Source of the DNA: Rubrobacter tropicus
GTDB taxonomy: Bacteria; Actinomycetota; Rubrobacteria; Rubrobacterales; Rubrobacteraceae
Reading direction: 5' to 3'
Assembly (NCBI RefSeq): GCF_011492945.1
Contig: NZ_CP045119.1
Coordinates: 2,232,001-2,296,000, forward strand
Length of the DNA stretch: 64,000 nt
This document shows, piece after piece, positions 1 through 64,000 of the stretch. The position numbers and the translations under genes were made by a program. The notes below the pieces were generated by a model. The model was not told the origin of the DNA. It searched no databases and saw only the letters and a list, made by a program, of their open reading frames with translations. Every line of letters starts with the position of its first letter. Within the stretch, counting starts at the first letter, position 1.

Positions 1-407
1 CCGACGGGGGCCACGACGCGCGCGAGCGGCCCGTACTCGTAGGCCGCCCTCTGGCCTTCGAGGAGCCCGGTCAGGCGCGCGTTCTCCCGTTCCAGGCGCG
101 AGGCCTGGGCGGCGAGGGCCTGCGTGTCGCGCAGCTCGGCCCGCAGCCGCTCCTCCTCGCTGTTGTCGAAGGCGTGCCCGATCCTGTCGGCGGTCTCCCG
201 GATGGGCGAGAACAACGCCCCGACGACGCCCCGCACGGGCTGCAGGACCTCGGCGGCGCCGAGCTGGACGGTGTGCAGGGGCCCGCACCGGCCCTGGGTC
301 GAGCAATCCCCCTCTTTCACGTAAACGGTAAAGAGGACGAGGCTGACCACGCAAAGGGCACAGAGGGCCGCAAGACCGCTGGCTGCGCTGGACTTCCTCC
401 GACCCAC
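1..407 (-). CDS. mreC: Rod shape-determining protein MreC (N-terminal part)
   Basis: The gene runs off the left edge, so only about 135 N-terminal residues are seen. Reading from a GTG at 407, the protein has a basic start, one membrane segment at about residues 10-30, a short extracytoplasmic stretch, and then a Glu/Leu/Arg-rich coiled coil from about residue 85 (EEERLRAELRDTQALAAQA). That order is the standard MreC layout: a bitopic membrane protein that dimerises through its coiled coil and links cytoplasmic MreB filaments to the cell-wall elongation machinery. It starts 6 bases after the mreB stop and is clearly in the same operon. GTG at 407 is the first start after the mreB stop. The C-terminal beta domains lie outside the window. 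Confidence 0.85.
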   Translation of the reverse strand, partial: MGRRKSSAASGLAALCALCVVSLVLFTVYVKEGDCSTQGRCGPLHTVQLGAAEVLQPVRGVVGALFSPIRETADRIGHAFDNSEEERLRAELRDTQALAAQASRLERENARLTGLLEGQRAAYEYGPLARVVAPV

Positions 408-413
408 GACGCC

Positions 414-1442
414 TTAGGCGGAGTGGAGCGTGTTGCGGTAGAGGTCCATCTCCTCGAGCGAACGCCCACTGCCGATGGCGACGCACATAAGCGCGTCGTC
501 GGCGACGTGCACCGGGATGCCGGTCTCGCGCCTGAGGCGCTCGTCGAGGTGCCTGAGCAGGGCCCCGCCGCCGGCGAGGACCATCCCCCGGTCCATGATG
601 TCCGAGGCGAGCTCCGGCGGGGTACGGTCCAGCGTGTCGCGCACGGCGGCGACGATCGCGTCGACCGGCACGCTGATGGCCTCCCTTACCTCCTCGCTGG
701 TTATGACGATGGTCTTCGGCAGCCCCGTCACAAGATCCCTGCCCCGGATCTCGGCGGACTCCTCATCCTCCAACCTGAAGGCGCTCCCGAGCTCTATCTT
801 GAGCTGCTCGGCGGTCTGGGTGCCTATGGCGAGCTTGTATTCTTTCTGGATGTAGGTGCCTATGGCGTCGTCTATGTCGTCGCCGGCTATCCTGATGGAG
901 GACTTGTTGACGATCCCGCCCAACGAGATCACGGCGACCTCGCTCGTACCGCCGCCGACGTCCACCACCATCGACCCCTGCGCCTCGTTGACCGGCATCC
1001 CGGCCCCGATGGCGGCGGCCAGCGGCTCCTCGATGGTAAACGCCTGCCTGGCGCCGGCCGACTCGGTGGCCTCCTTGACGGCCCGGAGCTCGACCCCGGT
1101 GACGCCGGAAGGCACGCACACGACGACGCGCGGTCCTATTAGGGAGCGGAAGATCCTGCGCTTGGCCTGGACCTTGCGGATAAAGTAGGCGAGCATCTTC
1201 TCGGTGACCTCGAAGTCCGCGATGACACCGTCCTTGAGCGGCCTCATCGCGACTATGTTGCCCGGCGTGCGCCCGAGCATGCGCTTGGCGGCCGAGCCAA
1301 CGGCGACCACCTTGTCGGTCTTGGTGTCGATGGCGACGACCGAGGGCTCGGAGAGGACTATGCCCTGCCCCTTTACGAACACGAGGGTGTTCGCGGTGCC
1401 CAGATCTATCGCAACATCCCGCCCGAAGAGTCCTCCAAACAT
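414..1442 (-). CDS. mreB: Rod shape-determining actin-like protein MreB
   Basis: Bacterial actin that forms membrane-associated filaments and directs lateral wall synthesis. The N-terminus ([19 protein letters not shown]) holds phosphate-1 of the actin fold, and the later [16 protein letters not shown] and [14 protein letters not shown] stretches are phosphate-2 and adenosine motifs. The product is about 342 residues, normal for MreB. An open frame reaches further upstream to 1484, but homology begins at the ATG at 1442, so I chose that start. It lies 49 bases after radC and 6 bases before mreC in one minus-strand run, the classical radC-mreB-mreC order. Confidence 0.97.
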
Positions 1443-1491
1443 TCTCGCCCCATCCGTCCGTAGTTCAGCACCCCAACCGCGCATCAGGCGG

Positions 1492-2178
1492 CTAGAGCAT
1501 TCCGTGTTCCTTCATACTAAAGTACCCGTCGCCCAAGATCACGTGATCGAGGACCTCAATCCCGATTATTTCCGCCGCCCCCACGAGCCTCCGGGTCACG
1601 TCCCGGTCCTCACGACTGGGCTCGACCTTGCCGCTCGGGTGGTTGTGGGCCAATACTATTCCCGCAGCACTCGCCCTGATGGCCGGTTTGAAGACCTCTC
1701 GGGGGTGGACCAGGGAAGAAGAGAGGGTTCCCACAGAGATCGTGGGGTATTCCAACACCTCGTTTTTGGTGTTCAAGAGCACCGCGACGAAGTTCTCCCG
1801 GTCAAGATTGGCGATCCGCCCCCTCAAAAGACTCTCAACGTCCGCCGGTGAGGATATCACGGGACGACCGGGGTTACGAACCCTACCCAACCGCTTCCCG
1901 AACTCCACGGCGGCCAGTATTATGCACGCCTTCGCCTCGCCGACGCCCTTGGTCTGGACGAGGTCGTGGACGGTCACGTTGTGGAGGCCGAAGAGGTCGC
2001 CGTGGGTAGATATCACCTCGCTGGCGAGCTCGACGGCGGTCTTCTCCCTGCTGCCGATGCCGAAGAGGATGCCGAGCAGCTCGGCGTTTGAGAGCGCGGC
2101 CGGGCCGGCCTCGAGCAGGCGCTCCCGAGGACGGAGCTCCGGGGGGAGCTGCTTTATGGTGTAGCGGCGTCCTTCCAC
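1492..2178 (-). CDS. radC: RadC family JAB-domain protein
   Basis: 228 residues. An N-terminal helix-hairpin-helix-like UPF0758 segment ([20 protein letters not shown]) is followed by a JAB/MPN metallopeptidase-like domain with the [14 protein letters not shown] metal motif and an upstream Glu in the EVFKPAI region. The family was named for DNA repair, but a repair role is poorly supported and the true function is uncertain. The start is a GTG with no strong Shine-Dalgarno. The gene opens the radC-mreB-mreC run and is separated from maf by a 189-base gap filled with palindromic repeats. Confidence 0.95.
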
Positions 2179-2199
2179 GATTGGATTATCGGTATCTCG

Positions 2200-2372
2200 G
2201 GCTGCAGGCTTCAGGTCGCCTCCTTCGGAGGCTCTCAGGCGTCAGGGGTGCGGTGCGCAACCCCGACAGCTGAAGTCGCGCCCCGGGCAAATCGTGGGGA
2301 CTCGGAACCGCGGCGACCTTGCTCCACCGCTCCTGAAGCCCGAAACCTGATGCCTGAAGCCTTCACTTCAGG
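2200..2372 (+). repeat. Palindromic intergenic repeats between radC and maf
   Basis: The gap holds several short inverted repeats built on TCAGG/CCTGA. GCCTCC (2218-2223) pairs with GGAGGC (2227-2232) around a 3-base loop. AGGTCGCC (2213-2220) pairs with GGCGACCT (2312-2319). CCTGAAG (2353-2359) pairs with CTTCAGG (2366-2372). The last arm covers the maf stop codon (2368-2370). It resembles, more weakly, the TCAGC elements at 11304, 28807, 42831 and 46259. A terminator or mRNA-end role for maf is possible. Confidence 0.55.
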
Positions 2373-2940
2373 GCCGCGGGACGCCGAAGCGGGCGAGCAT
2401 GCGTCCGGTGAGGGCTAGCGGTAGGCCTACGACGTTGGTGTAGTCGCCCCCGATCCACTCCACGAAGGCCCCGGCCCTGCCCTGAATGGCGTAGCCGCCG
2501 GCCTTTCCGATCCCCTCACCGAGACGCGCGTACGACTCGACCTCGCGGTCGGCCACGCTGCGCATCCTGACCGTGGTCATCGCGTGGCCCCAGATGACGC
2601 GGTCACCCCGCGCGACGGCCACGCCGGAGTAGACCTCGTGAGGACGGCCGAGCAGGCTCTTCAGCATCCGTCTTACGTCTTCGGCGTCTTTTGCCTGGCC
2701 CAGGACGCGCTTCCCGGCTGGAAGGCCCGGCGCGTAGACGACCGTGTCGGCGGCTAGCACTACCGAGTCCGTCCCGCCGGCCACAGCGAGGGCCTTGCCG
2801 CGGGCGTTCGTCTCGGCGGTCTCTCTTGGATCTTCTAAAGAGACCTCGGGGAAGCCGCTGCGCGCGGCCACGAAGTCGTAGCCCGCCGCGCGGAGAAGGT
2901 CCACGCGGCGGGCCGATTCGGAGGCGAGGACGAAGCGCAA
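2368..2940 (-). CDS. maf: Maf-like nucleotide pyrophosphatase
   Basis: 190 residues, the normal length for Maf/YhdE. It begins with the diagnostic [12 protein letters not shown] motif, followed by [12 protein letters not shown] and the VLAADTVV and GRPHEVYSG segments. Maf proteins hydrolyse dTTP/UTP or modified nucleotides to the monophosphate, cleaning the pool; the old label is septum-formation inhibitor. Which subfamily this belongs to cannot be settled by eye. The start is TTG at 2940, 7 bases after the ndk stop, with AGAGAG upstream. Confidence 0.93.
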
Positions 2941-2947
2941 GCTCTCT

Positions 2948-3349
2948 CTACTGGCCGAAAAAGAGGCCCAGCTCCCTTTGCGCGCTCTCGGGGGAGTCCG
3001 AGCCGTGGACGAGGTTGTCCGGGAGGGAGAGGGCCAGGTCGCCCCTGATCGTGCCCGGGGCGGCCTCGGCGGGGTTCGTCGAGCCCATGAGGGTGCGCAT
3101 CACCTTGATGGCGCCCTCGCCGCGCACCCGCATGGCGACGACCGGGGTCGAGGTTATGAACTCCACGAGCTCCTCGAAGAACGGCTTCTCGCGGTGCTCG
3201 GCGTAGTGCTCCTCGGCGAGCTCGCGGCTCACGTTCATCTTCTTCAGGGCGTCGATGTCCAGGCTCTTCGCCTCTATGCGCCGTATGATCTCACCGACGA
3301 GCCTGCGGCGGACGCCATCGCCCTTTACCAGTACGAGTGTCTCTTCCAC
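2948..3349 (-). CDS. ndk: Nucleoside diphosphate kinase
   Basis: 133 residues. Transfers phosphate between nucleoside tri- and diphosphates through a phospho-histidine. The catalytic His sits in [15 protein letters not shown], as in all Ndk proteins. The N-terminus reads [19 protein letters not shown], where most family members have K-P-D-G-V; the Pro is replaced by Gly. [15 protein letters not shown] is also canonical. The start is GTG with GGAGAT upstream. It sits between a zinc-ribbon membrane protein and maf in the minus-strand housekeeping run. Confidence 0.96.
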
Positions 3350-3372
3350 GTCTATCTCCTATCCAGCGTTTG

Positions 3373-3879
3373 TTACCAGGTCATTTTCTTGCCGGAGCGT
3401 TGGTCCGTGCCGCAGTACGGGCACATCCCCCACTCCTGGTTGAGCGGCCTGTCGCAGTTGATGCAGGGCTTCTTGAGCTCCCAGGCGCAGGTAGGGCAGA
3501 TCAGGTAATCCTTCTCCACCAGGTTGCGGCAGTTCGGGCAGAGAAGGATGCTGTTGCGCAACTCCCTTTCCAGGACCGCCGTCTCGAGCTCGCGCTCGCG
3601 GGACTCGTCCAGGTACTCGGGGGGGCGGACTATCAGGTAGATCAGGGTCCCTACGTAAGGGAAGATGACCGCCACGATGCCCCACAAGACCCGCGTGGCC
3701 CCGCGTCGCCCGGCGTCCGTGTAGGTCCAGTAGACGAGCGCGACCCACAGCACGACGAAGAGCAGCACGATGAGCTGGCCCGAGATCCTGAGGATCGGGC
3801 TGTCCAGAAAGTCGGAGATGATCTGGAACGGATCTGCGTCTTGCTGCAGCATCAGCAGCGCGCTTGCGGCCAAACTCAT
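3373..3879 (-). CDS. Membrane protein with C-terminal double zinc ribbon
   Basis: 168 residues. Two hydrophobic segments at about 32-53 and 66-85, the second ending in YLIVRPPEYLDE as in PLDc_N-type membrane domains, are followed by an alpha-helical linker. A C-terminal pair of zinc ribbons is formed by CPNC, CPTC, CINC and CPYC knuckles. No enzymatic motif is visible. The protein probably anchors a zinc ribbon on the inner face of the membrane; its role is unknown. Its ATG overlaps the stop of the preceding small ORF (ATGA), so the two are probably translationally coupled. Confidence 0.8.
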   Translation of the reverse strand: MSLAASALLMLQQDADPFQIISDFLDSPILRISGQLIVLLFVVLWVALVYWTYTDAGRRGATRVLWGIVAVIFPYVGTLIYLIVRPPEYLDESRERELETAVLERELRNSILLCPNCRNLVEKDYLICPTCAWELKKPCINCDRPLNQEWGMCPYCGTDQRSGKKMTW

Positions 3880-3977
3880 GAGATAAACCTTACCATTAGG
3901 ACGTATCCGAGCACAAAAGCCGCCACGGCCACGACCAAAAGCAGGCCCACGAGGCGCCAGATCCCCCTACCCGTCAC
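3876..3977 (-). CDS. 33-residue single-span membrane peptide
   Basis: A short frame starts at GTG 3977 and encodes 33 residues: a basic start (VTGRGIWR), one strongly hydrophobic helix at about residues 9-29 (LVGLLLVVAVAAFVLGYVLM) and a short VRFIS tail. Its start overlaps the end of folC by 11 bases in another frame, and its TGA overlaps the ATG of the zinc-ribbon gene. Both overlaps fit a coupled operon member. I do not recognise a family. It could be a small membrane-associated partner of the zinc-ribbon protein. The evidence is position plus hydrophobic pattern only. Confidence 0.5.
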   Translation of the reverse strand: MTGRGIWRLVGLLLVVAVAAFVLGYVLMVRFIS

Positions 3978-5187
3978 GCAACCACCGCAACACGGGCGCC
4001 GCCGTGGCGAAGGAACCCAAAACCAGCACGGCCCCTCCTTCCCCCGCGACACCCCGGACGGCGACGCGAACCGCCTCTACCGGGTCCTCCACAGTCAACG
4101 TCTCGTCCCCCTCCGCCTCTAGCCGCCCCGCCGAAACCTCCGCCGGCTCCGCGGCCCTCTCGCCCTCCGGGCGCGTCAACACGACCGTCCGGGCCCGATT
4201 ACTCAAGGCGGTAAGCATACTGACAGCATCCTTGTCTCGCAAGACGCCGAAGACCACGGCGAGCGGCATCCCGCCATAGACCCCGTCCATCGCCTCCAGG
4301 GCGGCCTCCACCCCGGAGACGTTGTGCCCTCCATCCACGACGACAGGCACCCCGTCTACCCGATACTCCTCGAATCGCGCGGGCAATGCCCCCGCGACGG
4401 CTCTGAAGGCTCGGGATCTCGCCCCGTCATCCAGCTTCTCCCCCGCCAACTCCTCGGCAGCCCTCACCCCGAGCGACGCGTCCCGAACCGAGTAGGGCGG
4501 CATCGTTTTCGGGGCACGGTATCCCGGCCTCGAGGCTGCCCGGACGAGGCGGGCGCCGACCTCCGCGCACCGGTCGCGCGCCATGGAGAGGACGGTCGGG
4601 TCGTCGGTGCCGAGGATCAGGACCGAGCCGGAAGAGACGCTGGCGAGTTTCTCGGACGAGATCTCCCCTACCGTCTCCCCGAGGTACTCGGCGTGATCCA
4701 GCCCCACGTTGGTCAGCACCACCGCCTCAGGCCCGGCGGCCGTTGTCGCGTCATACCTGGCGCCGAGCCCGGCCTCGAGCACCGCCCACGCAAGCCCCTC
4801 GTCGGCGAAGAGCTTGACCGCCCCCGCCGTCAACAACTCGAACTGGGAAGCGGGAACGCCGTGCCGATCCGCGACCTTCATGGTCTCGCCCATCGCGGCG
4901 GCGAAGCGCTCTTCGGAGACAGACCTCCCGCCGACCATGACGCGTTCGGTATACGAGAGCACGTGCGGAGACAGGTACGTTCCCGCGGGGTGCCCCGCCC
5001 CCGACAGCGCGGCGGAGAGCGCGACCGCCGTCGTGCCCTTGCCGTTCGTCCCGACCACCTGGACTACCCGGACTTTTCGGTGAGGGTCTCCGAGAAGCGA
5101 GAGCAGGGCTTCTATGCGCTCGAGCCCCATCGTTACGCGGCGGCGGCGGTCCAACTCGCGGCACACCGAATCGAAAGAGGAGGTCAA
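3967..5187 (-). CDS. folC: Folylpolyglutamate / dihydrofolate synthase
   Basis: 406 residues, normal for FolC. Adds glutamate to dihydropteroate or folates using ATP. The Mur-ligase-type P-loop is VVGTNGKGTTAVALSAAL, with YLSPHVLSYTERV following as in FolC. The mid-region GLDHAEYLGETVGEISSEKL carries the metal-binding His and the conserved EK pair. The C-terminal ligase domain includes VVDGGHNVSGVEAAL. The apparent start is TTG at 5187, 7 bases after the valS stop; an internal ATG (MGLERIEALL) would lose only about 19 residues. Confidence 0.95.
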   Translation of the reverse strand: MTSSFDSVCRELDRRRRVTMGLERIEALLSLLGDPHRKVRVVQVVGTNGKGTTAVALSAALSGAGHPAGTYLSPHVLSYTERVMVGGRSVSEERFAAAMGETMKVADRHGVPASQFELLTAGAVKLFADEGLAWAVLEAGLGARYDATTAAGPEAVVLTNVGLDHAEYLGETVGEISSEKLASVSSGSVLILGTDDPTVLSMARDRCAEVGARLVRAASRPGYRAPKTMPPYSVRDASLGVRAAEELAGEKLDDGARSRAFRAVAGALPARFEEYRVDGVPVVVDGGHNVSGVEAALEAMDGVYGGMPLAVVFGVLRDKDAVSMLTALSNRARTVVLTRPEGERAAEPAEVSAGRLEAEGDETLTVEDPVEAVRVAVRGVAGEGGAVLVLGSFATAAPVLRWLRDG

Positions 5188-5194
5188 CGTGGGG

Positions 5195-7744
5195 CTAGAG
5201 GTAGCCTTCCAGGCGGACGTTGAGCGTTTCGAGCATCCGGGTATTGGTCTGGAGTTTCTCGCGCTCGGCCGAGACCACGGCGGCCGGGGCGCGCTCGACG
5301 AACTTCTCGTTCGAGAGCTTGCCTTCCGCCCGCTTCACTTCGCCTTCTACGCGCGAGATCTCCTTGCGCAGGCGTTCTATCTCACCCCGCCTCAACTCCT
5401 CGCTCAACGCCAACTCGACCACCGCGTCGCCCGCCGGCAACGTCGCCGTGGCATCGCTCCGGATCTCATCGACCAACCCGACCCCCGTCAGGCTTCCGAA
5501 GACCGCGCGATCTACCTCGCCAGACACCCGGCCTTCGAGCCGCCCGTCCACCCTGGATTCGGCCCTGAAGGACCTGACCGCGGAGACGGCGCGTTTGGTA
5601 CGGCCCAGCAGAGCGTCGGCTTCCGCATCTTCTAGCGAGGAGTCGTAGGTCGGAAACTCACGTCGGGCGAGGGGTCCTTCTTCGCCCATGATGCCGGCCA
5701 TCTCCTCCGTGGCGAACGGCATGACGGGGTGGAGCAGCTTCAGGGTGCCGACGAACACCTCCCTCAATACGCGTGGCGTCGCGGGAGACGGGCTGGCTTT
5801 TGCTATCTCGATGTACCAGTCGGCGAACTGATTCCAGGCGAAGCCGTAGATCAGACGCATCGCCTCGGAGAACTCGCACTCTTCGAGCAATCCGTCGTAC
5901 TCGCGGGCCGTGCGGTTGAACTCGGAGAGGATCCAACGGTCCGAAACGGACATTTCTCCGTCTCCGTCGGGCTCGGGGTAGTTCAAGATAAAGCGGGTCG
6001 CGTTCCAGAGTTTGGTAACGAAGGCGCGGCCCATGGCGGCGCGTTCGTAGGAGTAGGCGAAGTCCTGGGTCGAGGACTGGTACAGGAGGCCGAAGCGGAC
6101 GGCGTCCGTGCCGTACTCCTCGAAGAGGTCGAGGGGGTTGATGGTGTTGCCCTTCGACTTGCTCATCTTGGTGCCGTCCTCGGCCAGGACTATGGAGTGA
6201 ACGTTCACCTTTTCGAACGGGACTTCGCCGCGGAAGCGGAGGCCCATCATGATCATACGCGCCACCCACAGGTACATGATCTCGCGGGCCGTCGAGAGCA
6301 GGCTCGTCGGGTAGAAGTACTCGAGGTCCTCGTTCTCTTCCGGCCATCCGAGCGTGGCGAACGGCCACAGGCCGCTCGAAAACCAGGTGTCGAGGATGTC
6401 CGGGTCTTGCTCCCAGCCCTCGCCCGGCGACTCCTTCGAGGCGACGGTCTCGCCGTCCGGTCCGTACCAGACGGGGATTCTGTGGCCCCACCAGAGTTGG
6501 CGGGAGACGTTCCAGTCGTGGATGTTCTCGAGCCAGCGGATAGTCTCCCGGCGCCAGGAGTCGGGGTAGACCGTGATCTCGCCCTTCTTCAGCGCCTCTA
6601 TCGCGGGTTTGGCGAGCTCTTCCATCGCCACCCACCACTGCTCAGAGAGCCACGGCTCGATCACGGCCCCGCACCGGTCGCAATGCCCGACCCTGTGCCT
6701 GTAGTCCTTCACTTCGCCGAGAAGTCCCATCTCCCCCAACCGCTCGACCACGGCCTTGCGCGCCTCGAAGCGGTCAGTGCCGGCGAAGTCCGCGCCGTTC
6801 TCGTTGATCGTGCCGTCCGGGTTGAGGACGTTGACGGCTTCGAGGCCGAGCCTCTGGCCGATCTCGTAGTCGTTCGGGTCGTGGGCCGGCGTCACCTTCA
6901 GGATGCCGGTCCCGAACTCGGGCTCGACGTGGTCGTCGGCGAAGACCTCGATCTCACGCCCCACGAACGGGACCGTGACTCGCCTCCCGACGAGCGCTTT
7001 GTACCGTTCGTCTTCCGGGTTGACGACCAGCGCCACGTCGCCGAGCATCGTCTCGGGGCGGGTGGAGAAGACCTGCACGAAGTCATTGCCGTCGGGGCCG
7101 GGGCCCCTGCCGTCCGAGAACGGGTAGCGGAGGCCGTAGAGCCTGCCGTCCGTGTCCTCGTAGTTGACCTCCAGGTCCGAGATGGCCGAGCGGTCGCGGG
7201 GGCACCAGTTGACGATGCGCGTGCCGCGGTAGATGGATCCGTCGTTGTACAGCTCGATAAAGGCCGTGAGCACGGAGTCGACGTACTTCTCGTCCATCGT
7301 GTAGCGCAGGCGGCGCCAGTCCGCGGAGGCGCCGAGGCGCCTGAGCTGGCCGAGCATCGTGCCGCGGGCCTCCTCGGCGAACTCGCGGCACCGCTCGATA
7401 AACTCCTCGCGCCCGACCTCCCACTTCGTCTTGCCTTCTTCGCGAAGAATTTTGCGCTCGAGCACGTTCTGGAGCGCGATGGAGGCGTGGTCCACGCCGG
7501 GCAGCCAGAGGGCCTCGTAGCCCTTCATGCGGGCCCTGCGGGCGAGGGTGTCCTGGATGGAGCCGTTCAAAGCGTGGCCCATGTGGAGCGCCCCCGTCAC
7601 GTTCGGCGGGGGCATCACAATGCAGTACGCGGGCTTGTCGGGGTTAGGGTCGGCCTCGAAGGCGCCCGTCCTCTCCCACTCCTCGTAGAGGCGCGCCTCC
7701 ACGGCGCGGTGGTCGTATGTTTTTGGTATCCCGGTCTGGCTCAA
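5195..7744 (-). CDS. valS: Valine-tRNA ligase
   Basis: 849 residues. Class I synthetase that charges tRNA-Val and edits mischarged Thr. The HIGH motif is PPPNVTGALHMGHALN and the KMSKS loop is DGTKMSKSKGNTINP. The connective-peptide editing domain lies between them (FSTRPETMLGDVALVVNP). The C-terminus has the Leu/Glu/Arg-rich coiled coil of ValS (RRGEIERLRKEISRVEGEV). The start is TTG at 7744, with AAAGG overlapping the end of clpX, so it is probably coupled to clpX. Confidence 0.97.
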   Translation of the reverse strand: MSQTGIPKTYDHRAVEARLYEEWERTGAFEADPNPDKPAYCIVMPPPNVTGALHMGHALNGSIQDTLARRARMKGYEALWLPGVDHASIALQNVLERKILREEGKTKWEVGREEFIERCREFAEEARGTMLGQLRRLGASADWRRLRYTMDEKYVDSVLTAFIELYNDGSIYRGTRIVNWCPRDRSAISDLEVNYEDTDGRLYGLRYPFSDGRGPGPDGNDFVQVFSTRPETMLGDVALVVNPEDERYKALVGRRVTVPFVGREIEVFADDHVEPEFGTGILKVTPAHDPNDYEIGQRLGLEAVNVLNPDGTINENGADFAGTDRFEARKAVVERLGEMGLLGEVKDYRHRVGHCDRCGAVIEPWLSEQWWVAMEELAKPAIEALKKGEITVYPDSWRRETIRWLENIHDWNVSRQLWWGHRIPVWYGPDGETVASKESPGEGWEQDPDILDTWFSSGLWPFATLGWPEENEDLEYFYPTSLLSTAREIMYLWVARMIMMGLRFRGEVPFEKVNVHSIVLAEDGTKMSKSKGNTINPLDLFEEYGTDAVRFGLLYQSSTQDFAYSYERAAMGRAFVTKLWNATRFILNYPEPDGDGEMSVSDRWILSEFNRTAREYDGLLEECEFSEAMRLIYGFAWNQFADWYIEIAKASPSPATPRVLREVFVGTLKLLHPVMPFATEEMAGIMGEEGPLARREFPTYDSSLEDAEADALLGRTKRAVSAVRSFRAESRVDGRLEGRVSGEVDRAVFGSLTGVGLVDEIRSDATATLPAGDAVVELALSEELRRGEIERLRKEISRVEGEVKRAEGKLSNEKFVERAPAAVVSAEREKLQTNTRMLETLNVRLEGYL

Positions 7745-7751
7745 GGAACCT

Positions 7752-9011
<1,260 letters not shown>

Positions 9012-9059
9012 ACCGTTAAGGCCTCCCCAAGAGCTTGCTGCCGTCTCTCACCAGGTCCC

Positions 9060-9662
9060 TTAGTGGTTCCTGATTATGTTGTCGATGACGCCGTACTCGA
9101 TGCCCTCCTCGGGGCCCATTATGTAGTCGCGGTCGGTGTCGCGCTCGATCCTGTCGTAGTCCTGCCCGGTGTTCTCGGCCAAAATCTCGTTCAGGCGCCG
9201 CTTGGTGTGCACGAGCTCCTTGGCGTGGATCTCCACGTCCGAAGCCTGCCCGGCGAGCCCACCGACGCTCGGCTGGTGAAGGAGGATCCGCGTGTTCGGG
9301 AGCGCGCTCCTCTTGCCCTTGGCGCCGGCCGCGAGCAAGAAGGCCCCCATCGAGGCCGCCATACCCAAGGCGGTCGTGACGATGTCGGGCTTGACGAAGC
9401 GCATCGTGTCGTAGATCGCGAGCCCTGCCGTGACGGAACCGCCCGGGGAGTTTATGTACAGGTTGATGTCCTGCTCCGGATCCTCGCTCTCGAGGTGGAG
9501 GAGCTGGGCCATTATGGCGTTCGCGACCTGGTCGTCCACGGGGGTGCCGAGGAAGATGATCCTGTCCTTCAACAGCCGCGAGTAGATGTCCATGGCCCGT
9601 TCGCCGCGCGGGCTCTGCTCGATTACGTAGGGTATGACGCCCTGGGGATCTTGGTAGCTCAT
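9060..9662 (-). CDS. clpP: ATP-dependent Clp protease proteolytic subunit
   Basis: 200 residues. Serine protease subunit of the ClpXP barrel. The catalytic Ser is in GMAASMGA (about residue 104), the His in RILLHQPS (about 129) and the Asp in RIERDTDRD (about 175). The oxyanion-loop [11 protein letters not shown] is intact. The N-terminal region ([20 protein letters not shown]) is typical of ClpP1-type proteins. Its ATG overlaps the tig stop by 4 bases, so the two genes are coupled. Only one clpP is seen in this window. Confidence 0.97.
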
Positions 9663-11104
9663 TCTTTCTCCTTTTGATCGTCGTCTGCTGTTCCGGCCTC
9701 GACGGTCGCCTCGACCGCGGCCTCGCCGCCCTCGGGCTCCTCCTCGGCGCCCGGCGTCTCCCCGCCTGCCTCCATGCCCTCGTCTGAGGCATCCTCCTCC
9801 GGCATCTCGACCGGGGTGGCGTTCTCGGCGAGAAAGTCGAGTGCTTTCTGGCGGGAGATCTCCTCCTGCAGGAGCGAGTAGGTCCCGTTCGCCTTCATGG
9901 TCTCGGCTATCTCTTCCGGGGCCCGGTCGGATTCTTCGGCGAGGTGCCCGATCTCGTGCATCACCGCCTCGTCGTCGGCGGTTATGTTCTCGGCCACGGC
10001 CACGGCGTCGAGCACGAGCTCCTTCTTGACCGTGTCCTCGGCCTCGGGCCTGACGCGCTGCTCGAACTCGTGGTGGTTGGAGCCGGCGAGCTGGTAGTAC
10101 TGCTGGGGGTCCATCCCCTGCGCCCGCACGCTCCGCTCGAAGCTCTCTACCATCTCGTGCGCCTTCTCGTGAGCCATCACGTCGGGCACCTCGACCTCGG
10201 CGTTGCTCGCGACCACGTCGAGCACCCGCGCCCTGAACTCGCCGGAGACGCGTTGCTCCGCGGCCTGCTCCAACTGCTCCCGGATGGCCGCCCGCAGCTC
10301 GTCCAGCGTCTCGAACTCGCTCGCCTCCTGGACGAACTCGTCGTCGAGCTCGGGGAGGTCGCGCTCCTTGATCTCCTTGAGGTGAACGTTGAAGAGCACG
10401 GACTGGCCCTGCAACGAAGCCTCCGCGTAATCTGCGGGGAACGTTACGCCGAACCGCTTGCGCTCGTCCGGCTTCATCCCGACCACGTTGTTCTCGAAGT
10501 CTTCGAGAAGCTCGCCGCGCCCGATCTCCAGCATGTAGTCCTCGGCCTGGCCGCCTTCGAGCGGCTCGCCGGTCGTCATGTTCTCGCCGGCAAAGTCGAT
10601 GATGGCGAAGTCGCCCTCCGCCGCCGGCCTGTCCTCGACCGCCGCAAGCGTCGCGAACTGCCCGCGCAACTCCTCGAGTTGGGCGTCGACCTCTTCGTCG
10701 GAGACCTCGACCTCGCGCTTCGGGACCTCGACGCCCTTGTAGTCGCCGAGTTTGGCCTGGGGGCGCACCTCGACGGTCGCGGAGAACTTGAAGCCGCTCT
10801 CCTCGCTCAAGGGGTCGTCGAAGTTGATCTCGGGCCGGTCGATGGGCCTCAGGTCGGTCTCGACCACGGCCTCCGAGTACCAGCTGGGGAGGGCCTCCTG
10901 GAGGGCCTCCATCATGATGTAGTCGCGCCCGAGGCGGTTCTCGATCACACGCCGCGGCGCCTTGCCCGGCCTGAAGCCGGGGACCCGCACCTGGCGGCCG
11001 AGCTCCCTGACCTTCGCCTCGACGCCCTTGCGGACGGCGTCGGGGGGCACCTCGACGTCCAGACGCACCTTGTTCTCCTCGAGCTTCGTAACGTTAGCCG
11101 TCAT
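9659..11104 (-). CDS. tig: Trigger factor, ribosome-associated chaperone
   Basis: 481 residues. The N-terminal ribosome-binding domain carries the signature around [25 protein letters not shown]-type peptidyl-prolyl isomerase domain follows ([12 protein letters not shown]...[17 protein letters not shown]), then a long helical C-terminal domain. The last 50 residues are an acidic Glu/Gly/Ala tail, longer than in many trigger factors and probably disordered. The ATG is preceded by GGAGGGT. It heads the tig-clpP-clpX-valS run, and tRNA-Leu lies 61 bases upstream on the same strand. Confidence 0.96.
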
Positions 11105-11165
11105 ACCCTCCAGTTCCTCCTAAACGACCCGGACCCGGCGTGCCACACCCGCCGACCCGGCGAAG

Positions 11166-11246
11166 TGCGAGAGGCGGGACTTGAACCCGCACGCCCGAAG
11201 GCACTAGATCCTAAATCTAGCGTGTCTACCGTTCCACCACTCTCGC
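11166..11246 (-). tRNA. tRNA-Leu (anticodon TAG)
   Basis: Reading the minus strand, the acceptor GCGAGAG pairs with CTCTCGC, followed by an A discriminator. The anticodon arm is CTAGA-TTTAGGA-TCTAG, giving anticodon TAG. A short extra arm (TGCCTTCGGGCG) is followed by a T arm GCGGG-TTCAAGT-CCCGC. The 81-base length with an extra arm fits a class II leucine tRNA. CCA is not encoded. Confidence 0.95.
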
Positions 11247-11303
11247 CCGCCGTAGAACCTGGGCAGAAGTATAACAGCCACCATTGTCGCGCCGGCCTGT
11301 TGC

Positions 11304-11677
11304 GCTGAGAGCGCAGGCCAAGCCAGCGCGGCCGGCGCGGCACGCTCCGGCTGTCGCCTCCGCTTGTCAGCACGCTACGCCCTAAGGGCTCCGCTCTCGG
11401 CACGCGTCGGCCTGCTTCGCAGTCCTCGCTCTCAGCCCGCTCCGGCTTCGCCTCCGCTTTCAGCTTCTTGTTGCGCACGGGCCGGGCGGGCAGCGCGGGA
11501 CGGTTTGGGTACCGGGAGGCGTAACGCGCACAGACGACCGGCTGAAAGCCTCCCGCAGGGAGGCGTGCTGAGAGCGGAAGCCGAAGGCTGCAGCGGGCTG
11601 AAAGGCGCGCGGCGCCGGGCTGACAAGCGGAGGCGACAGCCGGAGCGTGCTGCTCGCAGCCAAAGGCTGCGAGCTAG
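11304..11677 (+). repeat. Large inverted-repeat region of TCAGC/GCTGA units
   Basis: A gene-free stretch with strong mirror structure. A 32-base arm at 11340-11371 is perfectly complementary to 11619-11650. Between them the left half holds units ending in CGCTNTCAGC (near 11371, 11399, 11435 and 11464) and the right half holds units starting GCTGA (near 11541, 11567, 11598 and 11619). At the right end GCTCGCAGCC (11652-11661) pairs perfectly with GGCTGCGAGC (11665-11674), running into the stop codon of the LCP gene (11674-11676). The 16-mer at 11304-11319 recurs exactly at 46345-46360. No ORF here looks genuine. Confidence 0.85.
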
Positions 11678-12615
11678 TAGCGGAACTGGTCCAGGATTGG
11701 TTCGTTGGCTTCGTTGTCCGGGACGAGGACCTGGTTACCGTTTTCCAGGGTCTCCGGGTCTCCCTGGAGTTGTTCTGAGGTCATCTGGGCGTTGGGGCCG
11801 CGGCGGATCAGGATCTTGCCCAGGGAGATGCCGTCTGTCAGGCCGAGGTCGGTCTGGACGTTGCGGTTGGCTACTTTGAGGATTTTGGGTAGCTGTTTTA
11901 CGGTGCTCCAGTCGAAGGCCTGGCTGCGCAGGGCGGCTACCAGCTGCTGCTGGTGTTTGATGCGGTCGAGGTCGCCTTCCGGGGTGCCGCGGTAGCGGGC
12001 GTAGAAGAGGGCCTGCTGGCCGTTGAGGGTCTGGAGGCCGTCTTCGATCTTGTATTTTGGCGGGATCTCATCCTGCACGTCGACCTCGACGCCGCCCATG
12101 GCGTTTATTACGTCCTTGAAGCCCTCGAAGTCGACGATGGCGTAGTGGTCGATGCCGATGCCAGAGTACTCCTCGAAAGCCGTGATCGTCTGCTCTATGC
12201 CGCCGTAGTTGTAGGCGGCGTTGATCCTGTCCTCCCGGCCGGGCTCGACCTCGACGAGCAGGTCCCTCGGGACGGAGAGGAGCTTCACGTCGCCGCTGTC
12301 CGGGACCACGCGCACCAGCATTATGGTGTCGGTCCGGCTCCCCTCTTCCTCGCTATCCGGCCGCTCGTCGACGCCGAGCACGAGCACGTTGAAGGGTCCC
12401 TCGGTGAGCTGCCCGGTCCCGCCGAACATGCGTTGGATCCAGCTGGTAGGAGAGGCGTTTACCCGCTCCGGCTCCCCGGCCTCACCGCCACCGGGCTCGT
12501 AGGCGAGAGCCACCCCCCCGACCACCACCGCGACCAGAACGACCGGCAGCGACCACACCCACCACCGGCGGCGCGCAGCACCGGGCTCCTTGGTGTAATT
12601 CTGGAAGTCCCTCAT
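11674..12615 (-). CDS. LytR-CpsA-Psr (LCP) family protein
   Basis: About 313 residues. A short cytoplasmic N-terminus and one membrane helix (WWVWSLPVVLVAVVVGGVAL) precede the extracytoplasmic LCP domain, recognised by FNVLVLGVDERPD, SRTDTIMLVRVV, LLSVPRDLLVEV and RINAAYNYGG. The conserved Arg/Asp residues that bind the polyprenyl pyrophosphate are present. LCP enzymes attach wall glycopolymers to peptidoglycan. I chose the ATG at 12615; a TTG nine bases upstream is possible. No clear Shine-Dalgarno is present, and a TAGACT hexamer lies about 10 bases before the ATG, so a leaderless transcript is possible. Confidence 0.9.
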   Translation of the reverse strand: MRDFQNYTKEPGAARRRWWVWSLPVVLVAVVVGGVALAYEPGGGEAGEPERVNASPTSWIQRMFGGTGQLTEGPFNVLVLGVDERPDSEEEGSRTDTIMLVRVVPDSGDVKLLSVPRDLLVEVEPGREDRINAAYNYGGIEQTITAFEEYSGIGIDHYAIVDFEGFKDVINAMGGVEVDVQDEIPPKYKIEDGLQTLNGQQALFYARYRGTPEGDLDRIKHQQQLVAALRSQAFDWSTVKQLPKILKVANRNVQTDLGLTDGISLGKILIRRGPNAQMTSEQLQGDPETLENGNQVLVPDNEANEPILDQFRY

Positions 12616-12860
12616 CCCGGGCAAGTCTAATCTCGCACAAAGGCCAAATCAAACCGGATTTCGGACGCTATGATCCTGAAGGAGGGTCAGGGAACCAGGC
12701 GGCGTTGGCCTACGGCGGCCTGCAAGATGATTGATCCTCGATGCAGGCGAGGTTCCGAGGTTTCTAGGAGTGGGAGGTCGGCACCCGGCCCCGCGAAGCA
12801 CACACAAGAACCTGAAAGCCTCGGGACCTATCCACCGGCCCGGTCTTTCTGCAGACCGCT

Positions 12861-13853
12861 TCAGGCGCCGGCCCGGGGTAGCGGGAAGTCGCGGAGCGCC
12901 CGTCCTGGTTTTGTCGGGCCGGGGTTGTCGAGGGCGTCGAGCATGAACTCCTGGGCGATAGGGTCGTCGTAGATGTTCTGGTGGGTGACGATCAGGTCCG
13001 GCTCGTAGTAGTCCTGGAGGGTGAGGTTGGCCGTGCGCAGCTCGCCCTTCAAGAAGCAACGGGTGTAGGGGATGATGATCTCGTCGTCATCCGTGGCGAT
13101 CTGGGTGTAGGACGCGGAGCCGAGCGTGTCGTCTCCCCCGTTGAGCCTCTTGAGGAACGGGGACCCGGCGCTCTGCTGGTCGCACGCCCGGCACGGGCCG
13201 GAGGTGCCGGAGACCGGGAGACCGAAGTCCTCGGCCGTTGAATCCTCGCTCGTCGCGCTGTTGAGCTCCGTGCCGTAGTTCGAAGGGGCGAACCCGACAA
13301 GATCGTCCACCCTGTTGCCGGCGTTTTGGCTCTTGATCCAACGCCTGGGCATCATCCCGCCCTGGCTGTGCCCGACGAGCGAGACTTTCTGCGCCCCCGT
13401 AAACCTCATCACGTTGCCAACGAACCGGCCGAGCTCCTTCGCGGAGTCCCCGATCGGGCCCAGCCCACGGTTTCCGTAGTTGAGCGCGAAGACGCAGTAG
13501 CCCTCCCGCTTGAGCCTCGGCGAAACGACCGCCCAGTTCTGCTCCATGGTCTCGAAGGTCCCGTGCACGAGCACCACGGGATAGGGATGCGCCCTGGTCG
13601 GCCTGCACCGGACGTTGGCGCCGGGAGGCGGCGTTCCCTCCCTCGCAAGGAACGCCCCGTCGCCGGCCTGGGCCTCGGATTTCCCCCCGAACGCCAGCAT
13701 CCCCACGGCAACGGCAACCACCACGGAAACCGCCACCAGACCTACCCTGAAGCGCCCCCGAACACCGGAGCATCCCCGAAAGATCCCCCCACACAAGCGC
13801 CTTTCCCGTAACGAACTCTGGCCTGGATACCAGAAGGGATTCTCTTCCCCCAC
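12861..13853 (-). CDS. Secreted class 2-type lipase / alpha-beta hydrolase
   Basis: Up to 330 residues from a GTG at 13853. A hydrophobic signal segment (VGLVAVSVVVAVAVGMLAFG) ending near EAQA precedes an alpha/beta-hydrolase fold. HPYPVVLVHGTFETMEQNW forms the oxyanion region, and the nucleophile elbow is VSLVGHSQGGMMPR. A likely acid/His pair lies further on, with DLIVTHQNIYDD carrying the His. It resembles actinobacterial triacylglycerol lipases of the EstA/LipA class 2 type. The first 30 residues before the signal are unusual, so the true start may be internal. It stands alone and is divergent from ppk2. Confidence 0.8.
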   Translation of the reverse strand: MGEENPFWYPGQSSLRERRLCGGIFRGCSGVRGRFRVGLVAVSVVVAVAVGMLAFGGKSEAQAGDGAFLAREGTPPPGANVRCRPTRAHPYPVVLVHGTFETMEQNWAVVSPRLKREGYCVFALNYGNRGLGPIGDSAKELGRFVGNVMRFTGAQKVSLVGHSQGGMMPRRWIKSQNAGNRVDDLVGFAPSNYGTELNSATSEDSTAEDFGLPVSGTSGPCRACDQQSAGSPFLKRLNGGDDTLGSASYTQIATDDDEIIIPYTRCFLKGELRTANLTLQDYYEPDLIVTHQNIYDDPIAQEFMLDALDNPGPTKPGRALRDFPLPRAGA

Positions 13854-13991
13854 CGACCCCGTGTCAACAGCGGCGAGGACAGGAACGCGGCGGCCGGCGT
13901 CGAAAGACGGAGGGTAACGACGGAGATTGCACTAAACGGCACTACGTGAGACGCTTCTTGAGAACGACGCGGGTTCTTTAGGAGGAAGATC

Positions 13992-14867
13992 GTGGCGAAA
14001 GACAAGTCGAAGAGTAAGAAGTCTGGGAGGGCCAACGGCAACGCCGGCGGTCGGATGGCGCAGGGCATGGCGGAGGCGGACGGGAAAGTCGGTAAGCTCA
14101 AGAAGCGGGATTACGAGTCGGAGCTGAAGAGGCTGCAGGTGGAGTTGGTCAAGCTCCAGGAGTACATCAGGGAGAAAGGGCTGCGGGTGGTGGTCGTGTT
14201 CGAGGGCAGGGACGCGGCCGGCAAGGGCGGGACCATCAAACGCATCAACGACGCCATGAACCCGCGCGTGTGCCGCATCGCCGCGCTTCCGGCACCGAGC
14301 GACAGGGAGCGCACCCAGTGGTACTTCCAGCGTTACGTGGCCGAGCTGCCGGCCGCCGGCGAGATGGTCCTGTTCGACCGCTCCTGGTACAACCGGGCGG
14401 GCGTCGAGCGCGTCATGGGCTTCTGCAACGAGGAGGAGTACCAGGAGTTCCTGCGTTCGACCCCCCTCTTCGAAGAGATGCTCCTCCGCTCGAACATAAA
14501 GCTCATCAAGTACTGGTTCTCCGTCTCCGACGACGAGCAGGAGCGCCGCTTCCAGGACCGCCTCTCCGACCCCAGCAAGCACTGGAAGCTGAGCCCCATG
14601 GACCTCGAATCCCGCAGGCGCTGGGTCGACTACTCCCGCGCAAAGGACGTAATGTTCGCCCGCACGGACACGGATCTATCCCCCTGGTGGGTCGTCGAGG
14701 CGGACAACAAAAGGCGGGCGCGCCTCAACACCATCTCCCACCTCCTCTCCAGCATCCCCTACGAATACGAGCCGAAGCCGCCACTCGAACTGCCCGAACG
14801 CCAGGACGATCCCGACTACGTCCGCCCACCCCGCGAGACCCAGCGCTTCATTCCGCAGGTCTACTAG
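13992..14867 (+). CDS. ppk2: Polyphosphate kinase 2
   Basis: 291 residues. Uses polyphosphate to phosphorylate nucleoside diphosphates, or the reverse. Walker A is VFEGRDAAGKGGTIKRI, Walker B is VLFDRSWYNRAGVERVMGF, and the lid region holds SDDEQERRFQDR and DLESRRRWVDYSRAKD. This arrangement matches single-domain class I PPK2. A basic Lys/Arg/Gly-rich N-terminal tail of about 35 residues precedes the fold. The start is GTG with a perfect AGGAGG 7 bases upstream. The promoter should lie in the 138-base gap shared with the divergent lipase gene. Confidence 0.93.
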   Translation: MAKDKSKSKKSGRANGNAGGRMAQGMAEADGKVGKLKKRDYESELKRLQVELVKLQEYIREKGLRVVVVFEGRDAAGKGGTIKRINDAMNPRVCRIAALPAPSDRERTQWYFQRYVAELPAAGEMVLFDRSWYNRAGVERVMGFCNEEEYQEFLRSTPLFEEMLLRSNIKLIKYWFSVSDDEQERRFQDRLSDPSKHWKLSPMDLESRRRWVDYSRAKDVMFARTDTDLSPWWVVEADNKRRARLNTISHLLSSIPYEYEPKPPLELPERQDDPDYVRPPRETQRFIPQVY

Positions 14868-15260
14868 CGGGAGCGCACGCCCGGATCAAGGGGTCCCGCA
14901 GAACACCCTGGAACCTCGCAGGCCACTTGCAGTAGACGTGGCCCAGCTTCTTGGTCTGGCATCACATTTTCCCTGCGATGAAAGGGTGACCGACGGGACC
15001 CGAAACTCGCAGCCTTCGGAGCCACAAAACCAACCGGAGATTCCGGAGTGTTTCGTCGGGTCCTGCGGGGTCCAGCAATCTGGTTTCCGAGGATTTGGTG
15101 TAGGGTGCTCGGCCATTGATCATCCCCGCCTTTTTCACCTCTACGAAGCGTCTGCTCGTGTGGCAACTGCGGGGTTCTGGACGTACCAACCTCGGTGCTC
15201 GCGAGACGGCGTTCTTGTTCAACGGGGAGTTTCGGCCCGGAGGCGCCGCGTGTATCGGTA
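14868..15260. other. Gene-free stretch containing a tRNA-His fragment
   Basis: 393 bases between ppk2 and the ureohydrolase gene with no convincing reading frame. The only recognisable item is the degenerate 3' half of tRNA-His at 14984-15027. Both flanking genes end here (ppk2 from the left, the ureohydrolase on the minus strand from the right). Confidence 0.6.
14984..15027 (-). repeat. Degenerate tRNA-His 3' half, possible att site
   Basis: The block matches the 3' half of the intact tRNA-His at 28216-28290, in the same orientation. 14984-14997 is identical to 28215-28228 (14 bases) and 15013-15027 is identical to 28243-28257 (15 bases, through the GTG anticodon). The T-arm between them has a few mismatches and an indel. 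Similarity ends just past the anticodon. This is the geometry left when a tyrosine recombinase inserts an element into a tRNA 3' end. Confidence 0.6.
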
Positions 15261-16253
15261 TCAGGTCCGGGGGCGTCGTGAAGCGCTTCTGGCATGGAAC
15301 GCCAGAGCGTCCAGCAAGATGCGCACGGCTGTGGTGGTTGTTGTATTCGTGGGATCGAGGGTGGGTGCGACCTCGACGAGGTCCATCCCAAGCAGTCCTC
15401 GGGCGGAGACCCGGCGGACTATCGCAAGGATCTCCCTTGTGGTCATTCCTCCTGTGCCCGGCACGCCCGTGCCGGGTGCGTACGCGCCGTCGAGGGCGTC
15501 GATGTCTACACTGAGGTAGACGCCATCCGTGCCACGACCCACCGCATGCAGCACGCGATCTAGCGCCCTCTTCAGACCGTTCTCGAGGATGTCTTCGAGC
15601 CAGACGATCTCTATGCCGTTTTGGCGGCAGTACTCCAGCTCACTGCGAGGGTTGAGCCAGCCGGTCGCCCCGATTATGGCGATGTTTTGCGGAGGAAACC
15701 CGGCCTCTACGGCGCGCGTGATCGGGCAACAGTGGTTGAGGGTCTCTCCGCCGACGTCCGACGCCGTGTCGAGGTGCGCGTCGACCAGGACCAGGGAGGG
15801 ATTCGTGTGGCGCTCGGCCACGGCCCTCACGGCTGGGATGGTAACGGAATGATCTCCCCCCAACGTGACGGGCAGCGCGCCGGCGGCGAGGATGCTACCG
15901 ATGTCCTTCTGGGCGCTCCCAAACGTCTTCTCCGCGTTGGCGAGCGTGGTGGCGGCGTCGCCACAGTCGACGGGGTTCAGGGCATCGACGAGGTCGATAT
16001 TTAGGGTTGCGTTGTAGCTCAGAGCCTGCAAGGAAGCTTCCCGGATGCCACGCGGGCCGTAGTTCGCGCCGGAGCGGCTGATGACCGTGGAATCCCACGG
16101 GATGCCGTAGATCGCAGCTCCGGCCCCGGCGGCTCTCAGTTGCTCCGCGTCGGGCGGTACGTGGGGGAGCCTCAGGAAGGAGCTGGCCAACCCGGAGTGG
16201 AGAAGGCTCGTCCACATGGTTGAGTCGGTGTTGTTCTGCTCAGGGGTGCTCAC
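15261..16253 (-). CDS. Ureohydrolase (agmatinase/guanidinase family)
   Basis: About 330 residues from the GTG at 16253, which has AAGGAG at good spacing. Mn-dependent (or Ni-dependent) hydrolase releasing urea from a guanidino compound. The metal ligands are all visible: TLGGDHSVTIP, LVLVDAHLDTASD and LSVDIDALDGAYAPGTGVPG. The substrate cannot be told by eye: agmatine, guanidinobutyrate, guanidinopropionate and guanidine are all options. It is the last gene of the operon that starts with a second ureohydrolase at 20620. The upstream frame to 16325 lies in the deacetylase remnant, so I do not extend the start. Confidence 0.85.
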   Translation of the reverse strand: MSTPEQNNTDSTMWTSLLHSGLASSFLRLPHVPPDAEQLRAAGAGAAIYGIPWDSTVISRSGANYGPRGIREASLQALSYNATLNIDLVDALNPVDCGDAATTLANAEKTFGSAQKDIGSILAAGALPVTLGGDHSVTIPAVRAVAERHTNPSLVLVDAHLDTASDVGGETLNHCCPITRAVEAGFPPQNIAIIGATGWLNPRSELEYCRQNGIEIVWLEDILENGLKRALDRVLHAVGRGTDGVYLSVDIDALDGAYAPGTGVPGTGGMTTREILAIVRRVSARGLLGMDLVEVAPTLDPTNTTTTTAVRILLDALAFHARSASRRPRT

Positions 16254-16254
16254 T

Positions 16255-16632
16255 CTATGCTCCTTCTTCGGAATCCTGAAGCACTGCGTCCGCCAGCCGG
16301 TCTGTCTCAGAGAATCGGACGTCACCGCACTCTCTGGCGAAGCTTATGAAGCCTTCTGTGGCCCGGATAAGGGAAGGTCGCTCGCCCGGAAAAGGATGGC
16401 ACGTCAGCACACAGAGGGCTCCCGTCTGCCGCATCAGGTCAAGTTCGCCCTTCCAAGTTAGCCACGAAGTCGAGGTTGCGAGGCACACCGACCTTCGGGC
16501 CGTGGGCCCGGCGGGACATGGTCCAGAGGTCCTCGGCGAGGATCGGCGCCTCGGCGTCGAAGTCGAAGGTCGACATTGCCACGGCCCTGGCGCTTTTACG
16601 CCGATCGCCCGTTCTGCGCTTGGTCCCGCTCA
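16255..16632 (-). pseudogene. Polysaccharide deacetylase remnant
   Basis: Two pieces of a polysaccharide-deacetylase-like protein remain in different frames. The N-terminal piece starts with an ATG at 16632 overlapping the upstream SDR stop and reads MSTFDFDAEAPILAEDL and HGPKVGVPRNLDF, then stops at 16439. The C-terminal piece, ending at 16255, reads ALCVLTCHPFPGERPS and ARECGDVRFSETDRLAD, the family's usual end. Known relatives are near 300 residues, so the whole central catalytic barrel appears deleted, with a frame change at the join near 16460. The remnant still lies in place between the SDR and the ureohydrolase. The family assignment rests on recognition of the two ends. Confidence 0.7.
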
Positions 16633-17403
16633 TGCCCAACTCCTCGTGGTGCCGCCGTTGGGCTGTAGGACCTGGCCTACGAAGGCGGCTGAATCGGCGG
16701 CGGCGAGAAACGCGACCGTGGCGGCTATCTCCTCCGGGCTTCCGATCCTTCCGACGGGTGTCTGTGAAGCGTAGCGGGCCTTTATCTCGCCCATCGAGAC
16801 GCCAGCGTCCCTGGCGTCCTGCTCGAGTTGAGGGGTGTCTACGACGCCGGGGGCGACCACGTTGGTGATGATGTTCTCGGGGGCGAGTTCCCTGCCGAGG
16901 GTCTTGCCCAGGGAGATCAGGCCAGCCTTGGACGCGGCGTAGGCGGTGGCGTTCGGCCACCCGCTGACGCCCCACTCGGAGCTCACGATGACGATGCGTC
17001 CGCCGCCGAGGCGTCTCATGTGAGGCAGGACCGACCGGACCAGGTAGAAGGTTCCCGAGAGGTTGGTGTCGATCTGACGCCACCAGTCGGCCGGGTCCTG
17101 TTCGAGGAAGGGTCCCATGGACATGTACGCGGCGTTGGCGACGAGCACGCCGATCGGGCCCGCGCTCTGTTCGACGGCCGAGACCATCTCTTCGACGGCG
17201 GCCGGGTCCGACACGTCCGCTATCGCCGGCACCCCGCCGCAAGCGTCTACCACTTCGTCTATCTTCCCTGCTGGTTCGCGGCCGTTTACCGCGACCACGG
17301 CGCCTTCGGCGGCGAGGTGCAGGGCCGTCGCGCGGCCTATCCCCCCTCCGGCTCCGGTAACCAGGGCCACGGTTCCTTCCAGGCGGCCGCCAATTTTCTC
17401 CAT
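16630..17403 (-). CDS. SDR family oxidoreductase
   Basis: 257 residues. Classical short-chain dehydrogenase: the NAD(P) motif is VTGAGGGIGRATALHLA, followed by ADVSD, VLVANAAYMS (NAA in place of NNAG), catalytic Ser in IVIVSSEWG and YAASKAGLISLGKTLG for Tyr and Lys. NVVAPGVVDTP and a C-terminal GQVLQPNGG close the fold. The substrate is unknown. Its ATG overlaps the stop of a second SDR (17403), and its own stop overlaps the deacetylase remnant, so it is deep inside one operon. Confidence 0.88.
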   Translation of the reverse strand: MEKIGGRLEGTVALVTGAGGGIGRATALHLAAEGAVVAVNGREPAGKIDEVVDACGGVPAIADVSDPAAVEEMVSAVEQSAGPIGVLVANAAYMSMGPFLEQDPADWWRQIDTNLSGTFYLVRSVLPHMRRLGGGRIVIVSSEWGVSGWPNATAYAASKAGLISLGKTLGRELAPENIITNVVAPGVVDTPQLEQDARDAGVSMGEIKARYASQTPVGRIGSPEEIAATVAFLAAADSAAFVGQVLQPNGGTTRSWA

Positions 17404-18110
17404 CAGATCACCGCCCCGGCGTTCGGGGAGAGGACCTGCCCGCAGAAGAAGCCGCCCTCATCGACCAGGAACAGCACGGCCTCCGCGACCTCGTCGGTGC
17501 GCACCAGACGGCGTAGCGGTAAGGTCTCCAGGAAGGCTTTGTCCCGCCAGGGCGAGGTCGGTTCGAGCAAGGGGGTGTCTGTTGGTCCGGGGGCCACGCA
17601 GTTGACGCGGACGCCCCTGTCTGCCACCTCGACGGCCAGGCTTTTCGTGAACCCAAGGATGGCGCCCTTCGCCGCGGCGTAGTGCGCGTCTTCCGCGCCG
17701 CCGCCAAGGGCTAGCTCGGACGAGACCGTGATTATGGTGCCGCCCCCCGCCTCCAGCATGCCAGGCAGCACGGCGGCGCAGGCGTTGCAGGTTCCGCCGA
17801 GGTGGACCTCCAGCATCCGCCGCCATTTCTCGGGGGTGATCTCCTGGGCGGGAAGCATCTCGTAGTAGCCGGCCACGGTCACGAGTACGGAGACCGGGCC
17901 GAGTTCGTCCTGTACCCGGCCCAGCGCGTTCAGGACTGCGCCACGGTCGGAGACGTCGGCGACGAGCGAGAGGTCCGTATCGGATTCCTGGAGGTCGAGG
18001 CCCGCGACCCTCCGGCCGGTCGCGGAGAGCCGGGCCGAGATGCTGGCGCCGATGCCGCTCGCCGCCCCGGTGACGACGGCCGCGCCGCCGCCGCTGCCGG
18101 AGGTAGTCAT
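17403..18110 (-). CDS. SDR family oxidoreductase
   Basis: About 235 residues from the ATG at 18110, which follows the permease TAG by one base and has GGAGAG upstream. The cofactor motif is VTGAASGIGASISARL, then VADVSD, VTVAGYYEM where NNAG is usual, catalytic Ser in TIITVSSELALGG, and YAAAKGAILGFTKSLA for Tyr/Lys. It ends GQVLSPNAG, parallel to the neighbouring SDR, so the two are probably an old duplication. Likely role: oxidation of an alcohol or aldehyde intermediate in the same pathway as the ureohydrolases; this is inference from the operon. Confidence 0.87.
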   Translation of the reverse strand: MTTSGSGGGAAVVTGAASGIGASISARLSATGRRVAGLDLQESDTDLSLVADVSDRGAVLNALGRVQDELGPVSVLVTVAGYYEMLPAQEITPEKWRRMLEVHLGGTCNACAAVLPGMLEAGGGTIITVSSELALGGGAEDAHYAAAKGAILGFTKSLAVEVADRGVRVNCVAPGPTDTPLLEPTSPWRDKAFLETLPLRRLVRTDEVAEAVLFLVDEGGFFCGQVLSPNAGAVI

Positions 18111-18111
18111 G

Positions 18112-19614
18112 CTACGGTCTCTCCGTTCCCGGGCGTTCAGCAGTCGCGGCGACGCCATCTCGCTCGTTGTGTGGGGTCAGGGCGATATTGCCCCGGAGCG
18201 GCAAGAAGGAGGCCGCGCCGAGGACGCCAAGCGCCACGATCATGATCAGGACGCCATAGTTCTGGTACCAGGGCAAGTCCGGGGTGCGCGGCCAGGCTAT
18301 GTTGGTTATCTGGAAGGCAACCCATATCACGGCCAGCACGTTGACGACCAGACCCAGGCCGCCGATGGAGAACCTTCCCGGGCGCCAGCGTCCGGAGAGA
18401 CGGGCTATCAGGGCGGCGAGCAGGGGAAACAGGAAGGCTACGTAGAAGCCGCCGGTGGTGAAGCTGACGAGGGTGCCGTAGATGTCCGAGTTGGCTAGCA
18501 GGAAGAGCGCCGTCGTGACGACGGAGGTGAGGAGGATGGCGTTTATGGGGAGGCGGTCTTCGGTCGCGAGCCGTCCCAGAAAGCCCGAGGCAGGCAGCGC
18601 GCGGTCGCGGGCGAAGGCGAAGATCACGCGAGAGACGGAGGCCTGCAGGGCCATGAAGCTGGCGAGGAACCCGACGACGATCACGGCGAAGAGGGGTTTC
18701 GAGATGCCCGCGCCGAGCTTCGCGGCCAGGGTATCTGTTATCGGGTCGCCGACGGTGCCCGCGACGACATCGCCTATGTTCGGTATGGCGAGGATAATTG
18801 CGAGCCCGGCGTACATGACGATGAGGGCGACGCAGATCAACGACAGCAGCACGGCCTTTGGCACGTCGCGGTTCGGGTCTTCGACTTCCTCGGCCATCGC
18901 CCCGGCGCTCTCGAATCCCACGAATGCCCAGCCTATAAAGGCCACGGCGGCGAGGAAGGGACCCAAGAGGTAGGAGCCCTCGCCGGCCGTACCGAACGCG
19001 TCGAAGAGGACCGAGAAGGAATTCTCGCGGTAGAAGAGGAGCAGGACCGTCCCAATAATTATGCTGCCCAGGATCTCGGCGGCTATGCTCAGGTAGACCA
19101 TGAGCTTCAAAACCCTGCGTCCGACCGTGTTCGCCAGCGTACCGACTATCGTGACGCCGAGCGCGAACAACACCAGGGTCAGCGGGCTCGGGTCCTGCAC
19201 GTCGAAGATCGCGGCCAGGAAGCCCGCGGCGCCGTAGGCCACGGCGGACATGGCGATCACGAGGGTCCACATGTACGCCCAGCCGGCGAACCAGCCGAAA
19301 CCGTTGCCCATGATCTGGCGCGACCACTGGTAGACGCCGCCGGCGAGCGGCCAGATGGAGGCCAGCTCGGCGAAGATCAGGGCGACGAGCATCTGGCCGG
19401 CCAGCACCACGAGAAAACCCCACCAGAAGGCCGGCCCGCCGGCCGCGAAGGAGAGCGCGAAGATGCCGTACAACGCGACGATGGGCGAGATGAAGGCGAA
19501 GGCCAGCGCGAAGACAGACCAGAGGTTGAAGCCGCGTTTGAGCGTCTGCTCGTAGCCGTAGCGGGCGAGCTCCTGCGCCGCGCTCGTGTTGTCTCTTGCT
19601 CTTTGCTCCTCCAT
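18112..19614 (-). CDS. APC superfamily amino acid / amine permease
   Basis: 500 residues with about 12 membrane helices. The N-terminal region has YEQTLKRGFNLWSVFALAFAFISPIVALYG and the consensus LASIWPLAGGVYQWSRQIMG, typical of APC-family amino acid and GABA/choline-type permeases. The FVGFESAGAMAEEVEDPNRDVPKA motif is also characteristic. The substrate is probably an amino acid or guanidino/amine compound supplied to the adjacent ureohydrolases. The start has AAAGGGG upstream and lies 40 bases after the first ureohydrolase gene. Confidence 0.9.
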   Translation of the reverse strand: MEEQRARDNTSAAQELARYGYEQTLKRGFNLWSVFALAFAFISPIVALYGIFALSFAAGGPAFWWGFLVVLAGQMLVALIFAELASIWPLAGGVYQWSRQIMGNGFGWFAGWAYMWTLVIAMSAVAYGAAGFLAAIFDVQDPSPLTLVLFALGVTIVGTLANTVGRRVLKLMVYLSIAAEILGSIIIGTVLLLFYRENSFSVLFDAFGTAGEGSYLLGPFLAAVAFIGWAFVGFESAGAMAEEVEDPNRDVPKAVLLSLICVALIVMYAGLAIILAIPNIGDVVAGTVGDPITDTLAAKLGAGISKPLFAVIVVGFLASFMALQASVSRVIFAFARDRALPASGFLGRLATEDRLPINAILLTSVVTTALFLLANSDIYGTLVSFTTGGFYVAFLFPLLAALIARLSGRWRPGRFSIGGLGLVVNVLAVIWVAFQITNIAWPRTPDLPWYQNYGVLIMIVALGVLGAASFLPLRGNIALTPHNERDGVAATAERPGTERP

Positions 19615-19654
19615 CCCAGCCCCTTTCCTCGGAAACGTTACACGGATTCTTCGT

Positions 19655-20620
19655 TCACGGTGCCGGCTCGATGCTTCTGGTCCCGGCGAGCAGGCTCAAG
19701 AACTCGAAGGCGACGTTCGCCGCGAGGAGCGACGTGATCTGGCCCGGACCGTCGTACTGCGGGTAGACCTCGACCACGTCGCAGCCGACGATGCGCAGTC
19801 CGGCAAGCCCGCGCACGAACTCCTGCGCCTCGCGGCCGGAGAAGCCTCCGATCTCCGGCGTGCCGGTGCCCGGCGCGTGGGCAGGATCCACGAAGTCCAC
19901 GTCGAACGAGACGTAGGTCTTCGCGTCGCCGACCCTCTCGCGAATAAGTCCGATCGTCTCGGGAATTCCCCGCTTCCTGACGTCGTCGGTGGTTACGAGA
20001 TCCAGGCCCAGGCTCCGCGAGGCGTCGAGATCCCCGGCGTCGTAGAGCGAACCGCGCATCCCTACCTGGATGGACCGGTCGGCACGAAGCAGGCCTTCTT
20101 CCGCCGCCCTGCGGAATACCGTCCCGTGGTTGTACTTCTTGCCGAAGTACTCGTCCCAGGTGTCGGCGTGGGAGTCGAACTGCACGAGGGCCAGAGGCCC
20201 GTGGACGGAGGCCGCCGCGCGGAGCTCCGGCAGGGCTATGGAGTGGTCGCCACCGAGGACTATGGGAACTACGCCGGCGCGGTGTATCTCCTCGAGGCCT
20301 CCCTTGATGGTCTCGTAGCTCTCCTCTATGAAGCCAGGAACCACGGGCACGTCGCCAAAGTCTATGACGGACAGGTGATCGAAGATGGAGATACGCTGGG
20401 ATGGGTTGTAGGGCCTCAGGAGGTGGGAGATGCTGCGGATGCTCTCCGGCCCGAAGCGGGCGCCGGCCCGAAAAGAAGCGCCGGTATCGAAGGGGACCCC
20501 GACGACTGCGGCGTCGGCGTTCTCGAGGTCGCGCACGTTCGGAAGCCGCATGAACGTGCGCACGCCCGAGAAGCGCGGGATCGCGAAGGAATCGGCGGGT
20601 TCGTAGCGGGTCGTGCTCAT
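19655..20620 (-). CDS. speB: Agmatinase-type ureohydrolase
   Basis: 321 residues from the ATG at 20620, preceded by GGGGAGGAAG. Metal-binding motifs are VLGGDHSIALPE, VQFDSHADTWDEYFG and YVSFDVDFVDPAHAPGTGTPE, the canonical agmatinase/guanidinobutyrase set. The protein is closer to classical SpeB than the ureohydrolase at 15261. It is the first gene of a minus-strand operon (ureohydrolase, permease, two SDRs, remnant, second ureohydrolase) and is divergent from the PucR-type regulator. A longer open frame to 20986 overlaps the regulator gene and is rejected. The symbol is by similarity; agmatine is not proven as substrate. Confidence 0.85.
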   Translation of the reverse strand: MSTTRYEPADSFAIPRFSGVRTFMRLPNVRDLENADAAVVGVPFDTGASFRAGARFGPESIRSISHLLRPYNPSQRISIFDHLSVIDFGDVPVVPGFIEESYETIKGGLEEIHRAGVVPIVLGGDHSIALPELRAAASVHGPLALVQFDSHADTWDEYFGKKYNHGTVFRRAAEEGLLRADRSIQVGMRGSLYDAGDLDASRSLGLDLVTTDDVRKRGIPETIGLIRERVGDAKTYVSFDVDFVDPAHAPGTGTPEIGGFSGREAQEFVRGLAGLRIVGCDVVEVYPQYDGPGQITSLLAANVAFEFLSLLAGTRSIEPAP

Positions 20621-20834
20621 CTTCCTCCCCGATCCGGCAAACCGACGACGGCGCCACAAGGGTCCGTCCGTCTCAATCTTTCTGTTGCTCCGGATATACC
20701 GGCAAGGGCCCGGGTTCCGGCCACAGGTCTCACCCCAAGTCTTCTTGCCGCATTCTGTCCCCGAGGGCTCTGCGACGCAATACTCCGGGTGTATAAATTT
20801 GAACAATTGTCTCATACGGTAGTATGAAAGGGTC
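20621..20834. promoter_or_regulatory. Divergent promoter region with two palindromes
   Basis: 214 bases between the ureohydrolase operon and the pucR-type gene. It is AT-richer than its surroundings near 20790-20827. It holds the 8-base perfect palindrome ACAATTGT at 20803-20810, and TCATAC (20812-20817) with GTATGA (20822-20827) around a 4-base spacer. A TATAAA hexamer lies at 20792-20797. These are candidate operator and promoter elements for the PucR regulator acting on both directions; the assignment is inference. Confidence 0.5.
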
Positions 20835-22361
20835 ATGACCGTTACGGTGTCAGAGTTGCTGGAGATGCCAGATCTGAGGACGCGGGTTTTCGCGGGTGAG
20901 TCCGGGCTCGGGCGGCCCGTAAGCTGGGCGCACGTCTGCGAGTTACCTGATCCGACGGAGTATCTCGCTTCAGGCGAGTTGCTCATGACGGTGGGTTACA
21001 CCGTCCCTGAGGGTGGCGGGGCGCAGGTCTCGTACGTGGAGCGCCTGGTGGATGCGGGGCTCAGCGGGCTTCTGATCGCGGAGAAGATGCACGCGCCGGC
21101 GTTATCGGAGGAGATGTCCGAAGCGGCGGATCGCCTCTCGTTTCCGGTGCTGCTCACGGCCTACGACGTTCCTTTCACCGCGATCTCGCGGGCCGTGGCG
21201 GAGGCGAACCGGGGTGGTGAGCACGCGAGGCTCGTGCAGGCGGTGAGGGTCTACGAGACGGCGCGCCTGGCGGTGAGTGGAAGCTCTTTCGGCAAGAGCC
21301 TGATGGCGCGCCTCGGCGAGGTTACGCGCTGCGAGCTTTTCGTGCTCGACCCGGAACGGGGACGCTCGCTGTTGCCCGACGTACCCGGGGCGCCCCTCGG
21401 CGTCACCGAAGCGCTCACGCAAGAGGTCAGGAGCAGGTCCCAGCCCATGCCCGCCGTGCTGCGCCTGGGCGTGGGTCCCCGACAGGCCATTGCGCTGCAC
21501 GTTCCGGCCTCCAGGCCGGCGGCGCTGGTCGCGATCTCCGGGGCAGATGTCTCCCCGGACCTGTCTGTACTGCGTCACGTGGCGACCGTTGCGGCCCTGG
21601 AGGTCGAGAAGAGGATCGCGGACAGCGAGCGAAGGCGACGTCTGGGAGCGGAGCTTCTGGCCGGGCTTGTGGACGGCCGTATTGGCACCGAGACGGCATC
21701 TCATCTGCTCTCCGAATGGGGGCTGGCCGAGGAGCCGCGAGTCCTGGCAACGTGCGACGGAGAAGGCGGGTCGGACGGAAGGGCAGATCTACACGTGCGG
21801 CTGGAGGACAGGGGCATCCCCCACCTGCTATTGCGCCGCGCCCTTCTGACGGCGTTACTTCCGGCCACGACCGGGGCGATCGATGCATTCCGCGAAGAAG
21901 TGGACGAAGTGTACCCGGTAGGATTGAGCGATCCCCTGTTGAGCCCATCGCGCGTTCCGGACGCCTATCGCGAGGCCCGTTGGGCCCTGGAGAGCGTGAG
22001 GGCCTCCGGTGGACGGGTGGCCAGGTACGGCGACGCCACGTTCTCGCCGTTCCTGCCAAGAGACCTCGACGAGTCGGGGCGGGTGGTACAGCACGTGCTC
22101 GGGACAATTCTGGCCTACGACGCGTCGCACGGCTCCCAGCTCGTGGCGTCGTTGGCCACCTTTCTCCGGCGGAATCGTTCCTGGAGGCGGGCGGCGGAGG
22201 AACTGCACGTACACAAACAGACGCTCGTTTACAGGATGCGCCGCGTCGAGGAGTTGACGGGCCGACGGCTGGACCGGACGGAGGACGTCGCTGAGTTATG
22301 GTTCGCGCTCAAGGCCGCGCAGGCCTCGGGAATGCTCAACACCGCTGGCGAACGTGGATGA
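20835..22361 (+). CDS. PucR family transcriptional regulator
   Basis: 508 residues. The N-terminal PucR domain (VTVSELLEMPDLRTRVFAG...LLMTVGYTVP) is followed by a central GGDEF-like/CdaR region, and the C-terminal helix-turn-helix is SWRRAAEELHVHKQTLVYRM with RRVEELTGRRLDRTEDVAE, the HTH_30 signature. Members usually activate purine, allantoin, GABA or guanidine-related catabolic genes. It is divergent from the ureohydrolase operon, so it most probably controls it. Start ATG at 20835 with AAAGGG close upstream. Confidence 0.9.
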   Translation: MTVTVSELLEMPDLRTRVFAGESGLGRPVSWAHVCELPDPTEYLASGELLMTVGYTVPEGGGAQVSYVERLVDAGLSGLLIAEKMHAPALSEEMSEAADRLSFPVLLTAYDVPFTAISRAVAEANRGGEHARLVQAVRVYETARLAVSGSSFGKSLMARLGEVTRCELFVLDPERGRSLLPDVPGAPLGVTEALTQEVRSRSQPMPAVLRLGVGPRQAIALHVPASRPAALVAISGADVSPDLSVLRHVATVAALEVEKRIADSERRRRLGAELLAGLVDGRIGTETASHLLSEWGLAEEPRVLATCDGEGGSDGRADLHVRLEDRGIPHLLLRRALLTALLPATTGAIDAFREEVDEVYPVGLSDPLLSPSRVPDAYREARWALESVRASGGRVARYGDATFSPFLPRDLDESGRVVQHVLGTILAYDASHGSQLVASLATFLRRNRSWRRAAEELHVHKQTLVYRMRRVEELTGRRLDRTEDVAELWFALKAAQASGMLNTAGERG

Positions 22362-22425
22362 AAACGCAGGGTTCTTCGAGGCCGCGCGGCGTATCGGATA
22401 CGGGTCCCAGGCTTACGGGCGAGTG

Positions 22426-23100
22426 CTAGCCGCGCAGGTGGGCCAGCACCGCCAGCACGCGGCGGTGGTCGGCCTCGCCCTGGGGAAGCCCGAGCTTGCC
22501 GAAGATGCTCTTCACGTGCTTCTCCACGGCGCCCCCGGTGATGAAGAGCGCCTTCGCTATCGCCTGGTTGGTACGTCCCTCGGCCACGAGGGCCAAGACC
22601 TCGCCCTCGCGCGGGGTGAGGGAGGCGAGGCCTTCGTTGTGCTTCCTTCGGGCCAGGAGCTGGCCCACCACCTCCGGATCGAGCACGGTCCCACCGGCGC
22701 CCACGGTCTCGAGCGCCGAGACGAACTCGGCGACGTCGGCCACGCGGTCCTTGAGCAGGTAGCCCGTGCCCTCCATCCCGGACTCGAGCAGTTCCCTGCC
22801 GTAGCGTTCCTCGACGTACTGGGAGAGCACCAGCACCGGGAGGCCGGGCCTGCGCCTCCTCGCCTCCAGGGCGGCCTTGAGGCCCTCGTCTTTGAAGCCC
22901 GGCGGCATGCGCACGTCCACGACGGCCACGTCGGGGGGTTGCTCCTCGATGATCCTCAAGAGGCCCGGCCCGTCGCCCGCCTCGGCGATGACCCGGTGAC
23001 CGGCGTCGGTTATGAGGCGCGCGATGCCCGCCCGCAAGAGCCCCGAGTCCTCGGCGATCGCGACCCTCAGGGATGCTTTCCTCGCGGCGTCCTCAGCCAT
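22426..23100 (-). CDS. NarL-type response regulator
   Basis: 224 residues. The receiver domain begins LRVAIAEDSGLLRAGIARLI, with the phospho-acceptor Asp in PDVAVVDVRMPP and the conserved Lys in GYLLKDRVAD. The LuxR-type helix-turn-helix is LTPREGEVLALVAEGRTNQAIAKALF. Its ATG lies 8 bases inside the end of the kinase gene, so the pair is translationally coupled and forms one two-component system. Target genes are not evident. It converges with the pucR-type gene. Confidence 0.94.
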   Translation of the reverse strand: MAEDAARKASLRVAIAEDSGLLRAGIARLITDAGHRVIAEAGDGPGLLRIIEEQPPDVAVVDVRMPPGFKDEGLKAALEARRRRPGLPVLVLSQYVEERYGRELLESGMEGTGYLLKDRVADVAEFVSALETVGAGGTVLDPEVVGQLLARRKHNEGLASLTPREGEVLALVAEGRTNQAIAKALFITGGAVEKHVKSIFGKLGLPQGEADHRRVLAVLAHLRG

Positions 23101-24445
23101 CGCCTCGTTCCTCCCACGGCAGCTCCGCGCGCACCCTGGTTGGGCCGCCGGCGGGGCTCTCGACCGTCAGGCGGCCGTCGAGGACCACCGCGCGGTCAGC
23201 CAGCCCCTTGAGGCCTGCGCCCGCGGGGTCTGCCCCCCCGACGCCGTCGTCCCCGACCTCCACCACCAGGAGGTCCCGCCGGTCCTCTCCGCCCACCGCG
23301 CCCCTCTCCCGCCGTGCCAGGACGCGGGCCTCGGAGGCGCCCGAGTGCTTGGCGACGTTCGCCAGGGCCTCAGCGATCACGAAGTAGGCCGTGATCTCGG
23401 CCGCCTCCGGCGGACGTTCGTCGAGGTCCACCACCACCGAGGTGGGCACAGGGGAGCGGTGCGCCAGCGCGGAGACCGCCGCGTCGAGGCCCCTGTCGGT
23501 GAGGACCGCCGGGTGGATGCCCCGGATGAGGTCCCGGATCTCGGCCAGGGCGCGCTTGGCCTCCTCGTGCGCCTCCCCCACGAGCTCCGTCGCCCGCTCG
23601 ACCTCGGGGTCCCCCCCGGGACTTCCCTCCAGCTTCTGACGGGCCATGCCGAGCGCCATCGCCAACGAGACGAGGCGCTGCTGGGCCCCGTCGTGCAGGT
23701 CGCGCTCTATTCTGCGCCGCTCTGCGATGGCGGCCTCCACGGCCTTCGAGCGGCCCTCCGTGAGCGCCTCTACCCGCCTGTCCAGCGCCTCGCGCCTGCG
23801 GGGTCCGAGCAAGGCCCGGCCCAGCGAGACGTGCGCCCGGCAGGCCTGCGGGACGAAGGCCGCTGCGGCCGCCATGACCACGAGGCCGACGAACGTGACC
23901 ACCAACGCCTTGGGCACGGTGTCCGCCACGAAGGCGTTCGTCGCGACTATGGCCACGCCTTCGGGGAGCGCCCAGAACCACAGCGGGTAGCTGACCAGAA
24001 CCGCCGAAAAGGCCAGGACCAGGACGACGACGGTCTCGACCAGGCCGATGGGGAGCAGCAGGAGCAGGTAGAGCAGGCCGCGCCACAGCGCGGGGTCCGC
24101 CGCCCGGGCCCGCGCGCGGGCGAGGAACGAGCCGCGGGGCAGGGGACGATGGGGGGAGGAGATGCAGGCGCCCAGCAGCGCTGACAGGCGCCGCCGCTCG
24201 ACGTCCGTGCCCAGGATGCACGCCAGCGTGGCGAGGGCGAGGATGGGCAGCCCTACCCAGACGACCGCCAGCGGAAGGCCGGCCAACAGCGCCACGGCCA
24301 CCACGAAGAACCAGAAGAGACCGAGGGGGAGGCTGGAAAGCAAGAAGAGCGTCGAGAGCAAGGCCCGGACGAGGGGCCGTCCGCGGGGCGTACCCTCCCG
24401 GCCGAAACCTTCGTCTGCCGCCGCGGCTTCTTCAGTATGGTACAT
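23093..24445 (-). CDS. NarL-type sensor histidine kinase
   Basis: 450 residues from the ATG at 24445, with GAGGAGGG upstream. The N-terminal half has at least four membrane helices in two groups (LSTLFLLSSLPLGLFWFFVV; LLYLLLLLPIGLVETVVVLV) resembling the Actinobacterial putative sensor domain. The HisKA_3 box is ERRRIERDLHDGAQQRLVSL, and the ATPase region has AEALANVAKHSGASEARV and DDGVGGADPAGAGLKGLADR. The ligand is unknown. The gene follows the broken CPBP gene, whose frame runs into it; I keep the start at 24445 because of the Shine-Dalgarno. Confidence 0.9.
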   Translation of the reverse strand: MYHTEEAAAADEGFGREGTPRGRPLVRALLSTLFLLSSLPLGLFWFFVVAVALLAGLPLAVVWVGLPILALATLACILGTDVERRRLSALLGACISSPHRPLPRGSFLARARARAADPALWRGLLYLLLLLPIGLVETVVVLVLAFSAVLVSYPLWFWALPEGVAIVATNAFVADTVPKALVVTFVGLVVMAAAAAFVPQACRAHVSLGRALLGPRRREALDRRVEALTEGRSKAVEAAIAERRRIERDLHDGAQQRLVSLAMALGMARQKLEGSPGGDPEVERATELVGEAHEEAKRALAEIRDLIRGIHPAVLTDRGLDAAVSALAHRSPVPTSVVVDLDERPPEAAEITAYFVIAEALANVAKHSGASEARVLARRERGAVGGEDRRDLLVVEVGDDGVGGADPAGAGLKGLADRAVVLDGRLTVESPAGGPTRVRAELPWEERGDG

Positions 24446-24599
24446 GGGATCCCTCCTCTCCCCGTAGTTTACGCGGCTCGCCGCCCAAGGTTCTCCGCCC
24501 CAGAGGTTTGCCGTCACGCCTCCCGCGTCCCTGGGTGATCGACGCGTTGGCCGGCCACCACACGGGCGACGGGAACACCGCCAGGCTCCTTGCCGGCCC

Positions 24600-25534
24600 C
24601 TCCTTGGGTTGGTCCTCGAGGGGCCGCCGTAGCCGAGCCTCCCGCGGGTCGCAAGGGTGAGCACCAGGGCCAGGGCGCCGTAGCCGATCACGGCCCCGTG
24701 AGCACGTCCCTCGAGGGTCGAGGGTGGTGAACGTGGCGGCGAGCAGCAGCGACGCGAAGGTGTTGTTGGACGCGTGGATCACGATGGCCAGCGGCAGGCT
24801 CTCCCGCGTCCTGTTGAAGACCCAGGTGATGACGACGCTGAGCGTTACGCAAAGGAGGAAGAACAGCAGGACGGTGCGCGGGTTGGCCCGCCGATCCCCG
24901 CCCCCACTCGGTCAGGAACAAAGGGGCGTGCCACCCAGCCCACAGCAGCGACAGGATCAGGGTTCCCACGAGGGGGCCGTGCTGCCGCTGGTGGCGCACC
25001 AGGGCGAAATCGCGCCATCCCGGCTCCTCCGCCAGCCCCGTGGTCACCATCTGGAGCGCGAAGAACGGCACGTAAACGAGGAACAGCTCCAGCGGTGGGA
25101 GGCGCAACCCCGCGGCCGCCCCGGGCATCAGCAGGGTGCCGGCCACGATGACCGTTGGGACGGCGATCATGGCGAAGGCGTACCACCTCCAGCCGACGCC
25201 CCACCGGAACAGCCTCCCCGCCAGCGCCTGAGGCCCGGCCTCCCCTCGGCCAGGGCAGTGACGATGAACGCCGCCCCAAAGGCCCGAGGTAGGCGCCGAG
25301 GAGGATACCGGCCAGTTGCCCGACAAGCTCCTCTGGCCCCACGAACGGGGGCAAGGAAATGTGCACGACACCCAGGCCGTACTGGGAGAGCACGTAGGGC
25401 AGCCAGGCCAACCAGCTCAGGCCGTACGCCAGGGCGTAGAAGCTGACCAAACCGTGGCGGCGCGCGAACGCCCCCGGGCCGCGGGCACGGTCCGTCGAAC
25501 CGTGCCCGGGTTCCTCTTTACTCGTGTTCCGCAT
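24600..25534 (-). pseudogene. CPBP family membrane protease, frameshifted
   Basis: Reading from an ATG at 25534 with GAGGAG upstream, the protein is spread over several frames. The start is FYALAYGLSWLAWLPYVLSQ. Then AEEPGWRDFALVRHQ and LLWAGWHAPLFLTEWG give the CPBP (Abi/CaaX-type) glutamic protease motifs. Next is FFLLCVTLSVVITWVFN with IHASNNTFASLLL, and finally VIGYGALALVLTLATRG. Each join can be repaired by adding a single G in a short G run (near 25275, 25225, 24885 and 24690). The gene may be a real pseudogene or intact in vivo with sequencing errors. CPBP proteins are intramembrane endopeptidases. Confidence 0.75.
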
Positions 25535-25740
25535 GGTTGCTCCTCTCGTTCGTTGTCGGCCATAAGCGTAGGTCCCGGAGAGCCGCCGGCCAATGGGGAT
25601 GCCGGGAGACTTTGGGGTAGGGATAACCCCACCCCGCATCGGCGGAGTCGGTCCCCAGCGTCGTCGTAGGACAACGCGCCGGGTCGACGGAGCACCAGGG
25701 CCAACCGCGGGGCGCCGGGCCACGGCCGTACACGGCCCGC

Positions 25741-26821
25741 TACACCGTCCACACGCCGGACGGCCCAAAGCGCAGGACCATCTACGGCAAAAAGCACCGA
25801 GAGGTCGAAAGCAAGCTAAACGAGGCGCGTGCCAACGCAGATAAGGGGATCTTCTTCGACGCCGACGACTTCAAGGTGGCCGAGTGGCTCGATTCGTGGC
25901 TCCGCGATTGCCTCAAGCCGCTCGTCGACGCCGGCAAGATGACGCACAGCACCTTCATCCGCTACGAGGGCATCGCGAACAACCATCTCAAGCCGGCGCT
26001 CGGTCCCCGCAAGCTCAAGGATCTCACGCGCGCCGAAGTCCGGTGGCTCTACAACGAGAAGGGCAAGACGCTCTCCGCGCGATCCGTCGACTACGTCCAC
26101 GTCACCTTGCAGAAGGCTCTCTCGCAAGCCGTGCGCGACGACCTGATCTACCGCAATGTCGCGGAAGGCGAGCGGCCCCGTAGCAGCCGCGAGAGACGGT
26201 CGGACGGCGTTAAGGCGCTCTCCCCCGTCCAGGTACGCGTCCTGCTCGACGCCGCGCGGGGCACGCGTAACGAGGCGCTGTACGTCGTCGCCCTGCACAC
26301 CGGCTTGCGTCAGGGCGAGTTGTTGGGGCTCAAGTGGTCCGACGTGGACCTCGACGCGGGCAAACTGTCCGTGCGCCGTGCCCTCAAGGTCACCGACCAC
26401 GGCCTAGATTTCGGCCCCACGAAGAACAAGGCGAGCCGCCGGCGTGCCCCTCAACAAGACCGCGGCGGCTGCTCTGCGGGCTCACAGGGCGCGTCAGAAC
26501 GAAGAGCGCATCGCAGCGCGGATCTGGCGCGACGCCGATCTAGTCTTCCCGAACCGCGTAGGCGGCCCGATGGACCACAACAACCTGTACTACCGAGACT
26601 ACAAGACGCTCCTAAAGCGCGTCGGGCTCGACGGCTACACGTTCCACGCGCTGCGTCACACGTTCGCCACGGCGCTATTCAACCAGGGCAAGCACCCCAA
26701 GCGCGTCCAATCGCTGCTAGGTCACTCGTCGATCACGCAGACGATGGACACCTACTCGCACCTGATAGACGACATAGGCGGCGACGCGGTAGACGGGCTC
26801 GATGAGATGTTCGGAGGCTGA
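25741..26821 (+). pseudogene. Tyrosine recombinase (phage-type integrase), degraded
   Basis: The coding signal starts YTVHTPDGPKRRTIYGKKHRE and continues through an AP2-like/SAM-like N-terminal arm (VAEWLDSWLRDCLKPLVDAG). The catalytic domain has HTGLRQGELLGLKWSDVDL (Arg I), HALRHTFATALF (His-x-x-Arg), LLGHSSITQTMDTYSHL (His and Tyr nucleophile). A frame change near 26440 separates ASRR from the continuing VPLNKTAAAAL. Upstream of 25741 the frame has no ATG, GTG or TTG start back to a stop at 25624, so the N-terminus is also damaged. It points toward tRNA-His at 28216 and is the likely integrase of the element that used that tRNA. Confidence 0.85.
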
Positions 26822-26828
26822 ACGAAGG

Positions 26829-28091
26829 CTAGGAATGATACTTTAGTGCTCGATCCATCAGCCAGCGCCTTCTACGCAATATCGACATATCTGCAAGGGG
26901 AAGTTGCATCATCTCGGCGACTTCCCCGATGCTGGCGAAGTCGGGAGCACTGAAAACGTGGAAGAGTAGTACGCGTTCCACGTAGCGCTTCAGTTGGTAG
27001 AGCGACGTTTCTATGTCTTCGGGCGCAAAACCGGCATGAACGGTTCTGTTTCGATACTTCATCAGATGCTTGAGCACTTGTCGGTGAAAATCGCGCTCGT
27101 CTCGATGCCAGAAGAACAACGCTCGCTTAACGGTAGTATCGTTGGGCGCGTTCGTGGTATCTGTAAGATATTCGAGTAGGCTCCACAATTGTACGAAGGC
27201 GCTATTCCACTCGCGACTATCCAGAATCCTTGTGTATCGCGTTATGGCGCCTTCTATATCTTGCCTATATTGGCTCTTAGACAAGTATTTACGGACAAGT
27301 TTCTCGAAATCGCGTAGCTCATCTTGTGCGTTGTGCAGGTTCAAATTCTTAAGCGGCTCGACGTATCCGGGGTCATACCAGTAGCTCTCAGTGGCGAGCC
27401 TGCCGTCAGGCTCGTGCAGGGAGTGTATGGGTCCCAGGTGCAGCACGTTTACCGGCTTGCGCTTCCCCATTGACGTTCGCGCAGCTTTGTTGAGACGCAA
27501 ATTCCAGATACCTCGAAGAAGGTCTAGCGCCCCAATTGACTGTTCGTACGCGGCGCTTATGGAGCGAGCGCGGACGGAGACTCGGACCGGCGAGTACCCG
27601 TTGAACATCGACCACCACTTAGGAGGCTCTCCGAAAATATCGCGTCTACCAAGCTCCCTGGCTTTCTCGTGCTCTGTAGCAAAACGCTTTGGAAGATATC
27701 TGCCGAACGTGATCCGATGCCCCGAGACACTGGTGTTTCTGAGTGGGTTAGGCGGCCTAATCGAAATGCTGGTAGCCAGCACGAACCGACGTTCATCGAG
27801 TTCCTGGAAAGCACCTTCGCGCCTGTTTATCTCGGCAATAAGCGCGTCAGAGGTCATGTCATCGACGCGCCCCAGCGCGAGGACCGACCTATAGATGATT
27901 CGGCTCCGATCAGTTTCGGTCATGTCGTGCGCAAACTTGACGCAAGAATGCAGAACGGCGGTAACGTCTTCAAACGGGTTCCATCCCTCGAAGCCCTCGA
28001 ACTCCCCCGTATCCTCGTTGCGCTTTCGGCTAACTTCTAGCTCTTGAAGCAACAGTTTGACATCGTATTCCCCAGCCCACTTAGCGCACAT
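26829..28091 (-). CDS. Unknown protein with HEPN-like C-terminus
   Basis: 420 residues from the ATG at 28091, which has GGGGAGAG upstream. I do not recognise the N-terminal 270 residues. The last third is helical, with LWSLLEYLTDT and the sequence LMKYRNRTVHAGFAPEDIE; the R-N-x-x-x-H at about 347-352 matches the R-x4-6-H ribonuclease motif of HEPN domains, in an ApeA-like setting. HEPN proteins are often antiphage or toxin RNases. A 60-base sample (27001-27060) is 50% GC, far below the neighbours, which suggests transfer. It lies between the integrase and tRNA-His, where cargo genes usually sit. Function is inference. Confidence 0.6.
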   Translation of the reverse strand: MCAKWAGEYDVKLLLQELEVSRKRNEDTGEFEGFEGWNPFEDVTAVLHSCVKFAHDMTETDRSRIIYRSVLALGRVDDMTSDALIAEINRREGAFQELDERRFVLATSISIRPPNPLRNTSVSGHRITFGRYLPKRFATEHEKARELGRRDIFGEPPKWWSMFNGYSPVRVSVRARSISAAYEQSIGALDLLRGIWNLRLNKAARTSMGKRKPVNVLHLGPIHSLHEPDGRLATESYWYDPGYVEPLKNLNLHNAQDELRDFEKLVRKYLSKSQYRQDIEGAITRYTRILDSREWNSAFVQLWSLLEYLTDTTNAPNDTTVKRALFFWHRDERDFHRQVLKHLMKYRNRTVHAGFAPEDIETSLYQLKRYVERVLLFHVFSAPDFASIGEVAEMMQLPLADMSILRRRRWLMDRALKYHS

Positions 28092-28215
28092 TGGCTTGGC
28101 TCTCCCCAGTGGTTCCCGGCCCGGTGATGTACAGGTGATGTATTTCGTCGCCCGGCAACTCGACCACACTTACTACTCATCCGCGTATTCGGCTTATGTA
28201 TGCGGGATTAGAGGG

Positions 28216-28290
28216 GGTGACCGACGGGGCTCGAACCCGCGACCTTCGGAGCCACAATCCGATGCTCTACCTGACTGAGCTACGGCCACC
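28216..28290 (-). tRNA. tRNA-His (anticodon GTG)
   Basis: Minus-strand acceptor GTGGCCG pairs with CGGTCAC, with an extra G at -1 opposite a C73 discriminator, the histidine identity pair. The anticodon arm TCGGA-TTGTGGC-TCCGA gives anticodon GTG. The T arm is GCGGG-TTCGAGC-CCCGT, its last pair a G-T wobble. CCA is not encoded. A degenerate copy of its 3' half lies at 14984-15027, and an integrase lies just beyond its 3' end. Confidence 0.96.
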
Positions 28291-28331
28291 AAGCGCAGGG
28301 CGATTCTACCAGGAAAAGGGGCGGCGCAAAG

Positions 28332-28727
28332 CTAGTCGCCCCAGCCGAGGAACTCCATCTTCTGGTCGTCTTTTTTGCGCTCGTCTACTATGCGGAAGAG
28401 CCGGGAGGGGGTCGGGTTGTTGATCATCTCCATGTTGCCGTCGGTGTCGTAGGCCTGGATGGCGGTGCAGAGGTACTCGCCTGGGGTGTGGCCGTCTGCG
28501 ACTTTGAGGGAGACTTCCACGGTCGCCTTTTTCTGGCCCTCGCCGTTGCCGCGGAGCTCAAGGATGTCGTTCGGGTCGAGGCCTCTGGGTCCGATCTCAC
28601 TCGCCGTCCTCAGCCGGCGGAAGATGGCCCTGACGTGGGCCACGCCGTCCGCGTCGCTGAGCAGGATCGGAACCTTTATCTCGTCGTCTATGGTGTAGGT
28701 CTCTGGTTCTGGGCGTTCTGCCGGCAC
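28332..28727 (-). CDS. Hypothetical protein, predicted beta-rich
   Basis: 131 residues from a GTG at 28727 with GAGGAGGT upstream. It has no signal peptide or membrane segment and no motif I recognise. The pattern of alternating hydrophobic residues (IKVPILLSDADGVAHVRAIF; KKATVEVSLKVADGHTPGEY; LCTAIQAYDTDGNME) suggests an immunoglobulin-like beta sandwich. The good Shine-Dalgarno and codon use support a real gene. It lies between tRNA-His and a TCAGC palindrome. Confidence 0.7.
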   Translation of the reverse strand: MPAERPEPETYTIDDEIKVPILLSDADGVAHVRAIFRRLRTASEIGPRGLDPNDILELRGNGEGQKKATVEVSLKVADGHTPGEYLCTAIQAYDTDGNMEMINNPTPSRLFRIVDERKKDDQKMEFLGWGD

Positions 28728-28806
28728 GATCTACCTCCTCTAAGAGCCACCCACACGGAAATATCCCCCAAACTCTAGCGGACGAAAACCGATGCTGCCT
28801 GGGAAG

Positions 28807-28902
28807 GAGCTAGTCAGCCGGTCAGCATTTCAGCCTGTCTGCTTTTCCTTTTGCTGACCGGCTGAGAGCCGCGAAGCGGCGTGCTGACCGGCTGACTAGC
28901 TC
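28807..28902 (+). repeat. TCAGC/GCTGA palindrome at a gene end
   Basis: A 20-base arm at 28807-28826 (GAGCTAGTCAGCCGGTCAGC) is perfectly complementary to 28883-28902. The 13-mer GCTGACCGGCTGA occurs at 28853-28865 and again at 28883-28895. The right arm covers the stop codon of the dehydrogenase (28896-28898). Other TCAGC copies lie between the arms. Possible transcription terminator or mobile palindromic repeat. Confidence 0.85.
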
Positions 28903-30016
28903 GCTTGAAACCTCACCCCGAGTTTGACGGCGCGTTCGGGGTTGCGGTCCACGTACCGCTCGTAGGCTCCGGGGGCCTCGTCGAAGGGGACGACGGGGTC
29001 TATTATGCCCTCGCAATCCACGGCCCCGGACGCGAGCATCTCCCAGCAAACCGAGGCGATGCGCCCCCGGTCCCAGCGCGGGTGGTCCCTGTTGGGCTCG
29101 CTGCCGGCCCTCGAAAACACCAGGTTGGCGTTGTTGAAGTGGGCCTCCCTGCTGAGGTCCAGCTTCCCGCCGAAGGCCCTCGCCCAGCCGACGAAGGCGA
29201 TGGTGCCGCCGTAGGCAAGCCCCCTGAGCGCCTGCTGCAGGGCCTGCTCGTTGCCGCTCGTCTCGACCACGCAGTCCACGCCGAGCCTGCCCGTGGCCCG
29301 CTTGAGCTCGAGCCCGACGTCCTGATGGAGCGGGTCGAGGGCCGCGTCGGCACCGGCCCTGACCGCCGCCTCCCGGCGCTTGGGTATCGGGTCCACGGCG
29401 GCGACGAACGAGGCCCCGGCTATTCTGGCCATCTGGGCGGCGACGGCCCCGATGGCGCCGAGGCCGAAGACGGCGACCGTGTCCCCGATCCTGACCCCGC
29501 CGTCCCGCACGCCGCACAGGGCGTACTGCGCCGGATCGAAGCAAAGGGCGCTCTTCCACGACATCCCATCTGGCACCCCGAACAGGTAGGGCGCGCTCCG
29601 CACGTCCACCACGTGATACTCCTGGATGCCGCCGTACCCGCACACCCTCTCCCCCGCCCGAAAACCCTCCGCGCCTCCGCCGGACTCCTCGACCACGCCG
29701 ACCCACTGGTTGCCGAGCACGGGCCTCCCGGCGTCGGGTGTGGCCCCGCCGCCGTCCTCTGCGCGCCCCAGGAACAGGCGCCAGTTCTCGTCGAACACGT
29801 CGGCCACGAAAGGGTCCTCCCCCGGAAGACCGCGAGCTCGGTGCCGTGCTTGGGCGAGGCGTACTCGACCCGGACCCCGATCTCCCCTGGCCCCACGGAA
29901 GGCTTCTCGTACGGTTCCAACGCGGCCCGCCGCGGCCCGGCGGCCACCAGCCTGCGCGGCGCGGCGCCCCGACCGCCCCCCACCTCGCGGCTCGCGGTCC
30001 CCTCCGCCGAGCTCAC
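28896..30016 (-). pseudogene. Zinc-type alcohol dehydrogenase, one frameshift
   Basis: Medium-chain dehydrogenase in two frames. From a GTG at 30016 the first frame reads EKPSVGPGEIGVRVEYASPKHGTELAVFRG. The second frame continues DVFDENWRLFLG, GNQWVGVVEESG, the nucleotide motif TVAVFGLGAIGAVAAQMARI and CVVETSGNEQALQQAL to the end. The join near 29820 is restored by one extra G in a G5 run, giving about 373 residues, the family length. It may be a true pseudogene or a sequencing error. It is last in the sugar-importer operon and probably oxidises the imported sugar or polyol; the gene overlaps the isomerase stop (GTGA). Confidence 0.8.
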
Positions 30017-30855
30017 GAAGAGACCCCCGCCCGCTCCGAAGCCCGAGAGTGCCGAATGGCCTGCCCCGCGACCTCGTCGAGAGTGGGCTCGTCGAGCCCG
30101 GCGTCTACTCCGAGCCGGTTCGGGAGGCCCGGCAAGAGTTCGAACGCCAGATAGCCCCCGTAGCCAATCTCTTCGAGGCCCCCGATAAAGCCGGCGAAGT
30201 CCACGTGCCCGAGGCCGGGCGCGAGGCGGTTGGAGTCCGAGAGGTGGACGTGGTTGAGCAGGCCGCCGAGGCCGCGCACGGCTTCGGTCAGGGATGCCTC
30301 TTCCACGTTCATGTGGAAGGTGTCGGCCATGACGCCCCCGTTCGAGAGACCCGTCTCGCGCCACATGCGGGCGCCCTCTTCGAGGCGGTTGAGCATGTAC
30401 GTGCCGTAGCGGTTCCAACACTCGAGCGAGAGGTCCACGCCGGCCGAGGCGGCGTACTCGCCGGCCTCGCGCACGCCCTCGACGGCCCACAGCCATTCTT
30501 CGCGCGCCTCGGCGGCGGGTTGGACGCGCCCGTAGGCCGTCGGGGCTACTATGAAGAGCGGGGCGCCCGCTTCGGCGGCGAAGTCCGCCAGGGAGCGGAG
30601 GTAGCGTTGGGCCCCGGAGCGTCTTTCGGGGTCCGGGTGGGAGAGGTCGCGGCCGGGGGTGAAGTTCGGGCAGACGGAGCTGATCTCAAGGCCCGCATCG
30701 TCGGCGGCCTTTTTGATCTCCTTCGGGTCGTGCTTCTCGGGCTCGCCCACTACCTCCATCGCGTCGTAGCCGAGGCGGGCCAGCCTGTCGGCGGAACGGG
30801 AGATCTCTTCGCCGCCGAAACCTATTACGTTGTACGAGTAGCGGTAGCCGATCAT
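30013..30855 (-). CDS. Sugar isomerase/epimerase (xylose isomerase-like TIM barrel)
   Basis: 280 residues. Motifs of the AP-endonuclease-2/IolE/IolI-type barrel are present: LGYDAMEVVGEPEKHDP, DLSLECWNRYGTYMLN with the metal-binding Glu, VMADTFHMNVEEASL with Asp/His, NHVHLSDSNRLAPGLGHVDF with His/Asp, and the closing Glu in GYLAFELLPG. These enzymes isomerise or epimerise sugars and inositol derivatives. Its ATG overlaps the permease stop (ATGA), placing it in the importer operon. Confidence 0.85.
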   Translation of the reverse strand: MIGYRYSYNVIGFGGEEISRSADRLARLGYDAMEVVGEPEKHDPKEIKKAADDAGLEISSVCPNFTPGRDLSHPDPERRSGAQRYLRSLADFAAEAGAPLFIVAPTAYGRVQPAAEAREEWLWAVEGVREAGEYAASAGVDLSLECWNRYGTYMLNRLEEGARMWRETGLSNGGVMADTFHMNVEEASLTEAVRGLGGLLNHVHLSDSNRLAPGLGHVDFAGFIGGLEEIGYGGYLAFELLPGLPNRLGVDAGLDEPTLDEVAGQAIRHSRASERAGVSS

Positions 30856-31712
30856 CCCTTGAGTCCGCCGGAGGTCAGGCCGCTGATGAAGCGGCGCTGG
30901 AGAGCGAGGAAGAGTGCCACGACGGGCAGGATGATGATGATTCCGGCCGCGCTCGTCAGTCCCCAGTCGCGGCTGAAGTTGCTCTGGAAGGCGTCGAAAC
31001 TCGTCGTCACGGGCTTGAGAGAGTCGTCCTGGATGAACGTCAGGGCGAAGAAGTACTCGTTCCAGGCACCGAGCCCGGAGACGAGCGCGATGGTCAGGAA
31101 GCCGGGCCAGGAGAGCGGCAGGATGACGCGCAGGAGTATCTGAAGCTCCGTCGCCCCATCGACCCTCGCCGCGTCCTCGAACCCCCGCGGCAAGGCGACG
31201 AGGTACGAGCGCAGCAGCAAGGTGGCGAACGGAGAGAAGATCGCCCAGTAGATGATTATGAGGCCGAAGAGCGTGTTCGTCAGGTTAAGGCCGCTCCACA
31301 GGAAGAAGAGCGGTACCAGGAAAAGCTGGAACGGGAGCGCGCTCGCCACGAAAAGGTAGAGCAGGACGGCGTCCGTGCCGGGGAGGTCGAGGCGGGCCAT
31401 CGCGTAGGCGGCCATGCCGGCGATGACGCAAACCCCGGTCACGGTACCTGCCGTCAGGATCGCGCTGTTCACCATCGTCGTCGCGAACCCGCCCTGAGAC
31501 CACGCGGCCTGGAAGTTCTCGAAGACCGGTGAGAGGGGCGGACCCAACGGGTTGCGTCCGATCTCGGCGTTCGTCTTGAGCGAGTTGAACGCCAGCACCA
31601 CGAAGGGCCCGATGGCGAAGAGCGCCAGCAGGACCAGTACCACGTAGTAGGGCGCCTTCGACGGTTCGCGCCGGGTCTTCCGCCCTCCGACGACGGTGCT
31701 CAAATCTCCCAC
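30852..31712 (-). CDS. ABC sugar transporter permease, MalG type
   Basis: 286 residues with about six membrane helices. The EAA loop is RGFEDAARVDGATELQILLRVILPLSWPG, the contact with the ATPase, and the end is FISGLTSGGLKG as in MalG/UgpE-type permeases. It starts at a GTG overlapping the preceding permease gene by 13 bases. No ATPase gene is present in the operon, so a shared MsiK/MalK-type ATPase encoded elsewhere must power it (inference). Confidence 0.92.
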   Translation of the reverse strand: MGDLSTVVGGRKTRREPSKAPYYVVLVLLALFAIGPFVVLAFNSLKTNAEIGRNPLGPPLSPVFENFQAAWSQGGFATTMVNSAILTAGTVTGVCVIAGMAAYAMARLDLPGTDAVLLYLFVASALPFQLFLVPLFFLWSGLNLTNTLFGLIIIYWAIFSPFATLLLRSYLVALPRGFEDAARVDGATELQILLRVILPLSWPGFLTIALVSGLGAWNEYFFALTFIQDDSLKPVTTSFDAFQSNFSRDWGLTSAAGIIIILPVVALFLALQRRFISGLTSGGLKG

Positions 31713-32641
31713 CCCCTGCGTCTGAGGTAGACGAAGATCAGGACGATAAGCCCGCTCATGAAACTCATCCCGAGCCCCAACGCCGCCGCGTACCCGGCCT
31801 CGAACCTACCGAACGCCTCCTTGTACATCAGCGTCCCAACGACCTCGCTGGCCCCCGCCGGCCCGCCCTGCGTGATGATGTAGACGTAGTCGAAGACGAG
31901 CAAAGACCCGATGATGGTCATCAGAACCACGAAGACCAACGTCGCCCGGATGCCGGGAATCGTGACGTTGACGAACTGCTGCCAGCGCCCGGCCCCGTCC
32001 ATCTTCGCCGCCTCGTAAAGCTCCCTGTCCACGGACTGCAACGCCGTCAGGAAGAGGAGCACCACGAAGCCCCACCAGTGCCAGTTGTCCACGAACGCGA
32101 CCGCCGGCAGCGCCAGGCGCTCGCTGCCGAAGAACGAGACGCCCTCCAACCAGGGGATGCCGAAGTTCGCAAGGGTGGAGCCGATGCCGCGATCCGGGTC
32201 CAGAATGTTCTGCCAGAGGGCCGCGTTAACCACGCTCGCCATCACGTACGGGATGAAGTACAGGACGCGGAAGATCATCTGGAAGCGCGTGATCTGGGAG
32301 AGCAAGAACGCCCCGCCGAGCCCCATCGCTATGGGCACGGTAAGGAAGATAGCCGTCCAGAGAAGGTTGTTCCCGAGCGCGGACCAGAAATCCGTATCAC
32401 GGAGGATATCCGTGTAGTTCTGCAGGCCCACCCACTCGGCCGGCCCGATCCCCGACCACTCCGTGAACGAGTAGTACACGGTCGCGACCGACGGACCCAG
32501 GATCACGAGCACGTTGACCAGGATCAGGGGCAGCATGAACAGCCACGCGGATAGCAGCCGCCTCCGCCTCAGCGCCCGCCCGGAGCTCTGTTTGGCGCCC
32601 GGCCTGATGGCGCTCCGAATGGCCTGCTCGTTTACCTCCAT
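31700..32641 (-). CDS. ABC sugar transporter permease, MalF type
   Basis: 313 residues from the ATG at 32641, which overlaps the stop of the binding-protein gene (ATGA). Basic N-terminus, then six helices beginning LLSAWLFMLPLILVNVLVIL. The EAA loop is VDRELYEAAKMDGAGRWQQFVNVTIPGI. The FDYVYIITQGGPAGASEVVGTLMYKEAF stretch is typical of MalF/UgpA-type permeases. Upstream open frame beyond 32641 is only the shadow of the binding-protein gene. Confidence 0.92.
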   Translation of the reverse strand: MEVNEQAIRSAIRPGAKQSSGRALRRRRLLSAWLFMLPLILVNVLVILGPSVATVYYSFTEWSGIGPAEWVGLQNYTDILRDTDFWSALGNNLLWTAIFLTVPIAMGLGGAFLLSQITRFQMIFRVLYFIPYVMASVVNAALWQNILDPDRGIGSTLANFGIPWLEGVSFFGSERLALPAVAFVDNWHWWGFVVLLFLTALQSVDRELYEAAKMDGAGRWQQFVNVTIPGIRATLVFVVLMTIIGSLLVFDYVYIITQGGPAGASEVVGTLMYKEAFGRFEAGYAAALGLGMSFMSGLIVLIFVYLRRRGWEI

Positions 32642-34023
32642 CAGGCGCCGGGCTTGATGATCTTGGGCACCAGCCCCTCTTTGCGCTCCTCGTCGAAGAC
32701 CCCGGCGAGCCCCTCGCAGTACTCGGCGGCCGTCATCTTGCCCGTAAGGACTTTCTGGATCTCCTCCTGTATGTACACGGTCGACTTGGAGGGCCAGAAG
32801 GTCCAGTTCGTGTACCCGAAGTTCCCCTTGTCGGTCGCCTGGCTTAAAGAGACGAGCTGCCTCCGAACCCGCTCGTCCATGCTCCCCGGGAAGTCGCCGT
32901 CCTCGAACGGCAGCGGCGAGTTGAACGCGGACGGTATGGCCGCCATGTACTCCGCCGCCCGCTCTTTGTCTGCGACGAGGTAGTCGATAAAAGAGGCGGC
33001 CCCGTCTGTGTTTGCGGAGCGGGCGTTGACGGAGATGGTCGAGCCGATCCCGAGCGCGTACAACTCCTGCGGCACCCCGCTCTGCATCGGCGGCAAGGGC
33101 GCCCAGTCCCACTCGTTCTCGTTGCCGGCCTTCTGCCCGAAAAAGTCCACGGCCGAGGCCATGAACCACGACCCCTCGATGTTCATGGCCGCCTTGCCGT
33201 CCCCGAAGTCCGCGTGCAGCGCGTCGAACCCGTTCGAGAAGAACTTCTCCCGGCTCCCCCCGAACCACCCCTTCTGCACGTAGCCGTTGAAGAGCTCGAT
33301 GGCGTCCACGAAGACGGCGTCGGAGAACGGCGTCTCCCCGGAGAGCGCCTCGTAGAGGGCCTGCGGCCCGGAGAAGTGGTTCCAGAAGACGGTTGGGAAC
33401 CACTCGACCGCCGCCGGCTCGTCCCCGATGCCGGCGGCGAAAGGCACGATCCCCTGCCCGTTCAACTCTTCCGCCAGCCCTTCGAGCTCGTCCCGATCCT
33501 TCGGGGCCCGCAGCCCCATCTCTTCGAAGAGGGTCCTGTTGAAGTACAGCAGCATCGTCTGGAGCTGGTACGGGATGGCGTAGAGCTTGCCCTCGGAGCG
33601 ACCGAGGTCGAGCGCCCACCCGAGCAGCTTGTCGTCCCATTTGTACCGGCCCACGTAATCGTCGAGCTCGGCGAAGAGGTTGGCGTCTATGTACTCGCCG
33701 GCGTAAGCGGGGCCCGGGGTCGGGATGATGTCCGGTCCCTCCCCGCCCTGAAGGGCGGTACGGACGAGGCGGTCGATCTCGGCCGGCGGCTGGAACGTGA
33801 CGTCGAGCTTGGTCCCCTCGTTCGCCTTCTCGAAGGGCTTCTCGATATTGTTGGTGAAGTAGTTTTGGGCCTCGGCGCCTTCGAGGTTGCTCCACATGGT
33901 GACGGGGCCGCCGCCCTCGGACCCCCCGCCACAACCTGCGAGCAGGGAGCCGGCCAGCCCGGCCCCGACCGCCGCCTGCCCTCCCCGGACGAGAAACCGC
34001 CTGCGCGTCAAAGGTCTGTACAT
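32641..34023 (-). CDS. Sugar ABC transporter substrate-binding lipoprotein
   Basis: 460 residues from the ATG at 34023 with GGAGGACGAGG upstream. The N-terminus LTRRRFLVRGGQAAVGAGLAG has a twin-arginine-like stretch and a lipobox near LLAGCGGG, so the mature protein is lipid-anchored outside. The rest fits a family-1 extracellular solute-binding protein: VTMWSNLEGAEAQNYF, FQPPAEIDRLVRTAL and PDIIPTPGPAYAGEYI. The substrate is unknown; the isomerase and dehydrogenase downstream suggest a sugar or polyol. It is first in its operon, divergent from an AraC regulator. Confidence 0.92.
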   Translation of the reverse strand: MYRPLTRRRFLVRGGQAAVGAGLAGSLLAGCGGGSEGGGPVTMWSNLEGAEAQNYFTNNIEKPFEKANEGTKLDVTFQPPAEIDRLVRTALQGGEGPDIIPTPGPAYAGEYIDANLFAELDDYVGRYKWDDKLLGWALDLGRSEGKLYAIPYQLQTMLLYFNRTLFEEMGLRAPKDRDELEGLAEELNGQGIVPFAAGIGDEPAAVEWFPTVFWNHFSGPQALYEALSGETPFSDAVFVDAIELFNGYVQKGWFGGSREKFFSNGFDALHADFGDGKAAMNIEGSWFMASAVDFFGQKAGNENEWDWAPLPPMQSGVPQELYALGIGSTISVNARSANTDGAASFIDYLVADKERAAEYMAAIPSAFNSPLPFEDGDFPGSMDERVRRQLVSLSQATDKGNFGYTNWTFWPSKSTVYIQEEIQKVLTGKMTAAEYCEGLAGVFDEERKEGLVPKIIKPGA

Positions 34024-34222
34024 GATCCTCGTCCTCCCGAACACCCGCTCAGCCGCACGAACCCGCCAGCCGCGGGGTTGTTCATTTCCGGCCGGCCCTC
34101 GCGGGCCCGCGTTCCCTTGTTCACCCTGCTCCCACCCGATCTCTTCGCAATAATAGGCTTCTTCTGCGCTTGATTCATTGCTTACAGGCACTGTATTGTT
34201 GTCAAAAACGATCATACAGGAG
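34024..34222. promoter_or_regulatory. Divergent promoter region, importer operon / araC
   Basis: About 200 bases between the binding-protein gene and the AraC regulator. The part at 34150-34220 is clearly AT-rich compared with both sides (for example GTATTGTTGTCAAAAACG), as expected for promoters. I see no certain operator. It should carry both the importer promoter and the araC promoter. Confidence 0.45.
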
Positions 34223-35110
34223 ATGGAATCGAGGCCTGGGATGGAAGGTCGGGCGGCGTGCGGGCCCATAGTTCCCTACGTGCGGGACGCCAGTTTCCCT
34301 GTGCGAAGCGCGTGGCGGACGGCGCCCCGGCGCCTGCTCGACTACCTGCTGATGTACGTGCAGGAGGGCGAGATGGTAGCGCGTGTCGAGGACCGGGAAT
34401 TCGTCTTCCGGCCTGGAGAGTTCTGCCTCATACAGCCGGGCGAGTTGCACGCGCTAGAGGGGCCGTCGGACACCATTACGCCGTACGTCCACCTCGACGT
34501 CTTCTACAACCCCGGGCGCGAGCGGAGTTTCGTCGTGAGGTCCGGGAGGGTCGACGTTTCGGGGGTGGAGGAGTTGATGCAACCCCGGCTCGAAGCGGCG
34601 ACGGGGGTGCGGGTGCCGACCAGGTTCGTGCCCGCGCATCCTGCGCGGTTCAGGGATACGATGCTAAAGACCATAGGCATCTGGCAGAGGCGGGATTTTC
34701 TCGGGCAGTTAGAGTCGCACCATTTGGCGAGCGGGCTCGTGTTAGAGATCCTGCAGGCCTACACGCCGGGCGGGGTGGACTCGCCCGACAGGCCCGAGTT
34801 TCTTAACTGGATCACGTCCCACATGTCCCTGCACCTCTCGGAACCGCTCTCCGTGGCGGACATGGCGGATCGCGCGGGCCTCTCCCCGTCCCGCTTCTCC
34901 CAGGTTTTCCGCGACCGCTTCGGCAGCCCGCCCCACAAATTCTTGCTGCACCTGCGCGTTCAGCGGGCGCAGGACTTACTCCAGCACACCGGTCTGAGCA
35001 TGCGCCAGATCTCGGCCCAGTGCGGCTTCTCGGACGTCCACCACTTCGCCAAGACCTTCAAGAGAATCTCGGGCCAGACTCCGGGTTCCTGGCGCCGCCT
35101 GATCAACTAG
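34223..35110 (+). CDS. AraC family transcriptional regulator
   Basis: About 295 residues. An N-terminal cupin-like sensing domain (LMYVQEGEMVARVEDREFVFRPGEFCLIQPGELHAL) is followed by two helix-turn-helix motifs: LSVADMADRAGLSPSRFSQVFRDRF and MRQISAQCGFSDVHHFAKTFKR, ending SGQTPGSWRR. The start is uncertain: ATG 34223 and ATG 34241 are both possible, the latter with GAGG upstream. Divergent from the sugar-importer operon, so it probably activates it in response to the substrate. Confidence 0.88.
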   Translation: MESRPGMEGRAACGPIVPYVRDASFPVRSAWRTAPRRLLDYLLMYVQEGEMVARVEDREFVFRPGEFCLIQPGELHALEGPSDTITPYVHLDVFYNPGRERSFVVRSGRVDVSGVEELMQPRLEAATGVRVPTRFVPAHPARFRDTMLKTIGIWQRRDFLGQLESHHLASGLVLEILQAYTPGGVDSPDRPEFLNWITSHMSLHLSEPLSVADMADRAGLSPSRFSQVFRDRFGSPPHKFLLHLRVQRAQDLLQHTGLSMRQISAQCGFSDVHHFAKTFKRISGQTPGSWRRLIN

Positions 35111-35289
35111 CGGTAGCTTGAGGCAGCCCCCTCGGAGGATGCGCGAATAAGCCGACGGACGACGCTGGTGGTACGGTCTCTTCGTTCAGCAGTGCTACGG
35201 CCACCGGGGGCGGGATAGTGAGGGTCCCGGCCCGAAGGTCCGTGCCAGGATCGCCGACACGGACGCTCCTGGCGAATCCGTCGAGATCC

Positions 35290-35652
35290 CTACTCGTCCC
35301 AGGCCTCGACGTTGGTCTGCTTGACTACCTTGCCGCCGCGCACCTCGAGCGTCGCGGCGCACAGGACTTTCGTCCCGTCCGGGTACTCGCACGCCTCGTT
35401 GAAGGCCACCCGGTCCTCCCCGACGACCTCGTTCTCTACGCGGTGGGTCATCGCCCGGCCGCAGACGTCGCGCAGGTGCTCGGAGATCTCCGCCTTGCCC
35501 CGCAGCACTTTGGGCGAGCTCGGGGTGGAGTAGCGGTTGACGGTGCGCATCTCGGCGTCGTCGGCGTAGAGGGCAACTAGCGCTTCGGCATCTAGCCCCT
35601 CGATGGCCCGGCGCATCTCCTCGAAGTCTAGGCCCGCTCTTTGTTGGGTCAT
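35290..35652 (-). CDS. SnoaL-like / NTF2-fold protein
   Basis: 120 residues from the ATG at 35652, with AAGGGA upstream. The pattern LDFEEMRRAIEGLDAEALVALYADDAEMRTVNRYS, then RGKAEISEHLRDVC and EYPDGTKVLCAATLEVRGGKVVKQTNVEAWDE is typical of the NTF2/SnoaL-2 fold, which includes small isomerases and binding proteins. A longer frame starting at 35703 is possible but lacks the Shine-Dalgarno. Function unknown; the gene stands alone. Confidence 0.75.
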   Translation of the reverse strand: MTQQRAGLDFEEMRRAIEGLDAEALVALYADDAEMRTVNRYSTPSSPKVLRGKAEISEHLRDVCGRAMTHRVENEVVGEDRVAFNEACEYPDGTKVLCAATLEVRGGKVVKQTNVEAWDE

Positions 35653-35818
35653 GGCTTCCCTTTCCATTCCGTACTTCGCCACCGCGCAGACGAGAACGAG
35701 CACCCACCGGCAGCCCGGCGAACGTCACGGAGACCCGCCGGTCTTTGAAACCTGGAATACGAGAGACCATCCCTTTGGGCGCTGGCTTGACGGGCATCCC
35801 GGCGTGGTCCCGGCCCGG

Positions 35819-35900
35819 CGTACCCGGCGAGGCTCGAACTCGCGACCTTCACCCCCATGGGTCTTAGGGGATGGCGCTCTTCCTGCTGAGCTACGGGCAC
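35819..35900 (-). tRNA. tRNA-like gene with enlarged anticodon arm
   Basis: Minus strand: acceptor GTGCCCG pairs with CGGGTAC, including a G3-U70 pair. A normal D arm (GCTC-AGCAGGAA-GAGC) and a perfect T arm (GCGAG-TTCGAGC-CTCGC) are present. The anticodon region is abnormal: CATCCCC pairs with GGGGGTG around a 10-base loop TAAGACCCAT, about 7 bases more than a normal arm, so no anticodon can be assigned. Either a degraded tRNA or a functional odd one. CCA is not encoded. Confidence 0.55.
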
Positions 35901-36249
35901 GAAACACGGCGCCAACGATAGCGCCGCCCCCCGAACGGACGCATCGCCCGATGGTGTCGAAATGGTGCTACGGGGTCTCGCGCTCCAGAGTCGCGCCGGG
36001 TCCGGCAGAAGGGAGCCCCCGGAGCAGCGCGCAACCGGGCACCCACCGGTATGACCGCGCGTTCCTGGCAGGCGGACCTGTTCGCCCACCGGTCGGCGCG
36101 GGTTGCTCTCTTGAGGCCACCGCCCCGGCAACTTCCGGATTTAACAGGGATGACACATAAATACCCCAAACGAGCGATGCGTCCGGCCATGCCCGACGAT
36201 ATCTTAGAGGAGTCAAGCCGTGGGGTAAAGACGTGAGGAAGAGCCGACA
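35901..36249. other. Gene-free stretch upstream of the hybrid kinase
   Basis: 349 bases with no convincing gene. The part near 36130-36185 is AT-richer (CCGGATTTAACAGGGATGACACATAAATACC) and probably holds the promoter of the kinase gene. GAGGAAG at 36235-36241 is its likely ribosome-binding site. No repeat or RNA gene was recognised. Confidence 0.45.
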
Positions 36250-38886
36250 GTGGGGCCGAACGACCGTGAAAACCCGGGTTTCCATGGCTCGGGCATCGGC
36301 TTGCTGCTACGTAGTGTGAGAGAGGCAGCCGTAGTCGTCGAGGTCGCAACGGGCAGAATCGTGCTCTGGAGTCAGGCCGCCTCGGAACTCTTCGGCTACC
36401 CACCCGCGGAGGCGCTCGGTTCGAACGTCGAGGTACTCGTTCCCGCCCGTCTCAGGGAACGTTACCAGAGCAGGTTGGCACGCTACCGGGAGACGGGCCG
36501 GGACCCGCACGTGGATTCCGGCACGGCCCTGAAACTGCCCGTCGTGACGAAGGATAGCGGGGAGATCCGCGTGGAGTTGACGCTCTCCCGGCTGGAGAGG
36601 GTCTCTGATGCCGAGCCGCACGGGCACCTCGTGCTGGCCGTCGTCCGGGACGCGGCCGGGCGGGAGCGTCCCGGGGATGCGACGCGCGAGGCCGGGCTCT
36701 TCGCCCGCTCCGCCCTCGACGGGCTCTCCGCGCACGTGGCCGTCCTTGACGAGACGGGCGTCATCGTCGCCACCAACAGGGCCTGGCGGGAGTTCGCCGC
36801 GGCCAACGCGACCGTGGACCTCGAGAACCTGATGGAAGGCGCCAACTACCTGGAGGTTTGCGACTCGGCTTCCGGGCCGAGCGCGGACGAAGCCCCCCGG
36901 GTCGCGGAGGCCATACGCGCGATCATCTCCGGGGATCTGGATTCCTTCGAGTTGGAGTACCCTTGCCACTCGCCCGACGAGCGCCGCTGGTTCGTAGAGC
37001 GCGTGACCCGCTTCCCCGACGGCGAGCCTCCGCGCGTGATCGTCGCGCACGAGAACGTCACCGAGCGCAAGCTGGCGCAGGAGGAGACGGAGACGCGCAC
37101 CCGCCAGCAGGCCGTCGTCGCGGAGCTCGGCCTGCGGGCGCTGGCGAGCGCCAACCTCCAACCGCTAATGGACGAAGCCGTCTTGGCGGTCCGCCGAACC
37201 CTTGGGGTCGATTTCTGCAAGATCGTGGAGCTTTTGCCCGGCGGAGAAGAACTGCTGCTGCGGGCCGGGGTGGGATGGGAAGAAGGGGCCGTCGGAAACG
37301 CGACGGAGGGGTCGGACTTCGACCCTCACGCCGGCTTCACCCTGCGTTCGGAAGAGCCGGTGGTCGTCGAAGACCTGCGCACCGAGACCCGCTTCGAGTC
37401 GTCCCGGTTTATGCTGGAGCAAGGGGCGGTAAGCGGCATGACAGTTCCGATCCCCGGCAGGGATGGCCCCTTTGGGGTCCTGGGGGCGCACACGAAGAGC
37501 CCCCGGGCCTTCTCGGGGAACGACGTGAACTTCCTGCAGGCCGTGGCAAACGTGCTCGCCACGGCGGTAGAGCGTCACGCGTCGGAGAAGAAACTGCGCG
37601 AGGTAAGGGAAGCCGAGCGCGACCGGTTGGCCAGGGACCTGCACGACGAGGCGCTCCAGGATCTCACCCGCGCCCTGGTGGAGACCCGCCTCATGCAGGG
37701 GACCACGGACGACCCCGAAACGAACTACCGGCTCGAACGGCTGGCCGAGGCGCTCAAGCGGGCGGGACAGGGAACGCGCAACGCGATCTACAACCTGCGC
37801 CTGGAGCACGAATCCCGGGGCCGGACGCTCGTCGAGATGCTCGAGTGGGTCGTCGCGAGAAACCGTCGGAACGCACCCGGCAGCGAGATAGAGCTCTCGA
37901 TCGAGGAGGACCTGGGACGGCCGCTCCCGGAGGCCGAACAGGTCGAGCTCTTGCGCATCCTCCAGGAGGCGCTGCTAAACGCGTTGCGGCACTCGGGTGC
38001 CGGCCGCATCCGTGTCTCGGCCGGAGTCCGCGGTGGCAGGCTCTGGGTCCAGGTAGAAGACGACGGACGGGGCTTCGACCTGGCCCGGACGGGCGCCGGG
38101 ATGGGCATAAGGGGCATGCGGGAGAGGGCCCACGCGGTGGGCGGAGAGTTGGAGATCTTCAGCGGCCCCGGCAGGGGGACGACCGTGCGCATCACCCTGG
38201 ACCTCGGGGATGACGGGGGAGGATCGGGGGAATCGGAAGAGGTGCGTATCCTGCTCGTCGAGGACCACGCCTCCGTCCGGCAGGCCACGGCCTCCGTGCT
38301 CGACCAGGAGCCGGGGTTCAGGGTAGTGGGCCAGGCGGGCTCCCTCTCGGAGGCGCGGGGCAAGCTCGAAGGGATCAACGTGGCGATCATCGACCTCGGA
38401 CTGCCGGACGGTTACGGGGGAGACCTGATCCGGGACCTCATGGAGGCCAGCCCGGGGGCGCAGGCGCTCGTCCTGAGCGCCATGCTCGACCACGCCGAGA
38501 TCGCGCGGGCCGTCGAGTCCGGGGCCGCCGGGGTCCTGGACAAGCTCTCCGAGATGGACGCGGTCGTGGACGCGATCAGGCGTCTTCGGGCGGGAGAGAC
38601 CCTGATGCCCCTGGAGGAGGTCGTGGAGCTGCTGCGCTTCGCCGGCTCCCAGAGGGAGGAGGAGTACGAGGTCCGCCAGACGATCGCGCAGCTGACCTCC
38701 AGGGAGATAGAGGTGCTGCAGGCGCTCGCCGATGGCCTCGACAGCAACCAGGTCGCCGAGCGACTGAACATCAGCATCAAGACGGAGACCAACCACATGA
38801 CGAGCATCCTGAACAAGCTCGGTATGCACTCGCGCCTGCAGGCCCTGGTCTTCGCCATCCGCCACGGCGTGGTACAGGTCCGCTGA
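36250..38886 (+). CDS. PAS-GAF histidine kinase fused to receiver and LuxR domain
   Basis: 878 residues from a GTG with GAGGAAG upstream. Order: PAS (about 10-135; IVLWSQAASELFGYPPAEAL), second PAS-like (about 145-275), GAF (about 285-440), HisKA_3 with ARDLHDEALQDLTRALVETR (His near 463), HATPase_c near 565-650 (ALLNALRHSGAGRIRVSAG, then GMGIRGMRERAHAVGGELE), receiver near 664-780 (VRILLVEDHASVRQA; Asp in VAIIDLGLPDG; Lys in VLDKLS), and LuxR HTH near 815-870 (LTSREIEVLQALADGLDSNQ). No membrane helix is seen, so it is a cytoplasmic sensor that could phosphorylate its own DNA-binding output. Kinases and NarL-type regulators are normally separate proteins. Heads the signalling cluster. Confidence 0.93.
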   Translation: MGPNDRENPGFHGSGIGLLLRSVREAAVVVEVATGRIVLWSQAASELFGYPPAEALGSNVEVLVPARLRERYQSRLARYRETGRDPHVDSGTALKLPVVTKDSGEIRVELTLSRLERVSDAEPHGHLVLAVVRDAAGRERPGDATREAGLFARSALDGLSAHVAVLDETGVIVATNRAWREFAAANATVDLENLMEGANYLEVCDSASGPSADEAPRVAEAIRAIISGDLDSFELEYPCHSPDERRWFVERVTRFPDGEPPRVIVAHENVTERKLAQEETETRTRQQAVVAELGLRALASANLQPLMDEAVLAVRRTLGVDFCKIVELLPGGEELLLRAGVGWEEGAVGNATEGSDFDPHAGFTLRSEEPVVVEDLRTETRFESSRFMLEQGAVSGMTVPIPGRDGPFGVLGAHTKSPRAFSGNDVNFLQAVANVLATAVERHASEKKLREVREAERDRLARDLHDEALQDLTRALVETRLMQGTTDDPETNYRLERLAEALKRAGQGTRNAIYNLRLEHESRGRTLVEMLEWVVARNRRNAPGSEIELSIEEDLGRPLPEAEQVELLRILQEALLNALRHSGAGRIRVSAGVRGGRLWVQVEDDGRGFDLARTGAGMGIRGMRERAHAVGGELEIFSGPGRGTTVRITLDLGDDGGGSGESEEVRILLVEDHASVRQATASVLDQEPGFRVVGQAGSLSEARGKLEGINVAIIDLGLPDGYGGDLIRDLMEASPGAQALVLSAMLDHAEIARAVESGAAGVLDKLSEMDAVVDAIRRLRAGETLMPLEEVVELLRFAGSQREEEYEVRQTIAQLTSREIEVLQALADGLDSNQVAERLNISIKTETNHMTSILNKLGMHSRLQALVFAIRHGVVQVR

Positions 38887-39224
38887 ACGCCCCACCGCCC
38901 GACGCGGCGCCCGTATAGGAGAAATCTCCCCCCCGAAAGTCGGCGGTTCCCCCCAAAGAAAGATAAGGCACTTAGACGAGGTCCGGTGTCGGGGGGGCCT
39001 GCTAGGCTCAGCACCTAGGTAGTCAAATGGGTGTTACACGGCGGGTAGGGAGAGCGGCACCGGCCGAGTAAGACCGGGGAAGCATGGTAGGGCGAAGGGA
39101 GAGATGCGGGTCGTAGGGGCCAGTTGGATCGAATGGCTGCGAAAGGCATAGGACTGCGAAAGGCAGAGGCCGAGGCGCGCGGGGCAGGCGAAGGCAACCG
39201 GATGGGAAGGAGCGGTGAAAGGCG
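38887..39224. other. Gene-free stretch before the LuxR gene
   Basis: 338 bases with no convincing gene on either strand. It is purine-rich near 39060-39220. A short palindromic patch (CCTGCTAGGCTCAGCACCTAGG, partly complementary) lies near 38999-39020. Probably holds the promoter of the LuxR-type gene; no motif is certain. Confidence 0.4.
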
Positions 39225-39863
39225 ATGAACGCGATGAGCACTAGTTTGGTGCGGCGGTCCCCCGAATACGAGGAGGCGCGGGCCTGGATCTGGCTCAAGT
39301 GCGACTACCCGGTCGTGGCGAGGGGGTTGGCAAGCGTCCTGGGGGGCGTGTCCGAGGTGCGCGGCGACTTTATCGAGGAGCTGGACCTCCCGTCGTGCGT
39401 GGTGATCTGCTCCAACGGCGAGGGGGTCGCCCAGGAGGTCGTCAAAGCGCTCCAGGCGGCGCCGACGGCTCCGGTGCTGGTCGTGGGCCTGCTCAACGAC
39501 GTCAGGTGCGCCAGGGCCGCGCTCAGGGCCGGGGCGACCGGATTCATTCACGTCGGAATGGAGGCCTCGCAGGTCCGGCGGGCGCTTTGCGTGGTCCGCA
39601 AGGGCGAGACCGTGGTCCCGAGGAACCTCGTCGCCGAGCTGGTAAAGGACGAAGAGGTGATAGACCCCTTCATCCTCACCTCCCGCCAGAGGGAGATCCT
39701 GAACCTCGTGGCAGAAGGGTTGACCAACGCCCAGATCGCCAAGCAGTTGTTCCTCTCCGAGTACACCATCAAGCAGCACCTGCGCGCCGCCTACAAGCTC
39801 CTCGAGGTGCGCAACCGCGTGGAGGCGACGAGGGTCTTCAAGCGCTCCCAAGAACTGCATTGA
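39225..39863 (+). CDS. LuxR family regulator with atypical receiver
   Basis: 212 residues. The N-terminal 120 residues follow the receiver pattern (VARGLASVL; LRAGATGFIHVGMEASQV) but the phospho-acceptor position reads PSCVVICSNG where an Asp is expected, and the conserved Lys is also lost (FIHVG). The C-terminal HTH is intact (LTSRQREILNLVAEGLTNAQIAKQLF, then LSEYTIKQHLRAAYKLLEV). It therefore cannot be activated by ordinary phosphorylation and may act constitutively or by partner binding. Lies between the hybrid kinase and the GGDEF gene. Confidence 0.88.
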   Translation: MNAMSTSLVRRSPEYEEARAWIWLKCDYPVVARGLASVLGGVSEVRGDFIEELDLPSCVVICSNGEGVAQEVVKALQAAPTAPVLVVGLLNDVRCARAALRAGATGFIHVGMEASQVRRALCVVRKGETVVPRNLVAELVKDEEVIDPFILTSRQREILNLVAEGLTNAQIAKQLFLSEYTIKQHLRAAYKLLEVRNRVEATRVFKRSQELH

Positions 39864-40014
39864 TCGGGGCCGCTACGCCCAACGCCGGGTGCCTGGCGCG
39901 CCCCCGGTACTTGGGTGCGCTTATGGTGCGTCTGGTCGATTCGTTGGCCGAAAGACGCCGCTCCTACGCTACACCCACCCTCGCGCGCCGCGGGGCGCGG
40001 CCGCCGGATAGGCC

Positions 40015-40029
40015 AGGAGGCAGCGCATA
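40015..40029 (+). promoter_or_regulatory. Perfect Shine-Dalgarno before an ATA codon
   Basis: AGGAGG at 40015-40020 is followed after six bases by ATA (40027-40029), which opens a frame (IKATKLLESFSSRF) continuous with the GGDEF protein. The first normal start in that frame is the GTG at 40069, which has no such site close by. The ribosome-binding site suggests initiation at the ATA, or an original ATG mutated or misread. Confidence 0.4.
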
Positions 40030-40068
40030 AAGGCGACGAAGCTACTGGAGTCTTTCTCCTCCCGGTTC

Positions 40069-41949
40069 GTGTCGGGAGCCCCCAGACCGGGAATCGGCGC
40101 CACCCTCCGCAAGAAGATGCGCGAAAACCGCCGCGAGCCGGCGCCCGAGAACTTCCGGGACCTCGTCCAGAACGCGCCGGAGGTGGTGATGCTCACGGAC
40201 GCCGATGCCTCGGTGCTCTACGTCAACGGCGCGGTCACCGGGGTGCTCGGGTACGAGCCGGAGGATATGGTCGGCGACGACCTCGCGGGCTATGTGCACC
40301 CTTCGGAGAAGGCCAGGCTGTTTGCGCCCGCGGCGGAGAAGCCCCGGGTTCGCCTCCCCGCCGGGGGCGCCCTGGAGTTTCGGATGCGCCACGCCGACGG
40401 CTCCTGGCGCCGGGTCGAGGCCGTGGCCGCGTGCCCGTCCGACGACGGGGGCCACGAGAAGGCCCTCTACATACGTGACGCCTCGGGCCGGGACGACAGG
40501 GCGGAACTGGAGCGCCGGGCCTCAGAGGACCCGCTGACCGGCCTGGCGAACCGGGGCCTGTTCATGGTGCGGCTGGAGCACGCCATGGCCCGCAACGCCC
40601 GCCAGCAGACGCCGGTCGCGGTCCTCTTTCTGGACGTGGACGACCTCAAGGCGGTAAACGATACGTTGGGCCACAAGGCCGGCGACCGTCTGCTCGTCGC
40701 GATAGGCCGCCGCCTGCGGGCCTGCACCAGGCCGGGGGACACCGCCGCGCGGCTCGGCGGCGACGAATTCACCGTGCTTGTTGAGGACGCGTCCGGCAGG
40801 GCCAACCCGGTCCGTCTGGCGGAGCGTCTCCTGGGCACCCTGACGGAGCCCATCGCCCTGGGAGATCACACGGTATTCGTGTCCGTCAGCATAGGCGTCG
40901 CCATGAGCAGCCCCGGCCTGCACGAAGCCGAGAGCCTGCTGCACGCCGCCGATACGGCCATGTATCGCGCGAAGCGGGCAGGCAAGGGACGGTACGAGGT
41001 CTTCGACGACGAAACATCCGGGCCGCTAGTCTCGCCTCTGGGGCTGGAGACGGAGCTCCGGCGGGCCCTGGATCGCTCGGAGTTCGAACTTCATTACCGG
41101 CCCGTGGTCTCCCTCGAGACGGGCGAGGTCGTGGCCATGGAAGCCGCGGCGCGGTGGAACCATTCCGAGTTGGGCTTGCTCCCGCCCGACGTCTTCGTCC
41201 CCGTTGCGGAAAAAAACGACCTCGTGGTCCCGATCGGGCGGTGGCTCCTCGAAACGGCCTGCGCGCAGGCGAAAGAGTGGCGCGCCGCCGGTTTGGGGTC
41301 CCGGACGTCCGTCGGCGTCAACCTGTCGGCCGCGCAGCTCGCGCAGCCCGACCTTACCGAGGTGGTGGCCGACACCCTGCGCAAGACCGGATACGCGGCC
41401 TCGGGTCTCGTGCTACAGATCAGCGAGAGCACTATCGAGGACACGCGCCGCGTGGAAGAGACGCTCGGGGCGCTCGAAGCCCTGGGCGTCAGGCTGGCGA
41501 TAGACGGCTTCGGCACGGGCTTCTCCTCGCTCTCGAACCTCGCCAACCTGCCCGTCCACGCCCTCAAGGTCGACCGCTCGTTCGTGGGCCTGCTGGACGG
41601 CCGCCGGGACAAGACGCTGCCGATAGTCTCGGCGACCCTCGGCATCGCCCGGGCTCTTGGCATAGCGACGGTGGCCGACGGCGTCGAGACGCGCGAGCAG
41701 GCTTCTATGCTGCGCGAGATCGGCTGCGACGCCGGCCAGGGTTCTTACTTCTCCGCGCCGCTGCCGTTTGGCGCGGCCTGCGAATTTCTGGGCGCGCGGG
41801 GACGCGGCGGGGACCCCAGAACAGGCAGACGGTACGCCGACCCTGTCCCCACCGCAGCGCCGCAGAGAAGATTCGCGGAGGGATGGACCGACGGCGAGGG
41901 ACGCGAACACCCAGGGGAGAAACACCGCGACCCAGGACGTCCTCGCTAG
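40069..41949 (+). CDS. PAS-GGDEF-EAL c-di-GMP protein
   Basis: 626 residues from GTG 40069 (about 14 more if it starts at ATA 40027). PAS near 25-130 (VVMLTDADASVLYVNGAVTG). GGDEF domain near 155-320 with intact RLGGDEF active site and an RPGD inhibitory I-site five residues before it, so diguanylate cyclase activity with product inhibition is expected. The EAL domain (340-590) is degenerate: EAL reads EAA, DDFGTG reads DGFGTG, and AEGVE reads ADGVE, so phosphodiesterase activity is doubtful. An acidic/basic tail follows. No membrane helix. Directly before the exopolysaccharide locus, whose synthesis c-di-GMP often controls. Confidence 0.93.
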   Translation: MSGAPRPGIGATLRKKMRENRREPAPENFRDLVQNAPEVVMLTDADASVLYVNGAVTGVLGYEPEDMVGDDLAGYVHPSEKARLFAPAAEKPRVRLPAGGALEFRMRHADGSWRRVEAVAACPSDDGGHEKALYIRDASGRDDRAELERRASEDPLTGLANRGLFMVRLEHAMARNARQQTPVAVLFLDVDDLKAVNDTLGHKAGDRLLVAIGRRLRACTRPGDTAARLGGDEFTVLVEDASGRANPVRLAERLLGTLTEPIALGDHTVFVSVSIGVAMSSPGLHEAESLLHAADTAMYRAKRAGKGRYEVFDDETSGPLVSPLGLETELRRALDRSEFELHYRPVVSLETGEVVAMEAAARWNHSELGLLPPDVFVPVAEKNDLVVPIGRWLLETACAQAKEWRAAGLGSRTSVGVNLSAAQLAQPDLTEVVADTLRKTGYAASGLVLQISESTIEDTRRVEETLGALEALGVRLAIDGFGTGFSSLSNLANLPVHALKVDRSFVGLLDGRRDKTLPIVSATLGIARALGIATVADGVETREQASMLREIGCDAGQGSYFSAPLPFGAACEFLGARGRGGDPRTGRRYADPVPTAAPQRRFAEGWTDGEGREHPGEKHRDPGRPR

Positions 41950-41962
41950 GAGACAGGGTCAG

Positions 41963-42316
41963 ATGAGAAACGTGCGCGTCCTGATCGCCAACGAACCGCG
42001 GACCTACCGGGAAGCGTTCGCGGAGGCCCTGCGGTTTATCCGTCCCGGCGCCGAGATAGTCGAGGCCGAGGCCGAGGACCTGGATCGCGAGGTGGAAAGG
42101 TTCAGGCCCGACGTTGTGCTGTGCAGCACCGTCTCCCCCACCGTGCAGAACATGGTGGAGAATTGGGTACTGCTCTACCCCGAAAACGAGCCCCTGGTGA
42201 TGGTCAGCACGGCGGGCGAGTTGTCCACGGTGAGCGACGTGGACCTCGATGACATAATCGCGCTGGTGGACAGGACGGCCGGCCTGATCAACAACAACCA
42301 CGCCCCATCACTGTAG
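41963..42316 (+). CDS. Stand-alone receiver-like protein without acceptor Asp
   Basis: 117 residues from the ATG at 41963. Begins VRVLIANEPRTYREAFAEAL, like the first strand and helix of a receiver; the strand that should carry the phospho-acceptor reads PDVVLCSTVS, with Ser instead of Asp. No output domain. It lies 13 bases after the GGDEF gene and is probably co-transcribed with it. It may be a protein-protein adaptor. Family assignment is by pattern only. Confidence 0.75.
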   Translation: MRNVRVLIANEPRTYREAFAEALRFIRPGAEIVEAEAEDLDREVERFRPDVVLCSTVSPTVQNMVENWVLLYPENEPLVMVSTAGELSTVSDVDLDDIIALVDRTAGLINNNHAPSL

Positions 42317-42384
42317 GTCGGCGCCCTCCCCGGGCTGGCAGAAGGCGGCTCCTCGCGCCGCCCACAGTCCTCGCGGACCAGTCC

Positions 42385-42639
42385 TCAACCGTTTCGGGCC
42401 GTTCGGGCCCCGACCCGTTCGTCCCCGTGGCGCTCATGCGTCACGATCTCCACCCACTCCGCCCGGGAGACGGGGTCTTTCACGAAAAAGGAATCGGGGT
42501 CTATTGGGAACACGAGGTTCACTTCGCCCCGCGAGCAATGTTCTTCGGCCAACTCGAGCGCCCGGCAAACGCTGCCTGCCCGAACCTCCACCACGAACCG
42601 GCTTACGCTATCGCTTGCTTCCACCAGGACTCTTATCAT
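42385..42639 (-). CDS. Small hypothetical protein
   Basis: 84 residues from the ATG at 42639, with GGAAGG just upstream. Begins MIRVLVEASDSVSRFVVEVRAG, then a helix (ALELAEEHCSRGEV) and NLVFPIDPDSFFVKD. An alternating strand-helix-strand pattern suggests a compact alpha/beta fold. No motif recognised. A longer frame to 42762 is not supported by a Shine-Dalgarno. It converges with the receiver-like gene. Confidence 0.6.
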   Translation of the reverse strand: MIRVLVEASDSVSRFVVEVRAGSVCRALELAEEHCSRGEVNLVFPIDPDSFFVKDPVSRAEWVEIVTHERHGDERVGARTARNG

Positions 42640-43141
42640 CCTTCCGCCACCTACGGTCGGCGCGACCTCTAGCGAATACGACGTTAACCCGGTGTTAAAT
42701 GTGGCACGGCCGACCGCGAAAAAGTAGAGGCCGGCACGCAAAGCACCCAACGAGCGTACCACCGTGCGGGGTCGTGCTAGCCCGCGGAACGCACGAACAG
42801 ATCAGGACCCGCATGGGGGCCGCCTCAAAGCGGATTGCGTGAGGGTGAACCTCACCGCAATCGCTGTCAGCGTTTCAGCTTGTCGGCGTTTCAGCTCTCC
42901 GTTCTGTGGACGACAGCTGATGACGTGGGTTGCGGTGGTATCGAACCACCGCAACCCGCCTTTAGTAACAAGACTCCGCCCAATGAGACGGTAACGCCGT
43001 TGCTTCTCCGCCGGCCGGCGCGGCCGAGGGGGGCGGGCATTGCGGCTTGGGTCCTCGGTGGCAAGACCACCCCGCTTTGCCGGGGATGACGAGCGCATGC
43101 CGGGAACGGTTGCGAGGGGCGCGGCCTTTGCGCTATCTGTT
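42640..43141. other. Gene-free stretch with palindromic repeats
   Basis: About 500 bases without a convincing gene. It holds two related hairpins and a TCAGC cluster (described separately at 42831-42957). From 42958 to 43141 I see only GC-rich sequence with a small hairpin (CCCCG/CGGGG near 43070-43085). Confidence 0.5.
42831..42957 (+). repeat. Two related hairpins flanking a TCAGC cluster
   Basis: Hairpin 1: GATTGCGTGAGG (42833-42844) pairs with CCTCACCGCAATC (42850-42862) with one bulge. Hairpin 2: GGGTTGCGGTGGT (42927-42939) pairs perfectly with ACCACCGCAACCC (42945-42957) around ATCGA. The arms of the two hairpins resemble each other. Between them GTCAGCGTTTCAGCT is followed by a near copy (TGTCGGCGTTTCAGCT). 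The second hairpin looks like a tRNA T arm but has no tRNA body around it. Confidence 0.75.
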
Positions 43142-43780
43142 CTAGGCCCTGTCCCTGAACGAGATCACGACCGCGAGGCCGATCAGCGCCAGGGCTGCGG
43201 CTGCGGGTAGGAGGAGGACGGTGAAGCGCGTTCCGCCGGTATCGGGCATGACTTCCACGGGGGCCTGCTCGTCCGCGGCGATCCCGGCCCCGGGCGTTCG
43301 GCCGGCTGACCAGACGAGGTCGGCGCAGGCGATGCCGGGCGGGATGCCCTCGCCCTTCTTCGCCTCCTCGTGCACGAGCACGTAGCGTTCCTTGTCGGTG
43401 GCGAACAGCTGGTCCACCGTTATGTCCCCGAGGCTCGTGGCGGCCTCCCCGTCCCCGTTCTCCTTCGCCACGAGGGTCTTGAGCGGGATCGTCGCCGGGG
43501 CGCCCCGGCCGGCCCGTTCGTCCGCGCACATCGCCCCGCCGTGGACGTGGTTGATGTGTTTTACCCCGGCCTCGGGCAGGCCTCGCACGCTCAGCCCGAC
43601 CTCCACGCCGCCCTGCGAATCCTGGAAGATCGCGGTTCCGCTGACGCCGGAATCGTGGATCGGGACGAGCTCGACGCTCCTGGTCTGGGCCTGACCGGCC
43701 GCGGCGTTGGCCGACAGCAAAACGGCCCCCACGGCGAAGACCAGAACCGTCCCGACGGTAACCCGCATCTTGCGGTCCAT
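43142..43780 (-). CDS. Secreted CHRD-like protein with sorting-type tail
   Basis: 212 residues. A signal peptide (VTVGTVLVFAVGAVLLSANAAAG) precedes a beta-rich domain with GLPEAGVKHINHVHGGAMC, resembling the CHRD-type His motif. The C-terminus is MPDTGG followed by a hydrophobic stretch (TVLLLPAAAALALIGLAVVI) and a basic end (SFRDRA), the layout of a cell-wall sorting signal with M in place of L in LPxTG. It may be sortase-anchored or simply membrane-anchored. Domain assignment is tentative. Confidence 0.65.
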   Translation of the reverse strand: MDRKMRVTVGTVLVFAVGAVLLSANAAAGQAQTRSVELVPIHDSGVSGTAIFQDSQGGVEVGLSVRGLPEAGVKHINHVHGGAMCADERAGRGAPATIPLKTLVAKENGDGEAATSLGDITVDQLFATDKERYVLVHEEAKKGEGIPPGIACADLVWSAGRTPGAGIAADEQAPVEVMPDTGGTRFTVLLLPAAAALALIGLAVVISFRDRA

Positions 43781-43834
43781 AAAGCTTCCTCCTTACGCGG
43801 TTGCTTTCCGTGCGTCCCGGGCTTTCGGGACGGT

Positions 43835-44422
43835 CTATCCGACGGTGGGCATCCGGACGCCCTCGATAGTCTCGAACTCGCGGCCCAGGACCTCGTTGGA
43901 GCGGCGCAGGTGCTCCCCGGCCCTGTCGACGTGGAGCGCGTAGGCGTCGAAGTCGGCCTGGGTCGCGGAGATGGGGTCGGCGGCCAGCCGGTAGGCGAGC
44001 TCGGCGGCGTAGTGCAGATCTCCGAGGGCGAAGTCGAAAGACTCGTACTGGCCCTCGTACTTTTCGGGCGGCGAGAGCTCGTCCGCTTGCCTCCGGTAGT
44101 CTTTCAGGGCGAGGTAATTTGCCTCCAACTCATCGACGTCTTCGGCGGTCAGGTTGTCGTAACGGAGCAGCCTGGCGTTGCTGTCGAGAAAGGCGTCCAC
44201 TGAACCTGCCTGTATCTCGCCGATCCGGTCCAGGTATTCCGCTTGATCTCTTCCGGCGCCGCCGTCGCGGTTTGGGATCTGGTGCGACACCTGGTTCGAC
44301 ACCTTCACGGCCCTCGCCTCGGGGATCGCCCGGTCCTCCTGGTAGAACCCGTACAGCAGGTACGCGTCGAGGCAGAGAACCAGGACGGCAAGAAGCGTCG
44401 TTACCCGTACGAAGGTTTTCAC
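43835..44422 (-). CDS. Hypothetical membrane-anchored protein
   Basis: 195 residues. An N-terminal hydrophobic segment (VTTLLAVLVLCLDAYLLYGF) acts as signal or anchor, followed by a mostly helical, charged external domain rich in Glu, Asp, Tyr and Leu (DVDELEANYLALKDYRRQADEL). No enzymatic motif is seen. It lies 54 bases before the CHRD-like gene on the same strand and may share its transcript. Divergent from the Wzz-type gene. Confidence 0.65.
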   Translation of the reverse strand: MKTFVRVTTLLAVLVLCLDAYLLYGFYQEDRAIPEARAVKVSNQVSHQIPNRDGGAGRDQAEYLDRIGEIQAGSVDAFLDSNARLLRYDNLTAEDVDELEANYLALKDYRRQADELSPPEKYEGQYESFDFALGDLHYAAELAYRLAADPISATQADFDAYALHVDRAGEHLRRSNEVLGREFETIEGVRMPTVG

Positions 44423-44727
44423 GACGCGCCCCCGTTACCCAAGACAGTTGCGAAGCCAGACGACCAAACCGTCCTCCTTCGACGGGCGGTGGCGACCACG
44501 ATGGCGACCTATCCCGTCGTGGGATCGATGGTACACACCGCGGGGTGGGCCGGGAACCGGTCCGGGCTCCCGGACCGAGGAAACTCACCTAAAGCAGCAG
44601 AAAGTGCCGCAAGGAGGTGGCACCATCGGGTAGTCAACAACGGCACTTTGCGCCGTTGCCCGCCCGCCGGGCGCCGTCCTACACTGGAAGCCAGCGCAAC
44701 GTGAGACGCGATGGAGGCTGTAGAAGC
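44423..44727 (+). promoter_or_regulatory. Structured leader upstream of the Wzz-type gene
   Basis: 305 bases with no gene. CGGTCCGG (44558-44565) pairs perfectly with CCGGACCG (44570-44577). GGTG (44544-44547) can close around it with CACC (44586-44589). GTGCC (44604-44608) pairs with GGCAC (44619-44623) around AAGGAGG. The CACC at 44586 could instead pair with the GGTG at 44616-44619, so two exclusive folds are possible. CACTTTG (44644-44650) resembles the motif at 52843 and 61716. The real start (44728) has its own GGAGG at 44714-44718. Confidence 0.35.
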
Positions 44728-45540
44728 ATGACCCTGATACCCCGCACGGGTGTGAACGGAAAAGGGATCGCCAACCCAACGGGCGCCGGGACGGGTTCGG
44801 CCGGGTCGGATCGCCACGAGGACGTCCTCTCTTTCAAGGAGTTGCTCCAGGTGGTGCGCAGGCGGCTGTGGCTGGTCGTGCTGCTGGCGCTCTTGATGTC
44901 GGGGGCGGCGATGGCCTACTCGCTGCTGCTGCAGACGCCCAAGTACGAGGCCACCATAAAGATCCTGGTCGGCCAGGCCTCGGGCAACCCGGAGACGAGG
45001 TCGAGCCTCGGGGACGAGGTCCAGGGCCTGCTGCAACTGACGGGGACCATGGCGGAGGCGGTGGACACCCGCTCGGTCGCGGACAGGGTAATAACGGAGC
45101 TAAACCTGGCGACGACGCCCCAGGAGTTCTCGCTCAACCTGAGCGCCCAGCAGATCCCCGAGACGCAGTTCATCGAGGTCACCTACGCCGACCCGAACCC
45201 GGCTCAGGCGCAACAGATCGCCAACACGACCGGCGACGAGTTCTCTCAGAAGGTCTCCGAGGTGAGCCCCAGCGCCAACGCCGTGACGGCGACGGTGTGG
45301 GAGCGGGCACAGCTCCCGGAGACCCCGTCTAGCCCCCAGCCGCTGCTCTACGGGCTGCTTGCGCTCTCTTTCGGGGCGATGCTCGGGGTGAGCCTGGCCT
45401 TCTTGCTTGAGTACCTCGACGACAGCTGGCGCTCCGCGGAAGAGGTGGAGAAGGTCTCCGGGCTGTTCGTGCTGGGCGCCATCCCGCAGTTCGGGGCGCC
45501 TAGTGGCAAGCCTAGAGGCAAGTACGAGGATCGGGGTTAG
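44728..45540 (+). CDS. Wzz/YveK-type chain-length determinant
   Basis: 270 residues. LSFKELLQVVRRRLWLVVLLALLMSG is the Wzz N-terminus with its first membrane helix; the second helix (LLYGLLALSFGAMLGVSLAFLLEY) is near the end, preceded by a Pro-rich ATVWERAQLPETPSSPQPLL. Extracytoplasmic domain between. It controls polysaccharide chain length and activates the partner kinase. GGAGG upstream at good spacing. Followed 2 bases later by the CpsD-type kinase, the usual co-polymerase split seen in Gram-positive bacteria. First gene of the exopolysaccharide locus. Confidence 0.92.
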   Translation: MTLIPRTGVNGKGIANPTGAGTGSAGSDRHEDVLSFKELLQVVRRRLWLVVLLALLMSGAAMAYSLLLQTPKYEATIKILVGQASGNPETRSSLGDEVQGLLQLTGTMAEAVDTRSVADRVITELNLATTPQEFSLNLSAQQIPETQFIEVTYADPNPAQAQQIANTTGDEFSQKVSEVSPSANAVTATVWERAQLPETPSSPQPLLYGLLALSFGAMLGVSLAFLLEYLDDSWRSAEEVEKVSGLFVLGAIPQFGAPSGKPRGKYEDRG

Positions 45541-45541
45541 A

Positions 45542-46261
45542 ATGGCTCGTCCCAAGGTCAAACGTCCGGCGCGGAAGGGCAACGCCGAAGGGGGTCCCTC
45601 GGCATCCCTGGTAACGGTGACCGACCCAACGGGGGCCGCGTCGGAGGCCTACAGGGGGCTGAGGACGAACCTCCTGTACGCACAGGTCGACGCCCCGCCG
45701 AAGGTGATCCTGCTGACCAGCCCGGGCAGCAGGGAGGGCAAGAGCACCATCTGCGCCAACCTCGGGGTGGCGCTGGCCCAGGCGGATCGCGCAACGCTCG
45801 TTATCGACTGCGACCTTCGCGGGCCCACGCTGCACGGGATCTTTGGCCTGCGCGACTCGCCGAACCTCCTGGACGTCCTGGCGCGGGAGGACGGGCTCGG
45901 GGAGGCCTGGCAGGAGGCCGCGCCGAGGTTGAAGGTGGTGGCCGGCGGGCCCACCCCGCCAAACCCGGCGGAGCTTCTGGGTTCGAGGCGCTTCTCCGAG
46001 CTGCTTGGCCGGGCGAGCCGCGAGTTCGACTACGTCCTGCTCGACGCCCCCCCGCTGGAGCTCGTCTCCGACGCCGCCATCCTCGCCACCCAGGCGGACG
46101 GGGTCTTGCTGGCGATGGACGCGCAGAAGACCCGCAAGATCGCCCTGCGCCGGGCGGTGCGCGGCCTGCAGCTCGTCGGGGCCAACGTGCTAGGCGTGGT
46201 TGTAAACAACGTCGAGGACTCGGGCGAAGGCTACCCCCTGGCCGGCTACGCGAGCGGTTAG
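45542..46261 (+). CDS. CpsD/CapB-type tyrosine kinase
   Basis: 239 residues. BY-kinase fold: AYRGLRTNLLYA, Walker A in LLTSPGSREGKSTICANLGV, Walker A' VIDCDLRGPTLH and Walker B DYVLLDAPPLELVSDA. It lacks the usual C-terminal Tyr cluster; only GYPLAGYASG is present, so autophosphorylation may be limited. Partner of the Wzz-type protein just upstream; together they regulate polysaccharide export and length. Its stop codon (46259-46261) starts a palindromic element. Confidence 0.92.
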   Translation: MARPKVKRPARKGNAEGGPSASLVTVTDPTGAASEAYRGLRTNLLYAQVDAPPKVILLTSPGSREGKSTICANLGVALAQADRATLVIDCDLRGPTLHGIFGLRDSPNLLDVLAREDGLGEAWQEAAPRLKVVAGGPTPPNPAELLGSRRFSELLGRASREFDYVLLDAPPLELVSDAAILATQADGVLLAMDAQKTRKIALRRAVRGLQLVGANVLGVVVNNVEDSGEGYPLAGYASG

Positions 46262-46428
46262 AGCGGTTTGCAAAGAGTACGAACCTCTTTGCAAAGCTAT
46301 CAGCTCTCAGCTCTCAGCTTTCAGCAAGAACAGAAAAGCCGATGGCTGAGAGCGCAGGCCGCCAGGCCGGAGCGGGCTGATTGCCGACGGCGCGGTTTTT
46401 AGAAGCAATGAGCTTCTAAAAACCGCTC
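46259..46428 (+). repeat. TCAGC palindromic element after the cpsD-type gene
   Basis: Bounded by TAGAGCGGTTT (46259-46269) and its complement (46419-46429). Inside: a perfect hairpin TTTGCAAAGAG (46267-46277) / CTCTTTGCAAA (46285-46295); four TCAGCTN heptads near 46299-46325; the 16-mer GCTGAGAGCGCAGGCC (46345-46360) shared with 11304-11319; and a perfect 15-bp hairpin (46392-46406 with 46412-46426, loop AATGA). The left boundary starts at the cpsD-type stop codon. Probably also a bidirectional terminator between the convergent genes. Confidence 0.85.
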
Positions 46429-46438
46429 TAGACCCGTC

Positions 46439-47332
46439 TCAATGGCACCCGTCCTCGCCGGAGTCGGAGAACGCCTCGCCCGAGACCGGGACGAACTCCC
46501 AGGCGTAGCGCCCCGGTTCGAGGGTCAACTTCAGGACGCCGTAGGCGCCGTCGCCGTAGGCCTCGCTGTTTTCCACGGGGTCTTCGATCTCGTAGCGGTC
46601 GCCGCCGCCGGTGCCAACCACGAACTGGCGGATGCCGCGCGCGGGGTCCCGCTTCCCGTTGGGGTCCTGCGGCGCGAAGCGCTGGTAGTTGTGGTCGTGG
46701 GCCGAGAGAACCACGTCGGCGCCGTGGTCGTGGAGGACCTCCCAGATCGGCTCCGTCCTCCTCTCGTACTCGCCGTGCTTGCCGGAGTTGAAGAGCGGGT
46801 GGTGGAAGTACGCCAGGGTGCATTCTCCGTCCCCGTTGGCGACGAGGTCCGACTCGAGCCAGCGGATCTGGGGCGAGCCGCCGTCGCACCCGCCGACTTC
46901 GTCGCACATGCTGTTGAGCGCGACGACGTGCCACCCGCCGAGGTCGTAGCTGTAGTAACCCTTGCCCGGCTCCCCGGCGGCGGAGCCGAAGTAGTCGAAG
47001 TACGGCGCGGCCTCGGGGTGCTCCTCGTACTCGTGGTTTCCGGGGACGGGCTTGGTGCGGGCCTTGTAACGCCCCCAGGTCGGGTCGTAGCAGTCCGCGA
47101 AATCCTCCGCGGAGCCGTCCGGGTAGGCGTGGTCGCCGAGGGTGAGGACGGTCCCGCCGAAGTCGTCGAGCAGGTTCGCCGTTGCCTCGTCCCCTCCCTC
47201 CTCGCAGCGGGCTATGTCGCCGGCCGCGAGGACGACGGCGCCACGCTCGCGGGTGTAGAGAAAGAGGGCGAGGCCGGCGACCACGAGCACCAGGACCAGT
47301 CCGCCCCCGATGAGTACCCAGCGCCTCATCAC
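46439..47332 (-). CDS. Membrane-anchored metallophosphatase
   Basis: 297 residues. An N-terminal helix (WVLIGGGLVLVLVVAGLALFLY) anchors an extracytoplasmic calcineurin-type phosphoesterase: VLAAGDIARC, LTLGDHAYPDG, PVPGNHEYEEH, LAYFHHPLFNSG and VLSAHDHNYQRF give all metal ligands. It resembles acid phosphatase/purple-phosphatase-like secreted enzymes. It is convergent with the cpsD-type gene. Substrate unknown. Start at the first ATG; a second Met follows directly. Confidence 0.9.
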   Translation of the reverse strand: MMRRWVLIGGGLVLVLVVAGLALFLYTRERGAVVLAAGDIARCEEGGDEATANLLDDFGGTVLTLGDHAYPDGSAEDFADCYDPTWGRYKARTKPVPGNHEYEEHPEAAPYFDYFGSAAGEPGKGYYSYDLGGWHVVALNSMCDEVGGCDGGSPQIRWLESDLVANGDGECTLAYFHHPLFNSGKHGEYERRTEPIWEVLHDHGADVVLSAHDHNYQRFAPQDPNGKRDPARGIRQFVVGTGGGDRYEIEDPVENSEAYGDGAYGVLKLTLEPGRYAWEFVPVSGEAFSDSGEDGCH

Positions 47333-47744
47333 CGGCGTCCTCCCGCGGAGGCCGCGCTCCGCACCTCTCTACCGCCCGGGGTCGTCTTCACGCCCAGATC
47401 CCCTGCCTTCGCCGACTGTTGCCCGCGCCTGCTTACGGTCGTTAGCCCCCCAATATAATAATCCCCGGTGCCCCGGCCAGGGTTCGCGGGACCCGGCGGT
47501 CAAGCTTTGCACTTTGGTGGCAGGGCGGGGACGACACCAGATTACACTTTGGACCGTCTTAGGGTCCCTTCCGGGCCGCTCCGCCCCCGAACCCTTGCCG
47601 CCGGGTACCCCTCGGCTATTTGTGGACCGCCAGGGGAATCGAGTCTCCTGGGGAAGATCCGAGAAGGAGGCGAATCATGTCCGGGGTTTCGGCCAGGGTC
47701 CACGAACGGCGGTCGGTCTCCCCCGCCCGTGGGCGTGCACCGGC
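47333..47744. promoter_or_regulatory. Gene-free stretch with two CACTTTGG copies
   Basis: 412 bases between the phosphatase and the membrane-protein gene, with no convincing gene. GCACTTTGGTGG at 47509-47520 and ACACTTTGG at 47544-47552 share the CACTTTGG core with 52843 and 61716, and the second copy begins 35 bases after the first. The long reading frame through here appears accidental. Likely promoter region of the following operon. Confidence 0.45.
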
Positions 47745-48497
47745 ATGAGGGTCCTGCTCTCGATCTCGCCGCTGTTCGCGAGAAAGGTCGCCCTTCTCCT
47801 GACCCTCGTGGTGCTGGGGTTCGTGTTCCTGAGCGTCGGCGGGCTGCTCGCCGTTCGCGCCCTGGAAGGATCTCCGTTGCAGGGCGCCGCGACGGAGTTT
47901 TACAACGCGTTCAACGCCAACAGGGAGAAGAGCTTTCCCAACCTGTACTCGGCCTACGCGCTGCTGCTCTGCTCGTTCCTTCTCGGCCTTATCTCGCTGG
48001 CCAGGAGGACGGACGGGGCCCGTTACGTGGCCCACTGGGCTCTGCTTGGCGTCGTCTTTCTATACCTGTCGGTCGACGAGGCGCTCGTCATACACGAGAA
48101 GCTGATCTCGCCGCTCCAATCCGCCCTGGGCACCGACGGGTTCCTCCGAAACGCCTGGGTTATACCCGGTGCCGTGGCGGTCCTGGTCCTCGGGCTGGCC
48201 TACCTGAGGTTCGTCCTCGACCTGCCGGCCGGGATCAGGAGCCTGTTCGTGATAGCCGGCGCCGTCTACGTCGGTGGCGCCCTCGGCATGGAGATGGTAG
48301 ACGGGTACTATCAGAGCGTCTTCGGAGACACGCTGGGCCAGGAGCTGCTGACGAACACGGAGGAGGCCCTGGAGATGCTCGGCGTGGTCGTCTTCGTCTA
48401 CGCGCTGCTCATGTACCTCAGCCTCCGCGCGGAGAAGATAGAGGTGATGCCCGACCCGCCCGCCGGGGGCCCCCGTGGTGGCAGCGGGACCGGGTAA
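47745..48497 (+). CDS. Multi-pass membrane protein of unknown function
   Basis: 250 residues from the ATG at 47745. About six membrane helices (VALLLTLVVLGFVFLSVGGL; LLLCSFLLGLISLA; WALLGVVFLYLSV; AVAVLVLGLAYLRF; IAGAVYVGGALGMEM; VVVFVYALLMYLSL). A conserved-looking DEALVIHEKL loop follows helix 3. I do not recognise the family. The cytoplasmic tail is Pro/Gly-rich. First gene of the polymerase-hydrolase-flippase run, so probably a polysaccharide locus component. No clear Shine-Dalgarno. Confidence 0.65.
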   Translation: MRVLLSISPLFARKVALLLTLVVLGFVFLSVGGLLAVRALEGSPLQGAATEFYNAFNANREKSFPNLYSAYALLLCSFLLGLISLARRTDGARYVAHWALLGVVFLYLSVDEALVIHEKLISPLQSALGTDGFLRNAWVIPGAVAVLVLGLAYLRFVLDLPAGIRSLFVIAGAVYVGGALGMEMVDGYYQSVFGDTLGQELLTNTEEALEMLGVVVFVYALLMYLSLRAEKIEVMPDPPAGGPRGGSGTG

Positions 48498-48524
48498 GGC
48501 CGGCCCGGCGCCGGGCCGCGGATC

Positions 48525-49823
48525 ATGAGCCCGCGCCGGCTGGTACCCGGGGCCCTGCTCCTGGCGAGCCTCCTTGGCGCGTTCGGTTTCCTGAGCTTCT
48601 ACGAGGCCCTGCACGCCAAGGAGCTCGGGGAGTTCTGCGCCCTGGTCCTGTTTTCGTGGCTCGCGCTCGCCACCCGGGCCGATTCGAGGTGGGCCGTGTA
48701 CGTGCTCCTCCCCGCCCTGCTGGTGGCGCTCTTCTCGTTGCTCTACGCCTTCGTCTTCACCCTCAGGACGGGCGCCGACCTGTTTCCGAGCCTGTGGGCC
48801 CAGAGGTACTACGCCTACGTCCTGCTCGGGCCGGTCGTCTACATGCTCTACAGGCGGGGGTGGGGTCTGGCCGATTTTCGGCGGGTCTTCGTCACGACGA
48901 TGGTCCTGATCGTGGCCGGCCGCATCGTCGGCGACCTGACGGTGTCGTCCACCCCCCTGCTGCTCTCGGGACGCCTCTTCGTGCTGCAGCTTGGCCCCTA
49001 CTACGACGACCAGACCTACCTGTTCCGGCGCATGGACTTCAGCGCCCTGTTCGTGGCCCTGTACTTCGGACGGCGGCTCTTCTCGTCCCCAAACCCGGCC
49101 GCGTTCGCGTTCCGGTCGTCGGTGGCGGCCCTGTCTACCGCCGTGCTGCTCGTCAGCCTGCCGCGCACGCTGGCGACGGGGACCGTCGTGGCGCTGGTCC
49201 TCTACGGCCTGTTCCTCTCGCGGCCCGAGCGGGCCAGGGTATCGGCCCTCGTGCTGCCGCTGTGCCTCTCCACCCTCGTCCTGGCCGCCCCCCTGCTCGG
49301 CGGCTTCCTGCTCTCGCTCTTCCGGCACGACCTGTCCTTTTTGACCAGGTCGCAGAGCACCGGGATCGCCCTAAAGTCGTTCGCGGAGTACCCGATCTTC
49401 GGTTTCGGGCAGGACAGCTCCCGCTCGTTGTCCTACCAGGACCTTTTCGGGGAGAGCTTCTACCCTTCCGACACGGGCCTCACGGGGGTGGCTTTCCAGT
49501 TCGGGATTATCGGGGTGCTCCTTTACCTCGCCTTTTGCGCGTGGCTCGTCCCGAACATGCTCGGGCTGATTTGGGCCGCCAGGGGCAGGGTCGGATCGGC
49601 GGAGACGACCTTCTTGTGGGTCTTGCTCGTCGCGTGCCTGACCTTCGTCATCATCTCCCCCATTCAGGCCAGGTTCATATACAGTGAAGGGCTGCCCCTG
49701 GCGGCGTTCTGCTGGGGTCTGCTCATGGCCCACAGGCACGTCCCGGAGCCGACGCCCCGCGCGCCGGTGATGGCCCGGCGCCCCACGGACCGCCCACGGA
49801 CCCCAACGGAGGTTTCCCCATGA
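48525..49823 (+). CDS. Wzy-like polysaccharide polymerase
   Basis: 432 residues with about ten membrane helices (LLLASLLGAFGFLSFYEALH; VLLPALLVALFSLLYAFVF; VLLVSLPRTLATGTVVALVL). A large external loop holds GIALKSFAEYPIFGFGQDSS, the O-antigen ligase/polymerase-type H/W pattern region, and an acidic GLTGVAFQFGIIGVLLYLA near the end. This layout fits Wzy/WaaL-type polymerases, with no sequence strong enough to settle which. Its stop overlaps the ATG of the next gene (ATGA). Confidence 0.7.
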   Translation: MSPRRLVPGALLLASLLGAFGFLSFYEALHAKELGEFCALVLFSWLALATRADSRWAVYVLLPALLVALFSLLYAFVFTLRTGADLFPSLWAQRYYAYVLLGPVVYMLYRRGWGLADFRRVFVTTMVLIVAGRIVGDLTVSSTPLLLSGRLFVLQLGPYYDDQTYLFRRMDFSALFVALYFGRRLFSSPNPAAFAFRSSVAALSTAVLLVSLPRTLATGTVVALVLYGLFLSRPERARVSALVLPLCLSTLVLAAPLLGGFLLSLFRHDLSFLTRSQSTGIALKSFAEYPIFGFGQDSSRSLSYQDLFGESFYPSDTGLTGVAFQFGIIGVLLYLAFCAWLVPNMLGLIWAARGRVGSAETTFLWVLLVACLTFVIISPIQARFIYSEGLPLAAFCWGLLMAHRHVPEPTPRAPVMARRPTDRPRTPTEVSP

Positions 49824-51262
49824 CGCTCTCCGGCCCGTCGAAGCTGCTCGTCACCGTCGCCGTCCTCTACCTGGTGAACGTCGGGGGTGGGGCCTGTTTC
49901 GCCGGGGAGGTGAAGAGGTCCGCAACGCCCAAGACCTCCGCGCTGCCGGCCATCAACGTCGCCTCGCCGGGCGCGGCGAGGGCGCCCGTCACCGGAATGA
50001 ACACCAACTTCTTCGAGCCGCAGGGGGTCTTCGACAACGCCGGCGTCTGGAACGCCGCGGAGGCCGCGGACGTGCCGATGATGCGTTTTCCCGGTGGGAC
50101 GCGCAGCAATTTCTACGACTGGGAGACCGGGCGCATCCGGGACACGGGGGGGCTGGAGCCGGGACTCGAGGGCGGCGACGTCGTTCCGATGGACGACTTC
50201 ATGACCCGCGCCAAAAGGTCCGGCATCCAGGTTTCCTACGTCGTCAACGTAACCGACCCGCCGGCGAAGATCGAGGCCCTCGCCCGCCGCTGGCAGCAGA
50301 CCAACGCGCCCGTCCGCTGGGTCGAGCTCGGGAACGAACACTACCTGCCGGATTACATAGACAGGATCGGCGGCCCCGCAGGATACCTCGAGAAGGCCCG
50401 GCGGGCGCTGGCGGCGCTTCGGGCCGGCGGCTACGGGGGTCCCGCCGGCCTCGTCGTCGCCCCGGAGATAGACGTCGGCCAGAACGACACGCCGGACCAG
50501 GAATCCCGCGCCTGGAACAGGGCGCTGGCGGCGGCGGAGAACTCCGCCTTCGACGCCGTCGTCGTTCACGTCTATCCTTCCCTCGAGAGGGTCGGCTTCA
50601 AGAGGGCCTACGCCCACGCCCCGTCGGCTTTGACCGCGGAAGTCTCCAACCTCAGGCGGATGTTTCCGGGAAAGCAGGTCTGGCTCACCGAGTGGAACCT
50701 CGGCAAGCCCTCCGGGACCCCCCAGGTCAACACGCTGTGGAACGCGCTGTTCGACCTCAGGATGCTCAAGGCCATGCTCCGCAACGGGGTCGAGCTGGGC
50801 TGCTACCACGTCCTGACGGGCCACGGCTGGGAGCTGGTGCACCTGTCGGACGACGCGGGCCCGAACGCGGCCATAGAGCGGGAGGTGCCGTACTTCGCCT
50901 TCCAGATGGTCAACGAGGCCAGGGGCGGCGGGGCCGCTTACGCCGCGAACCCGAAGGGGCGCGTGCTCCTGCCCGAGGGCGCCGAGCACGTGGCCTTCCG
51001 CACGCAGGACCAGCTTCGCGTGGTGGCGTGGACTTCCGCCGCGAGGACCGGGGTCGTGCGGGTCGAGGCGGACGGGAGGCCGCTGGAGTTCGTCGGGGGC
51101 AGGAGGCTGCACGGCGACCTGAACGCCACGAACGAGAGCAAGATCCCGGACGAGGAGATCAAAGCCGTCCCCGCGGAGTGGCCCCGGTTGGTCGGCCCGG
51201 GGGCCGTGGTGTTGAGGTTCTCGCTCGGGTCCGGCCGAGGCGATAGCCCGGGCGAAGGCTAG
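49820..51262 (+). CDS. Secreted glycoside hydrolase, clan GH-A type
   Basis: 480 residues. An N-terminal signal segment (LLVTVAVLYLVNVGGGACFA) precedes a TIM barrel. The catalytic acid/base is in WVELGNEHY (Glu near 173) and the nucleophile in QVWLTEWNLG (Glu near 291), as in GH39/GH51-like clan GH-A enzymes; PMMRFPGGTRSNFYDW and HVYPSLERVGF fit. A beta-sandwich C-terminus follows. It may trim or turn over the polymer made by the locus. Overlaps the polymerase gene by 4 bases. Confidence 0.82.
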   Translation: MTLSGPSKLLVTVAVLYLVNVGGGACFAGEVKRSATPKTSALPAINVASPGAARAPVTGMNTNFFEPQGVFDNAGVWNAAEAADVPMMRFPGGTRSNFYDWETGRIRDTGGLEPGLEGGDVVPMDDFMTRAKRSGIQVSYVVNVTDPPAKIEALARRWQQTNAPVRWVELGNEHYLPDYIDRIGGPAGYLEKARRALAALRAGGYGGPAGLVVAPEIDVGQNDTPDQESRAWNRALAAAENSAFDAVVVHVYPSLERVGFKRAYAHAPSALTAEVSNLRRMFPGKQVWLTEWNLGKPSGTPQVNTLWNALFDLRMLKAMLRNGVELGCYHVLTGHGWELVHLSDDAGPNAAIEREVPYFAFQMVNEARGGGAAYAANPKGRVLLPEGAEHVAFRTQDQLRVVAWTSAARTGVVRVEADGRPLEFVGGRRLHGDLNATNESKIPDEEIKAVPAEWPRLVGPGAVVLRFSLGSGRGDSPGEG

Positions 51263-52817
51263 ATGCCGCCCGCCACCCCGGGCGACCCGGGGGAGGAGAG
51301 GTACGGCGCCTACGTGGGCCGGATAGCCCGGGGGGCCGGCATGAGCCTCTCCGGGCAGGGGGTGGGCCGAATCCTGAACTACGCCACCCAGATCTCCCTC
51401 GCCTGGATGTACGGGCCGGCCCAACTCGGCCTGTACGCGCTCGGGCTGACGCTGGTCCAGATGTCGAACATCCTCTCCCAGTTCGGGATGGACAACGGGG
51501 TGGTGCGCTTCGTCGCCTACCACCAGGCAGAGGGGGACGTCCCGCGCGTTCGGGGGACCATCTTGCTCTCCCTGGGGGCGACGTTCGCCGCGAGCGTGGC
51601 GCTCGCCGCCGCGATGTACCTCGGCGCGGGCTTCTTGAGCGCCGGGGTCTTCGGCAAGCCCTCGCTGCGGACGACCGTGGAGGTCTTCTCGCTCGCCCTG
51701 CCCTTCCTGACGCTCATGAACATGGCTCTCTACGCCACGGTCGGCTTTCAGACCGTCCGGTACATGACCTACGTGCAGCAGGTCCTGCAACCCCTGGCGA
51801 ACTTCGCGCTGATAATCGTCTTGTACCTGGTGGGGATGGGGATTCTCGGCGGCGCCGTCGCCTACGTCGCCTCCACGCTGCTCGGCGCCCTGGTGGCCCT
51901 CTATTTCCTCAGGCGCGTCTTCCCCGGGCTCCTGGCCCGCGGGGAGCCCGCCAGGTACGAGGCGCTGGCCCTCTTCGACCACTCCTGGCCGCTGACGCTC
52001 TCCAACTTTACCCAGCGCATAAACAGCTGGACGGCGGTGCTCGTGCTCGGCGTCTTCGGCACCGCGAGCGCCGTGGGCATCTACAACGCCGCCGCTCGGA
52101 CGGCGATGCTCTCCGCCCTGGTGCTCTTCGCCTTTAACGGGATCTTCTCCCCCATCATCTCCAGCCTCTACCGCAGGGGGCTGATGGAAGAGCTTGGTCG
52201 CCTCTACGGGACGTCTCCCGGTGGGTCTTCGCGGGGGGCTGGCGATCTTCCTGCTCACGGTCCTCCTGAGCAAGGACATTATGGCGGTCCTCGGCCCCGA
52301 GTTCGTGCCCGGCTGGGTGGTGCTCATCGTCGTGGCCGCGGCCCAACTGTTCAACTCTTCGGTCGGGCCCACGCAGCGCGTCCTGGCCATGACGCGCCAC
52401 CAGAAGGTGCTCATGGCGGCCACGGCGGGCTCGGCGCTGGTCGGCGTGGCGGCGAGCTTCGCCCTGGTCCCCGGCTACGGCATCCTGGGCGCCGCGGCGG
52501 CGACGGCGACGGCGATAGTCCTCATGAACGCGATCACGCTCCTCTCCGTCCGGCGGCTCCTGGACTTCTGGCCCTACGACCGGCGGTACGCGAAGCCCGT
52601 CTCCGCCGGCGCGCTCGCCGCCGCGGCGGTCTACCTCGTCGGGCTGGCCGCCCCCGTCCCCCAAGGCGTACAGGCCCTGCTCGTCTTCGCCCCGCTCTTC
52701 CTCGTCTTCTACGCCGGCCTCCTCATCGTCCTGGGCCTCGGAAAGAGCGACAGGCAACTACTCGCCGCGCTGTGGGCCCCGGCCCGGCGCGCGATGCGGC
52801 GCGTCGCGCGCCGTTAG
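51263..52817 (+). pseudogene. Wzx-like flippase, two frameshifts
   Basis: A MATE/PST-type polysaccharide flippase in two frames. The first frame, from ATG 51263, gives GMSLSGQGVGRILNYATQISLAW and at least eight helices up to GIFSPIISSLYRRGLMEELGRLYG. A second frame carries GGLAIFLLTVLLSKDIMAVLG through the last helices (LLVFAPLFLVFYAGLLIVLG) to 52817. Between 52205 and 52235 two single-base losses restore VSRWVFAGGLAIFLL, one of them in a G6 run. Joined, it would be about 518 residues, the normal flippase length. It could be a real disruption or an assembly error. Directly follows the GH gene. Confidence 0.75.
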
Positions 52818-52842
52818 TCCGGGGCGCGTTTAACGGCGCCTT

Positions 52843-52906
52843 AACACTTTGGTGCGTGCCACCGGCCGGTCGCGCGGCGTACTTCAGATCGTTCCGGGTG
52901 CGCTTT
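52843..52906 (+). promoter_or_regulatory. Two-part motif AACACTTTGGTGCGTG ... GTGCGCTTT
   Basis: AACACTTTGGTGCGTG at 52843-52858 is followed by GTGCGCTTT starting at 52898, exactly 55 bases after the start of the first part. The same arrangement occurs at 61716 with GTGCGTTTG at 61771, also 55 bases. It lies 109 bases before the propeller gene (53015). Possible operator or sigma-factor site for exopolysaccharide genes. Confidence 0.5.
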
Positions 52907-53014
52907 GCGCGAAGCGGCCTGTTTCCGGCCGTTACCCCCGTTATAGAGTGAAAACGCGGCAAGGACGGGAGGCCGAACCCTGGCCTCACGCAAGCGACGA
53001 GTAAGGACGTTTAC

Positions 53015-54055
53015 GTGTCCCGGTGGAGATCTTTGGTGCATCCAGACGAGGCGTTGCTGGTCCTCGGTTCCCTGCACGCTTTCGCGCAGGACCGGAGGCT
53101 CGACCGCTCGGAGGTGCGGTCACTTCAGGTGGTCCTTGACGGGGAGGTGGGCCACGCGCCCTTCTTCGACGCGTGGGGCGAGTGGGGCGTCGTCTCGTTC
53201 GCCTGGGCCCCAGAGCGGCCCGGGACGGCCTACGTCGCCACCGGCACCGAGCTGCTGGAGGTCGACCTCATAGAACGGCGCGTGAGGGACCTCGGGGTTT
53301 TAGACCTGCACGACGTGCACGAGTTGACCCTGATGGGACGGGTGCTCTGGATCGCCAACACCGGCCGGGACGAGGTCGTGGCCTTCGACGTTGCCCGGGA
53401 ACGCGTCGCGGGACGCGTTCAACTCTCCGCGTACGGCTCGACGCCGAAGATCGTCCCCCGGCCCGTCGAGGACGACGTCCCGGACCGGCGGTTGGCGACC
53501 GACGTGCGGGAGGAGTCGGAGAGGTTCCACTGCAATCAGGTGCTCAAGGGCTTCGACGGACATTACTACGCGCTGGTCCACTACGCGTTGGGCGAATCGC
53601 AGCTGATCCGGCGCGCCGCGCGGCGCCTGATGGGACGCCAGGGCAACGGCGGCGTCATCGACCTCAACGACGGCCGGGTCGTGCCCCTGGGGCTCATGGG
53701 CCCGCACACCTTGAGGAAGGTGGACGGCCATTACCGGGTCTGCGACAGCGGCCGTTCGGCCATAAACGTCTACGACGGAGACTGGACCCTGATGGAGAAG
53801 ATCCCCTCGCAGGGATGGGTGAGGGGCGCGGACGCCTCCGAGAGGCTCGGCATCTACTACGTGGGCATCTCCCAGTTCCGCCGGCGCTACATGGCCCTGA
53901 ACCCCACGGCCCGCCAGACGCCCAACATGGTGCAGGCAATCTCCATAGAGACCGGGGAGCCCGTGGGCGAGATGGTCCTCTCGGGCGTCGAGAGGGTGAC
54001 GAACGTCTACGTGATACCCAGAGAGATTGCCGCATCCATACTGGAGATGCGGTAG
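53015..54055 (+). CDS. Beta-propeller protein, TIGR03032/DUF4915-like
   Basis: 346 residues from a GTG at 53015. Repeated beta strands (VVSFAWAPERPGTAYVATGTELLEVDL, ELTLMGRVLWIANTGRDEVVAFDV, GLMGPHTLRKVDGHYRVCDSG, PSQGWVRGADASERLGIYYVG) fit a propeller. The GWVRG and GPHTL segments resemble the DUF4915/TIGR03032 family found in polysaccharide loci, of unknown function. No signal peptide. Its stop overlaps the start of the sulfotransferase (TAGTG). Confidence 0.7.
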   Translation: MSRWRSLVHPDEALLVLGSLHAFAQDRRLDRSEVRSLQVVLDGEVGHAPFFDAWGEWGVVSFAWAPERPGTAYVATGTELLEVDLIERRVRDLGVLDLHDVHELTLMGRVLWIANTGRDEVVAFDVARERVAGRVQLSAYGSTPKIVPRPVEDDVPDRRLATDVREESERFHCNQVLKGFDGHYYALVHYALGESQLIRRAARRLMGRQGNGGVIDLNDGRVVPLGLMGPHTLRKVDGHYRVCDSGRSAINVYDGDWTLMEKIPSQGWVRGADASERLGIYYVGISQFRRRYMALNPTARQTPNMVQAISIETGEPVGEMVLSGVERVTNVYVIPREIAASILEMR

Positions 54056-55164
54056 TGGCCCGGGTGCGGGGTGACCTTTTCGAGAAAGGTCAAGACGCGA
54101 AGAGCGCGGCTTCCCGCCGGCCTTCCGGGCACGCTGACGAGGTGGGTTGCCCCATCTTCGTCGTCGGGAACAGCCGCAGCGGCACGACGATGATGGGCCG
54201 CGCTCTCGGCCGGCACCCGCACGTTTTTACGATGGGCGAGATCCACTTCTTCGAGCAACTGCGGTCGGCCGGCGGGATGGACGACCGAATGCCGGAGGCG
54301 GAGGCCGTCAGGCTGGCCGCCCGGCTGCTCTGCATCCAGCGCGACGGCTACCTGAGGCAGGGAGACCCGGCGCGTTTCGGCGCGGAAGCCCGTGAAATCC
54401 TGAGCCGGATGCCACGGTCCACGCCGCGGCGGGCCCATACCGCGGCGGAGGTGTTCGAGGGCTTTCTTCTGCACGAGGCCGCGAGGGGCGGCAAGGAGGT
54501 GCCCTGCGACCACACGCCGCGCAACGTCTTCTACATCGGGGAGATACTCCGGCTCTACCCGCGGGCGAGGGTGATCAACCTGGTCCGCGACCCCCGCGAC
54601 GTCCTGCTCTCCCAGAAGCGAAAGTGGAAGCGGCGCTCCCTGGGCGCGAAGGGCATCCCCCCCCGCGAGACCCTGCGGGCGTGGGCCAACTACCACCCGG
54701 TAACGACGAGCAAGCTGTGGAACGCCTCCGTCCGGGCGGCCGACCGGTTCGCCGGCCACGGGCGGGTGCTCTCCCTCCGGTTCGAAGACCTTCTCGCCGA
54801 CCCCGAGGGAGAGCTTCGCGCGGTCTGCGAATTCATCGGCATCTCGTTCGAGGATGGCCTGCTGGAGGTGCCGCAGGTCGGCTCGTCCAGCGGGCGCGAC
54901 CGCCCGGACCGCAAGGGAATAGACCCGGGCAGGGCCGGGAGCTGGAAGAAGGGCGGCCTGGGCGAGGCCGAGCTGTTCCTGTGCCAGAGGGTGACGGCCC
55001 CCCTCATGCGGCGCCACGGCTACTTCGTGGAGCCGGTCGCCCCGAACCCCCTGCGGGTGGCGGGCAGCGTGCTCGCGTTGGGGCCCAAGCTGGCGCTGGC
55101 CCTGGCCGCGAACCTCGGCAGGATAAAGAACCTTCGGGAGGCGCTCGGGAGGCGCCTGTCGTGA
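54055..55164 (+). CDS. Sulfotransferase
   Basis: 369 residues from the GTG at 54055. The 5'-phosphosulfate-binding loop is FVVGNSRSGTTMMGRALGRH and the 3'-phosphate-binding motif RVINLVRDPRDVLLSQK; LSLRFEDLLADPEGELRAVCEFIGI is the usual C-terminal PAPS-family segment. Transfers sulfate from PAPS to an acceptor, here probably the polysaccharide of the locus. The catalytic base is not certain. Overlaps the propeller stop and the next sulfotransferase start. Confidence 0.9.
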   Translation: MARVRGDLFEKGQDAKSAASRRPSGHADEVGCPIFVVGNSRSGTTMMGRALGRHPHVFTMGEIHFFEQLRSAGGMDDRMPEAEAVRLAARLLCIQRDGYLRQGDPARFGAEAREILSRMPRSTPRRAHTAAEVFEGFLLHEAARGGKEVPCDHTPRNVFYIGEILRLYPRARVINLVRDPRDVLLSQKRKWKRRSLGAKGIPPRETLRAWANYHPVTTSKLWNASVRAADRFAGHGRVLSLRFEDLLADPEGELRAVCEFIGISFEDGLLEVPQVGSSSGRDRPDRKGIDPGRAGSWKKGGLGEAELFLCQRVTAPLMRRHGYFVEPVAPNPLRVAGSVLALGPKLALALAANLGRIKNLREALGRRLS

Positions 55165-56177
55165 TAGCCCAGCTCGACCCCCTCTACATCAAGACGCGCC
55201 CGACAAAGGCCGTCTCGCGCCTCGTCAGCTACGCGCTCTTCGAGGGGCGCCCGCTCACGACCAGGGGGCAGTGGATCAACCCGCTCGTCTTCGCCCACTT
55301 CGCCGTAGAGACGCGCCTGCCGCAGCTGACGGAGGTTGAGAAGCCCGTCTTTATCGTAGGCACCGGCAGGAGCGGCTCGACGGTGCTCGGGGTGCTCATG
55401 TCCATGCACCGCGACGTGGGCTTCCTGAACGAGCCGAAGGCCCTGTGGCACGCCGTCTGCCCCGATGGGGACGTCTTCGGCCAATATCCTTCGGATGGGA
55501 CGCCGCGTTACTCCCTCGGTGCGGCGGACGCCACGCAGGACGTGCGCCGCAGGGCGCGGCGCCTGTTCGGGGCTTACCTCAAGGCCACCCGTAGCAGGCG
55601 GGTGGTGGACAAGTACCCGGAGTTGGTCTTCCGGGTTCCTTTCGTGCGCGGGATCTTCCCCGACGCCCGGTTCGTCTTCCTCGTCCGCGACGGGCGGGAC
55701 ACGTGCCGGTCCATAGAGGACTGGTCCGGAAGAAAAGGCGTAAGAAACGCCGGAGAGGTCCACGACTGGTGGGGCGCCGACAACCTCAAGTGGCGCCTGA
55801 TGCTCGATCAACTCGTCCCCAAAGAGGAAGACCTCTCAGGCTCCATCGACGAGATACGCGGCTTCGACCGCCACGTCGACCTGGCGGCGGTGGAGTGGGT
55901 GATCACCATGCGCGAGGGCCTACGCAACGCTGGACGTTACCCGAACAGCTTCCACACCGTCCGCTACGAGTCGCTCGTGGCGAACCCCCGAAAAGAGCTG
56001 TCCGGGTTGATCGACTTCTGCGAGCTGCCGCAAGACGAAACCTTCCTCTCGTTCGCCGAGCAGAAGCTCGTCCCGGCCCCGCCGAAGGACGGAGCCCTGA
56101 GGTTGCACCCGGCGATCCGGGGTCCTTTCGAAGAGACAGCCGGAGCCCTGGGCTATTTGGGGGCGAACAGTGGGTGA
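55161..56177 (+). CDS. Sulfotransferase
   Basis: 338 residues from the GTG at 55161, overlapping the upstream stop (GTGA). The 5' loop is FIVGTGRSGSTVLGVLMSMH and the 3' motif ARFVFLVRDGRDTCRSIEDW; VRYESLVANPRKELSGLIDF follows as in the family. It differs clearly from the sulfotransferase before it, so the pair probably have different acceptors or positions. Gene overlaps the glycosyltransferase start (56170). Confidence 0.88.
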   Translation: MIAQLDPLYIKTRPTKAVSRLVSYALFEGRPLTTRGQWINPLVFAHFAVETRLPQLTEVEKPVFIVGTGRSGSTVLGVLMSMHRDVGFLNEPKALWHAVCPDGDVFGQYPSDGTPRYSLGAADATQDVRRRARRLFGAYLKATRSRRVVDKYPELVFRVPFVRGIFPDARFVFLVRDGRDTCRSIEDWSGRKGVRNAGEVHDWWGADNLKWRLMLDQLVPKEEDLSGSIDEIRGFDRHVDLAAVEWVITMREGLRNAGRYPNSFHTVRYESLVANPRKELSGLIDFCELPQDETFLSFAEQKLVPAPPKDGALRLHPAIRGPFEETAGALGYLGANSG

Positions 56178-57330
56178 AAGTAAAGGCTTGAGGGCCGCGA
56201 TCGTGGAGCCCGTCGGCGGCCACGGCGGCATGGACTACTACGACTTCGGCCTGTGCGAAGCCCTTTCGAAGGCCGGGATCGAGGCCACCCTGTACACCTG
56301 CGACGAAACCTCCTGGAGGTCTCGCGCATTTGGCGTGGAAATTCCTTACCGGGGCGTCTTCGGGGCTGCCCCGGCCTGGCTCCGGGGACTCCGTCACCTC
56401 AGGGGCACCGTCCGGGCGTTGGTGGGCGCGAGGCTCAAGGGGGCGAGGATCTCGCACTTCCACTTCTTCCACGTGGGTCCTCTTGAGCTGTTCGGCGTGC
56501 TGCTCGCGAGATCGCTGGGCATGAGGGTGGTCGTCACCGCCCACGACGTTCAGCCTTTCGTCGAACGCCTCTCGGTGCCCTGGATGGCCGCGCGCGCCTA
56601 CCGGATGGCCGCCCGGGTTATCGCCCAGGGCAGGACTGCCGAGAAGGAACTCGGAGCGCTGCTCGATGTGCCCGCGTCCAGGATCGACGTGGTACCCCAC
56701 GGCAGCTACCTGCCCTTCGTCGGCGAAGCCCCGGCGCGGGGGGCGGCGAGGGCCCGGCTCGGGCTGCCGGAGGAGGCCAGGGTGCTGCTCTTTTTCGGGC
56801 AGATCAAGGCGGTCAAGGGGCTCGACCTCCTGATCCGGGCCATGCCGCGGGTTCTACGGGAACATCCCGATACGGTCCTGCTGGTGGCCGGTAAGGCTTG
56901 GAAGGACGACCTCAGGCGCTACCGCGCGCAGATCGAGGCTTTGGGCATCGCCGAGAGTTGCGTCTTACACACCCGCTACATCCCAGACGAGGACGTGGCT
57001 GCGTACTACGCCGCCGCGGACGTGGTCGTCCTGCCTTACCGCAGGATCTACCAGAGCGGCGTCCTCTTGATGGCGATGAGCCACGGGAGGCCGGTCGTTG
57101 CCTCGGACCTCCCCGGCATGACGGAGGTCGTCTCAGACGGCGTCACCGGTTATTTGTTCGCCGCCGGAAACGCGCAGGCCCTCGCCGCGAGGCTCGCCGG
57201 CGTGCTGGGCGAAGACGGGGAGCTACGCCGGACCGCCCAGAGGGCCCTGCGGTACGTGGAGGAGCACCACGACTGGGAAAGGATCGGCGCGATGACGGCG
57301 GCGTGTTACCGATCGGCCCTGAAAGGTTAG
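56170..57330 (+). CDS. Glycosyltransferase, GT4-like
   Basis: 386 residues. Rossmann GT-B fold: N-terminal AAIVEPVGGHGGMDYYDFGLCEAL, the hinge region HGSYLPFVGE, then LFFGQIKAVKGLDLLIRAMP, VLHTRYIPDEDVAAYYAAADVVVLPY, SGVLLMAMSHGRPVVASDLPGMTEVVSDGVTGYLF with the conserved Glu of the E-x7-E-type region. Donor unknown. Start GTG 56170, overlapping the sulfotransferase. Confidence 0.92.
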   Translation: MGESKGLRAAIVEPVGGHGGMDYYDFGLCEALSKAGIEATLYTCDETSWRSRAFGVEIPYRGVFGAAPAWLRGLRHLRGTVRALVGARLKGARISHFHFFHVGPLELFGVLLARSLGMRVVVTAHDVQPFVERLSVPWMAARAYRMAARVIAQGRTAEKELGALLDVPASRIDVVPHGSYLPFVGEAPARGAARARLGLPEEARVLLFFGQIKAVKGLDLLIRAMPRVLREHPDTVLLVAGKAWKDDLRRYRAQIEALGIAESCVLHTRYIPDEDVAAYYAAADVVVLPYRRIYQSGVLLMAMSHGRPVVASDLPGMTEVVSDGVTGYLFAAGNAQALAARLAGVLGEDGELRRTAQRALRYVEEHHDWERIGAMTAACYRSALKG

Positions 57331-57336
57331 CCCATC

Positions 57337-58527
57337 ATGGAGATTCACGGAGACAAAGCGGTTGCCTTCTGCGGGACGCGCGGCGTGCCGGCCAACTACG
57401 GCGGCTTCGAGACCGCCGTGGACGAGATCAGCCACCGCTTCGTAGAGCGCGGGCGCGACTGCGTGGTGTTCTGCCGAAAGTCGGCCGGGGGCAAGGTCCT
57501 CGAGGTCCACGGGGGTCGCAGGTTGATCTACGTGACGGGCAGCTCCGCGCGCGCCCTCGACACGTTCGTGTCGGCGTTCCAGACGGGGTGGCACCTGCTG
57601 CGCCACCGCGAACGGTACGGCCACGTCTTCTGGTTCAACAACGCCAACCTCCCGGGCATACTGCTGACGCTGCTCGCCGGCCTGCCCGTGTCGGTGAACA
57701 CCGACGGCATGGAGTGGCGCAGGGCCAAATGGAGCTGGCCCTTCAAGGCCTACTACTTCCTTTCGTCTTTCCTCATCTCGCGGCTGTGCGGGTCCCTAAT
57801 CTCCGACTCCAGGGCCATCCAGGATTACTACAGGAAGGTCTTCTTCAAGAAGACGCAGTTCGTCCCGTACGGCATACCGGGGACGCCGCCGGTCGCCCGG
57901 GAGAAGCGGCGGGAGGTGCTCCGCGAGTACGGCCTGCGGCCCGGGCGCTATTTCCTGCAGATCACACGCTTCGAGCCGGACAACCTGGTGCTCGAAGCGG
58001 CGCACGCATTCCGGGCGTCGCGGCTCTGCGAAGACGGGTTTGCGTTCTTGCTGATCGGATACCAGCACGACACGCCTTACGCCCGGCGGGTTAAGGAGCT
58101 CCAAGGCCGCGATGGAGTTCGGGTGGCGAGCGCCGTCTACGACGCCGGGGTCCTGGCGGTTCTAAGGGAGAACTGCTTCTGCTACGTCCACGGCAACACC
58201 GTGGGCGGCACCAACCCCGCCCTGCTGGAGGCGATGGAAGGCTGCCCGAGGGTGCTCGCCGTCGACGGGCCTTTCAGCCGGGAGGTCGTGGGAGAAGACG
58301 GCCTCTTCTTCACCCCGGACGGCATGGTGAACGCCTTCCGCGACGTTCTCGCCAGACCGGCCGGCCCGGCCCTGCGGGAGCGGGCGCGGTCTCTGTACCA
58401 GTGGGACGCGGTCGCGGAAGGCTACGTCCGGCTGACCGAGGGCAAGCCCGCGAACTACCGTCCCGAGAAACCCGGCCCGGCCCGGGAGCGCCCGCAGAGG
58501 CTGGCGACAAAGGAGCGCGGGGCGTGA
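57337..58527 (+). CDS. Glycosyltransferase, DUF1972/GT4-like
   Basis: 396 residues. Begins VAFCGTRGVPANYGGFETAVDEIS, the conserved start of DUF1972-type rhamnosyl- and related glycosyltransferases, then LLTLLAGLPVSVNTDGMEWRR and SDSRAIQDYYRKVF, YFLQITRFEPDNLVLEA, and CYVHGNTVGGTNPALLEAMEGC (donor-binding end). Donor possibly a deoxysugar; not proven. ATG 57337 follows the previous stop by 6 bases. Confidence 0.92.
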   Translation: MEIHGDKAVAFCGTRGVPANYGGFETAVDEISHRFVERGRDCVVFCRKSAGGKVLEVHGGRRLIYVTGSSARALDTFVSAFQTGWHLLRHRERYGHVFWFNNANLPGILLTLLAGLPVSVNTDGMEWRRAKWSWPFKAYYFLSSFLISRLCGSLISDSRAIQDYYRKVFFKKTQFVPYGIPGTPPVAREKRREVLREYGLRPGRYFLQITRFEPDNLVLEAAHAFRASRLCEDGFAFLLIGYQHDTPYARRVKELQGRDGVRVASAVYDAGVLAVLRENCFCYVHGNTVGGTNPALLEAMEGCPRVLAVDGPFSREVVGEDGLFFTPDGMVNAFRDVLARPAGPALRERARSLYQWDAVAEGYVRLTEGKPANYRPEKPGPARERPQRLATKERGA

Positions 58528-59957
58528 CCGAAGATGGAGCGCCCCGCGAGGCTTCGGGAAGGGCCGGGGTGACGTCCACCCGAACCTCCGTCGAAGGCGA
58601 GATCCTGCGCGGCGCCGTCCGCGCCTTCGAACGGGCGGGCCTCGGGTTCTGCGTGCTGAACTCCTACGCGGACTACCCGGAGCGCATAGGCTCGGACGTC
58701 GACGCCGTCGCGGAAGACCCGGCCCGTCTCCCCCGCCTCCTGTCCGAAAGCCGAAACGCCACGCTGGTGCAGGCCGCGCGCACCAGGGCGGCGGCCGCGA
58801 CCTACTACGTCCTGTGCCGGTGGCACGAAGGCAGGCCCCGGTTCCTCACCCTCCACGTCGGCGCGGATTGCCGGCGCCACGGCCGGGTGTTTTTGCGGGC
58901 GGAGGAGTTCCTGGAAGATTCGCGGCCCTTCGAGTTCTTCAGGGTGCCCTCCCCCGCCCCCGAGTTCGCCGCCTACCTGGTGAAGAAGGTTCACCAGGGC
59001 TCCCTGGAGGAGTCCCGGGCCCGGCGGCTGGGCGAGCTCTACCGAGAGGACCCTGCGGGATGCGGGCGGTACCTGCGCCGCCTCCTTCCGGCGGCGGAAG
59101 CGTGCCTGGTCGCGGAGGCCGCGGAGGGCGGGGACTGGGGGCCCGTGCGGGCGCGGATGGCGCGCCTGCGAGGGGCGATGTCCGGCAGGGTGGACTGGGA
59201 ACGGCCTCTGGAGGTCCTGCTAAACAGCCTGGGAGATCACTGGAAGCGCCTGCAAAACGCCGTCAGGCCGCCCGGCCTCATGGTGGCCGTCCTCGGCGTG
59301 GACGGGGCCGGCAAGAGCACGGTGATGGCCGCGCTCGAGCGGGACCTCGGCCCGGCCTTCTGGTCGACAAAGCAGTACCACGGGCGGGCCCTCGAATCGC
59401 CCCTGCGGTGGACGAAGAGGGTCCGCGAACAACGCCGGCGGCGGGACGCCGAGATAGAGGCCGAGGCCGGAAGATCCCAGAAGAAGCCGCGCGACCCGCA
59501 CGCGAAATCCCTGCGGGGGCTCGGCCTCTCCCTGGTCAAGCTCGGCGCCTGGTGGGCAGACTTCACCTTCCTCGGGTACGTCCTGGACGTGCACCCGCGC
59601 CTGCGACGCTCGGGGCTCGTGCTCTTCGACCGCTACTACCAGGATCTCCTCGTGGACCCGAGGCGCCACCGCTACGGGGGACCGCTGTGGCTGGCCCGGT
59701 TCGCCGGGCGCTTCTTTCCGAGGCCCGATCTCGTGATCCTCCTCGACGCCGCGCCCGAGGTCCTCTACGCCCGCAAACGGGAGGTGTCCCTCCGGGAGAC
59801 GACCCGGCAACGGGAAGCCTACCTGGATCTGGTGCGAAAGATTCCCAACGGCCGCGTGGTGGACGCGTCGAGATCCCCCCGAGAAGTCGCGGCGCAGGTC
59901 GAGAAGCTCATCCTGGACCACATGTCCGAACGCACGGCCCGACGGCTGGGGCTCTGA
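58524..59957 (+). CDS. Nucleotidyltransferase-like / thymidylate kinase-like fusion
   Basis: 477 residues from the GTG at 58524 (AAAGGAG upstream; overlaps previous stop). The N-terminal 120 residues read FCVLNSYADYPERIGSDVDAVAED, a nucleotidyltransferase-like GSDVD pattern. The C-terminal half is a P-loop kinase domain: VAVLGVDGAGKSTVMAALERDL (near 255-275), LVLFDRYYQDLLVDPRRHR and VILLDAAPEVLYARK, resembling thymidylate kinases. Found in polysaccharide loci of several bacteria; role unclear. It could modify a lipid or sugar phosphate rather than dTMP. Confidence 0.7.
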   Translation: MTEDGAPREASGRAGVTSTRTSVEGEILRGAVRAFERAGLGFCVLNSYADYPERIGSDVDAVAEDPARLPRLLSESRNATLVQAARTRAAAATYYVLCRWHEGRPRFLTLHVGADCRRHGRVFLRAEEFLEDSRPFEFFRVPSPAPEFAAYLVKKVHQGSLEESRARRLGELYREDPAGCGRYLRRLLPAAEACLVAEAAEGGDWGPVRARMARLRGAMSGRVDWERPLEVLLNSLGDHWKRLQNAVRPPGLMVAVLGVDGAGKSTVMAALERDLGPAFWSTKQYHGRALESPLRWTKRVREQRRRRDAEIEAEAGRSQKKPRDPHAKSLRGLGLSLVKLGAWWADFTFLGYVLDVHPRLRRSGLVLFDRYYQDLLVDPRRHRYGGPLWLARFAGRFFPRPDLVILLDAAPEVLYARKREVSLRETTRQREAYLDLVRKIPNGRVVDASRSPREVAAQVEKLILDHMSERTARRLGL

Positions 59958-60202
59958 CGACCCATAACCCGTCTTTCGCGCGTCGTGCGGGCCGCCCGCC
60001 GCCACGGCGGCCTGCAGGCTCCTTGCCGGTGAGGTGGGAGGATTTTCCTATAGCTCCCCGGCGCCTCTCGCGGTAGCCTGCCACTGCGACGAGACCCGTT
60101 GGGCCCGGTGGGAAAGACGAACCGTACTCGGGCCGTCGGGCCCATCGCTATAGGTCTCGCGACACGACATCCTGCGGCCGCGAGCGGGAAGGAGAGGAGA
60201 GC

Positions 60203-60853
60203 ATGGAACCCAACGCTGAGGGCGTCTCCTCGTGGCGGGTCGAGGGAGACTGGTTCGACGTCTGCAGGTGCGACATCCCGTGCCCCTGCGAGTTCGCCCA
60301 GGCCCCGACCGACAACTGGTGCCAGGGTGTCCTCGCCTGGCACGTCCGCGAAGGGCACTACGGCGACGTTCGGTTGGACGGGTTGAACCTCGTCGGGGTC
60401 GCCGCCTTCGAGGGGAACGTCTGGGCCGGGGAGGGGAAGGTCACCATGGGCCTGTACATCGACGAGCGGGCCGACGAGGGGCAGCGTGAGGCGCTGCAGC
60501 GGATCTTCGGCGGCCAGGGCGGCGGTTTCCCCGCGGAGTTCGCCGAGCTGGTCGGGGAGATGCGCGGCGTCGAGTTCGCGCCCATAGAGTTCGAGGTCGC
60601 AGACGACCTGGCCTACTGGCGGGCGGAGGTACCGGGTAGGGTCCAGGCCAGCGCCGAAGCCCTGACCGGGCCGACGACGCCACCCGGCGCACGGGTGCAG
60701 TTGCTCAACCCGCCGGGCAGCGAGGTGGGCCCGAACCAGGGGGCGGCCACCTGGGGCAGGGCCGTAACCGACCGGGTGGAGGGCTTCGGGTTCGAGTGGG
60801 AGTGGGACGGCAAGTCGAGCAAGCATATCCCCTTCGACTGGAGCGGCCCTTAG
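60203..60853 (+). CDS. DUF1326 protein with CxC...CxC motif
   Basis: 216 residues from ATG 60203 with GGAGAGGAG upstream. It begins WRVEGDWFDVCRCDIPCPCEFAQAP; Cys 21, 23, 27 and 29 form a CxCxxxCxC motif fit for metal binding. The remainder is beta-rich, with GEGKVTMGLYID and FAPIEFEVADDLAYW. Function unknown; DUF1326 proteins are usually paired with DUF2182 membrane proteins, as here. Confidence 0.85.
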   Translation: MEPNAEGVSSWRVEGDWFDVCRCDIPCPCEFAQAPTDNWCQGVLAWHVREGHYGDVRLDGLNLVGVAAFEGNVWAGEGKVTMGLYIDERADEGQREALQRIFGGQGGGFPAEFAELVGEMRGVEFAPIEFEVADDLAYWRAEVPGRVQASAEALTGPTTPPGARVQLLNPPGSEVGPNQGAATWGRAVTDRVEGFGFEWEWDGKSSKHIPFDWSGP

Positions 60854-60855
60854 CC

Positions 60856-61653
60856 TTGACCGGTCTAGAGCGGTCAAGCGCGTTCTCGCCCCCGGTCTTC
60901 GGGAGGTGGCGCAGGTCCGAGAACCTCGTCCCGGCGCTGGTCCTGCTCGCCCTGGCGGCGGCGGGATGGGCTTACGCCATCCGTCAGGCAGGCGCCGCGC
61001 ACGGAATGGACCCGGCGATGGATGGCCTGTCGTCGGGCGGGGCCTGGGGTCCGGCATCCTTCCTTTTCGGTTGGACGGCGATGATGGCGGCCATGATGAT
61101 CCCCGCCACGCTTCCCCTGATCCTGCTCTACCGCGTCTTCGCCCGCAACCGGCTGGACAAGGGCCGGGCCGGGGTGGCGGCGCTGCTCGCTGGTTACGTC
61201 GCGGTCTGGGCCGCCGCAGGGCTGCCGGTCTACGCCTACTCGCTCTTCGGTGGATGGGCCGGTCCCCCGGCGGCGGCGTTGCCGGCGTTGCTACTGATCG
61301 TCGGGGGCGCCTACCAGTTTACGCCGCTCAAGAGGGGCTGCCACGTCCGGTGCAGCAGCCCCCTGTTCTTTCTGGTGCGGAGGTGGAGGCCGGGACCAAC
61401 GGGTGCCCTGAGGCTGGGCGCGATCCACGGCGTCGACTGCGTGGGCTGCTGCGCCGGGCTGATGGCGGGGCTGGTGGCGCTCGGCACGATGAACCCCGCC
61501 TGGATGCTCACGGTCGCCGTCGTCGTCTTCGTCGAGAAGACGATCCCGGGCGGCCACCGCGTCGCCCATCCCCTCGGCGCCCTCATGATCCTGGGCGGCG
61601 TGCTGCTGGGGGCGTCCTTGATAGACGGGACCTCACCAGGCATGGAACCATAG
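60856..61653 (+). CDS. DUF2182 metal-binding membrane protein
   Basis: 265 residues from a TTG at 60856. About six to seven membrane helices: LVPALVLLALAAAGWAYAIR, the family motif TAMMAAMMIPATLPLILLY, VAALLAGYVAVWAAAGLPV, YQFTPLKRGCHVRCSSP and GAIHGVDCVGCCAGLMAGLVAL. The Met-rich first motif and Cys pairs suggest copper or another soft metal, by analogy. Follows the DUF1326 gene after 2 bases; a functional pair is likely. Confidence 0.85.
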   Translation: MTGLERSSAFSPPVFGRWRRSENLVPALVLLALAAAGWAYAIRQAGAAHGMDPAMDGLSSGGAWGPASFLFGWTAMMAAMMIPATLPLILLYRVFARNRLDKGRAGVAALLAGYVAVWAAAGLPVYAYSLFGGWAGPPAAALPALLLIVGGAYQFTPLKRGCHVRCSSPLFFLVRRWRPGPTGALRLGAIHGVDCVGCCAGLMAGLVALGTMNPAWMLTVAVVVFVEKTIPGGHRVAHPLGALMILGGVLLGASLIDGTSPGMEP

Positions 61654-62023
61654 ACCCCTCCCGGGCGCGGACAGCCCGGACAACCTTGCACGGCGGCCCC
61701 CGCGGCATGCATGCAAACACTTTGGTGCGTGGCAACGCTTGACACCCGCCGATGCCTAATGCCGGTTAAAGTGCGTTTGTTTCCGCCATCCCGCCTTTTG
61801 TACAGAAGTTCGCCGTAAATTTGCGTCAAGATTCGTCGTCACGAATTGGGTGAGGGAAGCGGAGATCCGGAACAGGCAGGGGTGGCGTTCCCCCAACCCG
61901 ATGGAAGCAGAGACATTTGGGCCCACGAACCACACCAACCCGCGGCGCCGCGTTTCATCGCCCTGGCCCACGCCTTCACGGGCTTTGCACGGGGCCGTGC
62001 GTCGCGACCCGGAGGGCTGACGG
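61654..62023. other. Gene-free stretch before the ligase gene
   Basis: 370 bases without a convincing gene. It holds the two-part motif at 61716-61779, a consensus TTGACA at 61739-61744, and an AT-rich patch near 61800-61850. Promoter of the ligase-like gene is expected here. Confidence 0.45.
61716..61779 (+). promoter_or_regulatory. Second copy of the two-part CACTTTGG motif
   Basis: AACACTTTGGTGCGTG (61716-61731) and GTGCGTTTG (61771-61779), the second part starting 55 bases after the first, exactly as at 52843/52898. It lies 308 bases before the O-antigen ligase-like gene (62024). Confidence 0.5.
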
Positions 62024-63988
62024 GTGATCGGAAACAAGGCGATCAAGCCGCGCGCGGCCCGATCGTGGTCGATCCCGGGCAAGCGCCCGCGGCCGGCGGG
62101 CGGCCGGCTCGCGTCCACCGCCGCCCTGGTTATGGTCCTGTTGCTGGGCGTCTGGATGGGCGGCTCTTACGGCGGCTACTTCGTCGAGACGTGGGCGCCG
62201 GTCGCCCTTGTGCTCTGCGCGCTGGGGATCGCGCTGGCGTCGGCGGGCGTGCCCGACGCCCGGCCGTCCCGTTGGGGCGTTTTCGCGCTGGCCCTGTTCT
62301 CCGGCTATACGGCGTGGACTTTCGCCTCTATCCTCTGGTCCCCCAACAAGGGCGACGCCTGGGCCGGCGCGGGCCAGACATCCTTGTACTTGGTCGCCTT
62401 CGCGCTCGCCGTTTGCCTGGACGCTGCGGGGGCGTCGCGCCGCGTGGTGCTGGCGGCCTGGGTGCTCGGCACGTCGTTCGTGGCCGGGCTCACGCTGCTC
62501 GACCTCGCCTCGGATCCCGAGGGAATGTTTCGGCGCCAACGCCTGATCGGCACGGTCGGGTATTACAACGCCAAGGCGGCCTTCCTGCTGATGCCTTTCT
62601 GGGCGGCGATCTACCTGTCCGCCTCCAGGCGCGCGCACCCCGCCCTGCGCGGGGCGGCGCTGGGTGGCGCGGTGCTCTGCGCGGCGGTCGCCGTCATGGC
62701 CCAATCCCGCGGCGCGCTGGCGGCGATGGCCCTGTCGCTGCCGGTCTTCTTCCTGTTCTCCGGCGCCCGGCTCCGAGGCCTTCTGGCCCTTGCCCCGGTC
62801 GCAGCCGTCCTGCTTGTCCTGCTTCGGGACCTCAACCACGTCTACGTCGCGCTCTCGGACGGCGCCGCGCCGTCGGAGGCCGTCCGCGGTGTCCCGGCCG
62901 CGGTGTGGTCGGCCTCGGGGGCGGCCGCACTCTACGGCGTGGCGTGGGGGATCGTGGATCTCCGGTGGAGGCCCCCGGCGGTCCGGGCCGGCGGCCGGCT
63001 GGCGGTGGCCTGCGCGCTGCTGCTCCTGATCCCCGGCGCGCTCGCGTTTTACGAGCGGGCGGGCGACCCCGTCGCATGGACCGGTAAGAAGTTGGAGGCG
63101 TTCAAGACAGACGACCGGACGGGAGAGGCCGGGAGCCGGTACCTGAGCGCGTCGGGTTCGGGCCGGTACGTGCTTTGGGAGGTGGCCTGGAGGGACTTCA
63201 CCGAACATCCGTTGCTCGGCGTGGGCACCCAGAATTACGAAGCGACCGTCTACCGGCTGCGCCAGGAGGCGACGGTGCGGGCCCGCCAGCCCCACGCGCT
63301 GCCGCTCGAGATCCTCGCCGAGCGCGGCGCGGTCGGGGGGGTCCTCTTCGCCGGCTTTCTGTTCGCCTGCCTGCGGGGCGGCCTGGGCCGCCGGCGGGCC
63401 GACCCCGACGCGACGATGCGGGCGGGCGCCCTGGCCTCCACCGTCTGTTACTGGTTCGTTCATTCCGGCGTGGAGTGGTTCTGGCAAATGCCCGCCGTGA
63501 CCCTGCCGGCGATCGTCGCCCTGGCGATGCTTGTGGCGCCGGAGCGCCCGCGACGCGCCCCGCGGGCGGGCGGGCCTCCGCGCCTCGCGATCGTCGGCAT
63601 CGCCCTGTTCACGATCTGCGCCGTCTCCCCCCTCTACGCCGCCGACGCGTACCTGCGCCAGAGCTACGCCGCTGGCGGCGCGGGCGGAGCACTCACCGCG
63701 GTGGAGAGGTCGGCGGCTCTCAATCCCCTGGATCCGCGAACCCCACGGCGCGAGGCTGAGGTGGCGGCCCGGGCCGGCTACGACCTCCGGGCCGAGGATG
63801 CGTACCGGCGGCTGATCCGGGCAAACCCCAACCACTTCGCGCCCTATGTCCTGTTCGGCGACTACCGCCTCGCCCGCGGTGACAGGGCAGGCGCGCTTGA
63901 CCTTTACGAGAAGGCCCTCGAACGCAACCCGCTGGACAAGGGCCTCATCCGTTCCGCCGACCGGCTCCGAAACGCCGGGCCCCGTTAG
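62024..63988 (+). CDS. O-antigen ligase-like protein with TPR tail
   Basis: 654 residues. A basic start, then about eleven membrane helices (LVMVLLLGVWMGGSYGG; VALVLCALGIALASAGVP; AAFLLMPFWAAIYLSASR; LLALAPVAAVLLVLLRDL). The external loop has SGSGRYVLWEVAWRDFTEHPLLGVGTQNYE, typical of the Wzy_C/O-antigen ligase domain, and PHALPLEILAERGAVGGVLFAG. The C-terminus (RREAEVAARAGYDLRAEDAYRRL and PYVLFGDYRLARGDRAGALDLYEKAL) is TPR-like. Probably a polymerase or ligase of the exopolysaccharide, second after 48525. Confidence 0.82.
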   Translation: MIGNKAIKPRAARSWSIPGKRPRPAGGRLASTAALVMVLLLGVWMGGSYGGYFVETWAPVALVLCALGIALASAGVPDARPSRWGVFALALFSGYTAWTFASILWSPNKGDAWAGAGQTSLYLVAFALAVCLDAAGASRRVVLAAWVLGTSFVAGLTLLDLASDPEGMFRRQRLIGTVGYYNAKAAFLLMPFWAAIYLSASRRAHPALRGAALGGAVLCAAVAVMAQSRGALAAMALSLPVFFLFSGARLRGLLALAPVAAVLLVLLRDLNHVYVALSDGAAPSEAVRGVPAAVWSASGAAALYGVAWGIVDLRWRPPAVRAGGRLAVACALLLLIPGALAFYERAGDPVAWTGKKLEAFKTDDRTGEAGSRYLSASGSGRYVLWEVAWRDFTEHPLLGVGTQNYEATVYRLRQEATVRARQPHALPLEILAERGAVGGVLFAGFLFACLRGGLGRRRADPDATMRAGALASTVCYWFVHSGVEWFWQMPAVTLPAIVALAMLVAPERPRRAPRAGGPPRLAIVGIALFTICAVSPLYAADAYLRQSYAAGGAGGALTAVERSAALNPLDPRTPRREAEVAARAGYDLRAEDAYRRLIRANPNHFAPYVLFGDYRLARGDRAGALDLYEKALERNPLDKGLIRSADRLRNAGPR

Positions 63989-64000
63989 CAGGTACGCTCC

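Follow-up and report, generated by a model that had tools for sequence, protein, structure and literature searches.

A probable guanidino-compound operon with two unlike ureohydrolases and a broken deacetylase gene in Rubrobacter tropicus

Gene content and layout of the locus

The window, a stretch of 64,000 nucleotides from Rubrobacter tropicus (contig NZ_CP045119.1, positions 2,232,001 to 2,296,000 of the forward strand), carries between its positions 15261 and 22361 two unlike ureohydrolases (UreB and UreA), an APC permease and two short-chain dehydrogenases (SDR1 and SDR2), all on the minus strand, with a divergent PucR regulator on the plus strand. The place and orientation of these six genes agree with a preliminary description of the region, in which the remnant of a deacetylase gene (pda) between SDR2 and UreA had been missed. 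The features are listed below.

20835..22361, plus strand, PucR-family regulator (PF07905, 2.3e-29; PF13556, 1.3e-19)
19655..20620, minus strand, UreB, predicted guanidino-acid hydrolase, 3-guanidinopropionase-like (PF00491, E=3.9e-91, 305.8 bits)
18112..19614, minus strand, APC-family amino acid/amine permease (PF13520, 1.5e-47)
17403..18110, minus strand, SDR1, short-chain dehydrogenase (PF00106, 7.8e-44)
16630..17403, minus strand, SDR2, short-chain dehydrogenase (PF13561, 1.1e-52)
about 16255..16633, minus strand, pda pseudogene of the CE4/polysaccharide-deacetylase family, two ends only (comparison with an intact relative)
15261..16253, minus strand, UreA, second ureohydrolase (PF00491, E=1.2e-76, 258.3 bits)

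Both ureohydrolases lie above the PF00491 gathering score of 22 bits. Their raw open reading frames are over-long, running from 16325 for UreA and from 20986 for UreB, and on the strength of homology and ribosome-binding-like sequences we favour starts at 16253 (GTG) and 20620 (ATG), respectively. The ends of SDR2 and SDR1, and of SDR1 and the APC gene, touch or nearly touch, an arrangement consistent with a single transcript for the minus-strand genes; the gap between the APC gene and UreB is 40 bp. A simple scan of the locus found no promoters or terminators above shuffled sequences, and neither a guanidine riboswitch nor any other Rfam family was found at gathering scores in 14500-22500. 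The best NCBIfam models were PmfR for the regulator (201.8 bits, well under the 800-bit cut-off) and TIGR03428, a permease of urea carboxylase systems, for the APC protein (210 bits; cut-off 740).

The R. tropicus genome holds five PF00491 genes in 4.58 Mb, and by simple arithmetic random placement would put one of the remaining four less than 5 kb from UreB in about 1% of cases. The locus is probably a cluster that degrades guanidine-containing compounds to urea.

UreB and its conserved neighbourhood

Among solved structures, the closest relatives of UreB were the Pseudomonas aeruginosa 4-guanidinobutyrase GbuA (3nio, 8.6e-85) and 3-guanidinopropionase GpuA (3nip, 1.5e-83), the listed agmatinase structures matching at 2.1e-56 or weaker. 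UreB shares with both enzymes the fold family, all six metal ligands (2 His, 4 Asp) and the catalytic His and Glu. Every one of the ten UreB-type rows in the alignment has Arg in the column of GbuA R72, which caps the acid substrate according to an excerpt of PMC9772407, and all ten have the GpuA-type Tyr in the column of GbuA M161/GpuA Y157, residues named for substrate recognition in an excerpt of PMC10833137. That excerpt gives an Aspergillus guanidinobutyrase the same Tyr, a point against a guanidinopropionase assignment. In the tree, UreB, GpuA, GbuA and agmatinases form one 18-row group (95/91), which also takes in the five-row group (100/99) holding the E. coli and Burkholderia SpeB references, UreB lying outside the latter. 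Within the sampled tree UreB sits in an actinobacterial clade of its own that shows no clear specific sister relation to either GpuA or GbuA, and its operon, unlike theirs, carries SDRs and a CE4 hydrolase.

The speB cluster on plasmid 1 of R. radiotolerans RSPS-4 (NZ_CP007515) contains counterparts of PucR (64% and 76%, in two pieces), UreB (72%), the APC permease (64%, with a tail at 47%), SDR1 (74%) and SDR2 (82%). It differs from the R. tropicus locus in having an intact deacetylase and in beginning, upstream, with a CoA-acylating methylmalonate-semialdehyde dehydrogenase, an alanine dehydrogenase (ald) and an aminotransferase; no UreA occurs in the 18.9 kb read. Because the cluster adjoins these three genes, the substrate of UreB is likely to be 3-guanidinopropionate and its product beta-alanine. 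This route is drawn from relatives, since R. tropicus has no orthologue of that aminotransferase: the sole match at E<=1e-60 is 41% identical and lies about 1 Mb from the locus. The preliminary description had remarked that no transaminase or urease lies nearby; for the transaminase this is true of the R. tropicus locus but not of such operons generally, as R. radiotolerans illustrates, while for urease it extends to the whole genome (97.66% complete), where no alpha subunit was found. Urea carboxylase gave partial matches only in the genome, under the cut-off and some with stops.

The same core of PucR, APC, SDR1, SDR2, UreB and deacetylase recurs in R. radiotolerans and in a genome of another family, G368, where the genes overlap; in both, PucR stands opposite the operon. 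A short contig of G014 reads UreB-APC-SDR1-SDR2-deacetylase. The order UreB-APC-SDR1-SDR2 is also kept, with the deacetylase absent behind SDR2, in G009, which has an aminotransferase (72%) and an S58 peptidase upstream of UreB, and in the same-genus G002, whose PucR counterpart is 70% identical. SDR1 counterparts in these five operons are 59-74% identical, and SDR2 matches at E<=1e-70 were found in 6 of 396 phylum genomes, R. tropicus included. Relatives of SDR1 and SDR2 also accompany a deacetylase at two loci with no close ureohydrolase (L212, on a 7.8-kb contig, and L216). It is therefore more likely that the SDRs act in a step shared with the deacetylase than that they oxidise ureohydrolase products, as had been suggested previously.

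We also considered that UreA and UreB might be agmatinase or guanidinobutyrase isozymes of ordinary agmatine/arginine catabolism, arising from recent duplication or serving gene dose. Counting for this and against our own reading, the two proteins score 199.9 and 210.5 bits against the agmatinase equivalog TIGR01230 (cut-off 174.3), and a second locus of the genome has a UreB paralogue (76%) accompanied by Ald, an aldehyde dehydrogenase and aminotransferases. However, UreA and UreB belong to separate, well-separated clades, which excludes a recent duplication; UreA lacks the capping Arg of UreB; and UreB is, by the values given above, far closer to GbuA and GpuA than to agmatinases. We regard the isozyme explanation as unlikely.

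A deacetylase gene broken in R. tropicus

Between SDR2 and UreA, only an N-terminal piece of about 64 aa and a C-terminal piece of about 59 aa remain of pda, in different frames, and about 440 bp of the middle are gone. The two fragments alone gave no match in Pfam or NCBIfam; the family assignment depends on their similarity (54% and 62%) to the two ends of an intact gene of the R. radiotolerans type (G012, locus L123). That intact relative belongs to PF01522, and its solved relatives are polysaccharide deacetylases of the PuuE allantoinase/HpPgdA type (3rxz, 3qbu and PuuE 3cl6), from which pda at this locus differs in being a pseudogene. The GTG start of UreA is one base past the pda stop codon, so UreA was probably placed in the operon before the deletion.

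The broken gene may mean that the pathway in R. tropicus is partly dead, which counts against our reading. Taken further, the loss would have killed the pathway, leaving UreA a transferred passenger with no shared role. Across the family's 35 further genomes UreA matches did not exceed 41% identity, with no family orthologue among the matches listed, and G002 has neither deacetylase nor UreA after SDR2. On the other hand, all the other genes are intact, G009 and G002 retain the UreB-to-SDR2 set without the deacetylase behind it, the position of the UreA start suggests that it was fitted in earlier, and the same kinds of enzyme are paired in the distant actinobacterium G152. A dying locus is thus an improbable explanation.

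UreA is related to metformin hydrolase

Apart from R. tropicus, 4 of the 396 phylum genomes have orthologues of UreA (60-62% identity), and when named genomes were scanned broadly, the 80 best of 371 matching loci were at most 37% identical. UreA has the six metal ligands and the catalytic His and Glu. In the tree it groups with MfmA, MfmB and G152_U1, the Mfm-type protein of G152, at 98/96, as sister to the MfmA/MfmB clade and not inside it. MfmA, MfmB and G152_U1 are long branches, and the tree program cautioned that groupings may be spurious, a point against this placement; with one or two of the three removed it was unchanged, UreA joining MfmA alone at 100/98 and G152_U1 alone at 93/93. 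The predicted structure of UreA, computed from an alignment free of metformin-hydrolase sequences, came closest to the alpha subunit of metformin hydrolase (Z 44.5, rmsd 1.7 over 306 residues, 28% identity over the structural alignment), and its five best matches were the five listed metformin-hydrolase entries (Z 43.1-44.5). UreA thus looks like an uncharacterised single-gene sister of the metformin/dimethylguanidine hydrolase clade (MfmAB/MetCaCb/MefH and DmgH, the last being absent from our tree). It differs from metformin hydrolase in that its operon lacks both a degenerate beta partner and HypAB genes, and in that the catalytic His, kept together with the six ligands in 7/7 UreA-clade rows, is Asn in MfmA and in G152_U1.

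An Arg equivalent to R72 is found in none of the seven UreA-clade rows. The likely reading is that UreA acts on a guanidine without a carboxylate, differing from the substrate of UreB; two different guanidino substrates are natural given that both the clades and the substrate-capping Arg differ. The preliminary description proposed sequential or alternative substrates; separate substrates are favoured because each enzyme occurs without the other, UreA orthologues having no UreB in the surrounding 18-19 kb at all four loci read, and three operons examined over a long stretch (L189, L209 and L178) having UreB but no UreA.

That UreA might instead be a GdmH-type guanidine hydrolase, the operon serving free guanidine, has to be weighed. 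Of the solved structures, the one that UreA matched best by sequence, also with a five-sequence profile, was Synechocystis guanidine hydrolase (GdmH, Sll1077; 7esr; 4.3e-54), and GdmH and the Nitrospira guanidinase (9fek) lack the carboxylate-capping Arg, as does UreA. Yet these two form a separate clade (100/100) with proteins of Rubrobacteraceae and the phylum (L002, L003, L005, L006 and L133), UreA lying outside it and also outside the five-row SpeB-reference group. The structure ranking puts the metformin-hydrolase entries over guanidine hydrolase (Z 41.2), the guanidine riboswitch is missing from the region scanned, and none of the six operon and regulator genes encodes the nickel chaperones HypA or HypB. 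We therefore think it unlikely that UreA is of the GdmH type.

Two ureohydrolases in one operon, one of them within the metformin-hydrolase superclade, could form a single heteromeric enzyme like MetCaCb/MefH, and arginase pairs whose two metal sites are intact, of unknown function, are already noted in PMC11271267. Excerpts of PMC11399263 and PMC11271267, however, describe the known metformin hydrolase beta subunit as having lost 4 or 5 of the 6 ligands, whereas UreA and UreB keep all six, so that UreA has no degenerate beta-subunit gene next to it. UreB belongs to the guanidino-acid/agmatinase group and not to the MfmB branch. A distance of 3.4 kb, occupied by three intact genes and one broken gene, separates ureA from ureB, while the mfmAB pair is adjacent. 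A UreA-UreB heteromer is highly improbable, and was dropped as first choice in view of the intact metal sites, differing clades and separate occurrence; UreA is presumably active as a single-gene homomeric enzyme.

Surroundings of UreA and Mfm-type genes in other genomes

Five of the 396 genomes have matches to G152_U1, namely its own genome G152, G234 (a UreA orthologue), G092 and G249 (40%) and G042 (36%). In G152, a UreB-type ureohydrolase and one of the Mfm type occur together with SDR1, SDR2 and the deacetylase. Loci of UreA orthologues and deacetylase/SDR loci have in common a metallophosphatase (45-48%), a nucleotidyltransferase-like gene (38-41%) and a permease (33-36%). Other loci count against our reading. 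The UreA orthologues of G186, G234 and G351 are not beside SDRs, and lie next to a gene that we take to be nitrilase-like; around the Mfm-type relatives of G092, G249 and G042 there is no UreB or deacetylase, the sole SDR match being a weak one about 7 kb off in G092. Upstream of the G042 relative (contig C104) are presumably hydrogenase genes, judging by the protein starts. SDR/deacetylase groups do occur on other contigs of G092 (L217) and G042 (L212). The loci of the Mfm-type relatives in G092, G249 and G042 count against a universal pairing of the Mfm-type enzyme with UreB and deacetylase. A tandem ureohydrolase pair is mentioned for Limnocylindrales in the excerpt of PMC11399263.

Discussion

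We consider it reasonably probable that the locus is a PucR-controlled guanidino-compound catabolic operon, partly decayed, with UreA as a second hydrolase for a non-acid guanidine. Gene content, the broken deacetylase, conserved neighbours, clade membership and active-site residues are observed, and from these we infer the substrates, step order, co-transcription, PucR control, metal and oligomer. The APC permease would take up the guanidino compound(s), and SDR1, SDR2 and, before its breakage, the CE4-family hydrolase would process a precursor; as a relative of PuuE allantoinase, the latter may have opened a ring or removed an acyl group. UreB, a dinuclear-metal ureohydrolase, would then cleave a guanidino acid, most likely 3-guanidinopropionate, to urea and beta-alanine. 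In complete operons the aminotransferase (with alanine dehydrogenase) and the CoA-acylating semialdehyde dehydrogenase may carry beta-alanine to acetyl-CoA; these three genes are absent from the R. tropicus locus. UreA would act on a different guanidine.

More speculatively, UreA may represent the natural single-gene, intact-site group from which metformin and dimethylguanidine hydrolases branched; in actinobacteria, UreA, a guanidino-acid hydrolase, two SDRs and a CE4 hydrolase might together dismantle one bifunctional or cyclic guanidine, the two ureohydrolases acting in turn. We hold this to be doubtful, though worth entertaining.

A literature search found no published description of this operon, and among the matches listed for Rubrobacter with agmatinase or guanidino terms, Rubrobacter is not mentioned. 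Metformin hydrolase is proposed as a recent descendant of dimethylguanidine hydrolase (PMC11399263), and PMC11271267 treats arginase pairs in which both sites are preserved as an open question. Relatives of UreA and UreB are publicly labelled 'speB: agmatinase', and our findings put such routine labels in question. UreA, as a single-gene relative lying inside an operon that recurs and also encodes a guanidino-acid hydrolase, provides a natural context in which the role of the metformin-hydrolase relatives can be tested. If the reading of two ureohydrolases in a single pathway is true, it would provide a natural pathway of origin for a drug-degrading enzyme family.

Organisation of the operon

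The interval 15261-22361 was found to hold six intact genes, five on the minus strand and one on the plus strand, in the order listed.

Gene content of the operon
15261-16253, minus, UreA, ureohydrolase (PF00491), intact
approx. 16255-16633, minus, polysaccharide-deacetylase-family (CE4) gene, broken
minus, SDR2, short-chain dehydrogenase, intact
minus, SDR1, short-chain dehydrogenase, intact
minus, APC permease, intact
19655-20620, minus, UreB, ureohydrolase (PF00491), intact
plus, PucR regulator, intact

Between SDR2 and UreA we observed two short reading frames, each in a different frame, which match (54% and 62%) the ends of a polysaccharide-deacetylase-family gene (PF01522) that is whole in a relative (G012, locus L123). 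Since these ends lie 468 bp apart in the relative and only ~25 bp apart in the window, ~440 bp of the gene is missing here, and the HGYSH motif of the whole gene falls in this segment. The stop codon of the remnant is followed by one base and then by the GTG start of UreA, so UreA probably already lay behind the deacetylase gene before the deletion.

Elsewhere in the window, the lowest-GC stretch (26001-28000, GC 0.584) contains integrase-like frames, and by reading, 25876-28290 looks like a decayed integrative element.

Other features of the window
7752-11104, minus, genes in a row that we take, from their translations, to be clpX, clpP and tig-like
25876-26805 and 26444-26821, plus, site-specific-integrase-like reading frames in two frames
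28213-28290, tRNA-His, near these frames

Conservation of the operon

Orthologous operons were observed within the genus and beyond it; in G368, from another family, the genes touch and their products are 44-59% identical to the window counterparts.

Gene order in orthologous operons
R. radiotolerans RSPS-4, plasmid 1: PucR on the opposite strand, facing CoA-acylating methylmalonate-semialdehyde dehydrogenase, ald, aminotransferase, speB, permease, SDR, SDR, polysaccharide deacetylase
G002 (same genus), contig C155: PucR facing UreB-APC-SDR1, then the start of SDR2
G014: UreB-APC-SDR1-SDR2-deacetylase
G368: PucR facing APC-SDR1-SDR2-UreB-deacetylase
G009: aminotransferase, permease, S58 peptidase, UreB, APC, SDR1, SDR2

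In G002, an SDR2 fragment followed by other genes lies on a separate contig. In R. radiotolerans (L189 and L123) the annotation splits the PucR gene into two CDS, and in both copies the permease matches that of the window as two overlapping pieces, which points to frame breaks or to errors in the sequence. Of the 396 phylum genomes, 6 have SDR2 matches at E<=1e-70, the window's own included, and 13 have relatives of the deacetylase at E<=1e-45. Deacetylase relatives (52-55%) are also found in Streptomyces and Nocardia plasmid clusters together with PucR, a flavin oxidoreductase, a urea-carboxylase-associated protein and an amidase, a content that would fit nitrogen-compound breakdown. Three actinobacterial plasmid clusters (L219, L220 and L223) carry urea-carboxylase-associated protein, flavin oxidoreductase and CE4 deacetylase genes, and the annotations of L219 and L220 also list a PucR regulator; these clusters apparently represent an uncharacterised nitrogen-compound pathway.

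Likely substrate of UreB

The closest solved relatives of UreB are the Pseudomonas guanidino-acid hydrolases GbuA and GpuA. An Arg reaching from the adjacent subunit caps the substrate carboxylate in GbuA (PMC9772407), and a Tyr occupies the substrate-recognition position in GpuA (PMC10833137). Both residues are present in UreB and in 10/10 UreB-type rows. By standard biochemistry, an aminotransferase and a CoA-acylating semialdehyde dehydrogenase would convert beta-alanine to acetyl-CoA. Because of the Arg and Tyr, and of these two enzymes in the operons of relatives, 3-guanidinopropionate is the likeliest substrate of UreB, with 4-guanidinobutyrate a possible alternative. The S58 family includes beta-aminopeptidases, and the S58 peptidase gene immediately preceding UreB in G009 (L178:3219-4103) would fit a beta-alanine theme. 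The window genome has two homologues of the CoA-acylating dehydrogenase (83% and 80%) away from the operon, and its best match to the operon aminotransferase is 41%. A UreB paralogue (76%) lies at 3.275 Mb (L170, G000:C1:3266000-3285900), neighboured by Ald, aldehyde dehydrogenase and aminotransferase homologues; urea-carboxylase-like pieces, some with stops, occur ~6-12 kb from it (G000:C1:3263800-3269009).

Affinity and distribution of UreA

UreA is of a different kind. In the tree its clade is sister (support 98/96) to the metformin hydrolase subunits MfmA and MfmB and G152_U1, a metformin-hydrolase-type enzyme, and the placement persists when one or two of these three are omitted. The UreA model (mean pLDDT 88.7; residues 1-22 unreliable) was predicted from an alignment containing no metformin-hydrolase sequence. 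Structure comparison returned metformin hydrolase entries as the top five (Z 43.1-44.5) and guanidine hydrolase 7esr next (Z 41.2); with Foldseek, chains 1-14 were metformin hydrolase, alpha and beta, and 7esr was 15th. Sequence search, unlike structure comparison, placed guanidine hydrolase on top. UreA still has the full set of six metal ligands, together with the catalytic His, whereas MfmA and G152_U1 have Asn at the His position and MfmB has lost 5/6 ligands.

Orthologues of UreA (60-62%) were found in 4/396 phylum genomes beyond the window's own gene, none of them in its family, and relatives at 50-51% on Sulfitobacter and Paracoccus plasmids. By reading, three of the four loci have a LacI-like regulator facing UreA, a nitrilase-like gene and a transporter, and the fourth orthologue comes after a homocysteine S-methyltransferase gene, with an SDR1-SDR2-deacetylase group ~10-11 kb off on the same contig. 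Accessory genes are common to UreA-type and deacetylase-type loci.

Pairing of the two hydrolases

In G152 (family f8), SDR1, a UreB-type hydrolase, a partial SDR, SDR2 and TetR share a 14-kb contig with a metformin-hydrolase-type ureohydrolase, to which a deacetylase is convergent. Together with the window operon, this places acid-type and metformin-hydrolase-type ureohydrolases with SDRs and a deacetylase in two distant lineages. A strict pairing rule has counter-examples: metformin-hydrolase-type relatives in G092, G249 and G042 have neither UreB nor deacetylase alongside, and UreB operons without UreA were encountered more often (L189, L209, L178).

The preliminary description had proposed that two ureohydrolases suggest two guanidino substrates, which the difference in kind between the enzymes supports; the oxidation of products that it assigned to the SDRs found no support. 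We consider this a real and conserved operon in partial decay, with a predicted function in guanidino-compound metabolism and ureohydrolases of two different kinds.
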